Made by a program: the position numbers and the translations under genes. Positions 1 to 64,000 of a stretch of DNA of 64,000 bases are shown here, piece after piece. The notes under the pieces were generated by a model. It was not told where the DNA came from. It saw only the letters and a list, made by a program, of their open reading frames with translations, and did no database searches. Positions within the stretch are counted from its first letter, which is position 1, and each line of letters starts with the position of its first letter. The stretch comes from Alphaproteobacteria bacterium. Its GTDB lineage: Bacteria > Pseudomonadota > Alphaproteobacteria > Sphingomonadales > Sphingomonadaceae. The stretch is taken from the NCBI GenBank assembly GCA_005883305.1, contig VBAC01000001.1, positions 1,178,001-1,242,000 of the forward strand, in the 5' to 3' direction.

Positions 1-2
1 GC

Positions 3-230
3 TATTTCTTCCTGTGGGGCCTGTCGGACGGCAGCGTCTCGTCGTTCAATATCGGCATTTGGCTCGCCCTCGTGGGCGGCGCCGGGGCCATTCTGGGCGG
101 AGGACTGTATCTGGCCCGGCGCGGGCAACGCGGAGCGGCCACCGCCGTGCTGGCGCTCCTGGCTCTCCCCGCAATCGCCTTCGTGCTATTCTTCGGCCTG
201 CTGATCCTCAGCCACCCGCGCTGGAACTGA
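3..230 (+). CDS. C-terminal end of a membrane protein (truncated by window edge)
   Basis: The window opens inside this gene; the last 75 codons are readable and end at a TGA just before the VWA gene. Two hydrophobic segments are visible: one around the stretch IGIWLALVGGAGAILGG and a second, LALLALPAIAFVLFFGLLIL, separated by a short basic loop (LARRGQRG). This looks like the tail of a small integral inner-membrane protein. The stop lies 27 bases before the next start on the same strand, so the two genes may be cotranscribed. No family is recognised; the reading frame choice rests on the continuous hydrophobic pattern and GC-rich third positions. Confidence 0.6.
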   Translation, partial: YFFLWGLSDGSVSSFNIGIWLALVGGAGAILGGGLYLARRGQRGAATAVLALLALPAIAFVLFFGLLILSHPRWN

Positions 231-257
231 GCCCGCGCGCGGGTTAGACGCGAAACC

Positions 258-1436
258 ATGTTCTTCTCCTTCGTCGACGAGCTTCGCGCCGCGGGCATTC
301 CCGCCTCGATGAAGGAGCACCTGACTCTGCTGGAGGCGCTCGACGCCGCGGTGATCGGGAGTCGGCCGGAGGAATTCTACTATCTCGCCCGCGCCATCTT
401 CGTGAAGGACGAGGGGCTGCTCGACCGGTTCGACCAGGTGTTCGGAAAGGTCTTCAAGGGGATCGAGACGAGCTACGGCGCCGAGGCGGTCCCCATCCCC
501 GAGGAATGGCTGAAGAAGGTCGCCGAGCTCTACCTCACGCCCGAGCAGATGGCCGAGATCAAGGCGCTGGGCTCGTGGGAAGAGATCATGAAGACGCTGA
601 AGAAGCGGCTCGAGGAGCAGCAGGGCCGTCACCAGGGCGGCTCCAAATGGATCGGCACCGGCGGCACCTCGCCCTACGGCAATTCGGGCTACAATCCCGA
701 AGGTGTCAGGATCGGCGGAGAAGGCGGCCAGGGGCGAGCGATCAAGGTCTGGGACAAACGCGAGTTCCGCAACCTCGACAGCAGCAAGGAGCTCGGCACG
801 CGCAACATCAAGGTGGCGCTCCGTCGCCTGCGCCGTTTCGCCCGCGAGGGCGCGGCCGAGGAGCTCGACCTCGACGAGACGATCGCCGGCACCGCGCGCA
901 AGGGCTGGCTCGACATCGCCATGCGGCCCGAGCGGCACAACGCCGTGAAATTGCTCCTCTTCCTCGACGTCGGCGGATCGATGGATCCGCACATCAAGCT
1001 TTGCGAGGAATTGTTCAGCGCGGCGACCAGCGAGTTCAAGAATCTCGAATTCTTCTATTTCCACAACTGCCCCTACGAGGCGCTTTGGAAGGACAATCGC
1101 CGCCGCTTCAACGAGCGCACGCCGACGTGGGACGTGCTTCACAAATACGGCCACGACTATAAGTTGGTGTTCGTCGGCGACGCCTCCATGAGCCCCTACG
1201 AGATCACCCACCCGGGCGGCTCGGTCGAGCATTATAACGAGGAAGCGGGCGCGGCCTGGCTGCAGCGGCTGACGAACACCTATCCCGCCGCGGTCTGGCT
1301 CAACCCGGTGCCCGAGAAATATTGGAGCTACACCGGCTCGATCCAGGTCGTCCGCACCCTGATGCAGGACCGCATGTACCCGCTGACCCTGGAGGGGCTG
1401 GACGAGGCGATGCGGACGCTCAGCCGGAAGAACTGA
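258..1436 (+). CDS. VWA-domain protein of the CoxE family
   Basis: A 392-residue soluble protein. The N-terminal half (about residues 1-215) is the charged, helical region typical of CoxE-like proteins; the C-terminal half is a von Willebrand factor A fold with a MIDAS-like metal site at residues 237-241 (D-V-G-G-S), where the usual middle serine is glycine. Proteins of this family (CoxE, COG3552/COG3825) commonly partner MoxR-type AAA+ ATPases in assembly or maturation of enzymes and membrane complexes. No MoxR gene lies inside the window, but it could be upstream of the left edge. The gene faces the next one tail to tail with a 17-base gap. Family assignment is solid; the substrate complex is unknown. 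Confidence 0.85.
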   Translation: MFFSFVDELRAAGIPASMKEHLTLLEALDAAVIGSRPEEFYYLARAIFVKDEGLLDRFDQVFGKVFKGIETSYGAEAVPIPEEWLKKVAELYLTPEQMAEIKALGSWEEIMKTLKKRLEEQQGRHQGGSKWIGTGGTSPYGNSGYNPEGVRIGGEGGQGRAIKVWDKREFRNLDSSKELGTRNIKVALRRLRRFAREGAAEELDLDETIAGTARKGWLDIAMRPERHNAVKLLLFLDVGGSMDPHIKLCEELFSAATSEFKNLEFFYFHNCPYEALWKDNRRRFNERTPTWDVLHKYGHDYKLVFVGDASMSPYEITHPGGSVEHYNEEAGAAWLQRLTNTYPAAVWLNPVPEKYWSYTGSIQVVRTLMQDRMYPLTLEGLDEAMRTLSRKN

Positions 1437-1453
1437 AGCCCGGGCGAACGCGG

Positions 1454-2191
1454 TTAATGCCCCGCGCGCGTCGTATAGGCGAAGCTCAGAATGCTCAGCG
1501 GGCGGCCGTCGTCGCGGGTCTTGAGGTCGCCAATCAGGAAGTCATATTGATCGTAGAAGCGCAGGTCGGTGACCACCAGCGAGGTCGGGCCGCTGCCGCG
1601 CGGCGGCGCGACGACCCGCCAGCTGCGCGAGCCGCGCGCCGGCATTCCGGTCCAGAGCCATTGCCGCCAGCCCGGCAGCGAAGGCACGCCGTCCGCCTCG
1701 CCGACGTGACGCTGCGTGCCGGGACCGCGAAAAAGCGCCGCCATGCCGCTTGCGAGCCGGGCGTGCTCGTCGCCGCCGATCACGATCAGCGTGCACCGGC
1801 TTTCCACCAGCCGCCCGGGCCGATCGATCCGCTCGATCTTCAACAGCAAGGTGCGCCGGCGCGCGCGGTCCGCGAGGCCGAATGCGCCGGCCTGCGGATC
1901 CGCGATTCCGAGCCGCTCGCGGGCCGCCGAGTCGAGGGGCTGCCAGTCGCGGTCCTCCGGCGCCGCCGATCGGCCGGTAAGCCGGTTCGCTTCGAAGCAG
2001 AACAGGCGGAAATAATCGATCGCATCGCGCAACGGCGGCAACGGGCCCGGCCGCGCGGTCACGACGATCGTTTCGAGCGCGTCGGGCGGCGGAGAGGCGA
2101 CGCCATTCCCGGCGCGATCGGACGCCGGCTGCGCGGCCGCCGCCGCCAGCGGGAGCAGCGCGGGGAGCGGCCAGGAGCGGCTCGGCCTCAT
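1454..2191 (-). CDS. exported protein of unknown function
   Basis: A 245-residue protein beginning with a short basic region and an alanine/leucine core (PLPALLPLAAAAAQ), consistent with a Sec signal peptide of roughly 20 residues. The segment IVVTARPG at about residue 42-49 resembles the sequences that follow TonB-box regions in outer-membrane proteins but the protein is far too short to be a receptor. The remainder has mixed alpha/beta character with several Trp/Arg clusters and no motif I recognise. It is divergent from the glycosidase-gal operon and shares its 266-base upstream region. A periplasmic location is inferred from the signal sequence only. Confidence 0.6.
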   Translation of the reverse strand: MRPSRSWPLPALLPLAAAAAQPASDRAGNGVASPPPDALETIVVTARPGPLPPLRDAIDYFRLFCFEANRLTGRSAAPEDRDWQPLDSAARERLGIADPQAGAFGLADRARRRTLLLKIERIDRPGRLVESRCTLIVIGGDEHARLASGMAALFRGPGTQRHVGEADGVPSLPGWRQWLWTGMPARGSRSWRVVAPPRGSGPTSLVVTDLRFYDQYDFLIGDLKTRDDGRPLSILSFAYTTRAGH

Positions 2192-2375
2192 CCGGCGAGT
2201 CGGCGTCGCTTCACAGGAACTGGGCGCATCGGGCTAGCCTCCAGGATCATGTGCCGGGCGGGGCAGACGATGAAGTCGCCGGCGAGGCGCAAGTGCGCTT
2301 CGCCGCGCCTCGCTGACCGGTCGCCGCCGGGCCGCCAGCGCGCGCGAAAGACCGAATCTTCTGGGGATAACCTAT

Positions 2376-2395
2376 GATAATTTCTTGGAATTATC
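2376..2395. promoter_or_regulatory. inverted repeat upstream of the galactose operon
   Basis: The arms GATAATT (2376-2382) and AATTATC (2389-2395) are perfect inverted repeats around a 6-base spacer. The site is AT-rich in a very GC-rich sequence and lies 63 bases upstream of the glycosidase start at 2458 and about 185 bases from the divergent exported-protein start. An operator for a sugar-responsive regulator is an inference from position and symmetry; no regulator gene is adjacent. Confidence 0.4.
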
Positions 2396-2457
2396 GCAAT
2401 GCGCCCCCATAACCGGAGGCGTGTCTTGGCCTTGTATGCGTATCGGGGGGGAAGAAG

Positions 2458-3588
2458 ATGCCGGCCGCCGCGGCTGAACGCTTCGAACTGCGTGCCGCCG
2501 CGCACGAGCGCTGGACGTCCGAAGCCGCGCATGGCTGGTATTCGGCGCTGCCGTGGCTGGTCGGCTGCAACTTCACGCCTTCTTATGCGATCAACCAACT
2601 CGAATTCTGGCAGGCCGAGACGTTCGATCTCGCGGTGATCGACCGCGAGCTCCAATGGGCCGCGGAGCTGGGCATGAACGCTGCTCGGGTCTACCTGCAC
2701 GATTTGCTCTGGCACCACGATGCCGAGGGCTTCGTGGAGCGCATCCACGCCTTTCTGGCGACCGCCAGCCGCCACGGCATTCGCACCATGCTGGTGCTGT
2801 TCGATTCGTGCTGGGACCCGCATCCTGCGCTGGGTCCCCAGGGCGACCCGCGGCCCGGAGTCCACAATTCCGGCTGGGTCCAGTCGCCGGGCGATCCGGC
2901 CCTGTCCGACCCCTCCCAGCACGACCGGCTGCGCGACTATGTGGCGGGCATCGTCGCCGCCTTCGCCCGGGACGAGCGGGTGCTCGCCTGGGATATCTGG
3001 AACGAGCCCGACAACGGCCCGGAGGTCGCCCTGTGCGATCCGAGGCTGCTCGCCGCGAAGGCGTCGCTCGTCGCCCCTCTGCTGATCGCTGCCTTTGGCT
3101 GGGCGCGCTCGGCGGCGCCCGAACAGCCGCTGACCAGCGGAATCTGGCTTGGAGACTGGTCGGCGCCCGATCTGCTGAGCCCGATCCAGCGGGCGCAGAC
3201 CGCCCATTCGGATTTCATCTCGTTCCACAATTACGGCGCCACCGCCGATTTCGATCAGCGCGTTCGCTGGCTGAAGGGCTTTGGCCGGCCGACGATGTGC
3301 ACCGAATATATGGCGCGCTCGACCGGCAGCACGTTCGAGGCGATCCTTCCCAGCGCCAAGGAAGAGCGGGTGGCGGCGTTCTGCTGGGGCCTGGTGCGCG
3401 GGCGGACCCAGACCAACCTCGCCTGGAATGCGGAGGAGAATCCGCTGATCTGCGAAGGGTCGATGCCCTGGTTCCACGATATCCTCCATCCGGACGGTAC
3501 CCCGCATCTGCCCGACGAGGTCGCATTCCTTCGCCGGATCACCGGCCGGGACGCCGCGGCGCAAGGCGCGGGGTCGAATGACCTTTGA
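2458..3588 (+). CDS. TIM-barrel glycoside hydrolase (clan A, cellulase-like)
   Basis: A 376-residue cytosolic glycosidase without a signal peptide. The clan GH-A signature is visible: the acid/base glutamate E183 in WDIWNEPDN and a likely nucleophile E283 in RPTMCTEYMAR, about 100 residues apart, with FISFHNYG in between. Relatives are often labelled 1,4-beta-xylanase or cellulase-family hydrolase, labels that should not be taken literally. A purine-rich ribosome site (GGGGGGAAGAAG) directly precedes the ATG. galT follows after 54 bases and galK overlaps galT, so the enzyme most likely acts on a galactose- or related hexose-containing oligosaccharide whose sugar is fed into the Leloir pathway. 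The substrate is inferred from the operon, not from the protein. Confidence 0.8.
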   Translation: MPAAAAERFELRAAAHERWTSEAAHGWYSALPWLVGCNFTPSYAINQLEFWQAETFDLAVIDRELQWAAELGMNAARVYLHDLLWHHDAEGFVERIHAFLATASRHGIRTMLVLFDSCWDPHPALGPQGDPRPGVHNSGWVQSPGDPALSDPSQHDRLRDYVAGIVAAFARDERVLAWDIWNEPDNGPEVALCDPRLLAAKASLVAPLLIAAFGWARSAAPEQPLTSGIWLGDWSAPDLLSPIQRAQTAHSDFISFHNYGATADFDQRVRWLKGFGRPTMCTEYMARSTGSTFEAILPSAKEERVAAFCWGLVRGRTQTNLAWNAEENPLICEGSMPWFHDILHPDGTPHLPDEVAFLRRITGRDAAAQGAGSNDL

Positions 3589-3642
3589 GCGGCCCGCCGC
3601 GCTGGTGTAGCGAGCGGCGCAAGCAGCACCTGCCCGAGTCCG

Positions 3643-4686
3643 ATGACACCGACCGCCTTCGACCCCGCATTGCACCCGCACCGGCGCTTCGATCCCCTGA
3701 GCGGCCGCCACGTGCTGGTCTCTCCGCACCGGGCCTTGCGTCCCTGGTCCGGCGCCAGCGAGAGGGCGGCGCAAGCGGCGCCCTCCTTCGATCCCTCCTG
3801 CTACCTGTGTCCCGGAGTCGAGCGCGCGTCGGGCGTTCGCAATCCCGATTATTCCTCGGCATTCGCGTTCGACAACGACTTCGCGGCCGTCCCCGACCGC
3901 GCGCCGGACGGACCGGAGCAAAGCGATCCCTTTCAGGTCGCGGAGCCGGTGACCGGCGCTGCCCGGGTGATCTGCTTCTCGCCCGATCATTCGCTCTCGA
4001 TCCCGGAGCTGCCGCTCGAATCGGTCCGGGCCGTGATCGACCTGTGGTGCGGCGAGGCGGCCCGGCTCGGCGAGCGCTTCCCCTCGGTGCAGATATTCGA
4101 GAACAAGGGCGCGGCGATGGGTTGCTCCAACCCGCACCCGCACGGCCAGATCTGGGCGACGGACTATGTCCCGGACGAGATCGCGCGCGAGTCGCTCAAC
4201 CAGAGCGATTGGCTGGCTCGGCACGGCGCCAGCATGCTGCTCGATCTCGCCGCGCGCGAACGGGCGGCCCGCGAGCGGGTCGTGGTCGAGACTCCGCTCT
4301 GGCTTGCGATCGTGCCCTATTGGGCGGCCTGGCCGTTCGAGACGCTGTTGCTCCCGCGCTTCCGCGTGGCCCGGCTGCAGGATCTGGACGAGGCGGCGCG
4401 CGCGGATCTCGCGGCCGCGCTGAAGGAATTGACGATCCGCTACGACAATCTGTTCGAGACCAGCTTTCCTTATTCGATGGGCTGGCACGGCGCTCCCAGC
4501 GACGCGGACGACGCCCCGTGGCAGCTGCACGCGCATTTCTATCCGCCGCTGCTTCGCTCGGCGAGCGTGCGCAAGTTCATGGTCGGCTTCGAGCTGCTGG
4601 CCGAAGCGCAGCGCGACCTGACCCCGGAGCAGGCGGCCGAGCGGCTGCGCGCCGTGAGCCCGATCCATTATCGCGAGAGGCGATGA
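3643..4686 (+). CDS. galT: galactose-1-phosphate uridylyltransferase
   Basis: A 347-residue enzyme of the Leloir pathway that exchanges UMP between UDP-glucose and galactose-1-phosphate. The active-site segment NPHPHGQIW places the nucleophilic histidine at H167 (His166 in E. coli GalT), and the zinc-site cysteines C53 and C56 (CYLC) and H116 (SPDHS) are present. The length matches the family (about 348). It sits second in the operon and its TGA overlaps the galK ATG (ATGA at 4683-4686), so the two are translationally coupled. Confidence 0.95.
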   Translation: MTPTAFDPALHPHRRFDPLSGRHVLVSPHRALRPWSGASERAAQAAPSFDPSCYLCPGVERASGVRNPDYSSAFAFDNDFAAVPDRAPDGPEQSDPFQVAEPVTGAARVICFSPDHSLSIPELPLESVRAVIDLWCGEAARLGERFPSVQIFENKGAAMGCSNPHPHGQIWATDYVPDEIARESLNQSDWLARHGASMLLDLAARERAARERVVVETPLWLAIVPYWAAWPFETLLLPRFRVARLQDLDEAARADLAAALKELTIRYDNLFETSFPYSMGWHGAPSDADDAPWQLHAHFYPPLLRSASVRKFMVGFELLAEAQRDLTPEQAAERLRAVSPIHYRERR

Positions 4687-5828
4687 GCGGGGGGGGCACG
4701 GGGAGCCGCGCCGAAGCGGCGTTCGCCGCGGCGTTCGGCGGCGCGCCGGACCTGGTCGTGCAGGCGCCCGGGCGGGTGAACCTGATCGGCGAGCATACCG
4801 ATTACAATGACGGCTTCGTCCTGCCCTGCGCGATCGATTCCGGCACGGTGATCGCCGCGCGCCGCCGGAGCGACGCCGTCCTGGCTGCGGTCGCCGCCGA
4901 TTTTGGCGAAGAGGACCGGATCGCGCTCGACTCGCCGATCGCGCGGGCCGGCGGCTGGCGCGATTATGTCCGCGGAGTCGCGGAGGTGCTGCGACGCGAA
5001 GGCCTGGCGCGCGGGGCCGAGGTCGCGATAGCCGGCGACGTGCCGCAGGGCGCCGGCCTCTCCTCGTCGGCCTCGCTGGAAGTAGCGCTCGCCACGACGC
5101 TGGCGCGCCTCCAAGGGCTGGAACTGGGCCCGACCCGAATCGCCCTGCTCGCCCAGAAAGCCGAAAACGATTTCGTCGGATGCGCCTGCGGAATCATGGA
5201 TCAGCTCGTCTCGGCCAGGGCCGGCGAAGGCCAGGCTTTGCTGATCGACTGCCGCTCGCTCGATTGCCGCCCGGTGCCGATGCCCGAGGGGCTGGCGGTG
5301 ATCGTGATCCACTCCGGGATCGAGCGCGGGCTGGTCGACGGCGCCTATAACGAGCGGCGGCGGCAGTGCGAGGCGGCGGCGCGCCATTACGGCGTCGCCG
5401 CGTTGCGCGACCTCGACGAGGAGGCGCTGCTGGCGGGCCGCAAAGGACTCGATCCAGTCGCCTTTCGAAGGGCGCGCCATGTGGTCACGGAGAATGCGCG
5501 CACGCTCGCCGCCGCCGAGGCGCTGGCAAGCGGCGATCTTCCCCGGCTCGGCCTGCTGATGGCGCAATCGCACGCCTCGATGCGCGACGATTTCGAGATC
5601 ACCCTCCCCGCCATCGACCGGCTGGCCGAGATCGCCGCGGAGGCGATCGGCGGCGAGGGCGGCGCTCGGATGACCGGCGGCGGCTTCGGCGGCTGCATCG
5701 TCGCTCTGGCGCCGCAAGCGCTGGTCGAGCGGGTCCGGGAAGCAGTCGAGCGCGGCTATCGCTCTCCCGACGACCGTCCGGCCCGGTTCATGGTCTGCCG
5801 GGCTTCGGCGGGCGCAGGGCCGGTCTAA
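4683..5828 (+). CDS. galK: galactokinase
   Basis: A 381-residue GHMP kinase that phosphorylates galactose with ATP. All three GHMP motifs are visible: the N-terminal galactose signature APGRVNLIGEHTDYNDG, the ATP-binding loop with GAGLSSSAS near residue 120, and the C-terminal TGGGFGGCIVAL. The start was chosen at 4683 because it overlaps the galT stop in an ATGA and gives the family's usual length; the frame stays open upstream across galT but that part has no kinase similarity. It closes the operon and is followed by a 110-bp palindromic repeat. No galE or mutarotase is present within the window. Confidence 0.95.
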   Translation: MSGGGTGSRAEAAFAAAFGGAPDLVVQAPGRVNLIGEHTDYNDGFVLPCAIDSGTVIAARRRSDAVLAAVAADFGEEDRIALDSPIARAGGWRDYVRGVAEVLRREGLARGAEVAIAGDVPQGAGLSSSASLEVALATTLARLQGLELGPTRIALLAQKAENDFVGCACGIMDQLVSARAGEGQALLIDCRSLDCRPVPMPEGLAVIVIHSGIERGLVDGAYNERRRQCEAAARHYGVAALRDLDEEALLAGRKGLDPVAFRRARHVVTENARTLAAAEALASGDLPRLGLLMAQSHASMRDDFEITLPAIDRLAEIAAEAIGGEGGARMTGGGFGGCIVALAPQALVERVREAVERGYRSPDDRPARFMVCRASAGAGPV

Positions 5829-5841
5829 GGCCTGCTCAGCT

Positions 5842-5951
5842 TGCTGAACCGCTCATCCTGAGGAGGGACCGAGCTTGTCGAGGGCCCGTCTCGAAGGACC
5901 GTCCTTCGAGACGCCGTTTCGACAAGCTCAACGGCTCCTCAGGATGAGCGG
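5842..5951. repeat. 110-bp palindromic intergenic element, copy 1
   Basis: The element begins and ends with the inverted arms CCGCTCATCCTGAGGAG / CTCCTCAGGATGAGCGG and contains two further nested inverted repeats (GAGCTTGTCGA and GTCTCGAAGGAC types). By direct comparison it is the exact reverse complement of 33700-33809. It lies between the convergent ends of galK and namZ. Such elements are abundant in sphingomonad genomes; this one has no coding capacity of its own. Confidence 0.9.
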
Positions 5952-5976
5952 CAAGGCAGTTAATGGCAATCAGGCT

Positions 5977-7176
5977 CTAGTAGCGCAGATAGCGGCGGCG
6001 CTCTTCCGCCCAGGCCGCCTCGTCCGGCACCGTCAGCGCATCCAGGTCGCCCGGCTCCGCGCCGGCGTCGTCGACCCATTCGCGCAGCAGCGGAGAGCCG
6101 TTGATCACGTCGATCGCCAGCTTGCCGTGCTCATATTCGTAGGCGAAGTCGCGCCACAAGGCGTAGCCGGGATAGATCCGCCGGATCGCCTTGAAGGCCA
6201 GCGCCTGGAGCCGCCACGGCTTGAACGCCTCATGGTCGTAGAAGCGCCCTTCCGCATGAATATGCACGCCGCTGCATAAGTGGCCGACATGCTTGTGGAA
6301 GGTCGGCTCGAACGAGATGTCGCGAAGGATGCATCCCTCGAGCCATTCCGGCGCGAGCGCGCGCATCTCGGCGATGACCCGGCGGGCGTCGATGTCGGGC
6401 GCGCCGAACAGTTCGAGCGGCCGGGTCGTCCCCCGCCCTTCCGAGAGCGTCGTCCCTTCGAGCATCACCGTCCCCGCATAAGCGCGCGCCATGTTGAGGT
6501 TGGGCGCGTTGGGGCTGGGGTTGATCCACACCCGCTCGGCCAGCGGCCAGCCGAAGCCGGGACCTTCCTCGGGCGCGTAGCCCTCCATCTCGATCACCCG
6601 GTAATCGACGTCGAGCCCGAGCTTGTCGACGAACCACGCCCCGAGCTCGCCGAGGGTCAGGCCGTGGCGCATCGGCAAGGGCCCCGCGCCGACGAAGCTT
6701 TCCCAGCCCGGCCGCAGGGTCAGCCCCTCGATCGGGCGGCCCGCGGGATTGGGCCGGTCGAGCACCCAGACCGACTTGCCGTGCTTCGCCGCCGCCTCGA
6801 TCACGTAGAGCAAGGTGGTGATGAAGGTGTAGATCCGGCAGCCGAGGTCCTGGAGATCGACCAGGATCACGTCGAACGTCCCCATCGATTGCCCGCTCGG
6901 CCGCCGCACCTCGCCGTAGAGGCTGAACACCGGGATTCCGTGCTCCGGATCGGTGAAATCCGGCGATTCGACCATATTGTCCTGCTTGTCGCCCCTGAGG
7001 CCGTGCTGCGGGCCGAAGGCGGCGGTGAGATCGAGTCCTACGGCGGCGAGCGCGTCGATCGAGTGGGTCAGATCCTCGGTCACCGAGGCCGGATGGGCGA
7101 GCAAGGCGACTCGCCTCCCCTCCAGCGGCTTGCGCAAGGCGGGGTCGGCGAGCAGGCGGTCGATACCGAATTTCAT
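5977..7176 (-). CDS. namZ: exo-beta-N-acetylmuramidase of the NamZ family (DUF1343)
   Basis: A 399-residue protein of the DUF1343 family, whose characterised members (NamZ) cleave terminal N-acetylmuramic acid from peptidoglycan fragments. Family hallmarks are seen: AFGPQHGLRGDKQDN, VDLQDLGCRIYTF, WVLDRPNP and WINPSPNAPN. The start at 7176 (MKFGIDRLL) is preferred over one 36 bases upstream because it fits the conserved N-terminus and leaves a 2-base gap after the DOMON-like gene. Secreted NamZ proteins carry signal peptides; none is visible here, which suggests a cytosolic salvage role. The window also encodes AmgK and MurU, the enzymes that would use the released MurNAc. Confidence 0.88.
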   Translation of the reverse strand: MKFGIDRLLADPALRKPLEGRRVALLAHPASVTEDLTHSIDALAAVGLDLTAAFGPQHGLRGDKQDNMVESPDFTDPEHGIPVFSLYGEVRRPSGQSMGTFDVILVDLQDLGCRIYTFITTLLYVIEAAAKHGKSVWVLDRPNPAGRPIEGLTLRPGWESFVGAGPLPMRHGLTLGELGAWFVDKLGLDVDYRVIEMEGYAPEEGPGFGWPLAERVWINPSPNAPNLNMARAYAGTVMLEGTTLSEGRGTTRPLELFGAPDIDARRVIAEMRALAPEWLEGCILRDISFEPTFHKHVGHLCSGVHIHAEGRFYDHEAFKPWRLQALAFKAIRRIYPGYALWRDFAYEYEHGKLAIDVINGSPLLREWVDDAGAEPGDLDALTVPDEAAWAEERRRYLRY

Positions 7177-7178
7177 GG

Positions 7179-7712
7179 TCAGACGAGTGGCGGGAGTTCG
7201 ATCGCAAAGCAATCCGGATGATGAAAATCGGGCTTCTCAGGATTGGGGTTGGCGAGCGCCCAGTAAGACTTTGTCCCGTCGACTTCCTCAATCACCGCCG
7301 ACAGGCCGGAACGACTGGGACCAGTCCACGGCGCGATCAAATCGAGCGCGACGCGCAGCGAGCAGCCGGTCACGTCGCTCCAGAAGTCGATCTTCGGCGG
7401 AGCGAGCGGCAAGTCGCGCATGCCTTTGCGATAGGAATCGAACCTGTAGGCGGCCCAGGCGCGGGACGGCGAGAAGTTGAATTCGAAATAGGAATCGTCC
7501 GGCACTTCCCGCGTGAAGAGCTCGAAGCATGTCGTCTTCCAAAGCTCGCCGCTTCGCTCGACGCGGCCAGGGGTCGGCACGGCCAGCCCACCGCTTGCGA
7601 ACACCCGATATTCGAGCATCGTCGGGCGATAGCCACTTGGCGCGAAGGTGGCGCGGATTCGCTCGACCGACCGGGCAGGCGTATCCGGATGACAAATCAG
7701 ATCGACGTGCAT
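7179..7712 (-). CDS. DOMON-like domain protein, upstream partner of namZ
   Basis: A 177-residue protein resembling the DOMON-like (carbohydrate- or heme-binding type 9-like) beta-sandwich proteins. Visible marks are WKTTCFELFTR, YFEFNFSPSRAWAAYRFDSYR and a C-terminal segment PDFHHPDCFAIEL. There is no signal peptide. It is separated from namZ by 2 bases on the same strand, so the two are almost certainly one transcript; a role in recognising muropeptide-derived sugars is a reasonable inference but not shown. Upstream is an 86-bp palindromic repeat. Confidence 0.75.
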   Translation of the reverse strand: MHVDLICHPDTPARSVERIRATFAPSGYRPTMLEYRVFASGGLAVPTPGRVERSGELWKTTCFELFTREVPDDSYFEFNFSPSRAWAAYRFDSYRKGMRDLPLAPPKIDFWSDVTGCSLRVALDLIAPWTGPSRSGLSAVIEEVDGTKSYWALANPNPEKPDFHHPDCFAIELPPLV

Positions 7713-7724
7713 CGCCTCCCCCTA

Positions 7725-7810
7725 CGTCATTCCCGCGCAAGCGGGAATCCAGCTTCTCTGCCCCGCGCCAGCAAGAAAGAAGCTGGATCCCCGCTTGCGC
7801 GGGGATGACG
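7725..7810. repeat. 86-bp palindromic intergenic repeat
   Basis: Arms beginning CGTCATTCCCGCGCAAGCGG and their near-complement ending CCGCTTGCGCGGGGATGACG flank a 15-20 base loop. This is a common dispersed repeat type in Proteobacteria, placed here between divergently transcribed genes just 33 bases before tyrS, where a strong hairpin in the leader is possible. Confidence 0.85.
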
Positions 7811-7842
7811 TGGCGCACGTGTCTCGGTAAGCACACGCCGTC

Positions 7843-9075
7843 ATGACCGACTACAAATCCGATCTCCTCCGCTCCCTCTCCGAGCGCGGCTACATCCACC
7901 AGGTGACCGACGCCGCGGGCTTGGATGCGCTCGCGGCCAAGGAGATCGTGCCGGGCTATGTCGGCTTCGACGCCACCGCGCCCTCGCTCCACGTCGGCAG
8001 CCTCGTCCAGATCATGATGCTCCGCCGCCTGCAGCGGGCCGGGCACAAGCCGATCGTGGTGATGGGCGGGGGAACGACCAAGATCGGCGATCCATCGGGC
8101 AAGGACGAGAGCCGCAAATTGCTCACGAGCGAGACGATCGAGGCCAACATCCAGTCCATCTTCCGCACTTTCCAGCATTTCCTCACCTTCGCGCCCCAGG
8201 GTGAGGAGGGGACCCCGACCGACGCGATCATGGTCAACAATGCCGACTGGCTGGACCATCTCGATTACATTCCGCTGCTGCGCGACATCGGCCCGCATTT
8301 CACGATCAACCGGATGCTGACCTTCGACAGCGTGCGCCTCAGGCTCGAGCGCGAGCAGCCGCTGACCTTCCTCGAGTTCAACTACATGATCCTCCAGGCC
8401 TACGACTTCCTCGAACTGTCGCGCCGGGTGGCGTGCCGGCTGCAGATGGGCGGATCGGACCAGTGGGGCAACATCGTCAACGGCATGGAGCTGGCGCGGC
8501 GCGTAGACGGCACCCAGCTCTACGGCCTCACCACCCCGCTGATCACCACCGCCGACGGCGGCAAGATGGGCAAGACCGCAGCGGGTGCCGTCTGGCTCAA
8601 CGCGGAGCAGCTTGGCCCTTACGATTACTGGCAATTCTGGCGGAACACGCAGGATGCCGACGTCGGCAAGTTCCTGCGGCTGTTCACCGATCTGCCGCTC
8701 GACGAGATCGCGCGCCTTGAGGCGTTGCAAGGGCAGGAGATCAATGAGGCCAAGAAGGTTCTGGCCGATGCGGCGACGGCGCTCCTGCACGGCGAGGAGG
8801 CGGCGGCGGGCGCGGCGGAGACGGCGCGCAAGACCTTCGAGGAAGGCGCCGCGGGGGAAGCGCTTCCCACGCTCAAGGTGACCGGCGAGATCGGCCTTAT
8901 CGACGCGCTGATCGGCCTTGGCCTCGTCGCCTCCAAGAACGAGGCGCGGCGGCTGATCGCCCAGGGCGGAGCGCGGGTGGATGGCGAGGCGGTGAGTGAG
9001 GACCAGAGCATCGCCGTTTCCGGCGAAGTCCGGGTTTCAGCCGGCAAAAAGAAGCACGGGCTGCTGGTTCCCTAA
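7843..9075 (+). CDS. tyrS: tyrosyl-tRNA synthetase
   Basis: A 410-residue class I aminoacyl-tRNA synthetase. The HIGH-like motif is HVGS at residues 50-53 and the KMSKS loop is KMGKT at 241-245; the tyrosine-binding region contains YMILQAYDF and GGSDQWGN. The last 65 residues form an S4 RNA-binding domain ([18 protein letters not shown]). Length and domain order match bacterial TyrRS. It is monocistronic, with a repeat-filled spacer of 414 bases downstream. Confidence 0.97.
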
Positions 9076-9076
9076 T

Positions 9077-9195
9077 TCCTCCCCGGAACGGGGAGGGGGA
9101 CCATGCGAAGCATGGTGGAGGGGTCGACGGCCTCGGATCGGCCCCACCACCACGACGCTTCGCGCCGCGGTCCCCCTCCCCGTTCCGGGGAGGAT
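9077..9195. repeat. 119-bp inverted repeat downstream of tyrS
   Basis: The outer arms TCCCCGGAACGGGGAGGGGG and their complement at 9172-9195 enclose a second pair around CCATGCGAAGCATGG-type sequence. The right half is repeated again at 9437-9491. The strong outer hairpin directly follows the tyrS stop and could end its transcript, but there is no T-run. Confidence 0.8.
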
Positions 9196-9234
9196 TTCAA
9201 CAGTCACGCGCACCTCCCTGCGGAATTTGCGGGG

Positions 9235-9302
9235 CACCGCAGAAAAATCACGGGGAGCGCCGCAGAAAAATCACGGGGAGCACCGCTGAAAATCGCCGGG
9301 AG
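9235..9302. repeat. three tandem copies of a 23-bp unit
   Basis: Units run 9235-9257, 9258-9280 and 9281-9302. The first two differ at one position; the third has lost one base of the A-run and has four further changes. The core of each is GCAGAAAAATCACGGGGAG or a variant. They lie in the 414-base tyrS-recG spacer, which contains no gene I can support. Confidence 0.8.
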
Positions 9303-9436
9303 CCTCGCCGCCGGATAGCGTTCCGGGCGGCGCAAAACGATGTTTTCGCGCCTCCTGACGTGATTTCGGCGACGCGCCGACTGCATAAGGCTGCATAATT
9401 ATGCAGAGCCAGCCTTTCGTGGCCATCCAGATGCCG

Positions 9437-9491
9437 TCGGCCCCACCACCATGCTTCGCATGGTCCCCCTCCCCGTTCCGGGGAGGAATTT
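9437..9491. repeat. half copy of the 119-bp repeat at the recG 3' end
   Basis: The sequence CCCCACCACCATGCTTCGCA followed by the CCCCTCCCCGTTCCGGGGAGG arm repeats the right half of 9077-9195. It includes its own small palindromes (ATGCTTCGCAT; CCCCGTTCCGGGG) and abuts the recG stop codon, so it may shape the recG 3' end. Confidence 0.75.
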
Positions 9492-11547
9492 AGCCGCCTC
9501 TTAGCAATCCCACCGCCGCGTCGCGCTCCATCAGATAAAGCAGGATCCGCGCCGCCCGGCCGCGCTCACCCTCCAGCCCCCCATCGCGGTCGACCAGCAG
9601 GCGCGCGTCGTCCATCGCCATCGGGGCCAGCTCTGCGATCTGCTCGGGGCCGGCGAGGCGGAACTGGGCTTCGCCGCTTTGCCGAGTCCCCAGAATCTCG
9701 CCGGCGCCGCGCAGGCGCAGGTCCTCCTCGGCGATCCGGAAGCCGTCATTGGTCTCGCGCATTAGGCTGAGGCGCGCGCGCGCCGTCTCGCTCAGCGTGT
9801 TGCCGCGCAGCAGCAGGCAGATGCTGTGCTGGTCGCCGCGCCCCACCCTGCCCCTGAGCTGATGCAGCTGGGCGAGGCCGAAGCGGTCGGCATGCTCGAC
9901 GATCATCAAGGTCGCGTTGGGAACGTCGACCCCGACCTCGATCACCGTCGTCGCCACCAGCACGCCGATTTCGCCGCGTGCGAACGCCTCCATCACCGCG
10001 TCCTTGTCCGGGCCCTTCATTCGGCCGTGGACGACCCCGACCTTCGATCCGAAGCGCAGGCGAAGCACGCTCGCGCGCTCCTCGGCCGCGGCGAGGTCGC
10101 TCGTCTCGCTCTCCTCGACCAAGGGGCAGACCCAATAAGCCTGCCTTCCCGCCGAAAGATGACGGCCGAGGCCGTCGATCACGTCCGGCAGGCGCTCCTC
10201 GCTGACGACCCGGGTTTCGATCGGCTGGCGGCCCGGCGGCATCTCGTCGAGCCGGCTGACGTCCATCTCGCCATAATGGGTCAGCGTCAGCGTTCGCGGG
10301 ATCGGAGTCGCGGTCATCACCAGGAGATGGGGCGGCCGCTCCGCTTTCGCCGCCAGCATCATCCGCTGGGCGACGCCGAAGCGGTGCTGCTCGTCGACCA
10401 CGGCAAGGCCGAGCCTCTTGTAGGCGACCGCCTGCTGGAAGATGGCGTGGGTGCCGACGAGAATGTCGATCGAGCCGTCGGCGAGGCCCATCAGGCAGGA
10501 TTCCCGCGCCCTCCCCTTCTCCCGCCCGGTGAGGATGGCGACATTGACGCCGAGCCCTGAAAGCTGCCGCGAAAGCGTGTCGTAATGCTGGCGGGCGAGG
10601 ATCTCGGTCGGCGCGAGCAAGGCCGCCTGGGCGCCGGCCTCGACCGCGGCCAGCATCGCCATCAAGGCGACCAGGGTCTTGCCCGAGCCGACGTCGCCCT
10701 GGAGCAGGCGGAGCATCGGCACCTCCTGCTGGAGGTCCCCCTCGATTTCCGCCACCGCGCCGCGCTGGGCCGAGGTCGGTGCATAGGGGAGCTTCAAGCG
10801 GTCGCGCAGCCGGCCGTCGCCCTTCAGGGGCACGCCCTTGCGCCTGCGCGACGAGGCGCGGACGAGGTTGAGCGCGAGCTGGTTGGCGAACACCTCGTCA
10901 TAAGCGAGCCGCTCGCGCGCCTTGGCCGCGGCCGGATCGCGGTGCGCGGTCTCCAGCGCCTCGGCCCAGCCGGGCCAGTCCTGCTGCGCCTTGAGGCTCG
11001 GCTCGATCCATTCGGCCAGCTCCGGCCGGCGGGCCAGGGCCTGCCCGGCGAGGTCCGACAGGCGATGGTTGGTCAGGCCTTCGGACAGCGGATAGACCGG
11101 CTCGCGCTCCGGGATCGCCGCCGCGTCCTCGGGCGCCATCACATGGTCCGGATGGACCATCTGCAATTCCTGGCCGTAGCGATCCAGCCGTCCGGAGACG
11201 ATTCGCGGCTCGCCGATCGGCAGTTGCTTCTTCCCCCAGCCGGGATTGTTGAAATAGGTCAAAGTCACATAATCGCCGCCGGCATCCTGAGCGAAGATTC
11301 GGAACGGCCCGCGCCCGCCGCTCTGGCGATAGTCGCGCGCGGTCAGCTCCACCGTGATCGTCCGCCCGACGTCCGCCTCGTCCAGCCGCTCCACCTTCTT
11401 GCGGTCGATCCAGCCGGTCGGCAGGTGGAACAGGATATCGACCACCCGGTCGAGCTTCAGCCGGTGCAACGGACGGCCAAGCGCCGGCCCGATGCCCTTC
11501 AGCACCTCCACCTCGGCGAACAATGGGTTGAGAATGTCTGGGCGCAT
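9490..11547 (-). CDS. recG: ATP-dependent DNA helicase RecG
   Basis: A 685-residue superfamily 2 helicase that remodels stalled forks and branched DNA. The N-terminal wedge/OB domain (about residues 1-170) is followed by helicase lobes with Walker A GDVGSGKT near residue 285, DEQH near 381, TATPIPRTL, and the RecG/Mfd-type motif region QLHQLRGRVGRG. The length fits the family. It is transcribed away from sdhE-mfd, with a nested palindromic repeat in the divergent spacer. Confidence 0.97.
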   Translation of the reverse strand: MRPDILNPLFAEVEVLKGIGPALGRPLHRLKLDRVVDILFHLPTGWIDRKKVERLDEADVGRTITVELTARDYRQSGGRGPFRIFAQDAGGDYVTLTYFNNPGWGKKQLPIGEPRIVSGRLDRYGQELQMVHPDHVMAPEDAAAIPEREPVYPLSEGLTNHRLSDLAGQALARRPELAEWIEPSLKAQQDWPGWAEALETAHRDPAAAKARERLAYDEVFANQLALNLVRASSRRRKGVPLKGDGRLRDRLKLPYAPTSAQRGAVAEIEGDLQQEVPMLRLLQGDVGSGKTLVALMAMLAAVEAGAQAALLAPTEILARQHYDTLSRQLSGLGVNVAILTGREKGRARESCLMGLADGSIDILVGTHAIFQQAVAYKRLGLAVVDEQHRFGVAQRMMLAAKAERPPHLLVMTATPIPRTLTLTHYGEMDVSRLDEMPPGRQPIETRVVSEERLPDVIDGLGRHLSAGRQAYWVCPLVEESETSDLAAAEERASVLRLRFGSKVGVVHGRMKGPDKDAVMEAFARGEIGVLVATTVIEVGVDVPNATLMIVEHADRFGLAQLHQLRGRVGRGDQHSICLLLRGNTLSETARARLSLMRETNDGFRIAEEDLRLRGAGEILGTRQSGEAQFRLAGPEQIAELAPMAMDDARLLVDRDGGLEGERGRAARILLYLMERDAAVGLLRGG

Positions 11548-11575
11548 GATCGCTCATTGGTCTGCCCCAGATCGT

Positions 11576-11716
11576 CGTTCCAGCGAAAGCTGGAATCGCA
11601 TTTCCTTCCCTTCTTCCTTCGCGTCCTTCGCGCCTTCGCGTGAAACCAACTTCCTTTTTCTTTCACGCGAAGGCGCGAAGAACGCGAAGAAGAAATAAGA
11701 GCCCAGCTTTCGCTGG
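11576..11716. repeat. nested palindromic repeat between recG and sdhE
   Basis: The outer arms are TTCCAGCGAAAGCTGG and CCCAGCTTTCGCTGG; the inner arms are CTTCGCGCCTTCGCGTGAAA and its near-complement TTTCACGCGAAGGCGCGAAG. The inner and outer parts resemble two repeat families, one inserted in the other. The element occupies most of the 247-base recG-sdhE spacer. Confidence 0.8.
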
Positions 11717-11794
11717 CATGGCGAAAGGGAGAGCCCTACAGCGGCCCATCGAAGCCGCCTGGATTTCCAGCGCGGCCTTTTCCGCGTGGAGCTT

Positions 11795-12054
11795 ATGGAC
11801 CGCAGAGACCGCCTCAAACGCCTCAGATTCCGCGCCTGGCACCGCGGCGTGCGGGAGGCGGACATGCTGGTCGGCGGCTATTTCGACCGCTGGCACGAGG
11901 CGTGGAGCGACGATGACATGGCCTGGTTCGAGGCTTTGCTCGAGGAGCAGGACGTCGACATTCTCGGCTGGGCGATGGGAACCGCCGATGCGCCGGAGCG
12001 CTGGCGGGGCACGATGATGAACCGCCTTCAAGCCCTCGATTATATCCAGCACCC

Positions 12055-12058
<4 letters not shown>
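11795..12058 (+). CDS. sdhE: succinate dehydrogenase assembly factor 2 (FAD assembly factor)
   Basis: An 87-residue protein of the SdhE/SDHAF2 family, which promotes covalent flavinylation of the succinate dehydrogenase flavoprotein. The family motif RGxREAD is present as RGVREAD, followed by the helical bundle pattern ending MNRLQALDYI. The ATG at 11795 is preferred to a GTG at 11786 because it gives the conserved start MDRRDRLKRL. Its stop overlaps the mfd start (ATGA at 12055-12058), an arrangement common in alphaproteobacteria. Confidence 0.9.
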
Positions 12059-15507
<3,449 letters not shown>

Positions 15508-15656
15508 GCCGGCGGGCCACCGCGTTAACTTCGTTCCACGCTTCAGCCAACGTCCGGGACGAACCGTTCACCCGCCGGGATACGCCGACCCGGCCGTGGC
15601 TATTTGCTTCAGGGAATCCCTGTAGGGTGACCTCATTCCGGGGTCCGGGGGGATTC

Positions 15657-16217
15657 ATGACGTTTTCGCCGTCCATCACGCGCTTGGCGCTTCGCATTCT
15701 GCTAGCCGTGGGGCTGGCCACCGCTGCCGCGGCTCCCGCCGCCGCGGCGCTGCAATGCGCGCCTTATGCGCGGGCCCAGTCCGGAATCGAGATCCACGGC
15801 AATGCCGGTACCTGGTGGGACCAGGCGGCGGGACGCTACCGCCGCGGCTCGGAGCCCCGCGTCGGCGCGGTGCTCGCCTTCCAGCCCTCGCGCGCCATGC
15901 CGATCGGGCACGTCGCCGTCGTCGCCGAGATCGTCGACGGGCGTCACGTCTATCTCAACCACGCCAACTGGTCCGGCCCCGGCCGGATCGAGCGCCGGGC
16001 GCTGGCCGAGGACGTTTCTCCGAACGGCGACTGGAGCGAGGTCCGCGTCTGGTACGCGCCGCAGCGCTCGCTGGGGCTGCGCTCAAACCGGGCGGCCGGC
16101 TTCATCTACAACGAGGCGCCGGGCGATGCCGCTCCCGCCACCGCGCCCACCATGGCAATCGCCGCGGCCACCTTCGCCGCCTCGGCCGGCACCGACGTAA
16201 CCGCCCGCCTGCGCTAA
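15657..16217 (+). CDS. secreted CHAP-domain cysteine amidohydrolase/peptidase
   Basis: A 186-residue exported protein. A classical signal peptide (RLALRILLAVGLATAAAAPA) should be cleaved near residue 31. The CHAP domain follows: catalytic cysteine C34 (QCAPYARAQSG), histidine H85 (PIGHVAVV) and N101 (YLNHANW). CHAP enzymes usually cut peptide cross-links or amide bonds in peptidoglycan. The ATG at 15657 was chosen because it directly precedes the basic n-region and follows the purine-rich GGGGTCCGGGGGGA; an in-frame ATG 30 bases upstream adds a non-signal-like stretch. A terminator lies downstream at 16268. Confidence 0.85.
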   Translation: MTFSPSITRLALRILLAVGLATAAAAPAAAALQCAPYARAQSGIEIHGNAGTWWDQAAGRYRRGSEPRVGAVLAFQPSRAMPIGHVAVVAEIVDGRHVYLNHANWSGPGRIERRALAEDVSPNGDWSEVRVWYAPQRSLGLRSNRAAGFIYNEAPGDAAPATAPTMAIAAATFAASAGTDVTARLR

Positions 16218-16267
16218 CCGGCTTCGGCTTCCGCCTGTGAGCGCTCCAAGGGACTGACAACGATATT

Positions 16268-16286
16268 GGGCTGAAAGCCCTTTTTT
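16268..16286 (+). terminator. intrinsic terminator after the CHAP gene
   Basis: The stem GGGCT / AGCCC with a 3-base loop is followed by six Ts. It sits 51 bases after the CHAP stop and just before the convergent EAL gene. Confidence 0.8.
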
Positions 16287-16293
16287 GTTTGAA

Positions 16294-18318
16294 TCAGCCT
16301 GCGATCAAGCTGATGAGTTCGTCGGTTGCAACAGGCGGAGCGCACAGGAACCCCTGGTACATCGTGCAGCCCTCCTCGGCGAGCAGGGCCAGCTGCTCCT
16401 CGGTCTCCACCCCCTCGGCGATCACGTCGAGGCCGAGCGAGCGCGCCATCTCGATCACGCTCCTCACCACCACCCGGTCGCGGGCCGATCCGGCGATGTC
16501 CTGCGAGAGCCTCTTGTCGAGCTTGAGATAGTCGAGCGGAAGCGCCTTCAGATAAGCGAGGCTCGAATAGCCGGTGCCGAAATCGTCGATCGCCGCGCGA
16601 AGGCCCCCGCTCCTCAGCTCCGCCAGCAAAGCCGCCGCCGCCGCCAGATCCTCGATCAGCCCGCTCTCGGTGACCTCGACCGTCAGCCGCTCGGGCGCGA
16701 AGCCGCTCTCGCGCACCGAGGCGAGGAACTGGCCGGCGAAGCCCGGGCGGGCGATGTCGGCGGCGGTGATGTTGACCGCGAGCCTCAGGTGGCCGAGCGC
16801 CTCGGGCCAGGCGGCCGCGGCGGCGATCGCCTTGCGCTGCACATGGTCCGAAAGCTGGGCGAGATAGTCCGAGCCCTCGGCCACTCCGAACAGGGTCGCA
16901 GCGCCCAATTCGCCATATTGCGGGTGCCGCCAGCGCGCGAGCGCCTCGACCCCGCTGATCGCGCCGCTCGTTACCGAGACCTGCGGCTGGAAGCGGATCT
17001 CGATCTCGTCCTGGTCGAGCGCACGCCTGAGGTCGACCTCGAGCCGGTCGCCGCGCGCGGTGGCGCTTTCGGCGCCTGCCTCGATCACATGGACCGGCGC
17101 GCCCTCGCCCCCCGCTTCGGCGAGCGCGGCGCTTGCCCGGCGAAGGAAGGCGGCCGCGTCGTCGCCCGGCGCCGCGGCGGCGATCCCGGCGCGGCTGCCG
17201 AGGTTGATGACATGATCGCCGGAGACGAACGGCCGGCCGATCGCCTCGATCAGCTCGCCGGCGAGGAACTGGCCGTCTGCGAGGCTGGCGGGCGCGGCGA
17301 GCAACACGGCGAACTCGGCGCCCGCCATGCGCGCGACCAGCCGCGGCCGCGCCGCGCCGCCGACATGGCGCTCGATCCGCCGCCCCACCGCCTGAAGCAC
17401 CGCGTCGCCCGTCTGGCGGCCGAAGGCGGCGTTGATCGCGTCGTAGCGGCTGACCGAGAGGAGCACTGCGACCAGGGGACAGTTACTAGTAACTGTCCCC
17501 GCTTTCTCACTAGTAACTGTCCCCGCTTTCTCGGCGGCCAATTGCTCGGCGATCCAGGCGCGCGCGGTCCGGCCGTCGGCGAGCCCTGTGAGCGGGTCGC
17601 GGCCCTGCGGCCCGCGTCTGATCGCCTCGGCGCGACCGACCACGTCGCCCTCGCTTCGCCGCAGGTGATGGGCGATCCGCTCACCGCCCTCCTCGTCATG
17701 GGCGAAGGCGGTCGCCTCGCCGGTTTCCAGCAGCCGGTCGACCGCGTCGCGCGCCGCGCGCCTTCCGGCGGGGTCGAGCTTTCGGAACAGGTCCATCAGG
17801 CTGATCCGGCCGCCTTCGCCGGCGCCGAAGCCGACCTGCCGGGCGAGCGCCGGCGAAAGCTCGACGGTGCGCGATCCCGGCTGCCAGCGCCACGAGGCGG
17901 AATCGGCCGCCTCGCCTGCCCGCCGGGTCGTGCGCAGGTCGCCGCCGACCCGCTCGGCATGGCGCCGGGCGAACTGCAGGGCCTGGACGAGCTGGACATC
18001 GGGAAACGGGCTGACGAGGAAATGGGTCGCGCCGTGGCGGTGGAAGGTCTCGAGCGCCGCGGCATCGCCCCTGGAGAGCAGCACCAGCAGGGCCGCGGCA
18101 TTGGCCTCGGCCGCGTCGGCGATCGCCCGCACCGCTTCCTGCCCCTCGGCCAGAGCGCCGCGCGCATCGATCACCGCCACCGAGGCGCCCGAAGCGACGA
18201 ACCGCGCCTCGGCATTGTCCGCCCGCCGCGCCGCGATCGGCTGCCACCCGGCGCCCTCGGCAAGGCGCGACAATTCGTCGCGATGGCGAAAGGAAAGAAT
18301 GAAGAGCGGTGCTCCCAT
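16294..18318 (-). CDS. degenerate GGDEF / intact EAL cyclic-di-GMP phosphodiesterase
   Basis: A 674-residue cytosolic protein. Residues 1-120 look like a degenerate receiver fold (VAVIDARG, LVLLSRGD, HFLVSPFP). Residues 235-415 form a GGDEF domain whose catalytic loop is AGAEF (332-336), so diguanylate cyclase activity is probably lost and the domain may sense GTP or be structural. Residues 430-674 form an EAL domain with the catalytic features intact: E458 in EAL, VNITAAD, DDFGTGYSS and AEGVETE, predicting c-di-GMP hydrolysis. Within the GGDEF domain, residues 263-282 come from a REP-like palindrome with a 24-bp tandem duplication (repeated EKAGTVTS) inserted in frame. The PilZ protein at 31757 is a possible c-di-GMP receptor in the same window. 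Confidence 0.9.
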   Translation of the reverse strand: MGAPLFILSFRHRDELSRLAEGAGWQPIAARRADNAEARFVASGASVAVIDARGALAEGQEAVRAIADAAEANAAALLVLLSRGDAAALETFHRHGATHFLVSPFPDVQLVQALQFARRHAERVGGDLRTTRRAGEAADSASWRWQPGSRTVELSPALARQVGFGAGEGGRISLMDLFRKLDPAGRRAARDAVDRLLETGEATAFAHDEEGGERIAHHLRRSEGDVVGRAEAIRRGPQGRDPLTGLADGRTARAWIAEQLAAEKAGTVTSEKAGTVTSNCPLVAVLLSVSRYDAINAAFGRQTGDAVLQAVGRRIERHVGGAARPRLVARMAGAEFAVLLAAPASLADGQFLAGELIEAIGRPFVSGDHVINLGSRAGIAAAAPGDDAAAFLRRASAALAEAGGEGAPVHVIEAGAESATARGDRLEVDLRRALDQDEIEIRFQPQVSVTSGAISGVEALARWRHPQYGELGAATLFGVAEGSDYLAQLSDHVQRKAIAAAAAWPEALGHLRLAVNITAADIARPGFAGQFLASVRESGFAPERLTVEVTESGLIEDLAAAAALLAELRSGGLRAAIDDFGTGYSSLAYLKALPLDYLKLDKRLSQDIAGSARDRVVVRSVIEMARSLGLDVIAEGVETEEQLALLAEEGCTMYQGFLCAPPVATDELISLIAG
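17475..17532. repeat. REP-like palindrome with 24-bp tandem duplication inside a coding sequence
   Basis: A perfect 26-bp palindrome (17475-17500; arms GGGGACAGTTACT and AGTAACTGTCCCC) overlaps two exact tandem copies of a 24-bp unit (17485-17508 and 17509-17532). All lie in the GGDEF-coding region, and the 24-bp unit keeps the frame. The arm sequence resembles REP palindromes associated with TnpA-REP (RAYT) transposases, an inference from memory of such repeats. Confidence 0.85.
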
Positions 18319-18386
18319 CCCGCGTGTCTAACCGCGCCGCGAAGCCCCGCCAATCGGCTTAACCTGTGTTTCCCGCCTTGGGACGT

Positions 18387-18782
18387 TCAGGCCATCGCGG
18401 ATTGCAGACCCACATGCGCGACGAAGGGCGCGAAATCGCGGCCGGCGGAGAGCAAGGCGGCGCCGTTGCGGAGGCACCAGGTCGCGATCAAAGTATCGAT
18501 CGTCTTGCGCACTATCACGCCCTTGGCGCGTAGCAGCCGGTAATTGCGAGCGGCCTCGACCGCGGCGTCGCGCCCGCCCACTTCGACGATCGTGAGCGTG
18601 TCGAACAGGCGAAGCGCCGTTCGGAAATCGCGCTCCGAGTCGAACCCTTGCAGAACTTCGGTCAGGACCACGTCGCCGGTGACCAACTCGTCTTCGCCGA
18701 GGAGCGCGTCGAGCCGGTCGGCCTCCGGCGTCGGGGCGCCGCGGAAATAGTCGATCCACACGCTCGAATCGACGAAGATCAT
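18387..18782 (-). CDS. vapC: PIN-domain ribonuclease toxin, VapC type
   Basis: A 131-residue PIN-domain protein. The acidic metal-binding residues are seen in FVDSSVWIDYF (N-terminal Asp), in TEVLQGF (Glu), and in KTIDTLIATW (Asp), with LSAGRDFAPF near the end. VapC toxins are Mg-dependent RNases that cut tRNA or rRNA and are neutralised by VapB. The start at 18782 gives the conserved MIFVDSSVW; an upstream in-frame ATG at 18806 would overlap the antitoxin gene. The antitoxin ends 10 bases upstream, so the pair is one operon. Confidence 0.88.
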   Translation of the reverse strand: MIFVDSSVWIDYFRGAPTPEADRLDALLGEDELVTGDVVLTEVLQGFDSERDFRTALRLFDTLTIVEVGGRDAAVEAARNYRLLRAKGVIVRKTIDTLIATWCLRNGAALLSAGRDFAPFVAHVGLQSAMA

Positions 18783-18792
18783 GCCTGCGGGA

Positions 18793-18996
18793 TCACTCGG
18801 CGCCATCCGTCCGCATCGCCTCCAGATCGCCGGTCCACGAGGTCAGCTTGCCGCGATGCTCCCGGATGCTTGCCTGCCGCCGCAACCGCACCAGCGCGCG
18901 CAGGCCAAGCTCGACCGTTTCTCGCTTGGTCGCCGCGCCGCTGGCTTTCATCGCCGCGTCCATCAGCGCGTCGTTAATGACGATATTTGTCCGCAT
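18793..18996 (-). CDS. vapB: VapB-family antitoxin
   Basis: A 67-residue protein of the type II VapB/DUF2191 antitoxin class: MRTNIVINDALMDAAMKAS is the DNA-binding N-terminus, followed by ATKRETVELGLRALVRL and a C-terminal toxin-binding tail rich in Trp/Asp. The ATG at 18996 matches the family's normal start. It is expected to neutralise the VapC encoded next to it and to repress its own promoter in the 93-base spacer before nadK. Confidence 0.85.
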   Translation of the reverse strand: MRTNIVINDALMDAAMKASGAATKRETVELGLRALVRLRRQASIREHRGKLTSWTGDLEAMRTDGAE

Positions 18997-19089
18997 GTGT
19001 ATCTCCGCCCCCATTTATACACATCTCCTACTCGGAGCGCAACCGCATGGCGCATTGACGCCCCCCGCCCCCGCCCCCTAGCTAGGGCT

Positions 19090-19872
19090 ATGACAGGGGC
19101 TCCGCACAAGCCGATGGCGCTGGTCGCTTCCAATGCGGAGGCGGCGCAGGCGGCCGAAGTCATGCTGCGCAAGCGCTACGAGTTCGTCCCGATGGAGGAG
19201 GCGGAGCTGATCGTCGCACTGGGCGGCGACGGGTTCCTGCTGCACACCCTCAGGGAACGCCTCGGCGACGGCCATGTCTGCCCGGTCTTCGGGATGAACC
19301 GCGGCACGGTCGGTTTCCTGATGAACGAATGGCGGCTCGACGGGCTGATCGAGCGGCTCGCGCGCGCCAAGACCTTCACCGTCTCCCCCCTGGAGATGAA
19401 GGTGGTGACGGCCGACGGGCAGAGCTTCCGCCACCATGCGATCAACGAGGTCTCCCTGCTTCGCGAGACTCGCGAGACGGCTTGGATCGAGGTTTCGGTG
19501 GGCGGCCGCGTGGTGCTGCCCCAGCTGGTCTGCGACGGGGTGCTGGTGGCGACTCCGGCCGGCTCGACCGCCTACAACCTGTCCGCCAACGGGCCGATCC
19601 TCCCGCTCGGCTCGAAGCTCGTCGCTCTGACCCCGATCAGCCCGTTCCGCCCGCGGCGCTGGCGCGGCGCGCTGATCCCCGACAATCTCAAAATCTCGTT
19701 CCGGGTGCTCGATCCGCAGAAGCGCCCGATCTCCGCGGTCGCCGACCAGATCGAGGTGCGCGACGTGGCGACGGTCGAGGTCGGCATCGACGCAATCGAG
19801 AACCTGACCTTGATGTTCGATCCCGAGCACGCGCTCGACGAGCGGATCACGATGGAGCAGTTCGCCGTCTGA
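19090..19872 (+). CDS. nadK: NAD kinase
   Basis: A 260-residue kinase that makes NADP from NAD and ATP. The diacylglycerol-kinase-type motif GGDG is at residues 45-48; later motifs are FGMNRGTVGFLMN, HAINEVSL and ATPAGSTAYNLSANGPIL. The length is at the short end for the family, as in other alphaproteobacteria, where the N-terminal domain is trimmed. The ATG at 19090 was chosen because upstream in-frame codons have no similarity to the family and cross the vapB promoter. It is followed by tRNA-Asn. Confidence 0.93.
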   Translation: MTGAPHKPMALVASNAEAAQAAEVMLRKRYEFVPMEEAELIVALGGDGFLLHTLRERLGDGHVCPVFGMNRGTVGFLMNEWRLDGLIERLARAKTFTVSPLEMKVVTADGQSFRHHAINEVSLLRETRETAWIEVSVGGRVVLPQLVCDGVLVATPAGSTAYNLSANGPILPLGSKLVALTPISPFRPRRWRGALIPDNLKISFRVLDPQKRPISAVADQIEVRDVATVEVGIDAIENLTLMFDPEHALDERITMEQFAV

Positions 19873-19938
19873 AAAGAGGCCGCCGTGGGTTGCATCGCGG
19901 CGGCGCCTTGCTATAGCCGCGCCTCGCCGAAAGGCTGC

Positions 19939-20013
19939 TCCCCGGTAGCTCAGTGGTAGAGCGTTCGACTGTTAATCGAATGGTCGCTGGTTCGAATCCG
20001 GCCCGGGGAGCCA
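19939..20013 (+). tRNA. tRNA-Asn (anticodon GTT)
   Basis: The 75-base sequence folds as a cloverleaf: acceptor TCCCCGG pairs with CCGGGGA (20003-20009), D-arm GCTCAGTGGTAGAGC, anticodon loop CTGTTAA giving GTT, and T-arm GGTTCGAATCC. The discriminator base is G and the 3' CCA is encoded. It stands alone downstream of nadK. Confidence 0.97.
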
Positions 20014-20057
20014 TTTCCAACATTTCCGCTTCCTCCACCCGCCGCCGAATCGCGAGC

Positions 20058-20083
20058 GCGGCCGGAGCTTTGGCCCCGGCCGC
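20058..20083 (-). terminator. GC-rich hairpin downstream of the nine-module gene
   Basis: The arms GCGGCCGG and CCGGCCGC enclose a 10-base loop. It lies about 30 bases beyond the end of the minus-strand gene at 20113 and downstream of the tRNA, so it may end either transcript. There is no T-run, so intrinsic termination is uncertain. Confidence 0.35.
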
Positions 20084-20112
20084 ACCTTGCGCCCTAAGAC
20101 GGATGTGTCGGA

Positions 20113-21411
20113 TCAGCTTGCCGCGTCGGCGAGCGCGACCTTGCGCATCCGGCGGCGACCCACTGCACGCTTGGCGACCGCCGCCCGCGCCAGTCGCCGG
20201 CCCGGGCCGGCCCCCTCGCCTTCGTCCTCATCCGCACCATCATCGTCCCCTTCGCCGCGCTCGTGGAAGAGCTTGGTGAGGATCAGCCGGCGCAGCCGCC
20301 GGCGGCGGACGCCCTTGGCGAAGAAGAGCTTGGCGAGGCGATTGTCGTCGCCGCCCTCCTCCCCGATGTCGTCGTCGTCTTCATCGTCCGAGTCCATGCG
20401 GCGGGCCACCAGAGCCGCGCTTCCGAACCGGCGGCGGCGCATCCTTTTGGCCATCAGCAGCTTCGCCAGGCGGTGCTCCTCGCCGCCTTCCCCGTCATCG
20501 TCGATGTCGAGATCGTCGTCATCGTCATCGGTATCGGCGCGCAGATGGCGCGCCAGCATCGCGGCACGGGCGAACCGGCGGCGACGCAGCTTTCTGGCGA
20601 ACAGGAACTGCGCGAGCCGGTGCTCTTCGCCGCCGCCCTCGTCGTCGATGTCGATGCCGTCGTCATCGTCGTCGTCGTCGGCATCGGACCGCAGATAACG
20701 GGCGATCATCGCCGCGCGTCCGAACCTGCGGCGACGCATCCGTCTGGCCAGTAGCAGCTTCGCCAGGCGATGCTCGCCGCCGCCCTCCTCATCCTCGTCG
20801 TCGATGTCCTCGTCGTCTTCATCCGATCGCGCGCGCAGGAAGCGCGCGATCAGCGCGGCACGGGCGAACCGGCGGCGGCGCATCTTCCTGGCGAAGAGGA
20901 GGCGGGCCAGGCGATGCTCCTCGCCGCCCTCCTCCTCGTCGTCGATCTCGTCCCCATCATCCTCATCGCTCGAGCGGGCCTCCAGCAGGCGGGCAATGAG
21001 GGCAGCGCGGCCGATCCTCCGGCGGCGCATCTTGCGGCCGAGCAGGAAGCGGACCAGCCGGCCGTCGCCGTCATCGTCCTCGTCGTCCACCTCCTCGCCG
21101 TTATCGCCGTCGTCGCGCTGACGGATCAGGTGGGCGACGAACAACCGGCGCAGTCGCCGGCGCCGGGCCGCGCTGCCGAGCAGGAGGGCCGCGAGGCGAT
21201 GATCCTCGCCGCCTTCGTCCTCATCTTCGTCGATGTCGCCGACCGTGTCGCAGTCGTCCCCCTGCCGGTCGCGAAGCAGCCGGGCGATCAGCAGACGGCG
21301 CAGGCGCTTGCCCTTGGCCATCCTGCCCCCTGCGAGGATCCTGGCCAGATCGTCGTCGTCTCGCCCGCCGAACCGGCCGGCGCCGTTATGAGCTGCATAA
21401 GTCATCTTCAC
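20113..21411 (-). CDS. nine-module acidic/arginine-rich repeat protein, function unknown
   Basis: A 432-residue soluble protein built of nine modules with a period of roughly 43-50 residues. Each has a hydrophobic-basic amphipathic stretch (consensus HRLAKLLxARRMRRRRFGRA followed by AxIARxLR) preceded by an Asp/Glu/Gly linker; basic segments fall at about residues 18-50, 69-100, 116-147, 164-196, 212-243, 262-293, 311-342, 355-387 and 404-431. Modules 4-7 are the most alike; the terminal ones have drifted. There is no signal peptide, transmembrane span, cysteine cluster or enzyme motif (one Cys, residue 54). The result is a charge-patterned polyampholyte. Binding to nucleic acid, polyphosphate or membranes, or self-assembly, is possible but not shown. 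It lies 21 bases downstream of a 155-residue partner on the same strand. I recognise no family. Codon usage matches the neighbours. Confidence 0.75.
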   Translation of the reverse strand: MKMTYAAHNGAGRFGGRDDDDLARILAGGRMAKGKRLRRLLIARLLRDRQGDDCDTVGDIDEDEDEGGEDHRLAALLLGSAARRRRLRRLFVAHLIRQRDDGDNGEEVDDEDDDGDGRLVRFLLGRKMRRRRIGRAALIARLLEARSSDEDDGDEIDDEEEGGEEHRLARLLFARKMRRRRFARAALIARFLRARSDEDDEDIDDEDEEGGGEHRLAKLLLARRMRRRRFGRAAMIARYLRSDADDDDDDDGIDIDDEGGGEEHRLAQFLFARKLRRRRFARAAMLARHLRADTDDDDDDLDIDDDGEGGEEHRLAKLLMAKRMRRRRFGSAALVARRMDSDDEDDDDIGEEGGDDNRLAKLFFAKGVRRRRLRRLILTKLFHERGEGDDDGADEDEGEGAGPGRRLARAAVAKRAVGRRRMRKVALADAAS

Positions 21412-21432
21412 TCTCCTCGTTGGGACGGTGGA

Positions 21433-21900
21433 TCAGTGCGGCGTGGTGCCTGCGGTGGTCGCGGCCTGTGCGATCAGCGTGCCGACGATGGCGCGGTTGA
21501 GGACCTCGCTCTCGGTCAGCTGCCGGGCGCGGCTTCGCTCGAGGAGCGATTGCAGCAGCATCGCGCTGAGCTCGTCGTCGGCCCTGGATTCGGTGGGGTG
21601 CGCCTCGCCGTCGTCGCCGAGGACGCACTCGATTCCGGCTTCGAACGCCTGCTCGACGAGCCGGCGGACCGTGGCGCCCGCCTTGATCCTGGCAAGACGG
21701 GCCTTGTCCTCGGCCGACAGCGCCTGGTGCGCGCCCGTCGCGTCCAGCCGCTCGAGCTTCACGATCCGCCCATTGGCGGCGTCGATCGTCAAGGCGAAGA
21801 GGTCCGGCGGGGTCACCTGCGGCTCGGGCGCCTTCGGCTTGCGCTTGTCGGGTGCGGCGGCCTTGGGGTCGGCCGGGGCGGCTTCGTCATTTGTGGGCAT
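21433..21900 (-). CDS. unknown protein, first gene of the nine-module protein operon
   Basis: A 155-residue soluble protein. Residues 1-33 are a Pro/Ala/Lys-rich, probably disordered tail (MPTNDEAAPADPKAAAPDKR). The rest looks globular: a beta-rich patch (DLFALTIDAANGRIVKLERLD), then helices (SAEDKARLARIKAGATVRRL, AFEAGIECVLGDDGE, ELSAMLLQSLLERSRAR, SEVLNRAIVGTLIAQAATTA). It contains one cysteine and no membrane span. The nine-module gene begins 21 bases downstream, so they form an operon. No family is recognised; a partner or regulator role for the repeat protein is inferred from linkage alone. Confidence 0.65.
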   Translation of the reverse strand: MPTNDEAAPADPKAAAPDKRKPKAPEPQVTPPDLFALTIDAANGRIVKLERLDATGAHQALSAEDKARLARIKAGATVRRLVEQAFEAGIECVLGDDGEAHPTESRADDELSAMLLQSLLERSRARQLTESEVLNRAIVGTLIAQAATTAGTTPH

Positions 21901-21962
21901 GACAGTCTCCAGTTGCGGATGCGCTCCTCGAACGGGGTCATTCGCTCGCGGCCCGGCGCCGG

Positions 21963-21984
21963 CGCCTGGAGAGGGTTCCAGGCG
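21963..21984. promoter_or_regulatory. inverted repeat upstream of the 155-residue gene
   Basis: The arms CGCCTGGA and TCCAGGCG are perfect 8-base inverted repeats around a 6-base spacer, 63 bases upstream of the start at 21900. Position fits an operator for the two-gene operon. The remainder of the 326-base divergent spacer (21901-22226) holds the candidate hemerythrin promoter and nothing else I can support. Confidence 0.3.
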
Positions 21985-22171
21985 ACCTGTGCGGTTCCGA
22001 AGATCGAATGCGGCGCGCGAGTGGAGCGGCCGGAACGGTCATAGGCCTGCGGTCAGGCGGCGATAGTCGGGTTCATTGCCCATGGCCGGCTCCGGGTACA
22101 TCCCGAGGCAACTAACCCGCAGGCGCGGCTCGGGCCGTAGCGCGAACGCGGTGAACGGAGGGCATGGTTCG

Positions 22172-22197
22172 GGAACCGCTCCGCCCGGCGATGTGTT
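22172..22197 (+). promoter_or_regulatory. candidate EcfG (general stress) promoter
   Basis: The sequence GGAAC, a 17-base spacer and TGTT resemble the alphaproteobacterial EcfG consensus GGAAC-N16/17-CGTT, with one mismatch in the -10 element. It ends 29 bases before the hemerythrin start. Hemerythrin-like and other small stress proteins are frequent EcfG targets, which supports the reading. Confidence 0.45.
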
Positions 22198-22226
22198 TGC
22201 AGGGACAAAGAAAAGAGGAGGCGAAC

Positions 22227-22841
22227 ATGGCGACCCGTACCCGTTCCAGATCGACCAACGAGAACAGCGAAAGCGGCGGCGGCGGCCGGACATCCTCCGG
22301 CTGGTCGGGCGGCCAGGCCGGCGTGCTCGCGGCCGCGGCGGTGGCCGGAGCGGCGGTCGGGCTCGCCGCCAATTACGGGCGCAAGATGGTCGTCCAGAGC
22401 ATGACCGGCGATTGGCAGGAGATGCTGGAGGCCGAGCACGACATGGTCCGCGCCCTGTTCGACAAGCTTGAAGCGACCGAGGACGGCCAGACCTGGATCC
22501 GCGCCCACACGCTCACCAAGATCAAGAACGCGCTCGGCAAGCACGCGCTCCAGGAGGAGAACGTCATCTACCCCGCGCTCCGCGAGGCGAACCAGGCGCA
22601 CGACGCCGACGCGCTCAACGGCGAGCACGGCTACATCAAGACCTACCTCTACGAACTCGACACCATGCCCAAGGAAGGCGCCGCCTGGCTCGAAAAGGCG
22701 CGCGAGTTCCGCGCCATGCTCGACGAGCATATGCGGATGGAGGAGGAGCAGGTCTTCCCCGCCTTCCGCGCCGCGCTCAGCGAGGAGCAGAGCGACAGGC
22801 TCACCACGGCGATGCAGCGCGAGGGAATGAAGCTCGCCTGA
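22227..22841 (+). CDS. hemerythrin HHE-domain protein
   Basis: A 204-residue protein. Residues 1-25 are Ser/Gly/Arg-rich; residues 30-50 form one hydrophobic span (GVLAAAAVAGAAVGLAANYG), so it is probably anchored in the inner membrane. The rest is a four-helix hemerythrin-type bundle with diiron-ligand candidates in AEHDMVRALF, KHALQEENVIYPAL, GEHGYIKTY and DEHMRMEEEQVFPAF. Such proteins bind O2, NO or iron or act in oxidative stress. The ATG at 22227 follows a strong ribosome site (AGAGGAGG); in-frame codons upstream lack one. A candidate EcfG promoter lies upstream. Confidence 0.85.
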   Translation: MATRTRSRSTNENSESGGGGRTSSGWSGGQAGVLAAAAVAGAAVGLAANYGRKMVVQSMTGDWQEMLEAEHDMVRALFDKLEATEDGQTWIRAHTLTKIKNALGKHALQEENVIYPALREANQAHDADALNGEHGYIKTYLYELDTMPKEGAAWLEKAREFRAMLDEHMRMEEEQVFPAFRAALSEEQSDRLTTAMQREGMKLA

Positions 22842-22868
22842 CCGGGCAGGCCACGGCGATGGTCGCGC

Positions 22869-25595
<2,727 letters not shown>

Positions 25596-25687
25596 GTTGG
25601 AATCCTGAAATTTGTGCGGTGCAGCCCGGCCGGCGGCCGGAGCTTGGGAAAGCGGGATCGGGAGGGCGCGGAAGATGCGCCGCGGGC

Positions 25688-25984
25688 TCACTCGATCAGG
25701 CGGTCCGCGTAGAGAGCCACCGCCGCCTTGAGATCGAAGCGGGGCGCAAGGAAGATCGCCCGGATACGGGGCGCGAAACTGGCCGCCGGCACTTGCAGCC
25801 GTGCGACCCGCTGGACCTGCTCGACGCAGGGCGCCTGCGCCTCCATCGACGCCGCGTGATGCGGACGCACGTCGGGCGCACGAACGCCCGAAAAGGCGCC
25901 CGTCACCGCGCTCAGCATCGCCGACAGGATCAGCAGAAATTCCGTCACCCGCGCGACATAGGGACGAAGCGCGCGGAGGTCCAT
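25688..25984 (-). CDS. small membrane-associated protein of unknown function
   Basis: A 98-residue protein with a basic N-terminus and one hydrophobic segment ([19 protein letters not shown], about residues 14-32), which could be a signal anchor, followed by a soluble tail with a single cysteine. The start at 25984 places the hydrophobic segment near the N-terminus; the frame is open to 26152 but the extra residues are unlike a protein start and overlap the upstream lipoprotein gene. It sits 92 bases upstream of secA on the same strand. The 158 bases between it and the lipoprotein gene hold nothing I recognise. No family known to me. Confidence 0.5.
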
Positions 25985-26142
25985 GCCTTCAAGCGGCGCA
26001 CGCGTTGAAAAATCGGCGGCATTTGCCTGGCCGGCGAGCATGGAAAGACGATGGAAGGCGGCTGTGTGCCTGCGGCAGCGTGGGCTGGGCCACTGCCAGC
26101 CCTTTTCGGGCGCTGCGACCATGGCATTCGCGTGAACGTTGG

Positions 26143-26577
26143 TCAGGCACACCGCCGAACGTGGAAGAGTCCATATTGGTAGTCTTCAGGCCTCAACACG
26201 CGCGTTCCTGCGCGACCAACGATGATAAGGGGGGTAATCTCCTCTCCGTCGAGTTTGAGCAAGATCGCATAGTCTGCTTCGCCTCTCGCTACTCTTTCTC
26301 GCATCCATCGGGGCATGGACGCGTGAGGAACCGTCTGCAGACTGAAGATGTGCTCGTTCCACCGATTGGACGTCGCATCTGCCCGAATGCGGAAAAGCGC
26401 TCCGCGCTCGCCGGCGAAATCCTTATAGGTGATTTGCCTCTCCTCGATCTCAAGGTGGGCCGTTCCACAGTCGGTGCCCTCCCAAGTCCAACGACCGCGA
26501 TATTCGGACACGTCCACCTGCCGCGGCGCGCAAGCGGCAAGACAGCATACGATAGATAGGGAAGGAATGGCCTTCAT
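26143..26577 (-). CDS. putative lipoprotein of unknown function
   Basis: A 144-residue protein with a short lipoprotein signal: SIVCCLAACAPR, with the lipobox LAAC giving a likely lipidated Cys16. The mature part has aromatic and charged strands (YRGRWTWEGTDCGTAHLEI, AGERGALFRIRADA) and two further cysteines that could form a disulfide. It faces the secA side of the locus. Anchoring to a membrane is inferred; no domain is recognised. Confidence 0.65.
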   Translation of the reverse strand: MKAIPSLSIVCCLAACAPRQVDVSEYRGRWTWEGTDCGTAHLEIEERQITYKDFAGERGALFRIRADATSNRWNEHIFSLQTVPHASMPRWMRERVARGEADYAILLKLDGEEITPLIIVGRAGTRVLRPEDYQYGLFHVRRCA

Positions 26578-26656
26578 TCCCTCGGTCTAGCCACGCACCC
26601 GTTCCCTTGCGGTTAATTTGCCCAACTCCAAGGGGAGCGGAGCCCTCGAACAGGTT

Positions 26657-26995
26657 TCAGGCAGCCGCCAAATGCGGCGCGAGGAGCGTCTCGATCTTGC
26701 GCAGCGGCATGTAGCCGTCGAGCCGCTCGATCTCCTTGCCGTCGCTGAAAAGGATGCAGACCGGAAAGGTCTCGACCTCGTAGCGCTCGGCGGTCGCGGG
26801 ATTGGCGTCGACGTCGAGCTTGGCGACCATCAGCCGTTCCTTCTCGGTCGCCGCCAGCGCACGCAGGCCGGGGCCGAGCAGCCGGCAGGGGCCGCACCAC
26901 GACGTGCCGAACGCGACGAGGACGGGACGGCTGGAGCCCAGCACGTCCCGCTCGAAATTCGCGTCCGTGCAGATCCGCACGAAGCCCGCGCCCAC
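26657..26995 (-). CDS. thioredoxin-family protein (second thioredoxin)
   Basis: A 112-residue thioredoxin fold with the active site W33-C-G-P-C37 and the cis-proline region ETFPVCILF. It is more divergent than the trxA product just upstream and has a TSWCGPC active-site context. There is no signal peptide, so it acts in the cytosol. It begins 24 bases after the trxA stop on the same strand; the pair may have arisen by duplication. Confidence 0.8.
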   Translation of the reverse strand: MGAGFVRICTDANFERDVLGSSRPVLVAFGTSWCGPCRLLGPGLRALAATEKERLMVAKLDVDANPATAERYEVETFPVCILFSDGKEIERLDGYMPLRKIETLLAPHLAAA

Positions 26996-27019
26996 CGCTC
27001 GCCCCCCTCTCGAGACGAC

Positions 27020-27340
27020 TTAAAGAGCGCTTTCGAGCCAGGCCTGGATACGGCTCTTGGGCTCGGCGCCGACCTTGGTCGCGGCCGGGGCCCCGTCCTT
27101 GAACAGGATCATCGTCGGGATGCCGCGAACGCCATATTTGCCGGGCGCCTCGGGATTCTCGTCGATGTTGAGCTTGACGATGTTCACCCGGTCGCCGAGC
27201 TCGGCACTGAGCTCCTCGAGCGCCGGCGCGATCATCCGGCACGGCCCGCACCATTCCGCCCAGAAATCGACGAGCACCGGCTTCGACGCGTCGAGCACGT
27301 CGGCCTGGAAGGAGGAATCGGTGACGGAATTGGTGGCCAT
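27020..27340 (-). CDS. trxA: thioredoxin 1
   Basis: A 106-residue canonical thioredoxin: active site WCGPC with C31 and C34, the preceding PVLVDFWAEW, and the cis-proline loop GIPTMILFKDG. It is a cytosolic disulfide reductase. The ATG at 27340 follows CAGGAGATTCTC, a good ribosome site. It is 52 bases downstream of addA, an arrangement (addA-trxA) conserved in alphaproteobacteria. Confidence 0.95.
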   Translation of the reverse strand: MATNSVTDSSFQADVLDASKPVLVDFWAEWCGPCRMIAPALEELSAELGDRVNIVKLNIDENPEAPGKYGVRGIPTMILFKDGAPAATKVGAEPKSRIQAWLESAL

Positions 27341-27392
27341 GAGAATCTCCTGATCTGGCTTTGTGCCGATGTAGGGCGGGACAGGCCGGTCC

Positions 27393-30300
27393 TCAACCAC
27401 CGGCGGGGGCGTGCGTGTCCAATAGCGCGTCGGGGAGCGCGTGAAGCACAGGGGCGGCGGTGTAGAGCAAGGCGGCCTCGATCGTGCGGCCGGGGAAGAT
27501 GACCCGAAGCGCCGCGCGATAGGCCGCCATCTGGCGCAGGTGCGCGGCGGGAATGTCCGCGACACCGGCGGGCGCCCTGCGGCCAGTCTTGAAATCGGCG
27601 ATCAGGATTCGGCCGTCGGCGACCAGAAGCCGGTCGACCGTGCCGGCGATCACCGCGCCGCCGGGTATGACGGCGGCGATCGGCGCCTCGGCGAGCGCCT
27701 CGGGTCCGAACAGGCCGGCGAAGTCCGGATGATCGATGATCCGGCAGGCGTCCTGCGCGAGCGACGAACGGAGCGCCGCGTCGTCGATTCCCGCCGAATG
27801 CTCGAGCCAGCGATCGGCCAGCGCCGGGCGGTCCGCGGCCGGAGCGCCCGGCAGCCGCTCGAACAAGGCGTGAAGCAGGCGCCCGCGAAGCGCGGCCTGG
27901 CGCAGCTCCGGGCCAGGCGGCGGATCGGCGACATCGTCCTCGCCCAGCGAGGAGGGCGCGAGCGGCCGCGGCGGGCGCTCCTCGGCCGGGGCAGCCCTGC
28001 GCAGCCAGTCCGGAAGCAAGGCTTGCTCACGAATGGCTGGAGGCTTCGCCTTCGCAGGCATTTCGAGGTCGCCGAAGCGCATCGCGCGGCCCCAAAGCGG
28101 CTCGTCCGCCCAATCGGCACCGAGGCCGGAGAGCGCCGTCTGCAGGGCGCGGTACCAGCTCGCCTCGGCCGGCTGGCCGCGGTCGCGCACGCCCAGGGCG
28201 CCGCCGACATAAGCGCGCTCCTCGGCCCGGGTCAGGGCGACGTAGAGCAACCGCCAATGCTCCTCGCGGTCGAGGCGGTCCTGCCGCTCGATCTGGCTCT
28301 TGAGCGGCTCGGCGACCTCGTCCTTGCGCGGGCGGAAGGCGGGGATCACGGGCGCATCCTCGCCCAGCCGCAGCCCGGCGATGCCGCCGCCCGGTCCCAT
28401 ATTGTCCGGATTGGCGCAGGCATCCGCGAGGATCAGCACCGGCGCCTGAAGCCCCTTCGCGCCGTGGACGGTCATTACCCGGACCGCGTCGAGGGGCGCG
28501 GAAGGATCGCGGACGATCTCGACGTCGCCGCGCACGAACCAGTCGAGGAAGGCCTGGAGCGAGGCGCCCTGGCTGCTTTCGAACTCCAGAGCCGAGGACA
28601 GCAATTCCTCGATCGGATCGCGCGCCTCGGCTCCGAGCCGCCGAAGCAGCTTGCGCCGCCCATCGAGCGGCCCGGAGAGGATCGTTTCGAAAAAGCCGTG
28701 CGGCGTGGCGTAATCGGCCATCGCCAGGATCTCGTGCAGCCCCTCCGGCGCCCTGCCGCGGATATGCGGCCAGAGCGGTCCCTCGCGGCCGAACGCGGCC
28801 TCGAACAATTGGTCCTGGCTCCACCCGATCAGCGGCGAGACGAGCAGGCCGGCGAGGTTGAGATCGTCGAGCGGCTGCGCGGCGAAGCGGGCGGCGGCGA
28901 GCAGGTCCTGGACGGCCAGCGGCGCGGAGAGCAGCAGGCGGTCGACCCCGGCCACCGGCACCCCCTCGGCGTGGAGCCGGGCGACGATCAGGGCCGCGAG
29001 CTCGCCCCTGCGCCGGACCAGGATCAATATGTCCTCGGGCCGGAGCGGGCGCCCCCTGCTTTCGAGGAAGAAGGGATTGGCGAGCCACGTCCTCACCTGC
29101 CTGGCGAGCCGCGCCGCGTAGCGCCGCACGGAGTCGCTGATCCAGCCCTCGTCGCCGGCATCCTCGTCGGCTTCACTTTCCTCGGAGAAGGGCAGCCAGA
29201 GCGTCACCGAGCCGGGGCGCGTCGCGTGATGGCTCTCATGAGGGTTGGGCCGGCGCGGCAAGCCGAGCGCCTCATGGCCGAGATCGTCGATCACCCGGTC
29301 GACCACGGCGAGGATCGGCGGCGCGGAGCGGAAGCTGCGGTCCATCGAAAGATCGAGGAAATCGCGTTCGATCGCCCCAGCCTCGCGCGCGAACCAGGCC
29401 CGGGCTACGTCGAAGCTTTGCGGATCGGTTCCCTGGAAGCCGAAGATCGCCTGCTTGTAGTCGCCGACGGTGAAGATCGTCCGGTGCCGCGGCGACGCCC
29501 CCTCGCCGGCGAAGAACTCCCCAGCCAGCGCCCGGACGATATTCCACTGGCGCTCGTTGGTGTCCTGCGCCTCGTCGACGAGGACGTGATCGGTCTGCTG
29601 GTCGAGCTTGTAGCGGACCCAGTCGCCCATGCCGGGGGTCAGCAGCAGCGCCTCGGCGCGGGCGATAAGGTCGTCGAAATCCACCGCTCCGGCGCCGCGC
29701 TTGGCGTCGGCATAGGCGTCGGCGAATGCCTGCCCCGCGCGCAGGCCCGCGGCGAGCGTCTCGACCAGCGCCGCCAGCCGCGCCAGCGTCGTCAGACGGC
29801 TGCAGCACTCGGCGAGGCGGGCGGCGAGCGCTTCGTAGCCCGGCTCGGCCTTGAGCAGGCCCGCCGGGGTCTTGCGCGGGTCGCCCGACTTGGTCAGCAC
29901 CACTCCGGCCAAATCGGCCAGAGCGCCGGCGCGGGCCGGGCCGTCGCCTGAAAGCCAGGCCGCGATCGAGTCGCAGCAGGCAAGGCCGGTGGACGTCCCC
30001 CAGGCGCGGTTGGCCGCCGTTATGCTCTCCAGCAAATCAAGGTCGAAAGCCTCGCATTCCCGCGCCAGGATCTCGCCGACGTCGCCGAGCGGCAGGCCGA
30101 AGCCCAGCCGCAGCTTCGCCTCTATGCCTTGGCGCGGCCCGAGCCAGTCCATCGCCGACGGCGCACGGGCGCAGGCCTTGAGGAAGCGCTCGGCGCCGCT
30201 TTCGCCGAGGCGCAGGCTGAGCGCCTGCAGGTCGCGGATCAGGCCCAGATCTCCTTGCTCCTCGGCGCGGACCAGCAGATCGGCCAGAGTCGCGCGGGCG

Positions 30301-30776
30301 AGCAATTGCTCCTCGCGGCCCTCCAGCGGGCGGAAGCCCGGGGCGAGTCCCGCCTCGGCGGGAAAGGCGGCGAGCAGGCTCTGTGCGAAGGCGTGGATGG
30401 TCTGGATGCGCAAGCCCCCGCCCCGCGCCTCGAGCACGCTGGCGAACAGGGTGCGCGCCTTATCGAGGCTGTCGGGATCGTTCGCCTCGCCCAGGCTGAA
30501 CAGCTCCTTGCGAAGCTCCGAATCCTTGAGCCTTACCCAGAAGGCGAGCCGCTCGTGGATTCGCTGGGCCATCTCGGCGGCCCCGGCTTTGGTGAAGGTC
30601 AGGCAGAGGATCGACGAGGGATCGGCCCCCGCCAGCAGCAGCCGAAGGACCCGCGCGGTGAGCACGTGAGTCTTGCCGGTTCCGGCCGAGGCCGAAAGAG
30701 CGGCATGGTCGCTCGGCGCCGAGGCGCGCAGCTGGTCGCCTTCAAGTCGTGCGAGGGGCTTCAGGCGATTGGACAC
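27393..30776 (-). CDS. addA: double-strand break repair helicase-nuclease AddA
   Basis: An 1127-residue UvrD-type helicase subunit of AddAB. Walker A (SAGTGKT) is at residues 30-36; helicase motifs include DEAQDTNERQW and GDYKQAIFGFQGTDP; a PD-(D/E)XK nuclease lies at the C-terminus with ILIADFKTG near residue 1065. The start is GTG at 30776. With AddB it resects DNA ends to load RecA. Its partner addB is 3 kb upstream, separated by a block containing ogt, a PilZ gene and a permease, rather than directly adjacent as is usual. Confidence 0.96.
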   Translation of the reverse strand: MSNRLKPLARLEGDQLRASAPSDHAALSASAGTGKTHVLTARVLRLLLAGADPSSILCLTFTKAGAAEMAQRIHERLAFWVRLKDSELRKELFSLGEANDPDSLDKARTLFASVLEARGGGLRIQTIHAFAQSLLAAFPAEAGLAPGFRPLEGREEQLLARATLADLLVRAEEQGDLGLIRDLQALSLRLGESGAERFLKACARAPSAMDWLGPRQGIEAKLRLGFGLPLGDVGEILARECEAFDLDLLESITAANRAWGTSTGLACCDSIAAWLSGDGPARAGALADLAGVVLTKSGDPRKTPAGLLKAEPGYEALAARLAECCSRLTTLARLAALVETLAAGLRAGQAFADAYADAKRGAGAVDFDDLIARAEALLLTPGMGDWVRYKLDQQTDHVLVDEAQDTNERQWNIVRALAGEFFAGEGASPRHRTIFTVGDYKQAIFGFQGTDPQSFDVARAWFAREAGAIERDFLDLSMDRSFRSAPPILAVVDRVIDDLGHEALGLPRRPNPHESHHATRPGSVTLWLPFSEESEADEDAGDEGWISDSVRRYAARLARQVRTWLANPFFLESRGRPLRPEDILILVRRRGELAALIVARLHAEGVPVAGVDRLLLSAPLAVQDLLAAARFAAQPLDDLNLAGLLVSPLIGWSQDQLFEAAFGREGPLWPHIRGRAPEGLHEILAMADYATPHGFFETILSGPLDGRRKLLRRLGAEARDPIEELLSSALEFESSQGASLQAFLDWFVRGDVEIVRDPSAPLDAVRVMTVHGAKGLQAPVLILADACANPDNMGPGGGIAGLRLGEDAPVIPAFRPRKDEVAEPLKSQIERQDRLDREEHWRLLYVALTRAEERAYVGGALGVRDRGQPAEASWYRALQTALSGLGADWADEPLWGRAMRFGDLEMPAKAKPPAIREQALLPDWLRRAAPAEERPPRPLAPSSLGEDDVADPPPGPELRQAALRGRLLHALFERLPGAPAADRPALADRWLEHSAGIDDAALRSSLAQDACRIIDHPDFAGLFGPEALAEAPIAAVIPGGAVIAGTVDRLLVADGRILIADFKTGRRAPAGVADIPAAHLRQMAAYRAALRVIFPGRTIEAALLYTAAPVLHALPDALLDTHAPAGG

Positions 30777-30820
30777 ACCGGACGCTAACGCACAGCGCCG
30801 CCCCCGTCACCACGGCAGGA

Positions 30821-30901
30821 TCAGAAGATCCAGGCTCCCGCTAGGAACGCCACGACGCCGATCACCCAGTCTCGGGCTTCGATATTCCTGAGCACGTTCA
30901 T
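30821..30901 (-). CDS. 26-residue single-span membrane micro-protein
   Basis: An ATG at 30901 preceded by GGGAGAG at a 4-base spacing opens a 26-codon frame ending in TGA at 30821. The peptide starts MNVLRNIEARDW and continues as one hydrophobic span (VIGVVAFLAGAWIF), like small inner-membrane peptides. It is too short for standard gene callers. A 38-bp palindrome with perfect 16-bp arms overlaps its ribosome site and presumed promoter, which suggests tight control. Expression is inferred from these features only. Confidence 0.45.
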   Translation of the reverse strand: MNVLRNIEARDWVIGVVAFLAGAWIF

Positions 30902-30910
30902 TTCGCTCTC

Positions 30911-30948
30911 CCTTCGATGTGTATTATCGATGTAATACACATCGAAGG
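30911..30948. promoter_or_regulatory. 38-bp perfect palindrome, operator-like
   Basis: The arms CCTTCGATGTGTATTA and TAATACACATCGAAGG are exact complements around a 6-base centre. It lies between the ogt stop (30953) and the micro-protein start (30901) on the minus strand. The AT-rich core (GTGTATTA...TAATACAC), a GATAAT inside it and the absence of a T-run favour an operator over a terminator. The half-site style resembles targets of GntR/YtrA- or PadR-type repressors, a tentative comparison. Confidence 0.6.
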
Positions 30949-30952
30949 CGTT

Positions 30953-31513
30953 TCAAGGGGCTGGCGGATGGGCGAAGAGGGGCAGCCTGTCCGCGTCCAG
31001 CGCCCCTTCGATTTCGAGTATCCTGAGCTTGGTCGCCGCGCCGCCGGGGGCGGAGAAGCCGCCTGTCTTGCCTTCGGCGGCCGTGATCCGGTGGCAGGGA
31101 ACGACGATCGGCCAAGGGTTGCGGCCGAGCGCCTGGCCGACGGCGCGCGCCTGGGCCGGATCGCCGATCCTGGCGGCGAGCGTTCCGTAGGTGATGGTCT
31201 CGCCGAGGGGGATCGCCCGCGCCTCCTCGTAGACATCGGCGTCGAACCGGCCGACGAGGCTGAGATCGAGCGCGAGATCGCGCAGATCGTCCCGGGCGCC
31301 GCCGAGAAGCCCCGCGATCCGTCGGATCCCCTCCGATATCTCATCCGGCGGCCCGGCTTCGGCCAGTTCGGGAAATTGCCGCATCAGGCGCGTGCGCGTG
31401 CGGCCCGCCTCGCCTTCCGGCAGAAGTACGCCGAGCAGGCCTTTCGGCCCCCAGGCGAGCCCGCAGGCGCCTATCGCGGTCTCGAACACCGCCCATCCCG
31501 AACGACTCGTCAC
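30953..31513 (-). CDS. ogt: methylated-DNA--protein-cysteine methyltransferase
   Basis: A 186-residue O6-alkylguanine-DNA repair protein. The acceptor cysteine is C140 in VVPCHRI, with the recognition-helix context TYGTLAARIGDP and QALGRNPWP upstream and the conserved glycine-rich GGFSAPGG downstream. It removes methyl groups from O6-methylguanine in a single-use reaction. There is no Ada-type regulatory domain. It lies in the block that separates addA from addB. Confidence 0.92.
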   Translation of the reverse strand: MTSRSGWAVFETAIGACGLAWGPKGLLGVLLPEGEAGRTRTRLMRQFPELAEAGPPDEISEGIRRIAGLLGGARDDLRDLALDLSLVGRFDADVYEEARAIPLGETITYGTLAARIGDPAQARAVGQALGRNPWPIVVPCHRITAAEGKTGGFSAPGGAATKLRILEIEGALDADRLPLFAHPPAP

Positions 31514-31577
31514 GCAGGCACCATAAGCCTTTGCGGCGACGCTTCACATCCGCGCCAAAGCGGCTAAGGGACCTTGC

Positions 31578-31760
31578 ATGTCGAGCGAACCAGCCGAGCC
31601 CGCCGAGGCTTCCGAAGCCGAGGTAAACAAGCCTCATCCCGGCCGCAAAAGCCGCATCGTCAAGGGCGCGGCGATCGGGATCGGATCGGCGGCGATCGTC
31701 GCCGCCCTTCTCTACGCCAACCGCTCGGCCCGTTCGAAGCGGGCACGCAAGGAAGACTAG
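31578..31760 (+). CDS. 60-residue single-span membrane protein
   Basis: A 60-residue protein: an acidic N-terminus (EPAEPAEASEAE), one membrane span at residues 27-47 (VKGAAIGIGSAAIVAALLYA) and a basic C-terminus ([12 protein letters not shown]). GGGA precedes the ATG at a usable spacing. The charge pattern predicts the acidic tail outside and the basic tail inside only if it inserts N-out. Its stop overlaps the last codons of the convergent PilZ gene by four bases. No family is recognised. Confidence 0.55.
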   Translation: MSSEPAEPAEASEAEVNKPHPGRKSRIVKGAAIGIGSAAIVAALLYANRSARSKRARKED

Positions 31761-32722
31761 GCGCCGCCTTCCTTGGCCAGCGCCAGGATCCGCTCCAGCA
31801 CCGCCGGGTGGAGCGGCTGGGTGAACTCGCAATTGAAACGGTAGCCGTCGACCGAGACGATCCGCGCCGGCCAGCCTTCGAGGCCGGGCAGCACGATCCA
31901 CAGCAACGCGCCGATGCGCAGCGCGGCATAGGAATCGAACGCGACCGAGCGGGTTGTGATCGAGACGACGTCGATCGCCCAGCGCCGGTTGCCGTCGCGC
32001 ACGCGCGCCGGGAGGTTGAGCGCAAGGCCGTCCTCGATCTCCGGCGGTGGAGCCGGCGGGGCATCCGCGGCCGGCGGCGAAGCGAGCTTGGCCGGGGGCT
32101 CGTTCCGGGCGGCGTGCCGCTGCTCCTTGATCCACAGCATCAGGTCCTGCCAGCCGAGCTCGGGCTGGAAGGCGATTCCGGCGACGTTGCCCTTGGACCA
32201 GCGCACCACGCCCGGAACCGGGTGAAGCCCGTCCAGCGTCACCGTCACCTTCTGGTCGGCCGCAAGCGGAAAGGGCACATCGATCTTGACGCCCCCCTGC
32301 GAGATATCTCGGGTGGTGACGAGCTCGGTTCCGCCCGGCGTTTCGAGCAATGCGTGGCTGACGATCTCGACCCGCGGCATGCGCCTGCGCTCGCCGGGCT
32401 GGTTGACGATGTCGCGGGCGATGATCGCGAACACGTCCACCGGCATGTCGAAGCTGAGGCCGATGTCGGCGCCGCTCTGCCAGATCACGCGGCCGCCCAG
32501 CCGTTCGCCGTTCAGAAGCTCCAGTTCGAGCCGCTCGCCGATCGCGACGTCGTGCGTGCAGTGAAGGATCGCCCCGCCGGCGCTGACCTTCCGCACCCAG
32601 CAGGCGCTGCGAACGCTGCCCGAGGTCAGCGCGCCTTCGCGCAGAGCGCCGTCGTCCTGGCCGTCACCGGCGCCGAGCGCCGCCGGAACCTCGCCCGACA
32701 GGGAATAGATCGTGTCCAACAC
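31757..32722 (-). CDS. PilZ-domain protein with repeated PilZ-like modules
   Basis: A 321-residue cytosolic protein. The central module (about residues 108-205) has the canonical c-di-GMP signature: R112-R117 (RRRMPR) and DISQGG at 139-144. An N-terminal module (residues 35-100) has a weaker version (VRKVSAGGA), and a third module after a Pro/Ala linker (residues 205-232) lacks the arginine motif. The start is GTG at 32722. It is a likely c-di-GMP effector; the target (motility, adhesion or exopolysaccharide) cannot be told from context. The EAL protein at 16294 could lower its ligand. Confidence 0.82.
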   Translation of the reverse strand: MLDTIYSLSGEVPAALGAGDGQDDGALREGALTSGSVRSACWVRKVSAGGAILHCTHDVAIGERLELELLNGERLGGRVIWQSGADIGLSFDMPVDVFAIIARDIVNQPGERRRMPRVEIVSHALLETPGGTELVTTRDISQGGVKIDVPFPLAADQKVTVTLDGLHPVPGVVRWSKGNVAGIAFQPELGWQDLMLWIKEQRHAARNEPPAKLASPPAADAPPAPPPEIEDGLALNLPARVRDGNRRWAIDVVSITTRSVAFDSYAALRIGALLWIVLPGLEGWPARIVSVDGYRFNCEFTQPLHPAVLERILALAKEGGA

Positions 32723-32905
32723 CGCTTACTCGCGCAACTGACGGCCCCTCAAGACTGGGCCGAATGCGCGCATTTTCGGCCCCGCAGGTTTACGAATTCC
32801 TAACCGCGAGCTCGGTTCGGCGCGATGTTCGAACCATTTGCAGCGGCGCGGCGCCGCGCTATGTGCGGATCGGGCGCGCCCCCGCGCTGCCGGAGGTAGC
32901 TCCCG

Positions 32906-33673
32906 TTGGACCTAAGCGCCGCAACCTTCAGCGAATTTCTGCCGTTCGTGATGGTCGGATTCGCCGCCCAGCTGGTCGACGGAGCGCTCGGAATGGCGTT
33001 CGGCGTGATCTCGAGCACCTTGCTGGTCAGCCTCGGCGTTCCTCCGGCGGCGGCTTCGGCGAGCGTTCATGCGGTGGAGGTGTTCACCACCGGCGCGTCG
33101 GGAATCAGCCACACGTTGCACAAGAATGTGAGCTGGAAGCTGTTTCGCCGGATCGTCATTCCCGGTGTGATCGGCGGCGTTCTCGGCGCCTATGTACTGA
33201 CGCAAATCCCGGCCGAGAAAGCGCGACCGCTGGTGCTGGCCTATCTCGCCGCTATCGGCCTTTACCTGCTCTGGCGCGGCGTGCGCCACGGCCACCAGGA
33301 GAAGAAGCCGCGAATCGTCGAGCCCCTGGGCTTCGTCGGCGGCTTCCTCGACGCGGCGGGCGGCGGCGGCTGGGGGCCGGTCGTGACCAGCAACCTTCTC
33401 GTCCAGGGCGCTCACCCGAGGAAGGTGATCGGAACCGTCAACACGGCCGAATTCTTCCTTTCGGTCACCATCTCGGCAACCTTCATCGCTTCCCTCGGCT
33501 TCGACGCCTTCACCAAGGCGATGGTCGGCCTGCTCATCGGCGGCCTGCTGGCCGCGCCGCTCGGCGGCTACGTGGCCAAGCGCGTCCCCGCGCGCGGCCT
33601 GTTGATCATGGTCGGAATCGTGCTCGTGGCGACCAGCATTTACGGGATATTGAAGGCAATTCACTGGATTTAG
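32906..33673 (+). CDS. TauE/SafE (TSUP) family permease
   Basis: A 255-residue polytopic membrane protein of the TSUP family (sulfite/organosulfonate exporters and related anion permeases). Both internal repeats start with the typical motif: PFVMVGFAAQLVDGALGMAFG near residue 10 and GFVGGFLDAAGGGGWGPVV near residue 140, with about eight hydrophobic segments. The start is TTG at 32906, supported by GGAGGTAG ten bases upstream. The transported substrate is not known; no sulfur-metabolism genes are adjacent. Confidence 0.88.
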   Translation: MDLSAATFSEFLPFVMVGFAAQLVDGALGMAFGVISSTLLVSLGVPPAAASASVHAVEVFTTGASGISHTLHKNVSWKLFRRIVIPGVIGGVLGAYVLTQIPAEKARPLVLAYLAAIGLYLLWRGVRHGHQEKKPRIVEPLGFVGGFLDAAGGGGWGPVVTSNLLVQGAHPRKVIGTVNTAEFFLSVTISATFIASLGFDAFTKAMVGLLIGGLLAAPLGGYVAKRVPARGLLIMVGIVLVATSIYGILKAIHWI

Positions 33674-33699
33674 AGAATGATCGCCCTGACTGCTTTGCT

Positions 33700-33809
33700 C
33701 CGCTCATCCTGAGGAGCCGTTGAGCTTGTCGAAACGGCGTCTCGAAGGACGGTCCTTCGAGACGGGCCCTCGACAAGCTCGGTCCCTCCTCAGGATGAGC
33801 GGTTCAGCA
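33700..33809. repeat. 110-bp palindromic intergenic element, copy 2
   Basis: This is the exact reverse complement of 5842-5951, including eight bases outside the terminal inverted arms. It lies between the convergent ends of the TSUP permease gene and addB, mirroring copy 1, which is also between convergent genes. Confidence 0.9.
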
Positions 33810-33823
33810 TAAGCTGATCCGCC

Positions 33824-36757
33824 CTAATCTTCGCGGCCGTACCATTCGTCGAGCCGCATCAGCTGGTCGTAGTCCCCGTAGGGCGCGTAGGCCGGGTTGA
33901 GCTTGGCGGTGAACGGCTCGCTGCCCGTCAGCCAGCGCGCGGCCGCGGCGGCGAAGTTGCGCTCGGCCATTTCCGTGAACTCCGCCGGGTCGATCCCGCT
34001 GCGCCCGCCGACCGGGCTCTTCACATAGCCGAGCGCGCCCGACCGGTCGCGCGCCAGGCTCCAATATTCGAAGCAGGCGGTGGCGCCCTCGATCCCATCG
34101 AAGCCGCGCTTGTCCGCGATCAGGCCCAGCAGGCCGAGCTGGAGCGAGAAGCCGTTCTGCACCGCCTTGGCGCTCGGCGGCGCGCCCGTCTTGTAGTCGA
34201 CGATGGCGAGGCTCCCGTCCGCCATCCTGTCGATCCGGTCCGCCGTGCCGCCCAGGGCGACCCCGGCGACAACGGCCCTGCCGCGGATCTCCGCGGCGAG
34301 TGGGCGTCGCCCTCCTGCTCTGTTTTCCTCGACCTGCCCGGCGATGAACTCCACCGCCTCGGCGAGGCGCGGCTGCCAGAGCGCGCGCATCAGCGGGTGT
34401 GCGGCCTGGCTGGTCAACAGCGCTTCGGCCCGCGCCAACAGCTTGTCCGGATCGCAATCGTCCTCCTTCATCCATCCCTCGAGGACTTCGTGAACCGCGC
34501 TTCCGCGCCATGCCGCGCTGGGATCGGCGTCGACCGGATCGAGAGGACTGAGCTTCAGCATCTTGCGGGCGTAGAAGGCGTAGGGATCCGCCTTGAGCCG
34601 GTCGACCTCGGTGACCGAGATGCTCCGCGGCCGGATTTCGGCGGGCGGCGCAGGCGCCGGCTGGCTTGCGGGAGCGAATTCGCCCGGCCGGTCGATCGCC
34701 GCGGCCCATTTGGCGAGCTGCGGCGCGCGCGTCAGCCCGCCCGTCATCGCCTCGAGCCGCAGCCAGAAGCGCGAAGCGATGGCCGGCGCGCGCGCATCGC
34801 GCCGGGCGCGGGTGACGAGCACTCGGGGGGCGCCGAGAGCGCTCGAGAAATCGTGGGCGGCAAGGCCGATGCGGCGCTCCAGCGAGGGCAGGCCGAGCTC
34901 GGCGCGAAGCCGCGGCGCGAGCCATGGATCCGGGGCGGGCAAAGCGGGCCATGAGCCCTCGTTCAGCCCGCCGAGCACCAGCAGGTCGGCATGCTGCAGC
35001 CGCGCCTCGATCAAGCCCCAGATGGAAAGACGCGGATGCTGGCCGTAAGGCGGCCTCACCGCCACGCCGGACATCAGCCGCTCGATCATGGCCGGGAGGT
35101 CGCGCGGCTCCGCCCGTTCCGGCCCCTGCCCCGCCACCGCCTCGACGTCGGCGAAAAGCGCCGCCGCGGCCCGGCCCGCCGGCCCGGCCCAGGCGCCGTC
35201 GCCCGCCAGTCGGTCAACCCCTTCGCGCAGCGCGGCGAGCAAAGCGGGGAGCGAAGGCTCGCCCTCGAACGTCCGCTCCAGCGGGGCCAGCAGCGGCGCG
35301 GCCTCGCCCCACCAGATCGCCGCCTGCTCCTTCAGCGCCGAATCGCGGCCGCCGCGGTCGGCGAGATGAGCGACGATTCCGGCTAAGCCCGCGCCCGGCC
35401 GGGGGCCGCGCAGAGCGAGGTCGAGCGCGCGAACGCCGTCGAGCCAATCGAGGCGCCCCGGCCCCGCCATCACCAGCGGATGCTTGAGCAGGGCAAGCAA
35501 CGGCACCGGGGCGAATCGCTCCGCGGCGGCATTGGCCGCGGCGAGGAGCAGGGTTCCCGGCGGAGTCTGCGAGAGCGGCTGGCCGGCGCTGTCGTCGGCG
35601 ACGATTCCCCAGCGGCGAAGGTGGGCCGAGACTCGCCGGGCGAGGTTCCGGTCCGGAGTCACCAGCGCCGCGGTTCGCCCCGGCTGCTCCAGGGCCTCGC
35701 GCAGGGCCAGAGCGATGGCCTGGGCCTCGGCTGCCGGATCGGGCACCTCCAGCGCCCGGACGCCGCTGAGGCGCCGCTCCGCCGGCTCCAGGCCCTGCCA
35801 CCGCCGGGTGAAAGCGGCGGCGGTCATCGCGTTCTGGATGGCGCGGCTGCGCGCGGCGGGGGAATCGCGGCCGCCGCCTCGCCGCCAGCGCTGGACCTCG
35901 CCGCGCGCGACGCCCATCCGGTCGAGCAGCAGCTTGAGGTGGAATTGCGGATGAGTCTCGATCGCCGGTGCGCGGCGGCCGTGAACCTGGTCCGGCCGGT
36001 GCGGCCCGAGCGACTCCCACTCCTCCTGCGGCAGATCGAGGTCCACTCCGGGCAGGACGACCATTCCCTTTTCGAGCCGCGCGACTGTGGCGAGCAACCG
36101 CGCCACCGCCGGCGCGCCGGTGGTGATTCCGGCGGCGCAGACGAAGCCGCCGGGCGACCGCGCCCGCCATCGCGCGGCGGCCGCGTTCAACAGCCTGTTT
36201 CGCCGGTCCGACAGGTCGATCATTCCCCGGTCCTGTAGAATCGCCGGCCAGTCCTCGAGGATCAGCTCGAGCTGCGCGAGCGACTTTTGCCAGTGCAGAG
36301 AGAGCTCCGGCTGGTCGGCGGCGAAATCGGCCAGGCGCGCGGGATCGACCTCCTCGATCAGCAATTGATCGAGCGTGCGCGCCAGATCCTCCGCCAGCCG
36401 CACCGCCTCCGCGGCGTCGCCGCCCAAATGCATCTGGACCAGCCGCGCCAGCAGCATCAGCCTCAGCGCCGGATCGATCGCTTGCGGCACCGGCTCGGCG
36501 TCGAGCGGCTCGAGAGTCCCGCCGATGCGCTCGTCGAGCTCCGGATCGCCGACCGGAACCAGCCGCGGCAGAAGCAGCCCGCCCCCCGAGCGGCGAACGA
36601 ACGCGTCCTGGATGGCGCGCGCCGCGCGGCTGTTGGGGACGAGGACGATGCCCGAGGCCAGCCCGGTCTTCGTTCGGCCGTGAAGCGCGATCAGCCCCGC
36701 CGCGAGCGCATCGGCGAAGGCGCGGTGCAGGGGGATGGTGAAGACGCTGGGATGCAC
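33824..36757 (-). CDS. addB: double-strand break repair protein AddB
   Basis: A 977-residue alphaproteobacterial AddB. The N-terminal inactivated helicase region has VLVPNSRAARAI where a Walker A would be; a C-terminal PD-(D/E)XK nuclease is visible (LAIVDYKTG near residue 850). The start is GTG at 36757. It pairs with AddA for end resection. It is the last gene of a run transcribed from divL and begins 67 bases after murU. addA, normally next, is displaced by 3 kb. Confidence 0.95.
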   Translation of the reverse strand: MHPSVFTIPLHRAFADALAAGLIALHGRTKTGLASGIVLVPNSRAARAIQDAFVRRSGGGLLLPRLVPVGDPELDERIGGTLEPLDAEPVPQAIDPALRLMLLARLVQMHLGGDAAEAVRLAEDLARTLDQLLIEEVDPARLADFAADQPELSLHWQKSLAQLELILEDWPAILQDRGMIDLSDRRNRLLNAAAARWRARSPGGFVCAAGITTGAPAVARLLATVARLEKGMVVLPGVDLDLPQEEWESLGPHRPDQVHGRRAPAIETHPQFHLKLLLDRMGVARGEVQRWRRGGGRDSPAARSRAIQNAMTAAAFTRRWQGLEPAERRLSGVRALEVPDPAAEAQAIALALREALEQPGRTAALVTPDRNLARRVSAHLRRWGIVADDSAGQPLSQTPPGTLLLAAANAAAERFAPVPLLALLKHPLVMAGPGRLDWLDGVRALDLALRGPRPGAGLAGIVAHLADRGGRDSALKEQAAIWWGEAAPLLAPLERTFEGEPSLPALLAALREGVDRLAGDGAWAGPAGRAAAALFADVEAVAGQGPERAEPRDLPAMIERLMSGVAVRPPYGQHPRLSIWGLIEARLQHADLLVLGGLNEGSWPALPAPDPWLAPRLRAELGLPSLERRIGLAAHDFSSALGAPRVLVTRARRDARAPAIASRFWLRLEAMTGGLTRAPQLAKWAAAIDRPGEFAPASQPAPAPPAEIRPRSISVTEVDRLKADPYAFYARKMLKLSPLDPVDADPSAAWRGSAVHEVLEGWMKEDDCDPDKLLARAEALLTSQAAHPLMRALWQPRLAEAVEFIAGQVEENRAGGRRPLAAEIRGRAVVAGVALGGTADRIDRMADGSLAIVDYKTGAPPSAKAVQNGFSLQLGLLGLIADKRGFDGIEGATACFEYWSLARDRSGALGYVKSPVGGRSGIDPAEFTEMAERNFAAAAARWLTGSEPFTAKLNPAYAPYGDYDQLMRLDEWYGRED

Positions 36758-36824
36758 AGGGACGACGGTAACGGTCGGCCACCCGGCTTGAAAGCCCCCT
36801 CCCCTCGATGGGGCAAGGCTGAGC

Positions 36825-37589
36825 TCAGATGCTTTGCAGTATCGCCTCGGCCTTGGCGATGCTCTGCGGCCGCCCGATGTCGAACCACAGGCCCTGGTGG
36901 ACGGTGCCGTAGCAGCGGCCGCGGGCGATGGCGCGGTCCCACAGCAGGTTGGTCGAGAAGGGGCCCTCCGGCGTCTCTTCCTCGAACAGGCGCTTGGAGA
37001 TCATCTGGATGCCGATGAAGACGAATGGCGCCACCGTGCGCGGCTTGCGGCGGCGGAGGGCGCCGCCGGCGCTCATATGAAAGTCGCCCGGCCCCAGATG
37101 GCAATGCGCCCGCGCCTGGGGCACCAGCAGGAGTAGCACGTCCATTCGCGCCTCGTCCCAATGGGAGGCGAGCAGGCGCAGGGCGTCGACCGGCCCATCC
37201 ACCCAGAGATTGTCCGAATTGACCGCGAGGAACGGATCGGCGTCGATCAGCGGCATCGCCCGCTTCAGGCCCCCGCCCGTTTCGAGCAATTGTTTCCGCT
37301 CATCTGAGACAACGATCTCAATGCCTTGAACATTGTGCTTGAGATGAGCTTCGAGGGCGCTCGCGAGATAATGGACGTTGACCACCGCTTTCTCGACGCC
37401 CGCCGCGCGCAGATGTTCGAGGGTATGGTCGATCAGCGCCTTCCCGGCGATCTGGACCAAAGGCTTGGGGCGCGTGGCGGTCAAAGGGCGCATGCGCTTG
37501 CCGAGGCCCGCGGCCATCACCATCGCGGTCCTGGGGACCGCCGCGGCCGGATCGGGACGGAGCGACAGCGGCTTTCGGTACCGGCTCAT
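36825..37589 (-). CDS. murU: N-acetylmuramate-1-phosphate uridylyltransferase
   Basis: A 254-residue nucleotidyltransferase. The N-terminal nucleotide-binding signature AAGLGKRMRPLT is complete, with the lysine KPL following, LLETGGGLKRA and the metal-binding region VNSDN. MurU converts MurNAc-1-phosphate and UTP to UDP-MurNAc, bypassing de novo synthesis and conferring fosfomycin tolerance in organisms that carry it. Its start overlaps the amgK stop (ATGA at 37586-37589), the standard amgK-murU pairing. Confidence 0.92.
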   Translation of the reverse strand: MSRYRKPLSLRPDPAAAVPRTAMVMAAGLGKRMRPLTATRPKPLVQIAGKALIDHTLEHLRAAGVEKAVVNVHYLASALEAHLKHNVQGIEIVVSDERKQLLETGGGLKRAMPLIDADPFLAVNSDNLWVDGPVDALRLLASHWDEARMDVLLLLVPQARAHCHLGPGDFHMSAGGALRRRKPRTVAPFVFIGIQMISKRLFEEETPEGPFSTNLLWDRAIARGRCYGTVHQGLWFDIGRPQSIAKAEAILQSI

Positions 37590-38563
37590 GCCCAGGCCGC
37601 CGCGCGCTTATCGGTCGGCACGTTCGAGTCGAACCAGGCCCTGATCGGGGCGAGCGTCTCGCGCTCCAGATCGCGTTCCAGCAGGCCCCACATGCGCGGC
37701 TGGAAGCGGCGATAGCCGGGCTTGCCGTCGCGTTTCCACAGGCGGGTGAAGACTCCCAGGATTCGCGTGTTGCGCTGGGCGGCGAGCGCCCAATAAGCGC
37801 GCTCGAACTCCGGTCCCTTCCCCGCCGCCTCCGCATAGCGATCGATCATCACCCGCTCGATTTCGGGGGAGACGTCGCGGCGCGCATCCTCCAGCACCGA
37901 GGCGAGATCGTAGGCCGGATGGCCGGCGACCGCGTCCTGGAAATCGAGCAGGCCGAGATGGGCGACGCCGCTGCGCCCTTCGATCAGCATGATATTCTCG
38001 GCATGATAGTCGCGAAGGACGGTGACCGGGCCGAGGCCGTCCGCCGCCACGGCGCCCAGCACCTGACGCCAGGCTTCATCGTAGGCGGCGCGGTCGACGG
38101 ACAGGCCGAGGGCTTCGCAATACCAGTCTGGGAAAAGCTGCAGCTCCTCGATCCATTGCTCCAGCCCGTGCGGCCTCAGCCCGGGCATGGGCGGCCGGGC
38201 GTGGAGGTGGACGAGCAGGTCGGTGGCGATGGCGTAGAGCTCGGCCTCGCGCCCGGGCGCTTCGTCGAGCGTCTCCCGCAGCCGGGCGTCGCCGAAATCG
38301 TCGATCAGCAGCAGGCCCTGATCGAGGTCGCGGGCCAGGATCGCCGGGGCGGAAAGCCCCGCCTTCGCGAGCCATTCGGCGGCGGCGATGAACGGGCGCG
38401 GATCTTCGTGCGGCGGAGGCGCGTCCATCAGCACCGCGCGCTCCGAGCCGCGATGGACCCGGAAATAGCGGCGGAAGCTCGCGTCGCCGGCCAAAGGGAG
38501 GATCTTGCAGCCGTCCCAGCCGTGCGCGGCGAGGAAATCGGGCGCGCCCGGCGGCGGAATCAT
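37586..38563 (-). CDS. amgK: anomeric MurNAc/GlcNAc kinase of the aminoglycoside-phosphotransferase fold
   Basis: A roughly 325-residue APH-fold kinase. Motifs are the ATP-lid region GDASFRRYFRV, the catalytic loop DYHAENIML with its aspartate, and the metal-binding LLDFQDAVAG. AmgK phosphorylates MurNAc at the anomeric carbon and hands it to MurU. An ATG at 38563 overlaps the tsaE stop as ATGA; another at 38575 would add four residues. The ATGA pattern recurs at every junction of this operon, which favours 38563. Confidence 0.9.
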   Translation of the reverse strand: MIPPPGAPDFLAAHGWDGCKILPLAGDASFRRYFRVHRGSERAVLMDAPPPHEDPRPFIAAAEWLAKAGLSAPAILARDLDQGLLLIDDFGDARLRETLDEAPGREAELYAIATDLLVHLHARPPMPGLRPHGLEQWIEELQLFPDWYCEALGLSVDRAAYDEAWRQVLGAVAADGLGPVTVLRDYHAENIMLIEGRSGVAHLGLLDFQDAVAGHPAYDLASVLEDARRDVSPEIERVMIDRYAEAAGKGPEFERAYWALAAQRNTRILGVFTRLWKRDGKPGYRRFQPRMWGLLERDLERETLAPIRAWFDSNVPTDKRAAAWA

Positions 38564-39003
38564 CTCGGCGGCCATCGCCCTCCCCAAGCGGGCGGCACCT
38601 GCGAAGTCAAGGCGCGCGCGCCGCCCGGCTCCACCGCCAGGGTCAGGCGGAGCGCATCGGCCCACAAGGCGGGCAGCCGCTCCGGCCATTCGATCAGCAA
38701 GGCCGCTTCGCCCCGCGCCTCGTCGAGCCCGATCTCGTCGAGCTCCGACGGATGCTCGATCCGGTAGAGATCGACGTGCCAGACGGGAATATGCGTATCG
38801 GGCGGATCGTAGGCCTGGACGATCGGGAAGGTGGGGCTGGCGACGTCGCCCTCGTGGCCGAGGGCACGCAGCAGTCCCCGAGCCAGGGTCGTCTTCCCCG
38901 CGCCGAGCGTGCCATAGAGCGCGATCGCGTCGCCGGGCGCCAGCACGCGCGCCAGCGCAGCGCCGAGGGCCTCGGTCGCCGCCTCGTCCGGAAGGCGGAT
39001 CAT
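38560..39003 (-). CDS. tsaE: tRNA threonylcarbamoyladenosine biosynthesis ATPase
   Basis: A 147-residue P-loop ATPase that supports t6A37 formation in ANN-decoding tRNAs with TsaB/TsaD. Walker A is YGTLGAGKTTLARGL near residue 35; further marks are SPTFPIVQAY, HVDLYRIEHPSELDEIGLDE and LIEWPERL. The length is normal. Its start overlaps the divL stop and its end overlaps amgK, both as ATGA, so translation is coupled through the operon. Confidence 0.95.
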   Translation of the reverse strand: MIRLPDEAATEALGAALARVLAPGDAIALYGTLGAGKTTLARGLLRALGHEGDVASPTFPIVQAYDPPDTHIPVWHVDLYRIEHPSELDEIGLDEARGEAALLIEWPERLPALWADALRLTLAVEPGGARALTSQVPPAWGGRWPPR

Positions 39004-41393
39004 CCCGCGGCGCGGGCGGCGGCGTAGCCCGCGCGCTGGTCGGCGGTGCGCGGCAGGCGGATGGTGACCGTCGTCCCCTCGCCTGGCTTGGATTGAAGTT
39101 GAAGAACGCCGCCGTGCGCCTCGACGAACTGGCGCGCGAGCGGAAGGCCGAGGCCGAGCGACGCCTGCTCGTCTCCGCGCCCCTCAACCGTGCGCTGGAA
39201 GCGGTCGAAGACTCGCGCCTGATCGGCCGGAGCGATTCCGCGGCCATTGTCCGATATGATGATCTTCGCCGCATCGCGCCCGCCTTCCACGCGCAGCAGC
39301 ACGCGTCCGCCTTTGTCGGTGTAGGCGATCGCGTTGCGAACGACGTTGCCGACTGCCTGGGCGAGCCGCCGCCTGTCGCCGGTGATCACTCCCGCAGACC
39401 CCTTGGACTGCACCGCGAGCTCGATACCTTGGCGGTCGGCGAGGCGGCGGGTGTCTTCGGCGATCTCATTGCAGAGGTCTCCGAGGTCGACCTCCTCCTC
39501 GGCGAGCAGAAGGCCGCCGGTCTCGCTCTGCGTGAGATCGAGCACGTTGTCGATCAGCGCGCCGAGCCGGACGACGCTGTCCAGGATTGCGGTGACATAT
39601 TCGGACGCCACCGACGGCAGATCGCCGGCATAGCCCGCCGACAGCATCTCGGCGAAGCCGGCGATCGAGGTCAGCGGGGTGCGCAGCTCGTAGCTCATGT
39701 TGGAGACGAAGGCGGTCTTCAGCCGGTCCGCTTCCTCCAGCGCCTCGTTGCGGTCGCGAAGCGCGGACTCGACCTTCCGGCTGTCGGATATGTCGAGCAT
39801 GGTGAACAGCGCGTTGCCGTCGGGCAGCGGCACCGCGGCGAACTCGAACTCGCGCCCGTCGAGCATCGACACCCGCCCCCCGCGCTGCTTGCGCTCGACG
39901 GTCGCGCTGCGCACCAGCTCGCGCACGAGCCCCGCATGGCTGGCACGCTTGAGCTTGCCGGCGAGATGCGGCGCGAGCGCGTCCACCCGCGGGTGCTTGG
40001 CGAGCTGCTCCTCCTCAAAGCCCCACACCTCGCGAAAGCGGTTGTTCCAAAGATTCAGCCGCCCGTCCGCGGCGAACACGCCGACCGCTTCGAACAGATT
40101 GTCGAAGGTCGCCGAGCGGACCCGAAGCAGGGTGTCGCGCGCCGAGGCGAGCTGGATCTGCTCGGTGCGATCCTCGAAGATCGTCAGCAGGCCTCCGTCG
40201 GGCAGCGGCTGGGCGACGACTCGCAAATGCCTCCCGCCCGCAAGCAGCCAGTCCTCCTCCTCCGCCTCCAGCCCGCTCGTGAACCACGCCCGGTGCGCTT
40301 CCTTCCAGTCCGGAAAGTCGCGCACCTCGGGCAAGTTTCCGGCCTCGCGCATCGCCTCGATCACGCGGTCGAATTCGGGGCGGTCGCCGAGGAAGTCGGC
40401 CGGCAGGGCGAACATCTGGGCGAAGGGCTCGTTGAAGAAGATCAGCGAGCGGTCGCGGCCGAACTGGGCCACTCCCGCGGACAGGCGGTCGAGCATGTCG
40501 CGTTGGGCGCGGACGAAGCGGTCGAGGTCGGAGCGGGCGCGTTCCTGGTCCTCGACGTCGATCGCGTAGCCCGCGACGCCGTTCGGCCCGAGCGGGATCT
40601 CGACCACCTGCATCATCCGCCGCTCCCCGGCGACGGTCGCCGGGACGGTGCGGAACGAGGCCTCCTGGCGATCGCGCACCCAGGCGGCGTCGGCGAGCGG
40701 GCTTCGGCCTTCCGCCTCGTCGATCAGCTCCGTTCCTTCGGCGACGACCGAAGCGGCGTTCTCGCCTTCGACCGCGTCGACATAGGCGCCGTTGACCATC
40801 ACCATCCTGAGGTCCGGCCCGCGGTGCCACATCGGGAAGGGCGCGGCCTCGATCAGCACCGAAAGCGCGTCGAGCGCTTCGGAGCGGCGCTCGAGCTGGG
40901 CGGTCAGGCGCGCCTTCTCCTCCTCGGACGCGGTCACGTCGACGAACCAGAGCACGGCGCTTCGCTCGCCGAAGCCGGGCGGAGCGGGGCTGCCATCGAC
41001 CCTGAATATCCGCGCCGAGCCCGCCGGGCGCACGGTCAGGCTGGAACGGCCGCCGGCCGCCGCCTCCGCGAGCACCCGCCCCAGCGGCGCCGCGGCCTCG
41101 GCCGGAAAGGGCTTGTCGTCGCCGAACAAGGCGAGCCAGCGGGGCGGAAGCTCGGTGAGGCCGAGCGCCCCCGCGAGCCGGCCCGAGCCGGAGATCGCGC
41201 CGTCGGGCGCCACAAGCAGCGGCGCGGCGGGGCCGGCCTCGATCAGCGCGCCGAGCCGGCCATGTTCGTCGATCACGGCCCGCGCCGCGGCGGAACGGCG
41301 CGCGCCGGCGATCGTGAACCACAAGGCCACGGCGAGCCACGCCCCGGCGAGGAGCGCGATCAAGCCCGCCATTGCCGGCGTCAGCGTTACCAA
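39000..41393 (-). CDS. divL: DivL-type PAS sensor pseudo-kinase with tyrosine in the H-box
   Basis: A 797-residue membrane-anchored signalling protein. One N-terminal span (LIALLAGAWLAVALWFTIAG, residues 11-30) is followed by several PAS-like domains (about 45-155, 170-285, 295-410 and 430-540). The dimerisation domain reads SNMSYELRTPLTSI: Tyr568 replaces the phospho-accepting histidine, as in Caulobacter DivL. The ATPase domain is intact (NVVRNAIAY, DNGRGI, SLGLGLPLARQF). DivL controls the CckA kinase and so CtrA activity in the cell cycle. The start appears to be TTG at 41393 (ATG at 41372 is possible). It heads the operon divL-tsaE-amgK-murU-addB. Standard pipelines would call it a histidine kinase; the tyrosine makes DivL the better name. 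Confidence 0.88.
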   Translation of the reverse strand: MVTLTPAMAGLIALLAGAWLAVALWFTIAGARRSAAARAVIDEHGRLGALIEAGPAAPLLVAPDGAISGSGRLAGALGLTELPPRWLALFGDDKPFPAEAAAPLGRVLAEAAAGGRSSLTVRPAGSARIFRVDGSPAPPGFGERSAVLWFVDVTASEEEKARLTAQLERRSEALDALSVLIEAAPFPMWHRGPDLRMVMVNGAYVDAVEGENAASVVAEGTELIDEAEGRSPLADAAWVRDRQEASFRTVPATVAGERRMMQVVEIPLGPNGVAGYAIDVEDQERARSDLDRFVRAQRDMLDRLSAGVAQFGRDRSLIFFNEPFAQMFALPADFLGDRPEFDRVIEAMREAGNLPEVRDFPDWKEAHRAWFTSGLEAEEEDWLLAGGRHLRVVAQPLPDGGLLTIFEDRTEQIQLASARDTLLRVRSATFDNLFEAVGVFAADGRLNLWNNRFREVWGFEEEQLAKHPRVDALAPHLAGKLKRASHAGLVRELVRSATVERKQRGGRVSMLDGREFEFAAVPLPDGNALFTMLDISDSRKVESALRDRNEALEEADRLKTAFVSNMSYELRTPLTSIAGFAEMLSAGYAGDLPSVASEYVTAILDSVVRLGALIDNVLDLTQSETGGLLLAEEEVDLGDLCNEIAEDTRRLADRQGIELAVQSKGSAGVITGDRRRLAQAVGNVVRNAIAYTDKGGRVLLRVEGGRDAAKIIISDNGRGIAPADQARVFDRFQRTVEGRGDEQASLGLGLPLARQFVEAHGGVLQLQSKPGEGTTVTIRLPRTADQRAGYAAARAAG

Positions 41394-41472
41394 GTCCCGC
41401 GCCCTTCGCTCATGAGAGTCTGTCTAGCGGCGGCGGCGCGCTTTCGGAAGGCGGGGCGCGGGCAAAAGAAAA

Positions 41473-41496
41473 GGGGCGGACCGAACGGCCCGCCCC
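41473..41496 (-). terminator. intrinsic terminator of the TonB-receptor gene
   Basis: The arms GGGGCGGACCG and CGGCCCGCCCC pair with one mismatch around a 2-base loop; on the minus strand they are followed by TTTTCTTTT. The hairpin lies 25 bases after the stop at 41522. Confidence 0.75.
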
Positions 41497-41521
41497 CAGT
41501 TTCTCGTAAGCTGCCTTGCGC

Positions 41522-44500
41522 TTAGCGGAAGTTCACGTTCACGCCAGCGTAGATGTAGCGGCCGATCGAGTCGAACGGGTCGCCACCGGCGGTGCCCAGC
41601 AGGCCCAGCGGCGGCAGGCGATCGAGGATGTTGTCGACGCCGCCGTAGAAGCTGAACTGCTCGTTGACTTGGTAGCCGAGCCGGATGCTGTGGTAGAACA
41701 CGTCCGGATAGTGGATGCGCGGACGGCTGTCGGCATTGGTCGGCGGCAGCAGGGCCACCGAGTTCAGCGAGCAACCGAGGCCGGCCGGCGGAGCGGCGGC
41801 ATAAGCGGCGGTGCACAGGCCCGGATAGGAGTGCATCGTCTCGTAGGCCGTGATCGTCTGCTTGCCGATGTAGCGCATGTTGTAGGTCACATCGAACGCG
41901 CCGAAATCGTAGTTCAGGTTGAGGTTCGCCGAGAAGACCGGATCGCCGAGCTCGGAAAGCTGACGGTTCGGAACGTTCGGGAACGACGGATCGATGTAGT
42001 TGGTCAGCTCGAACACGTAGGTGCCGATCGCGCGCGCCGTGAGGCGATGGCCGTTTTCGAAGGTCCGGCGATAGGCCAGCTCGACGTCGAGGCCTTCGGT
42101 CACCTGGCGGGCGAAGTTCACGCCCGCGGCGAGCAGTGCCGGAGGAGTGAACAGGCCGGTCGCCGGATCGCGGTTGATCGAGGTGCAGAGCGAGTTGCCC
42201 GGAGCCTGGTCGTAGCAGCCGTTGAGGATCTGCTGGGCGCCCAGGACCGAGATCAGGTTCTCGACCTTGATGTGGTAGTAATCGGCGGTCATCGAGAAGC
42301 CGGGCAGGAAGCGCGGCTCGATCACCGCACCGATCGTGTAGCTCTTGCCGGTTTCTTCGCGCAGGTTCTCGTTGCCGCCCTGAAGGAAGCTGGTCGAGGA
42401 CGAGCGTGCGAGGCAGTTGATGAACGGCCCGCCGAGGGTGGCCGGGAAGGCCGTGCCCGAGCAGGCCGCGACCAGGGCTGCCGTGGCCGTCGCCGGAACG
42501 CCGGCCGCGGCGCAGTTGGATGCACGGCTGCCGATGCCGATATTGGCGACGTCGCACGGATCGGCGAGCTGGTTGAAGTTCTCCGACAGCGGCGAGAACA
42601 GGTCCGACTGGGTCGGGGCGCGCACCGACTGCGAGTAATTCGCCCGGAAGCGAATGTCGCGGATCGGAGCCCAGGTGCCGCCGAGATTGTACGACCAGGT
42701 CGTCCCGGTGCTGCCCTGGTTGTAATCGGAGACGCGGGCCGCGCCTTCGATCGTCAGCTCCTGGGCGAACGGCATGTCGCGAAGGATCGGGAAGCGAATT
42801 TCGCCATAGGCTTCCTTCACTTCCAGCGCCGGCGGATCGAACGTCTGGATCGCGTTCAGGAAGGTCGCGCCGTTCTGAGTCAGCTGATCGAAGGCCGAAT
42901 AGGCCTCCTCACGCCGGTATTCGACGCCGAGCGCGAAGCCGACCGGACCGCCGGGCAGCTCGAACCACTGCGAAGAGTCGCCCGACACGAAGGCGGTCGC
43001 CTGGAGCTCCGACGCCGTCTCGCGGCGAATGGCGGTGGTGTTGACGTAGCCCAGCGCCGCGGCGCTCGGGGCGCCCGCGCCGAACAGGTTGATCGGCACG
43101 CAGGCCGGATCGTTGTTGGTCGGATCGGCGTCGGTGTTGATCCGGCACTGCGGGCCCGACGAGGTCTGCACGGCGTCGAGCGCATCGACGTAGCGGGCGA
43201 AGAAATTGCCCGTCGGGTCGGCGATGACGAGGTTGTTCAGCGAACGCATGTGCGTCTTGAGGTGGCCGTAGTTGAAGGCGACCTCATAGTGCCAGTCGTC
43301 CATGAAATCGCCTTCGAAGCCGGCGACGATGCGATAGGTGTCGCGATCGTGGATCTCGCCGCGGCCGCCGAAGTCGACGTTGAAGCGGCTGATCGGGAAG
43401 GTGCCGGTCGCCGGAGTGGTGCAACGGCCGACCGCCTGGAGCTGGGCCAGGATCTGCGGCGTGACGAACGCGTTGGTGCAGCGAAGCGTGCCGAGCGTGC
43501 CGCCCTGGACGAAGCTCGGCTGCCCTTCCTGGGTGGCGTCGATGTGGACGTATTTGGCTTCGAGGAACGGCTGGAAGGCGCGGGACACTTCGAAGCGCGC
43601 CAGGAGGTTCGCCGCGTAGCGCGTGATGCCCGCCGCGAGCTGGCCGGTGTCGCGCAGGGTCGAGCCGTGGCTGCCCTGGACGTTGCCCGAACCGTTGAGG
43701 CGGAGATCGTTGCCGATCACGTCGCGGACGAGCTCGCCGCGATCGTTGAAGTAGAAGATGCTCGGCTGGCCGTTGGCTTCGCAGCGCGCGGTGCGGATCG
43801 GGCCGGCGGGGATGCTGTTGGCAAGGCCGAGGGCGCAGGTCTGGCCGGTCGGAAGCGCCGGGGCGACGCTGCCGCCGTTGTAGATGCCGGCGTTGCGGAT
43901 ACCGCAGAGGAACTGGGTGTCCGGCGTGCCGTCCGAGTTGCTCAGGCCGGTTTCGCCGCCGGCCGCGCCCTGCGGTTCGACCAGGTCGTACTGGCAGCGG
44001 CCGTCATAAGCGCCCGTGAGGTCGGGACGATCGGTGAAGTAGAGCGCCTCGGCGCGGGTATATTCGAGCGCCACGGCGACGTTGCCGCGATCCTCGGCGA
44101 AGTTACGACCCCAGGTGAGGCCCGCGAAATATTGCGGACGATCGCCCTGATCGGAGACGCCGGCCTGGGCGCGGAAGCGCAGGCCGTCGAAATCGCGGCG
44201 GAGGATGAAGTTGACGACGCCGGCGACGGCGTCCGAGCCGTAGATCGCCGAGTTGCCGCCGGTCACGATGTCGACGCGCTCGACGAGCGTCAGCGGGATC
44301 GTGTTGACGTCGACCAGATAGTCGCCCGGCGAGCCGGTGATGTGGCGGCGGTTGTTGACCAGCACCAGGGTGCGGCTCGTGCCCAGGCCGCGAAGGTCGA
44401 GCAGGTTGAGGCCGGCGGTGCCGATGAAGCGGGTCGAGTTGCCCGAGCTGAACGAGGAGCGCAGCGACGGCAGGTCGTTGAGGTTGTCGCCGAGGTTGAC

Positions 44501-44800
44501 GTCACCCGTGTCGGTCAGCTCCTGGATGCCGACCGAGGTGATCGGAACCGTCGATTCGAGGTTGGGGCGGCGGATGCGCGAACCGGTGACGGTGATGGCG
44601 CCGCCTTCGGTCGCCGGGGCGGTCCCCTGCGTGCCGACTTCGCCGGCGGCGCAGGCGTCGCGCTCGGCCTGGGTCGGAAGGCTGGAGCAATTCTGGCCCG
44701 CGGACGGCGTGTCCTGCGCGGCGGCCGGCGTTGCGAAGCCGGCGATGGCAAGGGCGGCTACGGAAGCGGAGCCGAGAATGGAAGCTTGGAGACGGCGCAT
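41522..44800 (-). CDS. TonB-dependent outer-membrane receptor
   Basis: A 1092-residue outer-membrane transporter. The signal peptide (GSASVAALAIAGFATPAAAQ) is cleaved near residue 28. A plug domain follows, with ITVTGSRIRRPN, RGLGTSRTLVLVNNRRH and the conserved IYGSDAVAGVVNFILRRD; the rest is the beta-barrel, ending in a phenylalanine-arginine (NVNFR). Pairs of cysteines in the plug and barrel loops are unusual in number. The start at 44800 is supported by GGGGGATTCTCC upstream. The substrate is unknown: no siderophore, SusD-like or sugar genes adjoin it. A terminator follows at 41473. Confidence 0.92.
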   Translation of the reverse strand: MRRLQASILGSASVAALAIAGFATPAAAQDTPSAGQNCSSLPTQAERDACAAGEVGTQGTAPATEGGAITVTGSRIRRPNLESTVPITSVGIQELTDTGDVNLGDNLNDLPSLRSSFSSGNSTRFIGTAGLNLLDLRGLGTSRTLVLVNNRRHITGSPGDYLVDVNTIPLTLVERVDIVTGGNSAIYGSDAVAGVVNFILRRDFDGLRFRAQAGVSDQGDRPQYFAGLTWGRNFAEDRGNVAVALEYTRAEALYFTDRPDLTGAYDGRCQYDLVEPQGAAGGETGLSNSDGTPDTQFLCGIRNAGIYNGGSVAPALPTGQTCALGLANSIPAGPIRTARCEANGQPSIFYFNDRGELVRDVIGNDLRLNGSGNVQGSHGSTLRDTGQLAAGITRYAANLLARFEVSRAFQPFLEAKYVHIDATQEGQPSFVQGGTLGTLRCTNAFVTPQILAQLQAVGRCTTPATGTFPISRFNVDFGGRGEIHDRDTYRIVAGFEGDFMDDWHYEVAFNYGHLKTHMRSLNNLVIADPTGNFFARYVDALDAVQTSSGPQCRINTDADPTNNDPACVPINLFGAGAPSAAALGYVNTTAIRRETASELQATAFVSGDSSQWFELPGGPVGFALGVEYRREEAYSAFDQLTQNGATFLNAIQTFDPPALEVKEAYGEIRFPILRDMPFAQELTIEGAARVSDYNQGSTGTTWSYNLGGTWAPIRDIRFRANYSQSVRAPTQSDLFSPLSENFNQLADPCDVANIGIGSRASNCAAAGVPATATAALVAACSGTAFPATLGGPFINCLARSSSTSFLQGGNENLREETGKSYTIGAVIEPRFLPGFSMTADYYHIKVENLISVLGAQQILNGCYDQAPGNSLCTSINRDPATGLFTPPALLAAGVNFARQVTEGLDVELAYRRTFENGHRLTARAIGTYVFELTNYIDPSFPNVPNRQLSELGDPVFSANLNLNYDFGAFDVTYNMRYIGKQTITAYETMHSYPGLCTAAYAAAPPAGLGCSLNSVALLPPTNADSRPRIHYPDVFYHSIRLGYQVNEQFSFYGGVDNILDRLPPLGLLGTAGGDPFDSIGRYIYAGVNVNFR

Positions 44801-45009
44801 ACGGAGAATCCCCCAAAAGTGCAGGTTTTTGGCTGTGGCTCTCATTATCGGCTTGTCAGCAAAAGGAAATGCGCTTGCGAGCCGTCCTCCGGATAATGTC
44901 AAACCTGTTACATTAATGCCACATTCATCGCCCGCCCCCCTCTCGCCTTAAGCAACTGAGATCATGGGGCGCAAAGCGCGGCTCGCGCCGCCATCGAGCC
45001 TGCCGGACC

Positions 45010-45044
45010 AAAAAAAACGCCGCCGGGGCGCTTGCCCCGGCGGC
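45010..45044 (-). terminator. intrinsic terminator of ahcY
   Basis: The perfect 11-bp stem GCCGCCGGGGC / GCCCCGGCGGC with a 4-base loop is followed on the minus strand by a run of eight Ts. It lies 20 bases after the ahcY stop. Confidence 0.93.
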
Positions 45045-45064
45045 CGTCGTCTCGCCCGTGGCGA

Positions 45065-46477
45065 TCAGTAGCGGTAATGGTCGGGCTTGAACGGGCCTTC
45101 GACCGGAACGCCGATATAATCGGCCTGCTTCTGGCTGAGCTTCGAGAGCTTTACGCCCAGCTTGTCGAGGTGGAGCGCGGCGACCTTCTCGTCGAGATGC
45201 TTGGGCAGGACGTAGACGTCGTTCTTGTACGAGTCCGCCTTGGTCCACAGCTCGATCTGCGCCAGAGTCTGGTTGGTGAAGCTTGAGCTCATCACGAAGC
45301 TCGGATGGCCGGTGGCGCAGCCGAGGTTCACCAGGCGGCCCTTGGCGAGAACGATGATCTTCTTGCCGTCCGGGAACTCGACCTCGTCGACCTGCGGCTT
45401 GATCTCGGTCCACTTCATGTTCTGGAGCGCCGCGATCTGGATCTCGCTGTCGAAATGGCCGATGTTGCAGACGATCGCCATGTTCTTCATCGAGCGCATG
45501 TGATCGACCGTGATCACGTCGGCATTGCCGGTGGCGGTGACGAAGAGGTCGGAGCGGGTGACCGCCTCCTCCATGGTCACGACCTCATAGCCTTCCATCG
45601 CCGCCTGGAGCGCGCAGATCGGGTCGACCTCCGTGACGAGAACGCGCGCGCCGCCGTTGCGCAGGCTCGCGGCGCTGCCCTTGCCGACGTCGCCGAAGCC
45701 GGCGACCGTCGCGACCTTGCCCGCGAGCATGACGTCGGTCGCGCGGCGGATCGCGTCGACCAGGCTCTCCTTGCAGCCGTAGAGATTGTCGAACTTCGAC
45801 TTGGTCACGCTGTCGTTGACGTTGATCGCCGGGAACGGAAGCTTGCCCTTCTTGGCCAGCTCGTAGAGCCGGTGGACTCCGGTCGTGGTCTCCTCGGAGA
45901 CGCCCTTGATGTTCTGAACGGTCTTGGTCAGGTAGCCCGGGCGCTCGGCGAGGAAGCGGTTGAGGGTCGCGACGAACACCTCCTCTTCCTCGTTGGTCGG
46001 CGCGAACAGAGCCTCGCCGGCCTCGACTCGCGCGCCCCACAAGGCGAACATCGTCGCGTCGCCGCCGTCGTCGAGGATCATGTTGCAGGTCTGGTCCTGA
46101 CCCCAGTCGAAGATGCGCACGACGTAATCCCAATATTCCTCGAGCGTCTCGCCCTTGGTCGCGAAGACCGGCACGGCGGTGGCGGCGATCGCCGCCGCGG
46201 CGTGGTCCTGGGTCGAGAAGATGTTGCACGAGGCCCAGCGGACCTGGGCGCCGAGCGCGGTCAGGGTCTCGATCAGCACCGCGGTCTGGATCGTCATGTG
46301 GAGCGAGCCGGTGATGCGGGCACCCTTCAGCGGCTGCGACGCGCCGAATTCCGAGCGCAGCGCCATCAGGCCGGGCATCTCGGTCTCGGCGATCTCGATC
46401 TCCTTGCGGCCGAACGCGGCGAGGTTGATGTCGGCGACGACATAGTCGCTGAAGTCGGGCTTGGGCTGGGTGGCCAC
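45065..46477 (-). CDS. ahcY: adenosylhomocysteinase
   Basis: A 470-residue NAD-dependent enzyme that splits S-adenosylhomocysteine to adenosine and homocysteine in the methylation cycle. The NAD-binding [14 protein letters not shown], the substrate regions [14 protein letters not shown] and [13 protein letters not shown], and the C-terminal PFKPDHYRY are all typical. The start is GTG at 46477, supported by AAGGAGAC at the right spacing; it gives MATQPKPDF and the normal length. The 117-base upstream spacer contains a 20-bp palindrome and a leader hairpin. Confidence 0.97.
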
Positions 46478-46499
46478 GGCGTGTCTCCTTGAAAAAGCG

Positions 46500-46527
46500 A
46501 AAAGACCGCCCGGCGAGGCAGGCGGTC
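46500..46527 (-). terminator. terminator-like hairpin in the ahcY leader
   Basis: On the minus strand GACCGCC and GGCGGTC pair around a 10-base loop, followed by TTTTCGCTTTTT. It lies 23 bases before the ahcY start codon and 68 bases after the yqgE stop. It may end the yqgE transcript or act as an attenuator for ahcY. Confidence 0.6.
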
Positions 46528-46567
46528 GCATGGCAGGCCCACTAACCGGGGAAGGAGGCAAATGCAA

Positions 46568-46587
46568 ATATAAAGATATCTTTATAT
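46568..46587. promoter_or_regulatory. 20-bp perfect palindrome upstream of ahcY
   Basis: The sequence ATATAAAGATATCTTTATAT reads the same on both strands and is almost free of G and C in a GC-rich region. It sits 91 bases upstream of ahcY and 8 bases beyond the yqgE stop. AT-rich palindromes of this sort in front of ahcY and other methionine-cycle genes are known targets of the ArsR-family regulator SahR; assignment to SahR here is an inference. Confidence 0.6.
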
Positions 46588-46594
46588 GTGAAGT

Positions 46595-47155
46595 TCAGGC
46601 GGTCCCAAAATCGGCGGTGAGCAGCCGCGAATCGATGCCCGCCGCCTGGAACGCCGCGGCCCAGCGGGTGTCGACGTCGCAGCCGTAGAGCAAAGCCTCG
46701 TCGCCCGGAGTCGCGAACCAGCCGTGGCGCGCCAGCTCCTGCTCGAGCTGGCCCGGGCCCCATCCGGCATAGCCGAGCGCCGCGACCCACCGCTCCGGCC
46801 CCTTGCCCTCGGCGATCGCCTTCAGCACGTCGATCGTCCCCGACAGGATCCAGCGCTCGCCGACATAGACGCTTTCGCTTCCGCTCCAGTCCTTCGAATG
46901 GAGGATGAAGCCGCGCTGCGGCTCGACCGGGCCGCCGAGGTGGATCGGGACGTTCGGCGCCTCCCCCGGCTCGATGTCGAGCTGCTTGAGCAGATCGTGG
47001 AAGCCGAGCCGCGGCACCACCCGCCCGAGCCCGATGCCGAGCGCGCCTTCCTCGTCATGCACGCACATGGCGATCACCGCCTTCTCGAAGCGCGGATCGC
47101 CGATGCCCGGCATGGCGAGCAGGAACTGGCCGCTGAGGAATCGGGGGGCGTCCAT
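46595..47155 (-). CDS. yqgE: YqgE/AlgH family protein
   Basis: A 186-residue protein of UPF0301. Family marks are FLSGQFLLAMPGIGDPRFEKAVI-type N-terminus, the HDEEGALGIGLGRVV stretch, HLGGPV, RWVAALGYAGWGPGQLEQEL and ALLYGCD. Its biochemical role is unsettled; homologues have been linked to transcriptional control of alginate genes and to surface traits. The ATG at 47155 gives the conserved start; an upstream extension to 47251 is unrelated to the family. Confidence 0.9.
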   Translation of the reverse strand: MDAPRFLSGQFLLAMPGIGDPRFEKAVIAMCVHDEEGALGIGLGRVVPRLGFHDLLKQLDIEPGEAPNVPIHLGGPVEPQRGFILHSKDWSGSESVYVGERWILSGTIDVLKAIAEGKGPERWVAALGYAGWGPGQLEQELARHGWFATPGDEALLYGCDVDTRWAAAFQAAGIDSRLLTADFGTA

Positions 47156-47257
47156 GGCCGCGCTATAGGCGTTTGGCGAAGGCGCGGACAATTGCCTGAA
47201 GCATTTTCCAGTCAGGCGGATCGCCTGACGGCTCGGAAAATGCGGCGACAAAAAACT

Positions 47258-47299
47258 TTAGAGCATGATCCGCTTCAATCGAAGTGGATCATGCTCTAA
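47258..47299. repeat. 42-bp palindromic repeat
   Basis: Arms TTAGAGCATGATCCGCTTC and GAAGTGGATCATGCTCTAA pair with one mismatch. This is a dispersed repeat type known from many alphaproteobacteria. It lies between the divergent yqgE and peroxiredoxin genes, 36 bases before the latter start. Confidence 0.85.
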
Positions 47300-47335
47300 G
47301 GCCCCGGCCCGAACGAATTTCGAGGAGAGAGTGAC

Positions 47336-47818
47336 ATGACGATCCAGGTCGGCGACCGTATTCCGGACATGACCCTGACCAAGGCGACGGACGAAGGCCC
47401 GCAGCCGGTCGAGACCCGCGACTTCTTCGCCGGCCGCAAGGTCGCTCTCTTCTCCGTGCCCGGAGCCTTCACGCCGACCTGCTCGGCCCGCCACCTGCCC
47501 GGTTTCGTCGAGCGCGCCGAGGAGCTTCGCGACAAGGGCGTCGACGAGGTCGCCTGCGTCTCGGTCAACGACGCCTCCGTGATGGGCGCCTGGGGCAAGC
47601 AGGCCGGCGCCGACGGGAAGGTGACGATGCTCGCCGACGGCAACGGCGATTTCGCCGACGCGCTCGGCCTCTCGGCGGACTTTTCCAAGTTCGGCATGGG
47701 CAAGCGCGGCCAGCGCTGGTCGGCGATCGTCGACGACGGCGTGGTCGCCCGGCTCAACGTCGAGGAGCCCGGCGCGTTCAACGTGTCGAGCGCGGAGTTC
47801 CTGGTCGGGCAGCTGTAG
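47336..47818 (+). CDS. peroxiredoxin of the Prx5 family
   Basis: A 160-residue thiol peroxidase. The peroxidatic cysteine is C49 in PGAFTPTCS, with the conserved threonine and arginine region (VSVNDASVMGAWGK, NVEEPGAF) typical of the Prx5/AhpE-like (redoxin) group that reduces H2O2 and alkyl peroxides with thioredoxin, glutathione or glutaredoxin. GAGGAGAGAG precedes the ATG. It is monocistronic. Two thioredoxins are encoded elsewhere in the window and could be donors. Confidence 0.92.
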   Translation: MTIQVGDRIPDMTLTKATDEGPQPVETRDFFAGRKVALFSVPGAFTPTCSARHLPGFVERAEELRDKGVDEVACVSVNDASVMGAWGKQAGADGKVTMLADGNGDFADALGLSADFSKFGMGKRGQRWSAIVDDGVVARLNVEEPGAFNVSSAEFLVGQL

Positions 47819-47923
47819 TCGAGGCCGTCCCCACGGCAGCACCGCGGACGCGAAGCGGCCCCGGAGCTGCCGAAGGAGTCGGCCCGGCCGGCCGACGGGT
47901 CGGCGCACGCCGAACCCGATCGA

Positions 47924-47949
47924 CGTCACGGCACAATGGTGCCGTGACG
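47924..47949. terminator. perfect hairpin between convergent genes
   Basis: The arms CGTCACGGCAC and GTGCCGTGACG flank a 4-base loop, between the ends of the peroxiredoxin gene (plus) and the YbjN gene (minus). It could terminate both, although neither side has a T-run. Confidence 0.5.
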
Positions 47950-47973
47950 ACCTTCACCACCAACGTCACGCGT

Positions 47974-48492
47974 TCAGCGCGCCGCGATCACCTCGGCGGC
48001 GAAGCGGTCGCTCTGGTTGGCGAAGACCAGCAGGTTGACCGCGAGATTGCCGCGGATGAAGCCGAAATCGGCGGTCAAATAGCGCTGCAGCGCCGGGCGC
48101 CCGTCGGCGGTGAGATAGGCACGCGAGAAAGCGTAGCGCTGGTTGAAAGCCTGGACCGCCGCCGGCAGCCGCGCCGCGGCCGGCCCCGTAGGCCGGTTCC
48201 ACAGCGCCTGGATGCTGATCGCCTTGCACGCCGCCCCTGCCCGCTCGCAATTGCCGAACAGGATCGCCGCGCGCCGGCGGTTGGGAAAGGTGACGTCCAG
48301 CGCGGGCCGCTCGGCCGTCCCCCGCCGGACGAACTGCGCGCGGATCTGGGTCAGCACGCTTTCGACCGTCTCGTAGTTGAAGGTCGAAAGCACCTGCCGG
48401 TTTTCGGGCGCTGCCGGATTCCAGGGCGGCGGCGCCTGGGCGCCGGCGGACGACGCCGCCAGCGCCAATGCGGTCGATGCTACCAGCCGCAC
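47974..48492 (-). CDS. secreted YbjN-like protein
   Basis: A 172-residue protein with a signal peptide (VRLVASTALALAASSAGAQA). The mature part fits the YbjN fold (type III secretion chaperone-like): VESVLTQIRAQFV, DVTFPNRRRAAILFGNCERA, IQALWNRP and ADFGFIRGNLAVNLLVF. The start is GTG at 48492 and overlaps the M2 peptidase stop by 13 bases, so it is translated from the same message. Function of the family is not established; export and two cysteines suggest a periplasmic role. Confidence 0.7.
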   Translation of the reverse strand: MRLVASTALALAASSAGAQAPPPWNPAAPENRQVLSTFNYETVESVLTQIRAQFVRRGTAERPALDVTFPNRRRAAILFGNCERAGAACKAISIQALWNRPTGPAAARLPAAVQAFNQRYAFSRAYLTADGRPALQRYLTADFGFIRGNLAVNLLVFANQSDRFAAEVIAAR

Positions 48493-50348
48493 CGCCGTCC
48501 CCGGTTCTGCTCCCGCAGCCAGCCGAGCAGCGGCCGGAAATATTCGACCATCGGCTCGGCCGAAATCTCGCGCGTGCCGGTGAAGGCCTGGAGCGCGTCG
48601 GGCCAGGGCCGCGAAGCGCCCATGGCGAGCATCTCGTTGAGCCGCCGGCCGACCTCGCGGTTGCCGTAGAAGGAGCAGCGGTGAAGCGGCCCCTGCCAGC
48701 CGGCAATGTCGCACGCCGCCTTGAAGAACTGGAACTGGAGGATCCGGGCGAGGAAATAGCGCGTGTAGGGCACGCTCGCCGGAACGTGATATTTGGCGCC
48801 GGCGTCGAAGTTCGTCTCGCTCCGCGCCACCGGCGGGCGGATGCCCTGATATTCGAGCCGCATCCGGTCCCAAGCCGCCTGATATTCGCCGGGCGCGATC
48901 TGGCCGGAGAAGATTCCCCAGCGATAGCGGTCGACGAGCAGGCCGAAGGGCAGGAAGGCGATCTTGTCGAGCGCCTGGCGAAGCAGAAGCGCGCGATCCT
49001 GGTCCGGGGTCGGCATCTGGTTCGCCTGGAGCAGGCCGATCTGCTGCAGATATTCGGGAGTGACCGAAAGCGCGATCGTGTCGCCGATCGCCTCGTGGAA
49101 GCCGTCATTGGCGCTGTCGAGATAAAGGAACGGCTGCCTATTGTAGGCGCGCTGGTAGAAATTGTGGCCGAGTTCGTGGTGCGCGGTGACGAAGTCGTCG
49201 GCGTTGACCCGCGTGCACATCTTGATCCTGAGGTCGTTGACGTTGTCGACGTCCCAGGCCGAGGCGTGGCAGATCACTTCGCGGTCGCGCGGCTGGGTGA
49301 TCATCGATCGCTCCCAGAAGGTCTGCGGCAGCGATTCGAATCCGAGCGAGGTGAAGAAGCCCTCGGCGGTGCGGATTATCCGCTCGGGCGTGTAATGCGC
49401 GCGCTCGAGCAGGTTGGTGAGATCGTAAGCCGGCCGGCCCGATCCGGCGGGCGCGACGACGTCGTAGATATTGCCCCATTCCTGGGCCCACAGATTGCCG
49501 AGCAAATCGGCGCGGATCGGGCCGTCGGCGGACTGAACGGCGTCGCCGTAACGGCGGTTGAGGCCGGCGCGGGTGAAGCAGTGAAGCTCGACATAGAGCG
49601 GGCGGACCTCGGTCCACAGCCGCTCGGTCAGCGCCGCGAACTCGTCCGGGCTCATGTCGTATTTGGAGCGCCACATCGCGCCGGTGTCGGCGAAGCCGAG
49701 CTCGCGTGCCCCGGCATTGGCGATCTCGACCATGCGCTGGTAGGGCTGGCGCATCGGCGATCCGACATTGTCGTTCCAGCTCTTCCACATCTCCTGAAGC
49801 TGGGCCGGGTTGCGGACCGTTCCCATCCGCGCCTCGATCTCGTTGCCGGTGAGCTGTTCGCCGCCCATCGTCCCGCGGCCGCGGCCATATTGCGACGAAA
49901 GGTCGGTCGAGATCCGGTTGAGCTCGGCCGCGGCGCCCGGCGTGGCCGGAGCGGCGAGGACGAGGCCGTTGCGAAGGATGTTGAGCTTGCGCCGCGTGTC
50001 CGGGCTGAGGCCGGGGACGTTGGCGTAGCGCGCCGCCTCGGTCGCGTAGCGAACGCCCATCTCCGTCCCGATCGTTCCGAAATGCGCGGCGAGCGCGTCG
50101 GTGTCCGGCGTGATGTAGGTCGCGTTGACCCATTGCGCGCGGGCCGAAATGGCGCCGAATTCGCTGAGCTCCCGCTCCGCCCGGGCGATGAACGCGTCGG
50201 CCTCGGCGGCGGTCGGAGCGGCCGCCGGTGCGGACGCTGCCGCGGGCGGCGCACCGGCGGCTGCGCTCTGGTCGGCCGCGGCCGTCGTGCAGCCGGCGGC
50301 GAGGCAGGCGGAAAGGGTCAGGGCGAGCAGGGATACGCTGCTTTTCAT
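48480..50348 (-). CDS. M2-family (angiotensin-converting-enzyme-like) zinc dipeptidase, lipoprotein
   Basis: A 622-residue zinc metallopeptidase. A lipoprotein signal ends in LAAGC with Cys20; an Ala/Pro linker leads to the catalytic domain. The zinc motif HELGH has H391, E392 and H395, with the third ligand in NDGFHEAIGDTI about 25 residues on. The family (peptidase M2) releases dipeptides from peptide C-termini. The start at 50348 gives the lipobox near the N-terminus; the in-frame region upstream lacks a ribosome site. Outer-membrane anchoring is likely. Confidence 0.9.
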   Translation of the reverse strand: MKSSVSLLALTLSACLAAGCTTAAADQSAAAGAPPAAASAPAAAPTAAEADAFIARAERELSEFGAISARAQWVNATYITPDTDALAAHFGTIGTEMGVRYATEAARYANVPGLSPDTRRKLNILRNGLVLAAPATPGAAAELNRISTDLSSQYGRGRGTMGGEQLTGNEIEARMGTVRNPAQLQEMWKSWNDNVGSPMRQPYQRMVEIANAGARELGFADTGAMWRSKYDMSPDEFAALTERLWTEVRPLYVELHCFTRAGLNRRYGDAVQSADGPIRADLLGNLWAQEWGNIYDVVAPAGSGRPAYDLTNLLERAHYTPERIIRTAEGFFTSLGFESLPQTFWERSMITQPRDREVICHASAWDVDNVNDLRIKMCTRVNADDFVTAHHELGHNFYQRAYNRQPFLYLDSANDGFHEAIGDTIALSVTPEYLQQIGLLQANQMPTPDQDRALLLRQALDKIAFLPFGLLVDRYRWGIFSGQIAPGEYQAAWDRMRLEYQGIRPPVARSETNFDAGAKYHVPASVPYTRYFLARILQFQFFKAACDIAGWQGPLHRCSFYGNREVGRRLNEMLAMGASRPWPDALQAFTGTREISAEPMVEYFRPLLGWLREQNRGRRCGW

Positions 50349-50412
50349 CGGGTCGGCACTCCTCGCAATGTCATCTGGCGTGCGGCGCTCATGGACCTGC
50401 GAAAACACAGGG

Positions 50413-51156
50413 TCAACGGGCGAGAAAATCCGCGATCGCCTGCCCGAGTTCCGGCTTCGTGACGGCGCTCATGTGATTGCCGGGAACCTCGACATATTCG
50501 CCCGCCGGCAACAAAGCGGCGAGCGCTTCGGACGAGCCGTTGTCGTGATCTTCGGCGCCCGACAGGACGAGCGTCGGCATCGAAATGCTGCGCAGCATTT
50601 CCTCGCTCGTATCGACGAACGAATCGAGCAGCGGAAGCAGCGCTTCGGGATCGCCGCCGGTGGTCTTGAGGAACGCCTCGGCCAGCCATTCGGGCGAGCC
50701 GCGCGGATGCGTCCCGAGGCCCTTGAGAATCGTCTTGAAATGCTCCGAGCGGCGGCCGGTGTCGAGCAGCCCCTGCAAGCCCATGCCGCTGACGATCAGC
50801 CGCCGCGGCGCCGCGCCCTTCGCGACCATTCGCACCGCCGTCCGGGCTCCGAGCGAATAGCCGCCGAGATCGTAATCGGCGAGCGCCAGATGCTTCACCA
50901 GTGCGATCCCGTCGCCCGCGAGCACGTCCTTCGGATAGGCCGAGGATTCGTGCGGCCGGGCGCTGGTCCCGTGCCCGCGCAGATCCGGCATGATCACCCG
51001 AAACCCGCGCCCGGCGATCGCCCCGGCGTGGCCGAAGCGGATCCAGTTGGTGTCGGCGTCGGAGAACAGCCCGTGGAGCAGGATGACAGGCTTCCCCTCC
51101 CCCTGCTCGTGCCAGGCGAGCTCGACGCCGTCCGGAGCCGTGAAAACCTGCCTCAT
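50413..51156 (-). CDS. alpha/beta-fold hydrolase
   Basis: A 247-residue hydrolase. The oxyanion region HGLFSD follows strand 3, the nucleophile serine is in GYSLGAR, and the acid and histidine are in LVLSGAEDHDN and VPGNHMSAV. It resembles esterases or haloperoxidase-like enzymes; the substrate is unknown. The start at 51156 is preferred to 51186 because the latter overlaps the GFA stop and lacks conservation. It is 19 bases downstream of a GFA-family gene and may be cotranscribed. Confidence 0.88.
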   Translation of the reverse strand: MRQVFTAPDGVELAWHEQGEGKPVILLHGLFSDADTNWIRFGHAGAIAGRGFRVIMPDLRGHGTSARPHESSAYPKDVLAGDGIALVKHLALADYDLGGYSLGARTAVRMVAKGAAPRRLIVSGMGLQGLLDTGRRSEHFKTILKGLGTHPRGSPEWLAEAFLKTTGGDPEALLPLLDSFVDTSEEMLRSISMPTLVLSGAEDHDNGSSEALAALLPAGEYVEVPGNHMSAVTKPELGQAIADFLAR

Positions 51157-51175
51157 TGCCGAGTCTCCCGCGGCC

Positions 51176-51625
51176 TCAACCTGCATGCGGCATGCCGCCG
51201 GTCGCCTTGGTCCACCGCGCGACCAGGGGCTCGTATTCCTCGCTGCGCATCTCCGGCAGGCCCTCGGTATTGAGCCAGTCCCGGTGCATGCTCTCCGCCC
51301 CGAAATGGCTGATGGGCACGAACCGCGACGGATCGTCGAACGAAGCGACGGTCAGGTCGATCTTGTCGCTGTCCGGATAGTCGAAGCCAAGCGACGTGCC
51401 GCACGAGGCGCAATAAGGCCGCCGGGCGATCGGAGAGCTCTCGAACCAGTCCGGCTCCCCCTCCCAGGCGACGTCGGCCTTCATCGCATTCTTGAACGCG
51501 ATCGAGACGCTCCCGGTCGCGCGCTGGCACATCCGGCAATGGCAGAGATAAGCGTCGCCATTCTCGATACGCGCCGTGTAGCGAACCCTGCCGCAGGCGC
51601 AGCCGCCGGCCATCGTGTCAGTCAT
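51176..51625 (-). CDS. GFA-family (glutathione-dependent formaldehyde-activating-like) protein
   Basis: A 149-residue zinc-binding protein of the GFA/CENP-V fold. The cysteine ladder is GCACGRVRY, CHCRMC and CASCG, the family's zinc ligands. Members may bind glutathione adducts, but most are uncharacterised; the gene name should not be read as a proven activity. AGGAGACGG precedes the ATG. It is upstream of the alpha/beta hydrolase in the same orientation. Confidence 0.88.
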   Translation of the reverse strand: MTDTMAGGCACGRVRYTARIENGDAYLCHCRMCQRATGSVSIAFKNAMKADVAWEGEPDWFESSPIARRPYCASCGTSLGFDYPDSDKIDLTVASFDDPSRFVPISHFGAESMHRDWLNTEGLPEMRSEEYEPLVARWTKATGGMPHAG

Positions 51626-51654
51626 TCACCACCGTCTCCTGTCGGTTTCAGATT

Positions 51655-52071
51655 CTAGGTTCTGGGCAGCAACACCGATCTTCCCGAATGGCCGCCCGCC
51701 TCGAGGACTTGATGAAACTCCTCATCGTCGGTCACCAATCCACAATCCTCGCGAAGCGCCAGTGCCAAATACAGGCAATCATAGACGGAGTGCTGCAATC
51801 GAAAGCCCCAGGCGAGTGCCTCGCCGACCAGCTCGCGCGCGGGATGCAACCGCTCGAAAAATTCGGGCAGGGCCTCAAGATTCCGCTCCGCATGAATTGA
51901 CAGCAATTCGGATCGCTTCACCTTTCGCCACAAAGCGCTCGCGGCCTCGATCAAAAGCCAGTCCGGACCGATTAGAGGATCTGAAATCTCCAGATAGTGT
52001 CGCGCCGCTTCCGAGCGAGGCTCGCGCACGACAAATTTGACCGCGACGCTCGCGTCAACGACGAGCGGCAC
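51655..52071 (-). CDS. vapC: PIN-domain toxin, second VapC
   Basis: A 138-residue PIN protein. Acidic residues lie in VVDASVAVKFV, LIEAASALW, SVYDCLYLALA and LVTDDEEFHQ, the four-acid arrangement of VapC nucleases. The start is GTG at 52071 and overlaps the antitoxin gene by 17 bases. It is unrelated in detail to the VapC at 18387, so the window has two independent modules. Confidence 0.88.
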   Translation of the reverse strand: MPLVVDASVAVKFVVREPRSEAARHYLEISDPLIGPDWLLIEAASALWRKVKRSELLSIHAERNLEALPEFFERLHPARELVGEALAWGFRLQHSVYDCLYLALALREDCGLVTDDEEFHQVLEAGGHSGRSVLLPRT

Positions 52072-52357
52072 TGCGATCGTCCGCCCAGCCGTCGTCCACC
52101 CATCTCCCGTGATCCGTGTCTCTATCCCATCGGATCAGTAACGTGCTGTCACTGGCATCCGGCCCATCGGGCGGAGTCATCGCCTGAAGCTCCGCCGATA
52201 GCTTCAGGAGCGTCGCGGAGTCCTTTCTGGTTGACGGGCGGTTGGTCTCGATCAACTCGCGCAATTCGGCTTCAAGTGACCGGCCCTTTTCCTTGGCTGC
52301 GGCACGGAACGCCTCCAAGGTCTCGTCCTTGATCTTGCGGATGAGTGCCTGCGCCAT
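52055..52357 (-). CDS. vapB: antitoxin of the second VapBC module (ribbon-helix-helix, FitA-like)
   Basis: A 100-residue protein. The N-terminal 45 residues (MAQALIRKIKDETLEAFRAA, KGRSLEAELRELI) form a ribbon-helix-helix DNA-binding domain of the FitA/Arc class; the C-terminal half is acidic and aspartate/tryptophan-rich, as expected for toxin binding. Translation overlaps the toxin gene. A different antitoxin class from the VapB at 18793 confirms the modules are not duplicates. Confidence 0.85.
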   Translation of the reverse strand: MAQALIRKIKDETLEAFRAAAKEKGRSLEAELRELIETNRPSTRKDSATLLKLSAELQAMTPPDGPDASDSTLLIRWDRDTDHGRWVDDGWADDRSAARR

Positions 52358-52380
52358 CTAGCCCTGATAACATAGTGCTA

Positions 52381-52806
52381 TCACTCGCTCAAGCGGATCG
52401 CCTCCAGCTTCGCCCGCCAACCCTCGGGCAGCGGCGCCGGCCGCCGGGACTCCCGCCCGACGTAGACGTGGGTGAAATGCCCCTCGGCGGCCGCTTCCTC
52501 CCCGCCCTTGGCGAAGACTCCCAGTCGGTAGGTGACGCTCGAAGTGCCGAGTCGCTCGACGCCGAGGCCGATCTCGACGGCTTGCGGATAGGCGAGCGAA
52601 GCGGCGTAGCGGCAGCCGGTCTCGACGACGAGGCCGATCGGATCGCCGGCCGCGACGTCGAGCAGCCCGGCCTCGATCAGCCAGCCGTTCACCGCGGTAT
52701 CGAACCACGCGTAATGGACCGTGTTGTTGACGTGGCCGTAGGCGTCGTTGTCCGCCCAGCGGGTGGCGATCTCGCGCCACACCGGATAATCGGCGCGCGC
52801 CCTCAA
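52381..52806 (-). CDS. acyl-CoA thioesterase (hotdog fold)
   Basis: A 141-residue 4-hydroxybenzoyl-CoA thioesterase-like protein. The signature RWADNDAYGHVNNTVHYAW contains the catalytic aspartate, followed by VETGCRYAASLAYPQAVEIG and the strand FTHVYVGRES. No ATG or GTG is suitably placed; a TTG at 52806 overlaps the stop of the upstream dehydrogenase as TTGA, the TTG counterpart of the usual ATGA. It is therefore translationally coupled to the alcohol dehydrogenase. The acyl substrate is unknown. Confidence 0.85.
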   Translation of the reverse strand: MRARADYPVWREIATRWADNDAYGHVNNTVHYAWFDTAVNGWLIEAGLLDVAAGDPIGLVVETGCRYAASLAYPQAVEIGLGVERLGTSSVTYRLGVFAKGGEEAAAEGHFTHVYVGRESRRPAPLPEGWRAKLEAIRLSE

Positions 52807-53930
52807 AGCGCGGCCTCGTAGAGCCGCCGCGCGTCGGCCTCGCCGATCGGGCAGGGATTGTTCTGAAGGAGCCGCTCCTGCTTCATCGCTTCCGAGGCGA
52901 GCAGGTCGAGATGCTCCGGCCCAATTCCGACTTCCGAGAGGCGCAGCGGCAGCCCGGTGGCGCGGGTCAGCGTGGCGAGGCTCTCCACCAGCCCTTGCGC
53001 CTGAGCCTGAGTCCCCAGCGCCTCCAGGCCAGGATCGAGCACGCAGCCGAGCTCGGCATAGTCGGCCATCGCCGCCGGCATGTTGTGGCCGAGTACATGA
53101 GTCAGGACGAGCGAATTGGAAAGGCCGTGCGGCACGTGGAAGTGACCGCCCAGCGGATAAGCGAGCGCGTGGACTCCGGCGACCGGAGCGCTGTCGAACG
53201 CGACTCCGGCATAATGGGCGCCGAGCAGCATCTTGCCGCGCGCCTCCAGATCGTCCGGCCGGTCGCAGGCGGCGATGAGGTTCTGCGACAGCAACCGAAG
53301 CGCCTCGCGCGCCAGCATGTCGGAGACCGGGTTCTTGCGCCGCGCCGAGGTATAGGCTTCGATCGCGTGGACCATCGCGTCGATCCCCGTCGCCGCGGTG
53401 ACGTGGCGCGGCAGGCCGACGGTCAGCTCCGGATCGAGCACCGCCCAATCGGCATTGAGCGGCGCGCTGTTCACAGCGTTCTTGACGCTGCCGCCCACCG
53501 TGATCACCGAAACCGATGTCGCCTCCGATCCGGTGCCCGCCGTCGTCGGCACCAGCGCCAGCGGCAGGCCCTTTCCGGTCGCCTTGCCGACGCCCCAGAT
53601 CGAGTCGAGATCGTCGCCGCTGCCGATGAGGTAGGCGGCGAGCTTGGCCACATCCATCGGGCTGCCGCCGCCGAACCCGACCACCGAGGCGCAGCCCACT
53701 CCCGCGGCGACCGCCGCCATCAGCGTACCGCGCGAGGGATCCTGCTCGACCGAGTCGAATACGATCGCATCCGGGAGCGCTGCCAGCGCCGCGTCGGCGA
53801 GGCCGAGCGCTCGCACGTTCGCGTCGGTCACGAACAGGCATGGCCCTTCGGGCAGCAGCTCCGCGAGCCGGGTCGCCGCGCCGCTCCCGGCGATCAACTT
53901 CGGGCCGTAGTGAAACTCGAAAGGCTGCAT
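52803..53930 (-). CDS. iron-containing alcohol dehydrogenase
   Basis: A 375-residue group III dehydrogenase. The nucleotide-binding GFGGGSPMDVAK and the family signature around ATGIDAMVHAIEAY, with further metal histidines in the HFHVPHGLSN region, are complete. It oxidises or reduces an alcohol/aldehyde with NAD(P). The start at 53930 gives the conserved N-terminus MQPFEFHYGPKLI. It overlaps the thioesterase gene; together they could process an aldehyde and its acyl-CoA, which is an inference. Confidence 0.92.
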   Translation of the reverse strand: MQPFEFHYGPKLIAGSGAATRLAELLPEGPCLFVTDANVRALGLADAALAALPDAIVFDSVEQDPSRGTLMAAVAAGVGCASVVGFGGGSPMDVAKLAAYLIGSGDDLDSIWGVGKATGKGLPLALVPTTAGTGSEATSVSVITVGGSVKNAVNSAPLNADWAVLDPELTVGLPRHVTAATGIDAMVHAIEAYTSARRKNPVSDMLAREALRLLSQNLIAACDRPDDLEARGKMLLGAHYAGVAFDSAPVAGVHALAYPLGGHFHVPHGLSNSLVLTHVLGHNMPAAMADYAELGCVLDPGLEALGTQAQAQGLVESLATLTRATGLPLRLSEVGIGPEHLDLLASEAMKQERLLQNNPCPIGEADARRLYEAAL

Positions 53931-53967
53931 GGAGGTGGAAATAGAGCCGCTTTCGGCCCGCGTCACG

Positions 53968-54429
53968 TCAAAGCGAGCGCTGGAGCCGGCTCAGCAGGCT
54001 TCGCGCGGGGCTTCCCCCCGCTTCAAGCGCGACATGGCCGGAATCGATCCGGCTGACCCGCTCGTAAAGCTCCTCGCTCGCCTGGACCAGGCCGGCGGCG
54101 GCCTCGGGCAGGCGGGTGAAGAGCTCGCGGTCTGTCAGCGGCGCCTCGCCGAGCCGCCGCTCGTCCTCTCCCGCCTGGGCCGGGCTAAGCTCGCCGGCGG
54201 CCACCGCGCGCTGGGTCAGCAGCCAGGCGATGACGTGCATCAGCCGCGTGGTGACCTTGAGCGACTCGCACGAGAAGCCGACCCGGTCGACCGGATCGAG
54301 CGAGAGGCGGTCGTCGCGTCCGCTGGTGTCGAAATAGGAGCGCGCCTCGTCCGCCAGCACCATCGCCTCGACGTAGAGCGCGTCGACCAGCTTCGGCGTC
54401 AATTGTCCCTGGAGCGCGGGGTTGCCCAT
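53968..54429 (-). CDS. rcdA: RcdA-like adaptor (DUF1465), regulator of CtrA degradation
   Basis: A roughly 153-residue helical protein of DUF1465, the family of Caulobacter RcdA, which delivers CtrA and other substrates to ClpXP at the G1-S transition. Recognisable segments are LVDALYVEAMVLADEARSYF, LSLDPVDRVGFSCESLKVTT, RLMHVIAWLLTQRAV and APLTDRELFTRLPE. ATG codons at 54447, 54435 and 54429 are all in frame; 54429 has the best-placed purine stretch (CAGGGA). The C-terminal tail is disordered-looking, as in RcdA. DivL, acting earlier in the same pathway, is encoded at 39000. Confidence 0.85.
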   Translation of the reverse strand: MGNPALQGQLTPKLVDALYVEAMVLADEARSYFDTSGRDDRLSLDPVDRVGFSCESLKVTTRLMHVIAWLLTQRAVAAGELSPAQAGEDERRLGEAPLTDRELFTRLPEAAAGLVQASEELYERVSRIDSGHVALEAGGSPARSLLSRLQRSL

Positions 54430-54509
54430 CGCCATTCCCTGCCACATCGCGTGGCGGGCGAAAACGGCAAAAGAGGGTAAAGAACGTCCCGATCCGGGCC
54501 GTCCCCTCC

Positions 54510-54722
54510 TCAGGCGATGATATCGGGGATTCGGATGTCCTCGAGCTGGGCGATCTCGTCCTTCAGCCTCAGCTTTCGTTTCTTCAGCCTTGCGAGCTGG
54601 ACGTCGTCGCTGGCGGTCATGCCGCTGAGTGCGTCGATTGCGCTGTCGAGATCGCGATGCTCGGTGCGCAGAATCGCGAGTCGCGATTCCGGATCCTGAG
54701 CGGCTGAGTGGTTCGCTTCCAT
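54510..54722 (-). CDS. YdcH-family (DUF465) coiled-coil protein
   Basis: A 70-residue protein of the YdcH/DUF465 family: LRTEHRDLDSAIDALSGM is the first helix and DVQLARLKKRKLRLKDEIAQ the second, forming a short coiled-coil hairpin. Function is unknown. It is divergent from a paralogue at 54938, sharing a 215-base spacer. AGGGACG precedes the ATG. Confidence 0.85.
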   Translation of the reverse strand: MEANHSAAQDPESRLAILRTEHRDLDSAIDALSGMTASDDVQLARLKKRKLRLKDEIAQLEDIRIPDIIA

Positions 54723-54937
54723 TGGCGTCCCTCGCTGCTGTGCTGTCGATGGCCCATATTAGGGTCCAAACCCGATCCCCACAATGGTCGTGACGGAGCG
54801 GATTTGCGTCAAGGCAACCTTTGGGCCCCGAACCTTCGCCGAGCCGCCGTGCATATCCGTTGGAACGCGGTTCTGCGGGGAGACAAGGGGCCGCCGCCGG
54901 GCTTAGGATGGGGGCATCAGCCACGAAGGAGATGGGA

Positions 54938-55114
54938 ATGCACCAGGCGCACGTTTCGGCTCTCGAGGCCAAGCATGCCGGACTCGAGGCCAGGATCGAA
55001 GAGGAAAGCCAGCGCCCGCTGCCGGACGCGACGACGCTCGCCCGGCTCAAGAAAGAGAAGCTCAGGGTCAAGGAAGAGATGAACGGGCTTCAGGGCCCGT
55101 CGCCGATCCACTGA
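54938..55114 (+). CDS. YdcH-family (DUF465) coiled-coil protein, paralogue
   Basis: A 58-residue protein with the same two-helix plan (ALEAKHAGLEARIEEESQRP; TLARLKKEKLRVKEEMNGL). The ATG at 54938 is six bases after AAGGAG and is preferred to one six bases earlier. It is a divergent paralogue of the gene at 54510. A terminator follows. Confidence 0.8.
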   Translation: MHQAHVSALEAKHAGLEARIEEESQRPLPDATTLARLKKEKLRVKEEMNGLQGPSPIH

Positions 55115-55121
55115 CCCGGCC

Positions 55122-55152
55122 CGCCGCCCCGGGACCGCCGGGGCGGCGTTTT
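55122..55152 (+). terminator. intrinsic terminator after the ydcH paralogue
   Basis: The perfect 11-bp stem CGCCGCCCCGG / CCGGGGCGGCG with a 5-base loop is followed by TTTT. It lies 7 bases after the stop and abuts the convergent dksA end. Confidence 0.9.
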
Positions 55153-55157
55153 CGATT

Positions 55158-55598
55158 TCAGTCGTCGCGCGAGACTCGCTCGTTGCGCTCGTGACGCTCC
55201 TGCGCCTCGACCGTCATCGTCGCGATCGGCCGCGCCTCCAGCCGGGCGAGGCTGATCGGCTCGCCGGTCACTTCGCAAAAGCCATATTCGCCGGTCTCGA
55301 TGCGGTGAAGCGCGGCGTCGATCTTGGAGATCAGCTTGCGCTGGCGGTCGCGGGTGCGAAGGTGGATTCCCCAATCGGTCTCGCTCGACGCGCGATCAGT
55401 GAGGTCGGCTTCCTGGATCGGCCCGCTGGCCAGGGCCGCCATCGTCTCGCGGGATTCCCGCACGATGCTGTCCTTCCAGGCGAGCAGCTTCTGCCGGAAA
55501 TAGGCGAGCTGCTCGGAATTCATGAATTCTTCGTTGGCGCTTGGACGATAGCCGCCGACGAATTGCGGATTCAGTACGTCACTATGAAGCGTAGCCAT
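55158..55598 (-). CDS. dksA: RNA polymerase-binding transcription factor DksA
   Basis: A 146-residue protein. The coiled-coil region (YFRQKLLAWKDSIVRESRET) carries the ADLTDRASSETDW motif with the acidic tip residues, and the globular end has YGFCEVTGEPISLARLEARP and TMTVEAQERHE. As in other alphaproteobacterial DksA proteins the zinc site is reduced to one cysteine. It modulates transcription with ppGpp. The ATG at 55598 is preferred; the frame is open to 55829 but that stretch is unrelated to DksA. Confidence 0.94.
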   Translation of the reverse strand: MATLHSDVLNPQFVGGYRPSANEEFMNSEQLAYFRQKLLAWKDSIVRESRETMAALASGPIQEADLTDRASSETDWGIHLRTRDRQRKLISKIDAALHRIETGEYGFCEVTGEPISLARLEARPIATMTVEAQERHERNERVSRDD

Positions 55599-56053
55599 TA
55601 CCCCTCCACTCCCCGTCTCCCGGCGCGCACGCCGGGGGCCCGAACAAGGGGTGAGGGTCAGGTGTGCCCCCGAATCTAAACCTCCCACCCCGAACCGGCC
55701 TATAGCTACGCCGAAAGGCCAGCACAAGTCACTCAAACGCGGCGGAAAATTGGGCGAAGTCAAGCACCTCGCCCCGCGCCTGGAGCGACTCGGCGCAGCG
55801 GGCCGCGAATCGGGCCGGCGGACGACCAAAAGTGTGCCGCGCCGGCCTCCGGGTTTTCCCCGAACCGTTCACCTGCCGCGCGGGGCTGTCCGGTTCTGGG
55901 ACGGAAGGGCCGCCAAGCCCCCGAATCCGGCCCGTTTCAGGCAAGAAGAGGGTTAACGCGCTTGCACTTAAACCCTTCATTTGCATGTGGTCTGTACGCC
56001 GCGGTCCAGACGGGAACATCCGGACGGTCCGGGCCAGAACAGGGAATGCTGCT
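55599..56053. other. 455-base spacer between dksA and the PEP-CTERM-like gene
   Basis: This holds the divergent control regions of two genes. A GAACCGTTCACCTGCCG block at 55862-55878 matches, with one difference, a block at 15561-15577 upstream of the CHAP gene. TTAA-N11-TTAA at 55953-55971 is noted but not of CtrA spacing. No reading frame with gene-like features was found. Confidence 0.5.
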
Positions 56054-57283
56054 ATGTCTGTACGAATGGCTTTGGCAAAACTCTGCGCCTGCACCTGCGG
56101 CGGCGCGATCATCGGCGCCGGCGCGACCCATGTCGCGGAGAACCCGCCGCCCCGGCCCGCGGTCCGCTCGGCGCATGCGTGCTGCGCCGCAAGCGCTTCC
56201 CGCTCCTCTTATCGCTCTTCGTACCGCGCGAGCGGCCGCCGCCTGGTCCGCCGGACCGTCCGGCGCACCTATGCGGCGCAGCCGCAGACCGTCACCCGGA
56301 TGATCATCCCGCCGATGTTCGCGCCTCCGCCGCCTCCCGTGGCCATCGCCAGCAGCGGCGGCGGCGGCGTGCCGATCGTCATCGGCGGCTCCGGCGGCTT
56401 CTTCGGCGGCTCGGGCGGCTTCTTCTCGGGCGGCTTCTTCGGCGGCAGCTCGACCGGCGGCACGATCACCATCAACAACGGCCAGGACCAGGCCAGCTCC
56501 GGCACCAGCAGCGGCACCAGCAGCGGCGTGGTCAATCCGACCTCGGCGAGCGGATCGAGCGGCTTGACCAGCACCAGCACCAGCACCAGCACCAGCACGA
56601 GCAGCGGAACGAGCTCCGGTACCAGCAGCGGCACCAGCTCCGGCACGAGCTCCGGCACCCCGGACCAGCAGAGTGCGAGCAACGGCGGCGCCAGCGGAAC
56701 CGGCGGCATCATCATCAACATCAACAACAGCAACGAAAACAGCACCAGCACGAGCAGCGGCACGAACACCAACACCAACACTGGCGGCAACAACACCAAT
56801 ACGAACAGCAACGAGCAGGGCCAGAACCAGAACCAGAATCAAAACCAGAATCAAAACCAGAACCAGAATCAGAACGAGAATCAGAACCAGAACCAGAACC
56901 AGAACGGGTCCAGCAGCAGCTCGTCGGGCGGGCGCGGCCATCACGGCCACGGCTCGTCGGGCAGCTCCTCGTCGAGCTCGACCAGCTCCGGCACCAGCGG
57001 GTCGACCAGCTCCAGCTCCGGCGCGAGCACCGGCTCGAGCAGCTTCGGCTCCTCGGCCAGCGGAAGCACCAGCGGGTCCTCGTCGGGAAGCTCGTCGACC
57101 TCGGGCAGCTCGTCCACGTCGGGCAGCTCCTCGTCGAGCGGCAGCTCCTCGGGCTCCTCTTCGGGATCGACCGGCGGGACCCACGTTCCGGCCCCGCCGA
57201 TGATCCTCCTGTTCGGCGCCGGCGCCGCGACGCTCGTCGCCCGCGCCCGACTCGGCAAGCGCGCGAAGGCCGCCACGGCCTGA
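56054..57283 (+). CDS. Ser/Thr/Asn/Gln/Gly-rich surface protein with PEP-CTERM-like tail
   Basis: A 409-residue low-complexity protein. Residues 1-28 include a hydrophobic stretch (LAKLCACTCGGAIIGAGA), probably a signal or anchor; residues 50-75 are Arg/Ser/Tyr-rich (LVRRTVRRTY); 84-100 is a proline patch (IIPPMFAPPPPPV). Then come Gly/Phe repeats, Ser-Gly-Thr repeats, an Asn/Thr region, about 14 Gln-Asn dipeptides (257-284) and a Ser/Gly region. The C-terminus has VPAPP (378-382), a hydrophobic span and basic residues (RARLGKR), the layout of PEP-CTERM sorting signals. Export and processing of PEP-CTERM proteins depend on exosortase, not encoded here. The Asn/Gln and Gly/Ser stretches suggest an extended or amyloid-prone extracellular polymer. 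The start at 56054 fits the hydrophobic N-terminus. Confidence 0.75.
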   Translation: MSVRMALAKLCACTCGGAIIGAGATHVAENPPPRPAVRSAHACCAASASRSSYRSSYRASGRRLVRRTVRRTYAAQPQTVTRMIIPPMFAPPPPPVAIASSGGGGVPIVIGGSGGFFGGSGGFFSGGFFGGSSTGGTITINNGQDQASSGTSSGTSSGVVNPTSASGSSGLTSTSTSTSTSTSSGTSSGTSSGTSSGTSSGTPDQQSASNGGASGTGGIIININNSNENSTSTSSGTNTNTNTGGNNTNTNSNEQGQNQNQNQNQNQNQNQNQNENQNQNQNQNGSSSSSSGGRGHHGHGSSGSSSSSSTSSGTSGSTSSSSGASTGSSSFGSSASGSTSGSSSGSSSTSGSSSTSGSSSSSGSSSGSSSGSTGGTHVPAPPMILLFGAGAATLVARARLGKRAKAATA

Positions 57284-57302
57284 CCGTAGCTCCCGGGAAT
57301 TC

Positions 57303-57336
57303 AGGCCCGTCCGGATCCGTCCGGGCGGGCCTTTTT
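57303..57336 (+). terminator. intrinsic terminator of the PEP-CTERM-like gene
   Basis: The arms AGGCCCG-t-CCGGA and TCCGG-g-CGGGCCT form a 12-pair stem with one internal mismatch and a 4-base loop, followed by TTTTT. It lies 19 bases after the stop and ends at the convergent host-attachment gene. Confidence 0.88.
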
Positions 57337-57776
57337 CATTGCGCCTGAAGGATCTTTTCGATCTCCGCGACCGGCATGTTGACGAGGTCCTTGGGCACCT
57401 CCGCCAGGATGCGCTGCTCGACCGCCTTGTGATAATGCTTGCGCAGCTCGCCGAGGGTCTTCGGCGGAGCGACGATCACCAGCGCCTCGAATTCGTTGCG
57501 AAGCGCGCGCTCCTCCAGCATCGCCGCGGTGTCGGCGGCGAAGCGATTCTCCTCGAGCTGGTGGAAATCGACCTCGGTCATCGATCCGCCGTGGCCGCCG
57601 ATCACGTTCATCGCCATTCCCGCGGTGTCGCTCGCCTGCTCGTGATGGTCGGGATTGTCGCGTACCTCCTTGCGCTCCGCGCGAAGGTTCGGGAACGCGC
57701 CGTCGCCCTCGTTGCGGAAGAAAAGCGATTTCCGGCCGTCGGCGACCAGAACGAAGCTGTCGTGTGGAATATGCAT
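57336..57776 (-). CDS. host attachment (baeRF-type) family protein
   Basis: A 146-residue protein of the family called 'protein required for attachment to host cells' (COG5622), related in fold to archaeo-eukaryotic release factor 1 domains. Recognisable parts are FVLVADGRKSLFFRNEGDG, a mid-protein segment RNEFEALVIVAPPKTLGEL and the ending VPKDLVNMPVAEIEKIL. The family name comes from an Agrobacterium attachment phenotype and may mislead. GGAGCG precedes the ATG at 57776. A candidate EcfG-type promoter lies 30 bases upstream. Confidence 0.82.
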   Translation of the reverse strand: MHIPHDSFVLVADGRKSLFFRNEGDGAFPNLRAERKEVRDNPDHHEQASDTAGMAMNVIGGHGGSMTEVDFHQLEENRFAADTAAMLEERALRNEFEALVIVAPPKTLGELRKHYHKAVEQRILAEVPKDLVNMPVAEIEKILQAQ

Positions 57777-57805
57777 CGCTGCGCTCCATCTTGTCCGCCC
57801 CGATG

Positions 57806-57831
57806 AACGCCACAAGCCGCGCGATGGTTGC
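57806..57831 (-). promoter_or_regulatory. weak EcfG-like promoter candidate
   Basis: On the minus strand GCAAC, a 17-base spacer and CGTT resemble the EcfG consensus with one mismatch in the -35 element. The distance to the start at 57776 suits a short leader. Support is limited to sequence resemblance. Confidence 0.3.
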
Positions 57832-57864
57832 CCCTCCCCGCGCGTTCGCCCATAGGCGGGGCTC

Positions 57865-58632
57865 ATGCGCGTGCTCCTCACCAACGACGACGGCGTGAAC
57901 GCCACCGGCCTTCGCGTGCTGGAGGCGATCGCCCGCACGTTCACCGACGACATCTGGATCGTCGCTCCGTCGGATGAGCAATCGGGCGCCGGCCATTCGC
58001 TGACCCTGACCGTCCCGGTCCGCCTTCGAAAGCTCGGCGAACGACGCTTTTGCGTCACCGGCACGCCGACCGACGCGGTGATGATGGGCCTCGCGCATCT
58101 GATGAAGGACTCGCGACCGGATTTGATTCTGTCCGGCGTCAATCGCGGCGCGAATCTCGGCGAGGACGTCACCTATTCGGGCACGGTCTCCGCGGCGATG
58201 GAAGGGGCGCTGGCCGGCATTCCCTCGATCGCGTTGTCGCAGGGCTACGCCAGGGAAGGCATGGGCGACACCGTGCCGTTCGCCGCCGCCGAGGCCTGGG
58301 CCCGGCGCGTGCTGGAGCCGTTGCTCGCCGCCCCCTTCGCCCCGCGCACCCTGGTCAACGTGAACTTCCCCGCGCTTCCGCCCGGCGAGGTCAAGGGCAT
58401 CCGCGTCGTCCGCCAGGGCCTTCGCGACTATGGCCGCCTGAGGATCGACCGGCGCACCGACACGCGCGGCTACGATTATTACTGGTTCGGCCTTCGCCCC
58501 GTGCTCCACACGCCGGGCCACGAAACCGACCTCGAGGCGATCGCCGACGGCTATATCGCGGTGACCCCCCTCCACCTCGATCTCACCCACGAGCAGTCGC
58601 TCGCAACCCTCGCCGCCGCGTTCGAGGGTTAG
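57865..58632 (+). CDS. surE: 5'/3'-nucleotidase SurE
   Basis: A 255-residue metal-dependent nucleoside monophosphatase. The metal-binding TNDDG (D8 and D9), VAPSDEQSGAGHS with its serine and asparagine-binding region, and SGVNRGANLGEDVTYSGTV are complete. Length is standard. It is known from stationary-phase survival. It is divergent from the host-attachment gene and followed by a repeat and the potassium-channel gene. The pcm gene often linked to surE is absent here. Confidence 0.96.
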   Translation: MRVLLTNDDGVNATGLRVLEAIARTFTDDIWIVAPSDEQSGAGHSLTLTVPVRLRKLGERRFCVTGTPTDAVMMGLAHLMKDSRPDLILSGVNRGANLGEDVTYSGTVSAAMEGALAGIPSIALSQGYAREGMGDTVPFAAAEAWARRVLEPLLAAPFAPRTLVNVNFPALPPGEVKGIRVVRQGLRDYGRLRIDRRTDTRGYDYYWFGLRPVLHTPGHETDLEAIADGYIAVTPLHLDLTHEQSLATLAAAFEG

Positions 58633-58660
58633 CCACGGATCGACATAGCGAGCCTGAAGA

Positions 58661-58768
58661 CTCCCTCTCCCAAGGGGAGAGGGTTGGGGTGAGGGGTTCC
58701 GGCGTCCGCGTCCTACCGCAAGCTCCGTAAACCCCCACCCTACCCTCCCCCCTCAGGGGGAGGGATTA
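58661..58768. repeat. 108-bp palindromic repeat
   Basis: Paired CTCCCTCTCC...GGAGAGGG and CCCTCCCCCCTCAGGGGGAGGG blocks flank GGGGTGAGGGGTTCCGGCG. A diverged reverse-complement copy lies at 62275-62391. Its right end supplies a GGGGGAGGG stretch just before an ATG at 58774. Confidence 0.85.
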
Positions 58769-58878
58769 GAAAAATGAATGTCGCTTCGTCCAAGCGACGC
58801 AGTGGCGACTCCGCCCCTATCCAATCTCCGCGGCACGGATTAATCCCACGACGTGACGAACGCCGGCTCCTCCCGCTG

Positions 58879-59928
58879 ATGGCTCCGCGGCCGCGCGTGC
58901 CCGCCAGCCTTGCGCTCCGCCGCAAGAGCCCGCTGCCCGTCTGGGCCCAGATCGGCTGGCGCGCGGCGCTGGTCCTCGGCCTGCTTCTCTTCACCCTCGC
59001 GGTGCACTGGATCGAGCGCGACGGGCTTCACGACAATCTCGACGGCGAGGTCAGCTTCGTCGACGTGATCTATTTCACGATGATCAGCATCACCACCACC
59101 GGCTATGGCGACGTCGTGCCCGTGGCCGATCACACGCGGCTGTTCGACGCCCTGGTGGTGACTCCGATCCGCATCTTCTTCGTGCTGATCTTCATCGGCA
59201 CGGCCTACACCTTCGTTTTCCGCCGGACATGGGACAAATGGCAGATGGCTAGATTGCAACGGACGTTGAGCGGCCATGTGATCGTCGCGGGCTACGGCAC
59301 GAGCGGCTCGGAGGCAGTGGACGAGCTGATCGCCCGAGGCACGGCGGCGTCGAACATCGTCGTGATCGATTGCTCCGGGGAGGTGCTGGAGCGCGCGGAA
59401 GCGCTCGGCTGCGCGATCCTCCAGGCCGATGCGAGCCGCGACGAGACCCTGAACGCGGTGCACATCAACCGCGCCAGGGCGCTGGTCATCTCCGCCGGCA
59501 GCGACGACACCTCAATCCTGATCGTCCTCACCGCCCGCCACCTCGCCCCGGGCCTCACGATCAGCGTCTCCGTCCGCAACGAGGACAATGAGCTTCTCGC
59601 CCGCCAGGCCGGAGCGACCACGGTGATCAACCCGGTTAGCTTCGCCGGCCTGCTGCTCGCCGGATCGACCCACGGCGCCCATATCGCCGACTATATCGCC
59701 GATCTCGCTTCCTCCAGCGGCCGGGTCCGCCTTCACGAGCGCCTGGTGACGGACGAGGAATGCGGCAAGCCTTTGTCCGGAATCACGCGCGGGCTCGGCG
59801 TCCGCCTCTACCGCGACGGCCGGCCCTACGGCTTTTGGGAGCCGGAAGCGAAGTCTCTGATCCCCGGCGACTGCATCGTCGAGATCTTGCCGACCGCCAC
59901 GACCGAGGCCGCGCTCGGCCCGACCTGA
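58879..59928 (+). CDS. potassium channel protein with RCK (TrkA-N) domain
   Basis: A 349-residue two-span K+ channel. The first span (ALVLGLLLFTLAVHW) is followed by the pore helix and filter TTTGYGD, a second span (PIRIFFVLIFIGTAYTFVF) and a cytosolic RCK domain (HVIVAGYGTSGSEAVDELI) with a TrkA-C-like end. An upstream in-frame ATG at 58774 has a better ribosome site but adds 35 residues unlike the family and follows a repeat; the 58879 start gives the usual short N-terminus. It probably conducts K+ under control of nucleotide or ion binding. Confidence 0.9.
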   Translation: MAPRPRVPASLALRRKSPLPVWAQIGWRAALVLGLLLFTLAVHWIERDGLHDNLDGEVSFVDVIYFTMISITTTGYGDVVPVADHTRLFDALVVTPIRIFFVLIFIGTAYTFVFRRTWDKWQMARLQRTLSGHVIVAGYGTSGSEAVDELIARGTAASNIVVIDCSGEVLERAEALGCAILQADASRDETLNAVHINRARALVISAGSDDTSILIVLTARHLAPGLTISVSVRNEDNELLARQAGATTVINPVSFAGLLLAGSTHGAHIADYIADLASSSGRVRLHERLVTDEECGKPLSGITRGLGVRLYRDGRPYGFWEPEAKSLIPGDCIVEILPTATTEAALGPT

Positions 59929-59963
59929 GCGGATTCGGTCCGGCGCCCTTCCGCCAACGAAAA

Positions 59964-59993
59964 GGGGCTGAAGGATTCGAGTCCTTCAGCCCC
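59964..59993 (-). terminator. intrinsic terminator of the 54-residue secreted-peptide gene
   Basis: A perfect 12-bp stem GGGGCTGAAGGA / TCCTTCAGCCCC with a 6-base loop is followed on the minus strand by TTTTCGTT. It may also end the potassium-channel gene from the other side. Confidence 0.85.
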
Positions 59994-60038
59994 CAATCAG
60001 CTGTCGAGGCTCGCAAGCCCCGGCTGTCCGGCCCGGGC

Positions 60039-60203
60039 CTAGGGGCCGATCGGCTCGTCGACGCAGATCAGGACGCCCATCACATAGGTGCAGCCGGGCG
60101 GCAGGCCGGTCTGCGCGCGCGGCCCGTGATCCGGCGACGCGGCGCCGACCGGCGACGCGGCGGCGGCGAGCGCAAGAATTGCGACGCTAAGCAAAGCTTT
60201 CAT
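60039..60203 (-). CDS. 54-residue secreted peptide
   Basis: An ATG at 60203, preceded by GAGGAGGGG at a 3-base spacing, opens a frame of 54 codons ending in TAG. The first 22 residues form a classical signal peptide (MKALLSVAILALAAAASPVG), leaving a mature peptide of about 32 residues with two cysteines (GCTYVMGVLICVDEP) that could form a disulfide. A strong terminator lies 45 bases downstream. It has its own transcription unit by all appearances. Function is unknown. Confidence 0.7.
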   Translation of the reverse strand: MKALLSVAILALAAAASPVGAASPDHGPRAQTGLPPGCTYVMGVLICVDEPIGP

Positions 60204-60427
60204 GATCCCCTCCTCGTTTGAGTTTTATCTAAGTCCGGGAAAGACTTATTCTCGAAGGGCTAACCGGCGGCCCCGGACGTGTCAAACGCCATCGAAGGCC
60301 CGGCGCCGGCCGAATCGTCGAGATCGGACGAAAATCCGCTCGCCCGGCGCGCATTCGGCGGCGGTCCGCCCCGCTGCGGCTTTCGGCCTAGGAAAATCCG
60401 CCCGCAGCCACTATGTGGCGCGCTCCC

Positions 60428-61771
60428 ATGGAACTCGAACTCCCCTCCCCGCCCAAGGTCGGCATGGTTTCGCTCGGCTGCCCCAAGGCGCTGGTCGATT
60501 CCGAGCGCATCCTCACCAAGCTGCGCTCCGACGGCTACCAGATGTCGCCCGATTATGCCGGCGCCGACGTCGTCCTGGTCAACACCTGCGGCTTCCTCGA
60601 TTCCGCCAAGGAGGAGAGTCTCAGCGCGATCGGCGAGGCGATCGCCGAGAACGGACGGGTGATCGTCACCGGCTGCATGGGCAAGGAAGCGGAGATGATC
60701 CGCGCGCGCTTCCCCGAAGTTCTCGCGATCACCGGCGCCGCCCAATATGAGGACGTGGTCGGCGCCGTCCACGTCGCCGCGCCCATCCCGCCGAGCGCCT
60801 ATCTGAACCTGGTGCCCGACGCAGGGCTTAAGCTCACGCCGCGCCACTATTCCTATCTGAAGATTTCCGAAGGCTGCAACCATCGCTGCGCCTTCTGCAT
60901 CATCCCGTCCTTGCGCGGCGACCTCGTCAGTCGCCGCCCCGACGCGATCCTGCGCGAGGCGGAAAAGCTCGTCGCGGCCGGCACCAGAGAGCTTCTGGTG
61001 ATCAGCCAGGACACCTCGGCATACGGAGTCGATCTCAGGCACGCCTCATGGCCCTGGAAAGGCGGCGAGGTCCGCGCCCACATGACCGATCTGGCCCGCG
61101 AGCTCGGCAAGCTCGGTGCCTGGGTCCGGCTCCACTACGTCTATCCCTATCCGCACGTCGACAAGGTCGTGCCGCTGATGGCCGAGGGGCTGGTCTTGCC
61201 CTATCTCGACATCCCCTTCCAGCATGCGAGCCCCAAGGTGCTGAAGGCGATGAAGCGGCCGGCCAACGAGGCCAAGGTGCTCGAGCGCATTCGCGGCTGG
61301 CGCGAGATCTGTCCGGACATCGCCATCCGCTCGACCTTCATCGTCGGCTTCCCCGGCGAGACCGACGAGGATTTCGACTATCTGCTGCAATGGCTCGACG
61401 AGGCCCGGCTCGACCGGGTCGGCGCGTTCAAGTTCGAGCCCGTCAGCGGCGCGGCGGCCAACGATCTTCCGGGCATCGTCCCCGAAGAGGTCAAGGAGGA
61501 GCGCTACGCCCGCTTCATGGAAAAGACCGCCGCCATCTCCGCGGCGAAGCTCGCCGCAAAGGTCGGCCGGACGATCGACGTGATCGTCGACGCGGTCGGC
61601 GAGGAAGGCGGCGCCACCGGCCGCTCCAAGGCCGACGCCCCCGAAATCGATGGCGAGGTCCATCTGCGCGACTCCGGGCACCTGTCGCAGGGCGACATCG
61701 TCCCGGTCCTCATCGAGGACGCGGACGAGCACGATTTGTACGGCGTGCCCGCTCAGGCGGCGAACGCGTAA
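60428..61771 (+). CDS. rimO: ribosomal protein S12 methylthiotransferase RimO
   Basis: A 447-residue radical-SAM enzyme that adds a methylthio group to Asp89 of S12. The N-terminal UPF0004 domain has cluster cysteines C18, C54 and C83, the radical-SAM site is C150, C154, C157 (CNHRCAFC), and a TRAM domain closes the protein. The start at 60428 leaves nine residues before [11 protein letters not shown], as in relatives; an ATG 15 bases upstream is possible. Its end overlaps a convergent membrane-protein gene by 19 bases. Confidence 0.96.
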
Positions 61772-62199
61772 GCCCGGCCTCCCCCGCCTTCGTCGGAGTC
61801 GTTTGCGGCCGTCCGGGTCGGGTCGCGCCTCTGCCGCCGCGCACGTGGCCTTGCGGCCCTGCGTAAGGGTGAGAGCCAGCGGGCCGCCACAACATTCCAG
61901 GCCGATTTGCCCCTAACGAGCGCGCTTATCGTCCAGGTCGCGATCAAGCCGTCGACATAGAGCGAAACGTCCCACGCCATCAGCATCGCCATGTCGGCCG
62001 ATCCGAGCAGGAGGATCACCTCGGCCCCGGCGATCATCATGCCCGCCAGCAGCGCGGCATAGATCAGGTGTCTCCGGCTCATCGCCCCGAGTCTCTCGAG
62101 CGGCGCCTCGACCAGCGCCCGATGAAGCGCGCGCGACAGCGGAATCGCGGGAAACAGCCTCATCACCACAATGACCAGCAACACGATGCCCGAGACCAT
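61753..62199 (-). CDS. small integral membrane protein of unknown function
   Basis: A 148-residue protein with three hydrophobic segments: [15 protein letters not shown] at the N-terminus, [21 protein letters not shown] in the middle and a weaker one in [19 protein letters not shown]; the C-terminal 45 residues are strongly basic and probably cytosolic. No motif is recognised. It converges on rimO. Confidence 0.6.
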
Positions 62200-62274
62200 G
62201 GCGCTCTCCCTCTTGCCGGTCCGACATAAGTGCGGCGGGGGCGACTCGCTAGGTCGTACGGAAACTCAACTGTC

Positions 62275-62391
62275 TAATCCCTCCTCCTGAGGGGGAGGGT
62301 AGGGTGGGGGTTTACGGCGTTCGCGGTTATTCGCGGATGCTGGAACCCCTCACCCCAGCCCTCTCCCCACGGGAGAGGGAGCCCTATGGAC
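62275..62391. repeat. 117-bp palindromic repeat, diverged second copy
   Basis: This is a reverse-complement relative of 58661-58768: TAATCCCTCC...GGGGGAGGG, GGGTTTACGG and CCCCTCACCCC...CTCTCCC blocks recur in inverted order. It fills much of the 235-base spacer between the two membrane-protein genes. Confidence 0.85.
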
Positions 62392-62434
62392 CGCCCGTAG
62401 CCCACGCGGAGCCACGGGCGCTCCTTACGGCCTG

Positions 62435-62719
62435 TCAGCCGCCCGCCTGCTCGGACTTGCGGCCGAGAATACCGGTCGCGCCGAGGAGCGATCCGACAAA
62501 CCCGCCGGCAATGCCTCCAACGATGATGATCGAGGTGATGTCGCCCTCGGCCCAGTTGGGATGGATTTGGCGCGCGGCGAGGATCGCGGCAGCCATCGCC
62601 GCGGCCTTGCGCAGCCAGAAGGCCCACCATGGTCCCGGGCCCGGCCCGCGCGGCGGCGTTCCGCAGAAATCGTCAAACACCCAGCCAGCAGCCGCCACGA
62701 GAATATATGTTATCAACAT
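62435..62719 (-). CDS. small membrane protein of unknown function
   Basis: A 94-residue protein with an N-terminal hydrophobic span (ITYILVAAAGWVF), a Gly/Pro/Trp loop (CGTPPRGPGPGPWWAFW), a second weaker span (KAAAMAAAILAA) and a glycine-rich third (IIIVGGIAGGFVGSLLGA). GGGGGAG precedes the ATG at the right distance. The last span resembles the GlsB/YeaQ-type transglycosylase-associated proteins, a weak comparison. Confidence 0.6.
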   Translation of the reverse strand: MLITYILVAAAGWVFDDFCGTPPRGPGPGPWWAFWLRKAAAMAAAILAARQIHPNWAEGDITSIIIVGGIAGGFVGSLLGATGILGRKSEQAGG

Positions 62720-62892
62720 GCCGAACTCCCCCCTTCATCTGTGGAAACGCATACTGGTGCAGTGATCTGCGCATCCAAGTTATCGGTCCGACGGGGGCAA
62801 TTGGCAATTAATTTCTTGGCCGCAACGATTGCCCGCCCCGGGCACGCTGTTCCAGTTGGCGGCTCTCGCGCGGTTGGGCTAAGCGGGTGCGC

Positions 62893-64000
62893 ATGATCGA
62901 CCTCAAAGCGCTGCTGAAACCCGATCAGGGCCGGAATGCGATTCCACTCCAGCTCGTCGACAGGAAGGGCTTCGAGGCCTGGCTCAAGGACCAGCCCGCC
63001 CGAGTTCGCGGCGCGCTCGATGCCCAGGGCTTTCGCGGCGAGGGCTTCCAGCTTGCAATCCTCCCCGGCGAGCGCGACGAATGGTCCGCGGCGCTGGGAG
63101 TCGCCAATGTCGACGATCTCAGCCCCTGGTGCCTCGCCAAGGCCGCCGAAGCGCTTCCCGAAGGCACTTACCGCGTGGCCGGACGCGGGCCGGGGCCCGC
63201 GGTTCTCGGCTGGCTGCTGGGGCAGTACCGGTTCGATCGCTATAAAAAGGAAAAGAGGCCGGCCGGCCCGCGCGTGCTTCTCACCGACGATCCGGCGCGG
63301 ATCGGCGAGGCGGTGCTCGCGGCCGAAGCGACCTTCCTCGTCCGCGACCTCGTCAACATCCCCGCCGGGGACTTGGGTCCCGCCGAACTGGAGGCCGCCG
63401 TCCTCGCCCTCGCCGACGAAAGCGGCGCAAAGGTTACCGTCACCCGCGATCACGCCTTGGCCGAAGGCTATCCGATGATCGCCGCGGTCGGCGCCGCCGC
63501 CGCCCCGGGCCGCGAGCCGCGCCTGATCGAGCTCGAATATGGCGACCAGCGCCACCCGCGAATCGCCGTCGTCGGCAAGGGCGTCTGCTTCGATTCCGGC
63601 GGCCTCGACATCAAGCCCTCCTCCGGAATGCGGCTGATGAAGAAGGATATGGGCGGCGCTGCGCACGCTCTGGCGCTGGCGCGGATGGTGATCCACGGCA
63701 AGCTCCCGGTCCGCCTCCATTTGCTGATCCCGGCGGTCGAGAATGCCGTCTCGGCCGCCGCCTTCCGGCCGGGCGATGTACTCAAAAGCCGCAAGGGGCT
63801 GACCGTGGAGGTCGGCAACACCGATGCCGAGGGCCGCCTGATCCTCGGCGACGCTCTGGCCAAGGCGGCCGAAGGCGCCCCGGAGCTGATCCTCGATTTC
63901 GCGACCCTGACCGGCGCGGCCCGGGTCGCGCTGGGGCCGGATCTTCCGGCGACCTTCGTCAACGACGAGGCGCTCGCCGCCGAGCTGCTCGCCTGCGGCC
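62893..64000 (+). CDS. leucyl aminopeptidase family protein (M17), cut by window edge
   Basis: The first 369 codons of an M17 aminopeptidase. The N-terminal domain starts MIDLKALLKPDQG; the metallopeptidase domain has the metal/active-site segments GKGVCFDSGGLDIKPS with the catalytic lysine region (MRLMKKDMGGAA) and the hallmark NTDAEGRL with its aspartate and glutamate ligands, then DFATLTGAARVALG. It releases N-terminal residues from peptides with two metal ions. The gene continues beyond 64000; about 90 residues should be missing. Confidence 0.93.
   Translation, partial: MIDLKALLKPDQGRNAIPLQLVDRKGFEAWLKDQPARVRGALDAQGFRGEGFQLAILPGERDEWSAALGVANVDDLSPWCLAKAAEALPEGTYRVAGRGPGPAVLGWLLGQYRFDRYKKEKRPAGPRVLLTDDPARIGEAVLAAEATFLVRDLVNIPAGDLGPAELEAAVLALADESGAKVTVTRDHALAEGYPMIAAVGAAAAPGREPRLIELEYGDQRHPRIAVVGKGVCFDSGGLDIKPSSGMRLMKKDMGGAAHALALARMVIHGKLPVRLHLLIPAVENAVSAAAFRPGDVLKSRKGLTVEVGNTDAEGRLILGDALAKAAEGAPELILDFATLTGAARVALGPDLPATFVNDEALAAELLACG

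Follow-up and report, generated by a model that had tools for sequence, protein, structure and literature searches.

Between the genes for an NAD kinase and for SecA, the window (the whole stretch of 64,000 nucleotides analysed here) carries, in order, NAD kinase (+), tRNA-Asn (+), a gene for a repeat protein (-), a partner gene (-), a gene for a hemerythrin HHE-domain protein (+) and SecA (-) (Table 1). The initial annotation had placed a charge-alternating repeat protein at 20113-21411, and our analysis confirms an open reading frame of 432 codons there, on the minus strand. Its extent is altered at one end: two codons inside the listed GTG start lies an ATG at 21405 that is preceded by GAGGAG (DNA upstream of the gene, GAGGAGAGTGAAGATG), and because of this upstream motif we take the ATG as the likelier start. 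The resulting protein of 430 residues has a pI of about 5.6 and contains 83 Arg, 72 Asp, 35 Glu and 13 Lys.

The repeat gene is a real coding gene. Its base composition by codon position (0.81, 0.45 and 0.84) and its choice of Arg, Asp and Glu codons resemble those of the neighbouring genes, and a codon score trained on four other genes of the window gives it 104.6, against 22.4 and 2.4 for two long overlapping reading frames on the plus strand; antisense reading frames are common in GC-rich DNA. Sequences like ribosome-binding sites can be read before both the repeat gene and the partner gene, which ends 27 bases before the ATG on the same strand, and the two genes probably form one operon. 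No sigma-70-like site was found in 19900-22300; two terminator-like sites were (0.9 ± 0.9 in shuffles), one of them lying within the repeat gene, on the minus strand. The start of the HHE gene was placed from the MAT(K/R) start of several relatives, and the best plasmid matches of its protein are four Sphingobium records, followed by Azospirillum; together with the genes present, they suggest an origin in Sphingomonadales.

Table 1. Features of the locus, with positions in the window and residue numbers of the repeat protein counted from the ATG
Feature	Position	Strand	Remarks
tRNA-Asn (gtt)	19939..20013	+	marks one edge of the variable slot
Repeat protein gene, 430 aa	20113..21405	-	ATG start behind GAGGAG
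Module 1	21208..21354	-	residues 18-66; divergent core without RRRR, with acidic linker; marginal
Module 2	21070..21207	-	residues 67-112; RRRRLRRL variant in common with module 8
Module 3	20923..21069	-	residues 113-161
Module 4	20779..20922	-	residues 162-209
Module 5	20629..20778	-	residues 210-259
Module 6	20482..20628	-	residues 260-308
Module 7	20350..20481	-	residues 309-352; shortest linker (12 residues)
Module 8	20206..20349	-	residues 353-400; RRRRLRRL variant
Basic C-terminal tail ("module 9" of the initial annotation)	20116..20205	-	residues 401-430; no linker
Partner gene, 155 aa, orphan	21433..21900	-	upstream of the repeat gene
Hemerythrin HHE-domain gene	22227..22841	+	other side of the slot; start at 22227 inferred

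The interval between tRNA-Asn and SecA in the genus

Searches of the 26 genus genomes located NAD kinase in 25 and SecA likewise in 25. Among the 25 congeners, 19 have the two genes close together on one contig, and their interval was fetched; for four more (G009, G011, G021 and G024) the flanks were taken from separate contigs or places, and G004 and G018 were left out. Of the 19 congeners, 18 have tRNA-Asn after NAD kinase, and the tRNA is also seen in two of the separate flanks; the nineteenth congener (G012, locus L044) has the tRNA in inverted orientation with respect to NAD kinase. In 15 of the 19 spanning loci the HHE protein has a match. Neither the repeat gene nor the partner occurs in any of the 19 congeners whose slot was read through, and in tblastn of 25 loci at E up to 1 the partner matched none and the repeat protein one, by chance (L037, E 0.10, opposite an alcohol-dehydrogenase-like gene).

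The slot between tRNA-Asn and SecA (19939-22868) is variable across the genus and holds different genes in different species. The distance from NAD kinase to SecA is about 3000 bases here and ranges from about 235 (G017) to 5650 (G014) in the 19 congeners. A gene that by its motifs is presumably alcohol-dehydrogenase-like lies in the slot in at least five of the 14 loci examined for coding reading frames (L034, L035, L037, L039 and L044). DNA identity stops at 20013-20020, at most 7 bases from the tRNA end, in all 21 tRNA-matching loci, and beyond it there are two short matches only, of 29 bases in L029 (inside the HHE gene) and 37 bases in L040. An integrative element at tRNA-Asn is unsupported, because, with up to 3 mismatches allowed, the window contains a single copy of the 24-base tRNA end, with no repeat at the far edge, and no integrase is seen between tRNA-Asn and the HHE gene; antisense reading frames aside, this interval holds only the two orphan genes, neither with a Pfam family.

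Elsewhere in the window, a PIN-domain gene (18387-18806), which we take to be VapC-like, stands between NAD kinase and a GGDEF-EAL gene (16294-18318, minus strand). At 17485-17532 the latter contains two perfect in-frame copies of 24 bases, which correspond to about residues 262-278; the Pfam GGDEF match starts there, from profile position 29. This looks like a small repeat inserted in a coding region. A stretch of about 900 bases at 56382-57251 is dense in short tandem repeats with units of 6-36 bases.

Repeat architecture, constraint and search for relatives

Each module joins a basic and hydrophobic core of about 30 residues (30-32, net charge +6 to +10) to an acidic linker of 12-19 residues (net -8 to -12). 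The linkers differ in sequence and length and the sign of their charge is constant; Gly-Gly closes six of the eight, as read from the sequence, and in seven of the eight at least one Ile, Val or Leu stands inside the acidic run. The initial annotation had described nine modules of 43-50 residues, each with a linker, a core and a run of three to four arginines. In leave-one-out tests with profiles built from the hand-aligned cores of modules 2-8, each of these seven outscores all 1000 shuffles, whereas the score of module 1 is reached by 1 of 1000 shuffles and that of the ninth by 77. We therefore regard seven modules as certain, module 1 as probable and the ninth as a basic tail whose homology to the modules is unsupported (77 of 1000 shuffles as good). 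The described length and the pairing of linker and core accordingly hold for modules 1-8 (44-50 residues when anchored on the arginine run), and not for the ninth, which spans 30 residues and has no acidic linker. The arginine run is RRRR in modules 2-8 and RRR in the ninth; module 1 falls outside the description, with KRLRR only.

Modules 4-7 had been called near copies, a term that was too strong, as their cores have identities of 57-80% in protein and of 71-80% in DNA. The picture of ends that have drifted is likewise too simple: modules 2 and 8 have a common variant and 68% DNA identity, as compared with 48-53% between module 2 and modules 3-7. From these core identities we conclude that the array consists of an inner type (modules 3-7) and an outer type (modules 2 and 8). 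Duplication, as originally proposed, is upheld for modules 2-8 by the core identities and the leave-one-out test. The genome carries no second array, the module profile matching seven places, all of them in the repeat gene.

Comparison of the modules with each other points to selection on the protein. Synonymous differences exceed non-synonymous ones in 19 of the 21 pairs of modules 2-8 (mean pS 0.53, mean pN 0.33), the exceptions being pair 3-8, where the two are equal to two decimals, and pair 4-8, where the order is reversed. Among modules 3-7 pS is above pN in all ten pairs, with dN/dS of 0.13-0.54 (calculated by hand from the pS and pN values). The other five reading frames give a smaller ratio of pS to pN, one antisense frame reaching 0.44 against 0.36 and the remaining four having pS below pN. 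The inner-module cores are thus constrained at the protein level, and this constraint is weak or absent against module 8.

As to the age of the array, the six pairs within modules 4-7 have pS values of 0.39-0.61 (mean 0.48). For NAD kinase, between this genome and the three congeners with the whole gene fetched, pS is 0.34, 0.41 and 0.47 (mean 0.41), so that the ranges overlap. A recent expansion is therefore unlikely. Given equal rates, the module duplications would be about as old as those three species splits, a rough estimate in view of the short cores, the skewed codon use and the NAD kinase alignment, which was ungapped around one anchor.

The absence of a recognised family, as first reported, holds throughout the collections searched. 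For the repeat protein, the best Pfam match reaches 12.9 bits against a cut-off of 25 (E 0.17), the best PHROG match is a transcriptional regulator over 19 residues (E 0.07, not significant), NCBIfam and PADLOC give nothing at E up to 0.1, the PDB holds no solved relative (best E 0.92), and no relative was found in phage and plasmid records. Two scans of viral contigs found none and two scans of genome contigs gave one chance match only; both viral scans and one of the genome scans are weak because their peptide patterns fell on acidic linkers, the other genome scan having used core patterns. That single match, by tblastn of the joined cores in an Acidobacteriaceae record, was inspected and taken as chance. 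Searches over genome samples brought no relative either. The module profile hits 12 of 396 genomes of the order at E up to 0.01, namely this genome in seven places and eleven others once each, in single short stretches that were all inspected, contain no repeats and were taken as chance; in the class it hits 1 of 385 at E up to 1e-5, its own. With the whole protein, 2 of 60 genomes matched, its own and G017 (E 6e-4), and in the family 1 of 397, again its own. The match in G017 is a reading frame opposite or over another gene and is taken as chance.

The partner has no Pfam family and was found only in its own genome among the 60 and among the 397 of the family, where the best 4 (repeat protein) or best 9 (partner) candidates per genome were scored. 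In the genus it matched 3 of 26 genomes at E up to 0.01: its own, and two by chance (G006 and G022, E 0.0058 and 0.0099), where reading frames lie opposite or over other genes. It is absent from the phages, plasmids and viral contigs searched, and its best PDB match has E 0.83. A module in common with the repeat protein, suggested by eye, was rejected since 674 of 2000 shuffles score as well. The repeat protein is thus a new sequence family to every collection searched and is known in one genome, and among the open-licence papers listed on charge blocks, RNase E and Sphingomonas no title concerns such a repeat protein.

Charge pattern and predicted structure

The fraction of charged residues in the repeat protein is 0.47 and its net charge per residue -0.03. 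Charge segregation is 0.248, against 0.076 ± 0.010 in 500 shuffles (maximum 0.107), and the autocorrelation of charge has maxima at 48 and 97 residues. Of the 38 genes picked in the window, it has the highest charge fraction and the highest segregation. Its approximate kappa is 0.52, compared with 0.39 for the tail of RNase E from the same genome (residue 551 to the end) and 0.15-0.23 for the partner, RNase E 1-500, SecA, the GGDEF-EAL protein and Mfd. By SCD the protein is unexceptional, since its value of -2.93 lies about 1.5 standard deviations below shuffles (-0.97 ± 1.34) and RNase E 1-500 is lower still (-3.51); the RNase E tail has +5.47.

The helix that had been claimed for each module is so far a prediction. 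AlphaFold2, given modules 4-5 with four rows of the protein's own repeats, returned two long helices (2-37 and 48-85) with a mean pLDDT of 68.5 and pTM of 0.29, and a Foldseek search with this two-module model found no match, which is weakly informative for two helices. The partner modelled poorly from its single sequence (pLDDT 50.8). At 100 degrees, the hydrophobic moment of the full core falls short of the average of its shuffles in modules 1-8 and roughly equals that average in module 9, values as high or higher occurring in 64-99.9% and 43% of shuffles, respectively; the halves of the cores taken apart are no higher than shuffles. By this test no amphipathic face runs along the cores, and basic residues lie on all sides. 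The low core moment disfavours amphipathic or coiled-coil helices, and the missing face is easier to reconcile with electrostatic contacts on all sides than with a packed fold or a coiled coil. EF-hand loops in the linkers, a candidate found by eye, do not fit the usual spacing of such loops.

A candidate multivalent scaffold

Because blocks of opposite charge of 12-32 residues are repeated seven to eight times and the inner cores are under selection, we propose, by analogy with the Ki-67 repeats and the Caulobacter RNase E tail, that the repeat protein is a multivalent block-polyampholyte scaffold that would associate with itself and bind polyanions, a tentative reading to which we give a probability of roughly 0.4. 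Each module would supply one Arg-rich hydrophobic sticker, predicted to be helical, and one acidic linker, and a chain of seven to eight such pairs could bind itself through contacts of basic cores with acidic linkers, both in one molecule and from one molecule to another. When a stronger polyanion (RNA, DNA or polyphosphate) is present, the Arg blocks may be handed over to it; a condensate or a compacted nucleoprotein would result, with the 155-residue protein as a possible client or regulator. The rank in segregation and charge fraction, the kappa of 0.52, the constant sign of the linker charge and the constraint on modules 3-7 speak for this scaffold, and a condensate or polyanion-binding role is plausible from the charge pattern and its precedents. 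Against it, those precedents are disordered chains, whereas the cores here are predicted to be helical and are rich in Leu and Ala; the constraint is weak or absent against module 8; with a net charge near zero, the chain could simply fold on itself; SCD is unexceptional, though it is not low in the RNase E tail that serves as precedent either; and, as the protein lacks relatives, no cross-species conservation stands behind a function. A stronger version, in which the protein founds a new lineage-restricted scaffold family with the hydrophobic-Arg helix plus acidic linker as unit of valency, forming a dedicated condensate with the partner as client or switch, seems to us rather doubtful.

The protein might instead bind nucleic acid or the nucleoid with no need to condense, its Arg cores lying on DNA or RNA and its linkers tuning affinity or imitating the phosphate backbone, as is the case for the acidic tails of some DNA-binding proteins. 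Seven consecutive RRRR cores, with basic residues all round them and no amphipathic face, would serve this well; a net charge of about zero, a pI of about 5.6 and the lack of any match to a DNA- or RNA-binding family (the PHROG regulator above being the best) make it rather unlikely. The modules could also be docking sites for the 155-residue protein in a stoichiometric complex, with neither condensate nor nucleic acid. The adjacency of the two genes on one strand with a 27-base gap, and the fact that neither was found in another genome searched, agree with this; the partner has no confidently predicted fold and no common module, and the joint absence of the two genes outside one genome is a weak argument for interaction, so that we think docking quite unlikely. 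To the same degree we discount a gene confined to one lineage, with a slight selected function or none at all, that arose by duplication from GC-rich, trinucleotide-like sequence. Such a gene would account for the lack of relatives in the searches made and for linkers made of GAC, GAT and GAG runs, which could slip easily, and it is opposed by the protein-level constraint among modules 3-7, by codon usage like that of the neighbours with ribosome-binding-like sites before both genes, and by synonymous differences too large for a young array.

Two further readings depend on the cores as helices or peptides. The Leu-, Ala- and Ile-rich cores predicted as long helices could suggest a membrane-surface or coiled-coil scaffold of amphipathic helices, which the low full-core moments of modules 1-8, with halves no higher, render very improbable. 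Least credible of all is a polyprotein precursor in which acidic spacers keep several cationic peptides silent and which a C39 peptidase transporter cleaves after Gly-Gly. Cationic 30-residue cores do alternate with spacers of similar opposite charge, six of eight linkers do end in GG, and the genome does encode one C39-peptidase ABC transporter (L056:3745-5937), its only C39 match, with ECGLASV near the N terminus, whose Cys we take to be at the expected catalytic position. However, this gene, although on the contig of the repeat gene, is about 1.08 million bases distant from it, the cores are non-amphipathic, and the linkers lack the hydrophobic residues that double-glycine leaders have at -4, -7 and -12 before GG.

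Whichever way the scaffold reading falls, bacterial proteins with periodic charge blocks are useful test objects, as their valency can be changed module by module and the effect on phase behaviour followed. Condensation with RNA or DNA would make the repeat protein a condensate scaffold that lacks a sequence match to RNase E and is kept in the variable slot of a single genome, and a failure to condense would set a limit to how far charge pattern alone predicts condensation. Moreover, the repeats of this orphan gene pair seem to be older than the spread in which the pair is known, a point of relevance to the origin of orphan genes.

As a kind of molecule, the repeat protein is a block polyampholyte, which is already known, here in a periodic form with Leu/Ala/Arg cores. 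The magnetosome protein MamJ, like other bacterial proteins with acidic repeats, is also repetitive and has stretches rich in Asp and Glu; the repeats of MamJ are acidic only and are not known to carry Arg-rich cores. A closer likeness in charge pattern is offered by Ki-67, whose repeats drive phase separation through alternating charge blocks according to PMC9106583. Both proteins have tandem repeats with alternating charge blocks; on the same account those of Ki-67, a eukaryotic protein, are made by phosphorylation, and we claim no homology. The average block in charge-block proteins is given there as 30-40 residues, as compared with 30-32 for our cores and 12-19 for our linkers.

The nearest bacterial precedent is RNase E. 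PMC12510024 and PMC10412687 describe alternating charge blocks in the tail of the Caulobacter enzyme, and PMC10412687 describes this tail as sufficient for the phase separation of BR-bodies. In our own genome, RNase E contains an acidic insert at about residues 100-165, and its tail alternates in charge, with long runs of Glu and of Arg. Its tail and the repeat protein are alike in their alternating acidic and Arg-rich blocks (kappa 0.39 and 0.52), a likeness of charge pattern for which no sequence homology is claimed. In contrast to RNase E, the repeat protein has no RNase E/G catalytic domain by Pfam (the single RNase E/G match of the genome is elsewhere), its acid blocks contain more Asp than Glu, and its SCD is -2.93 rather than +5.47. 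Finally, where the RNase E tail is disordered, the repeat protein has a true periodic repeat with Leu- and Ala-rich cores that are predicted to be helical.
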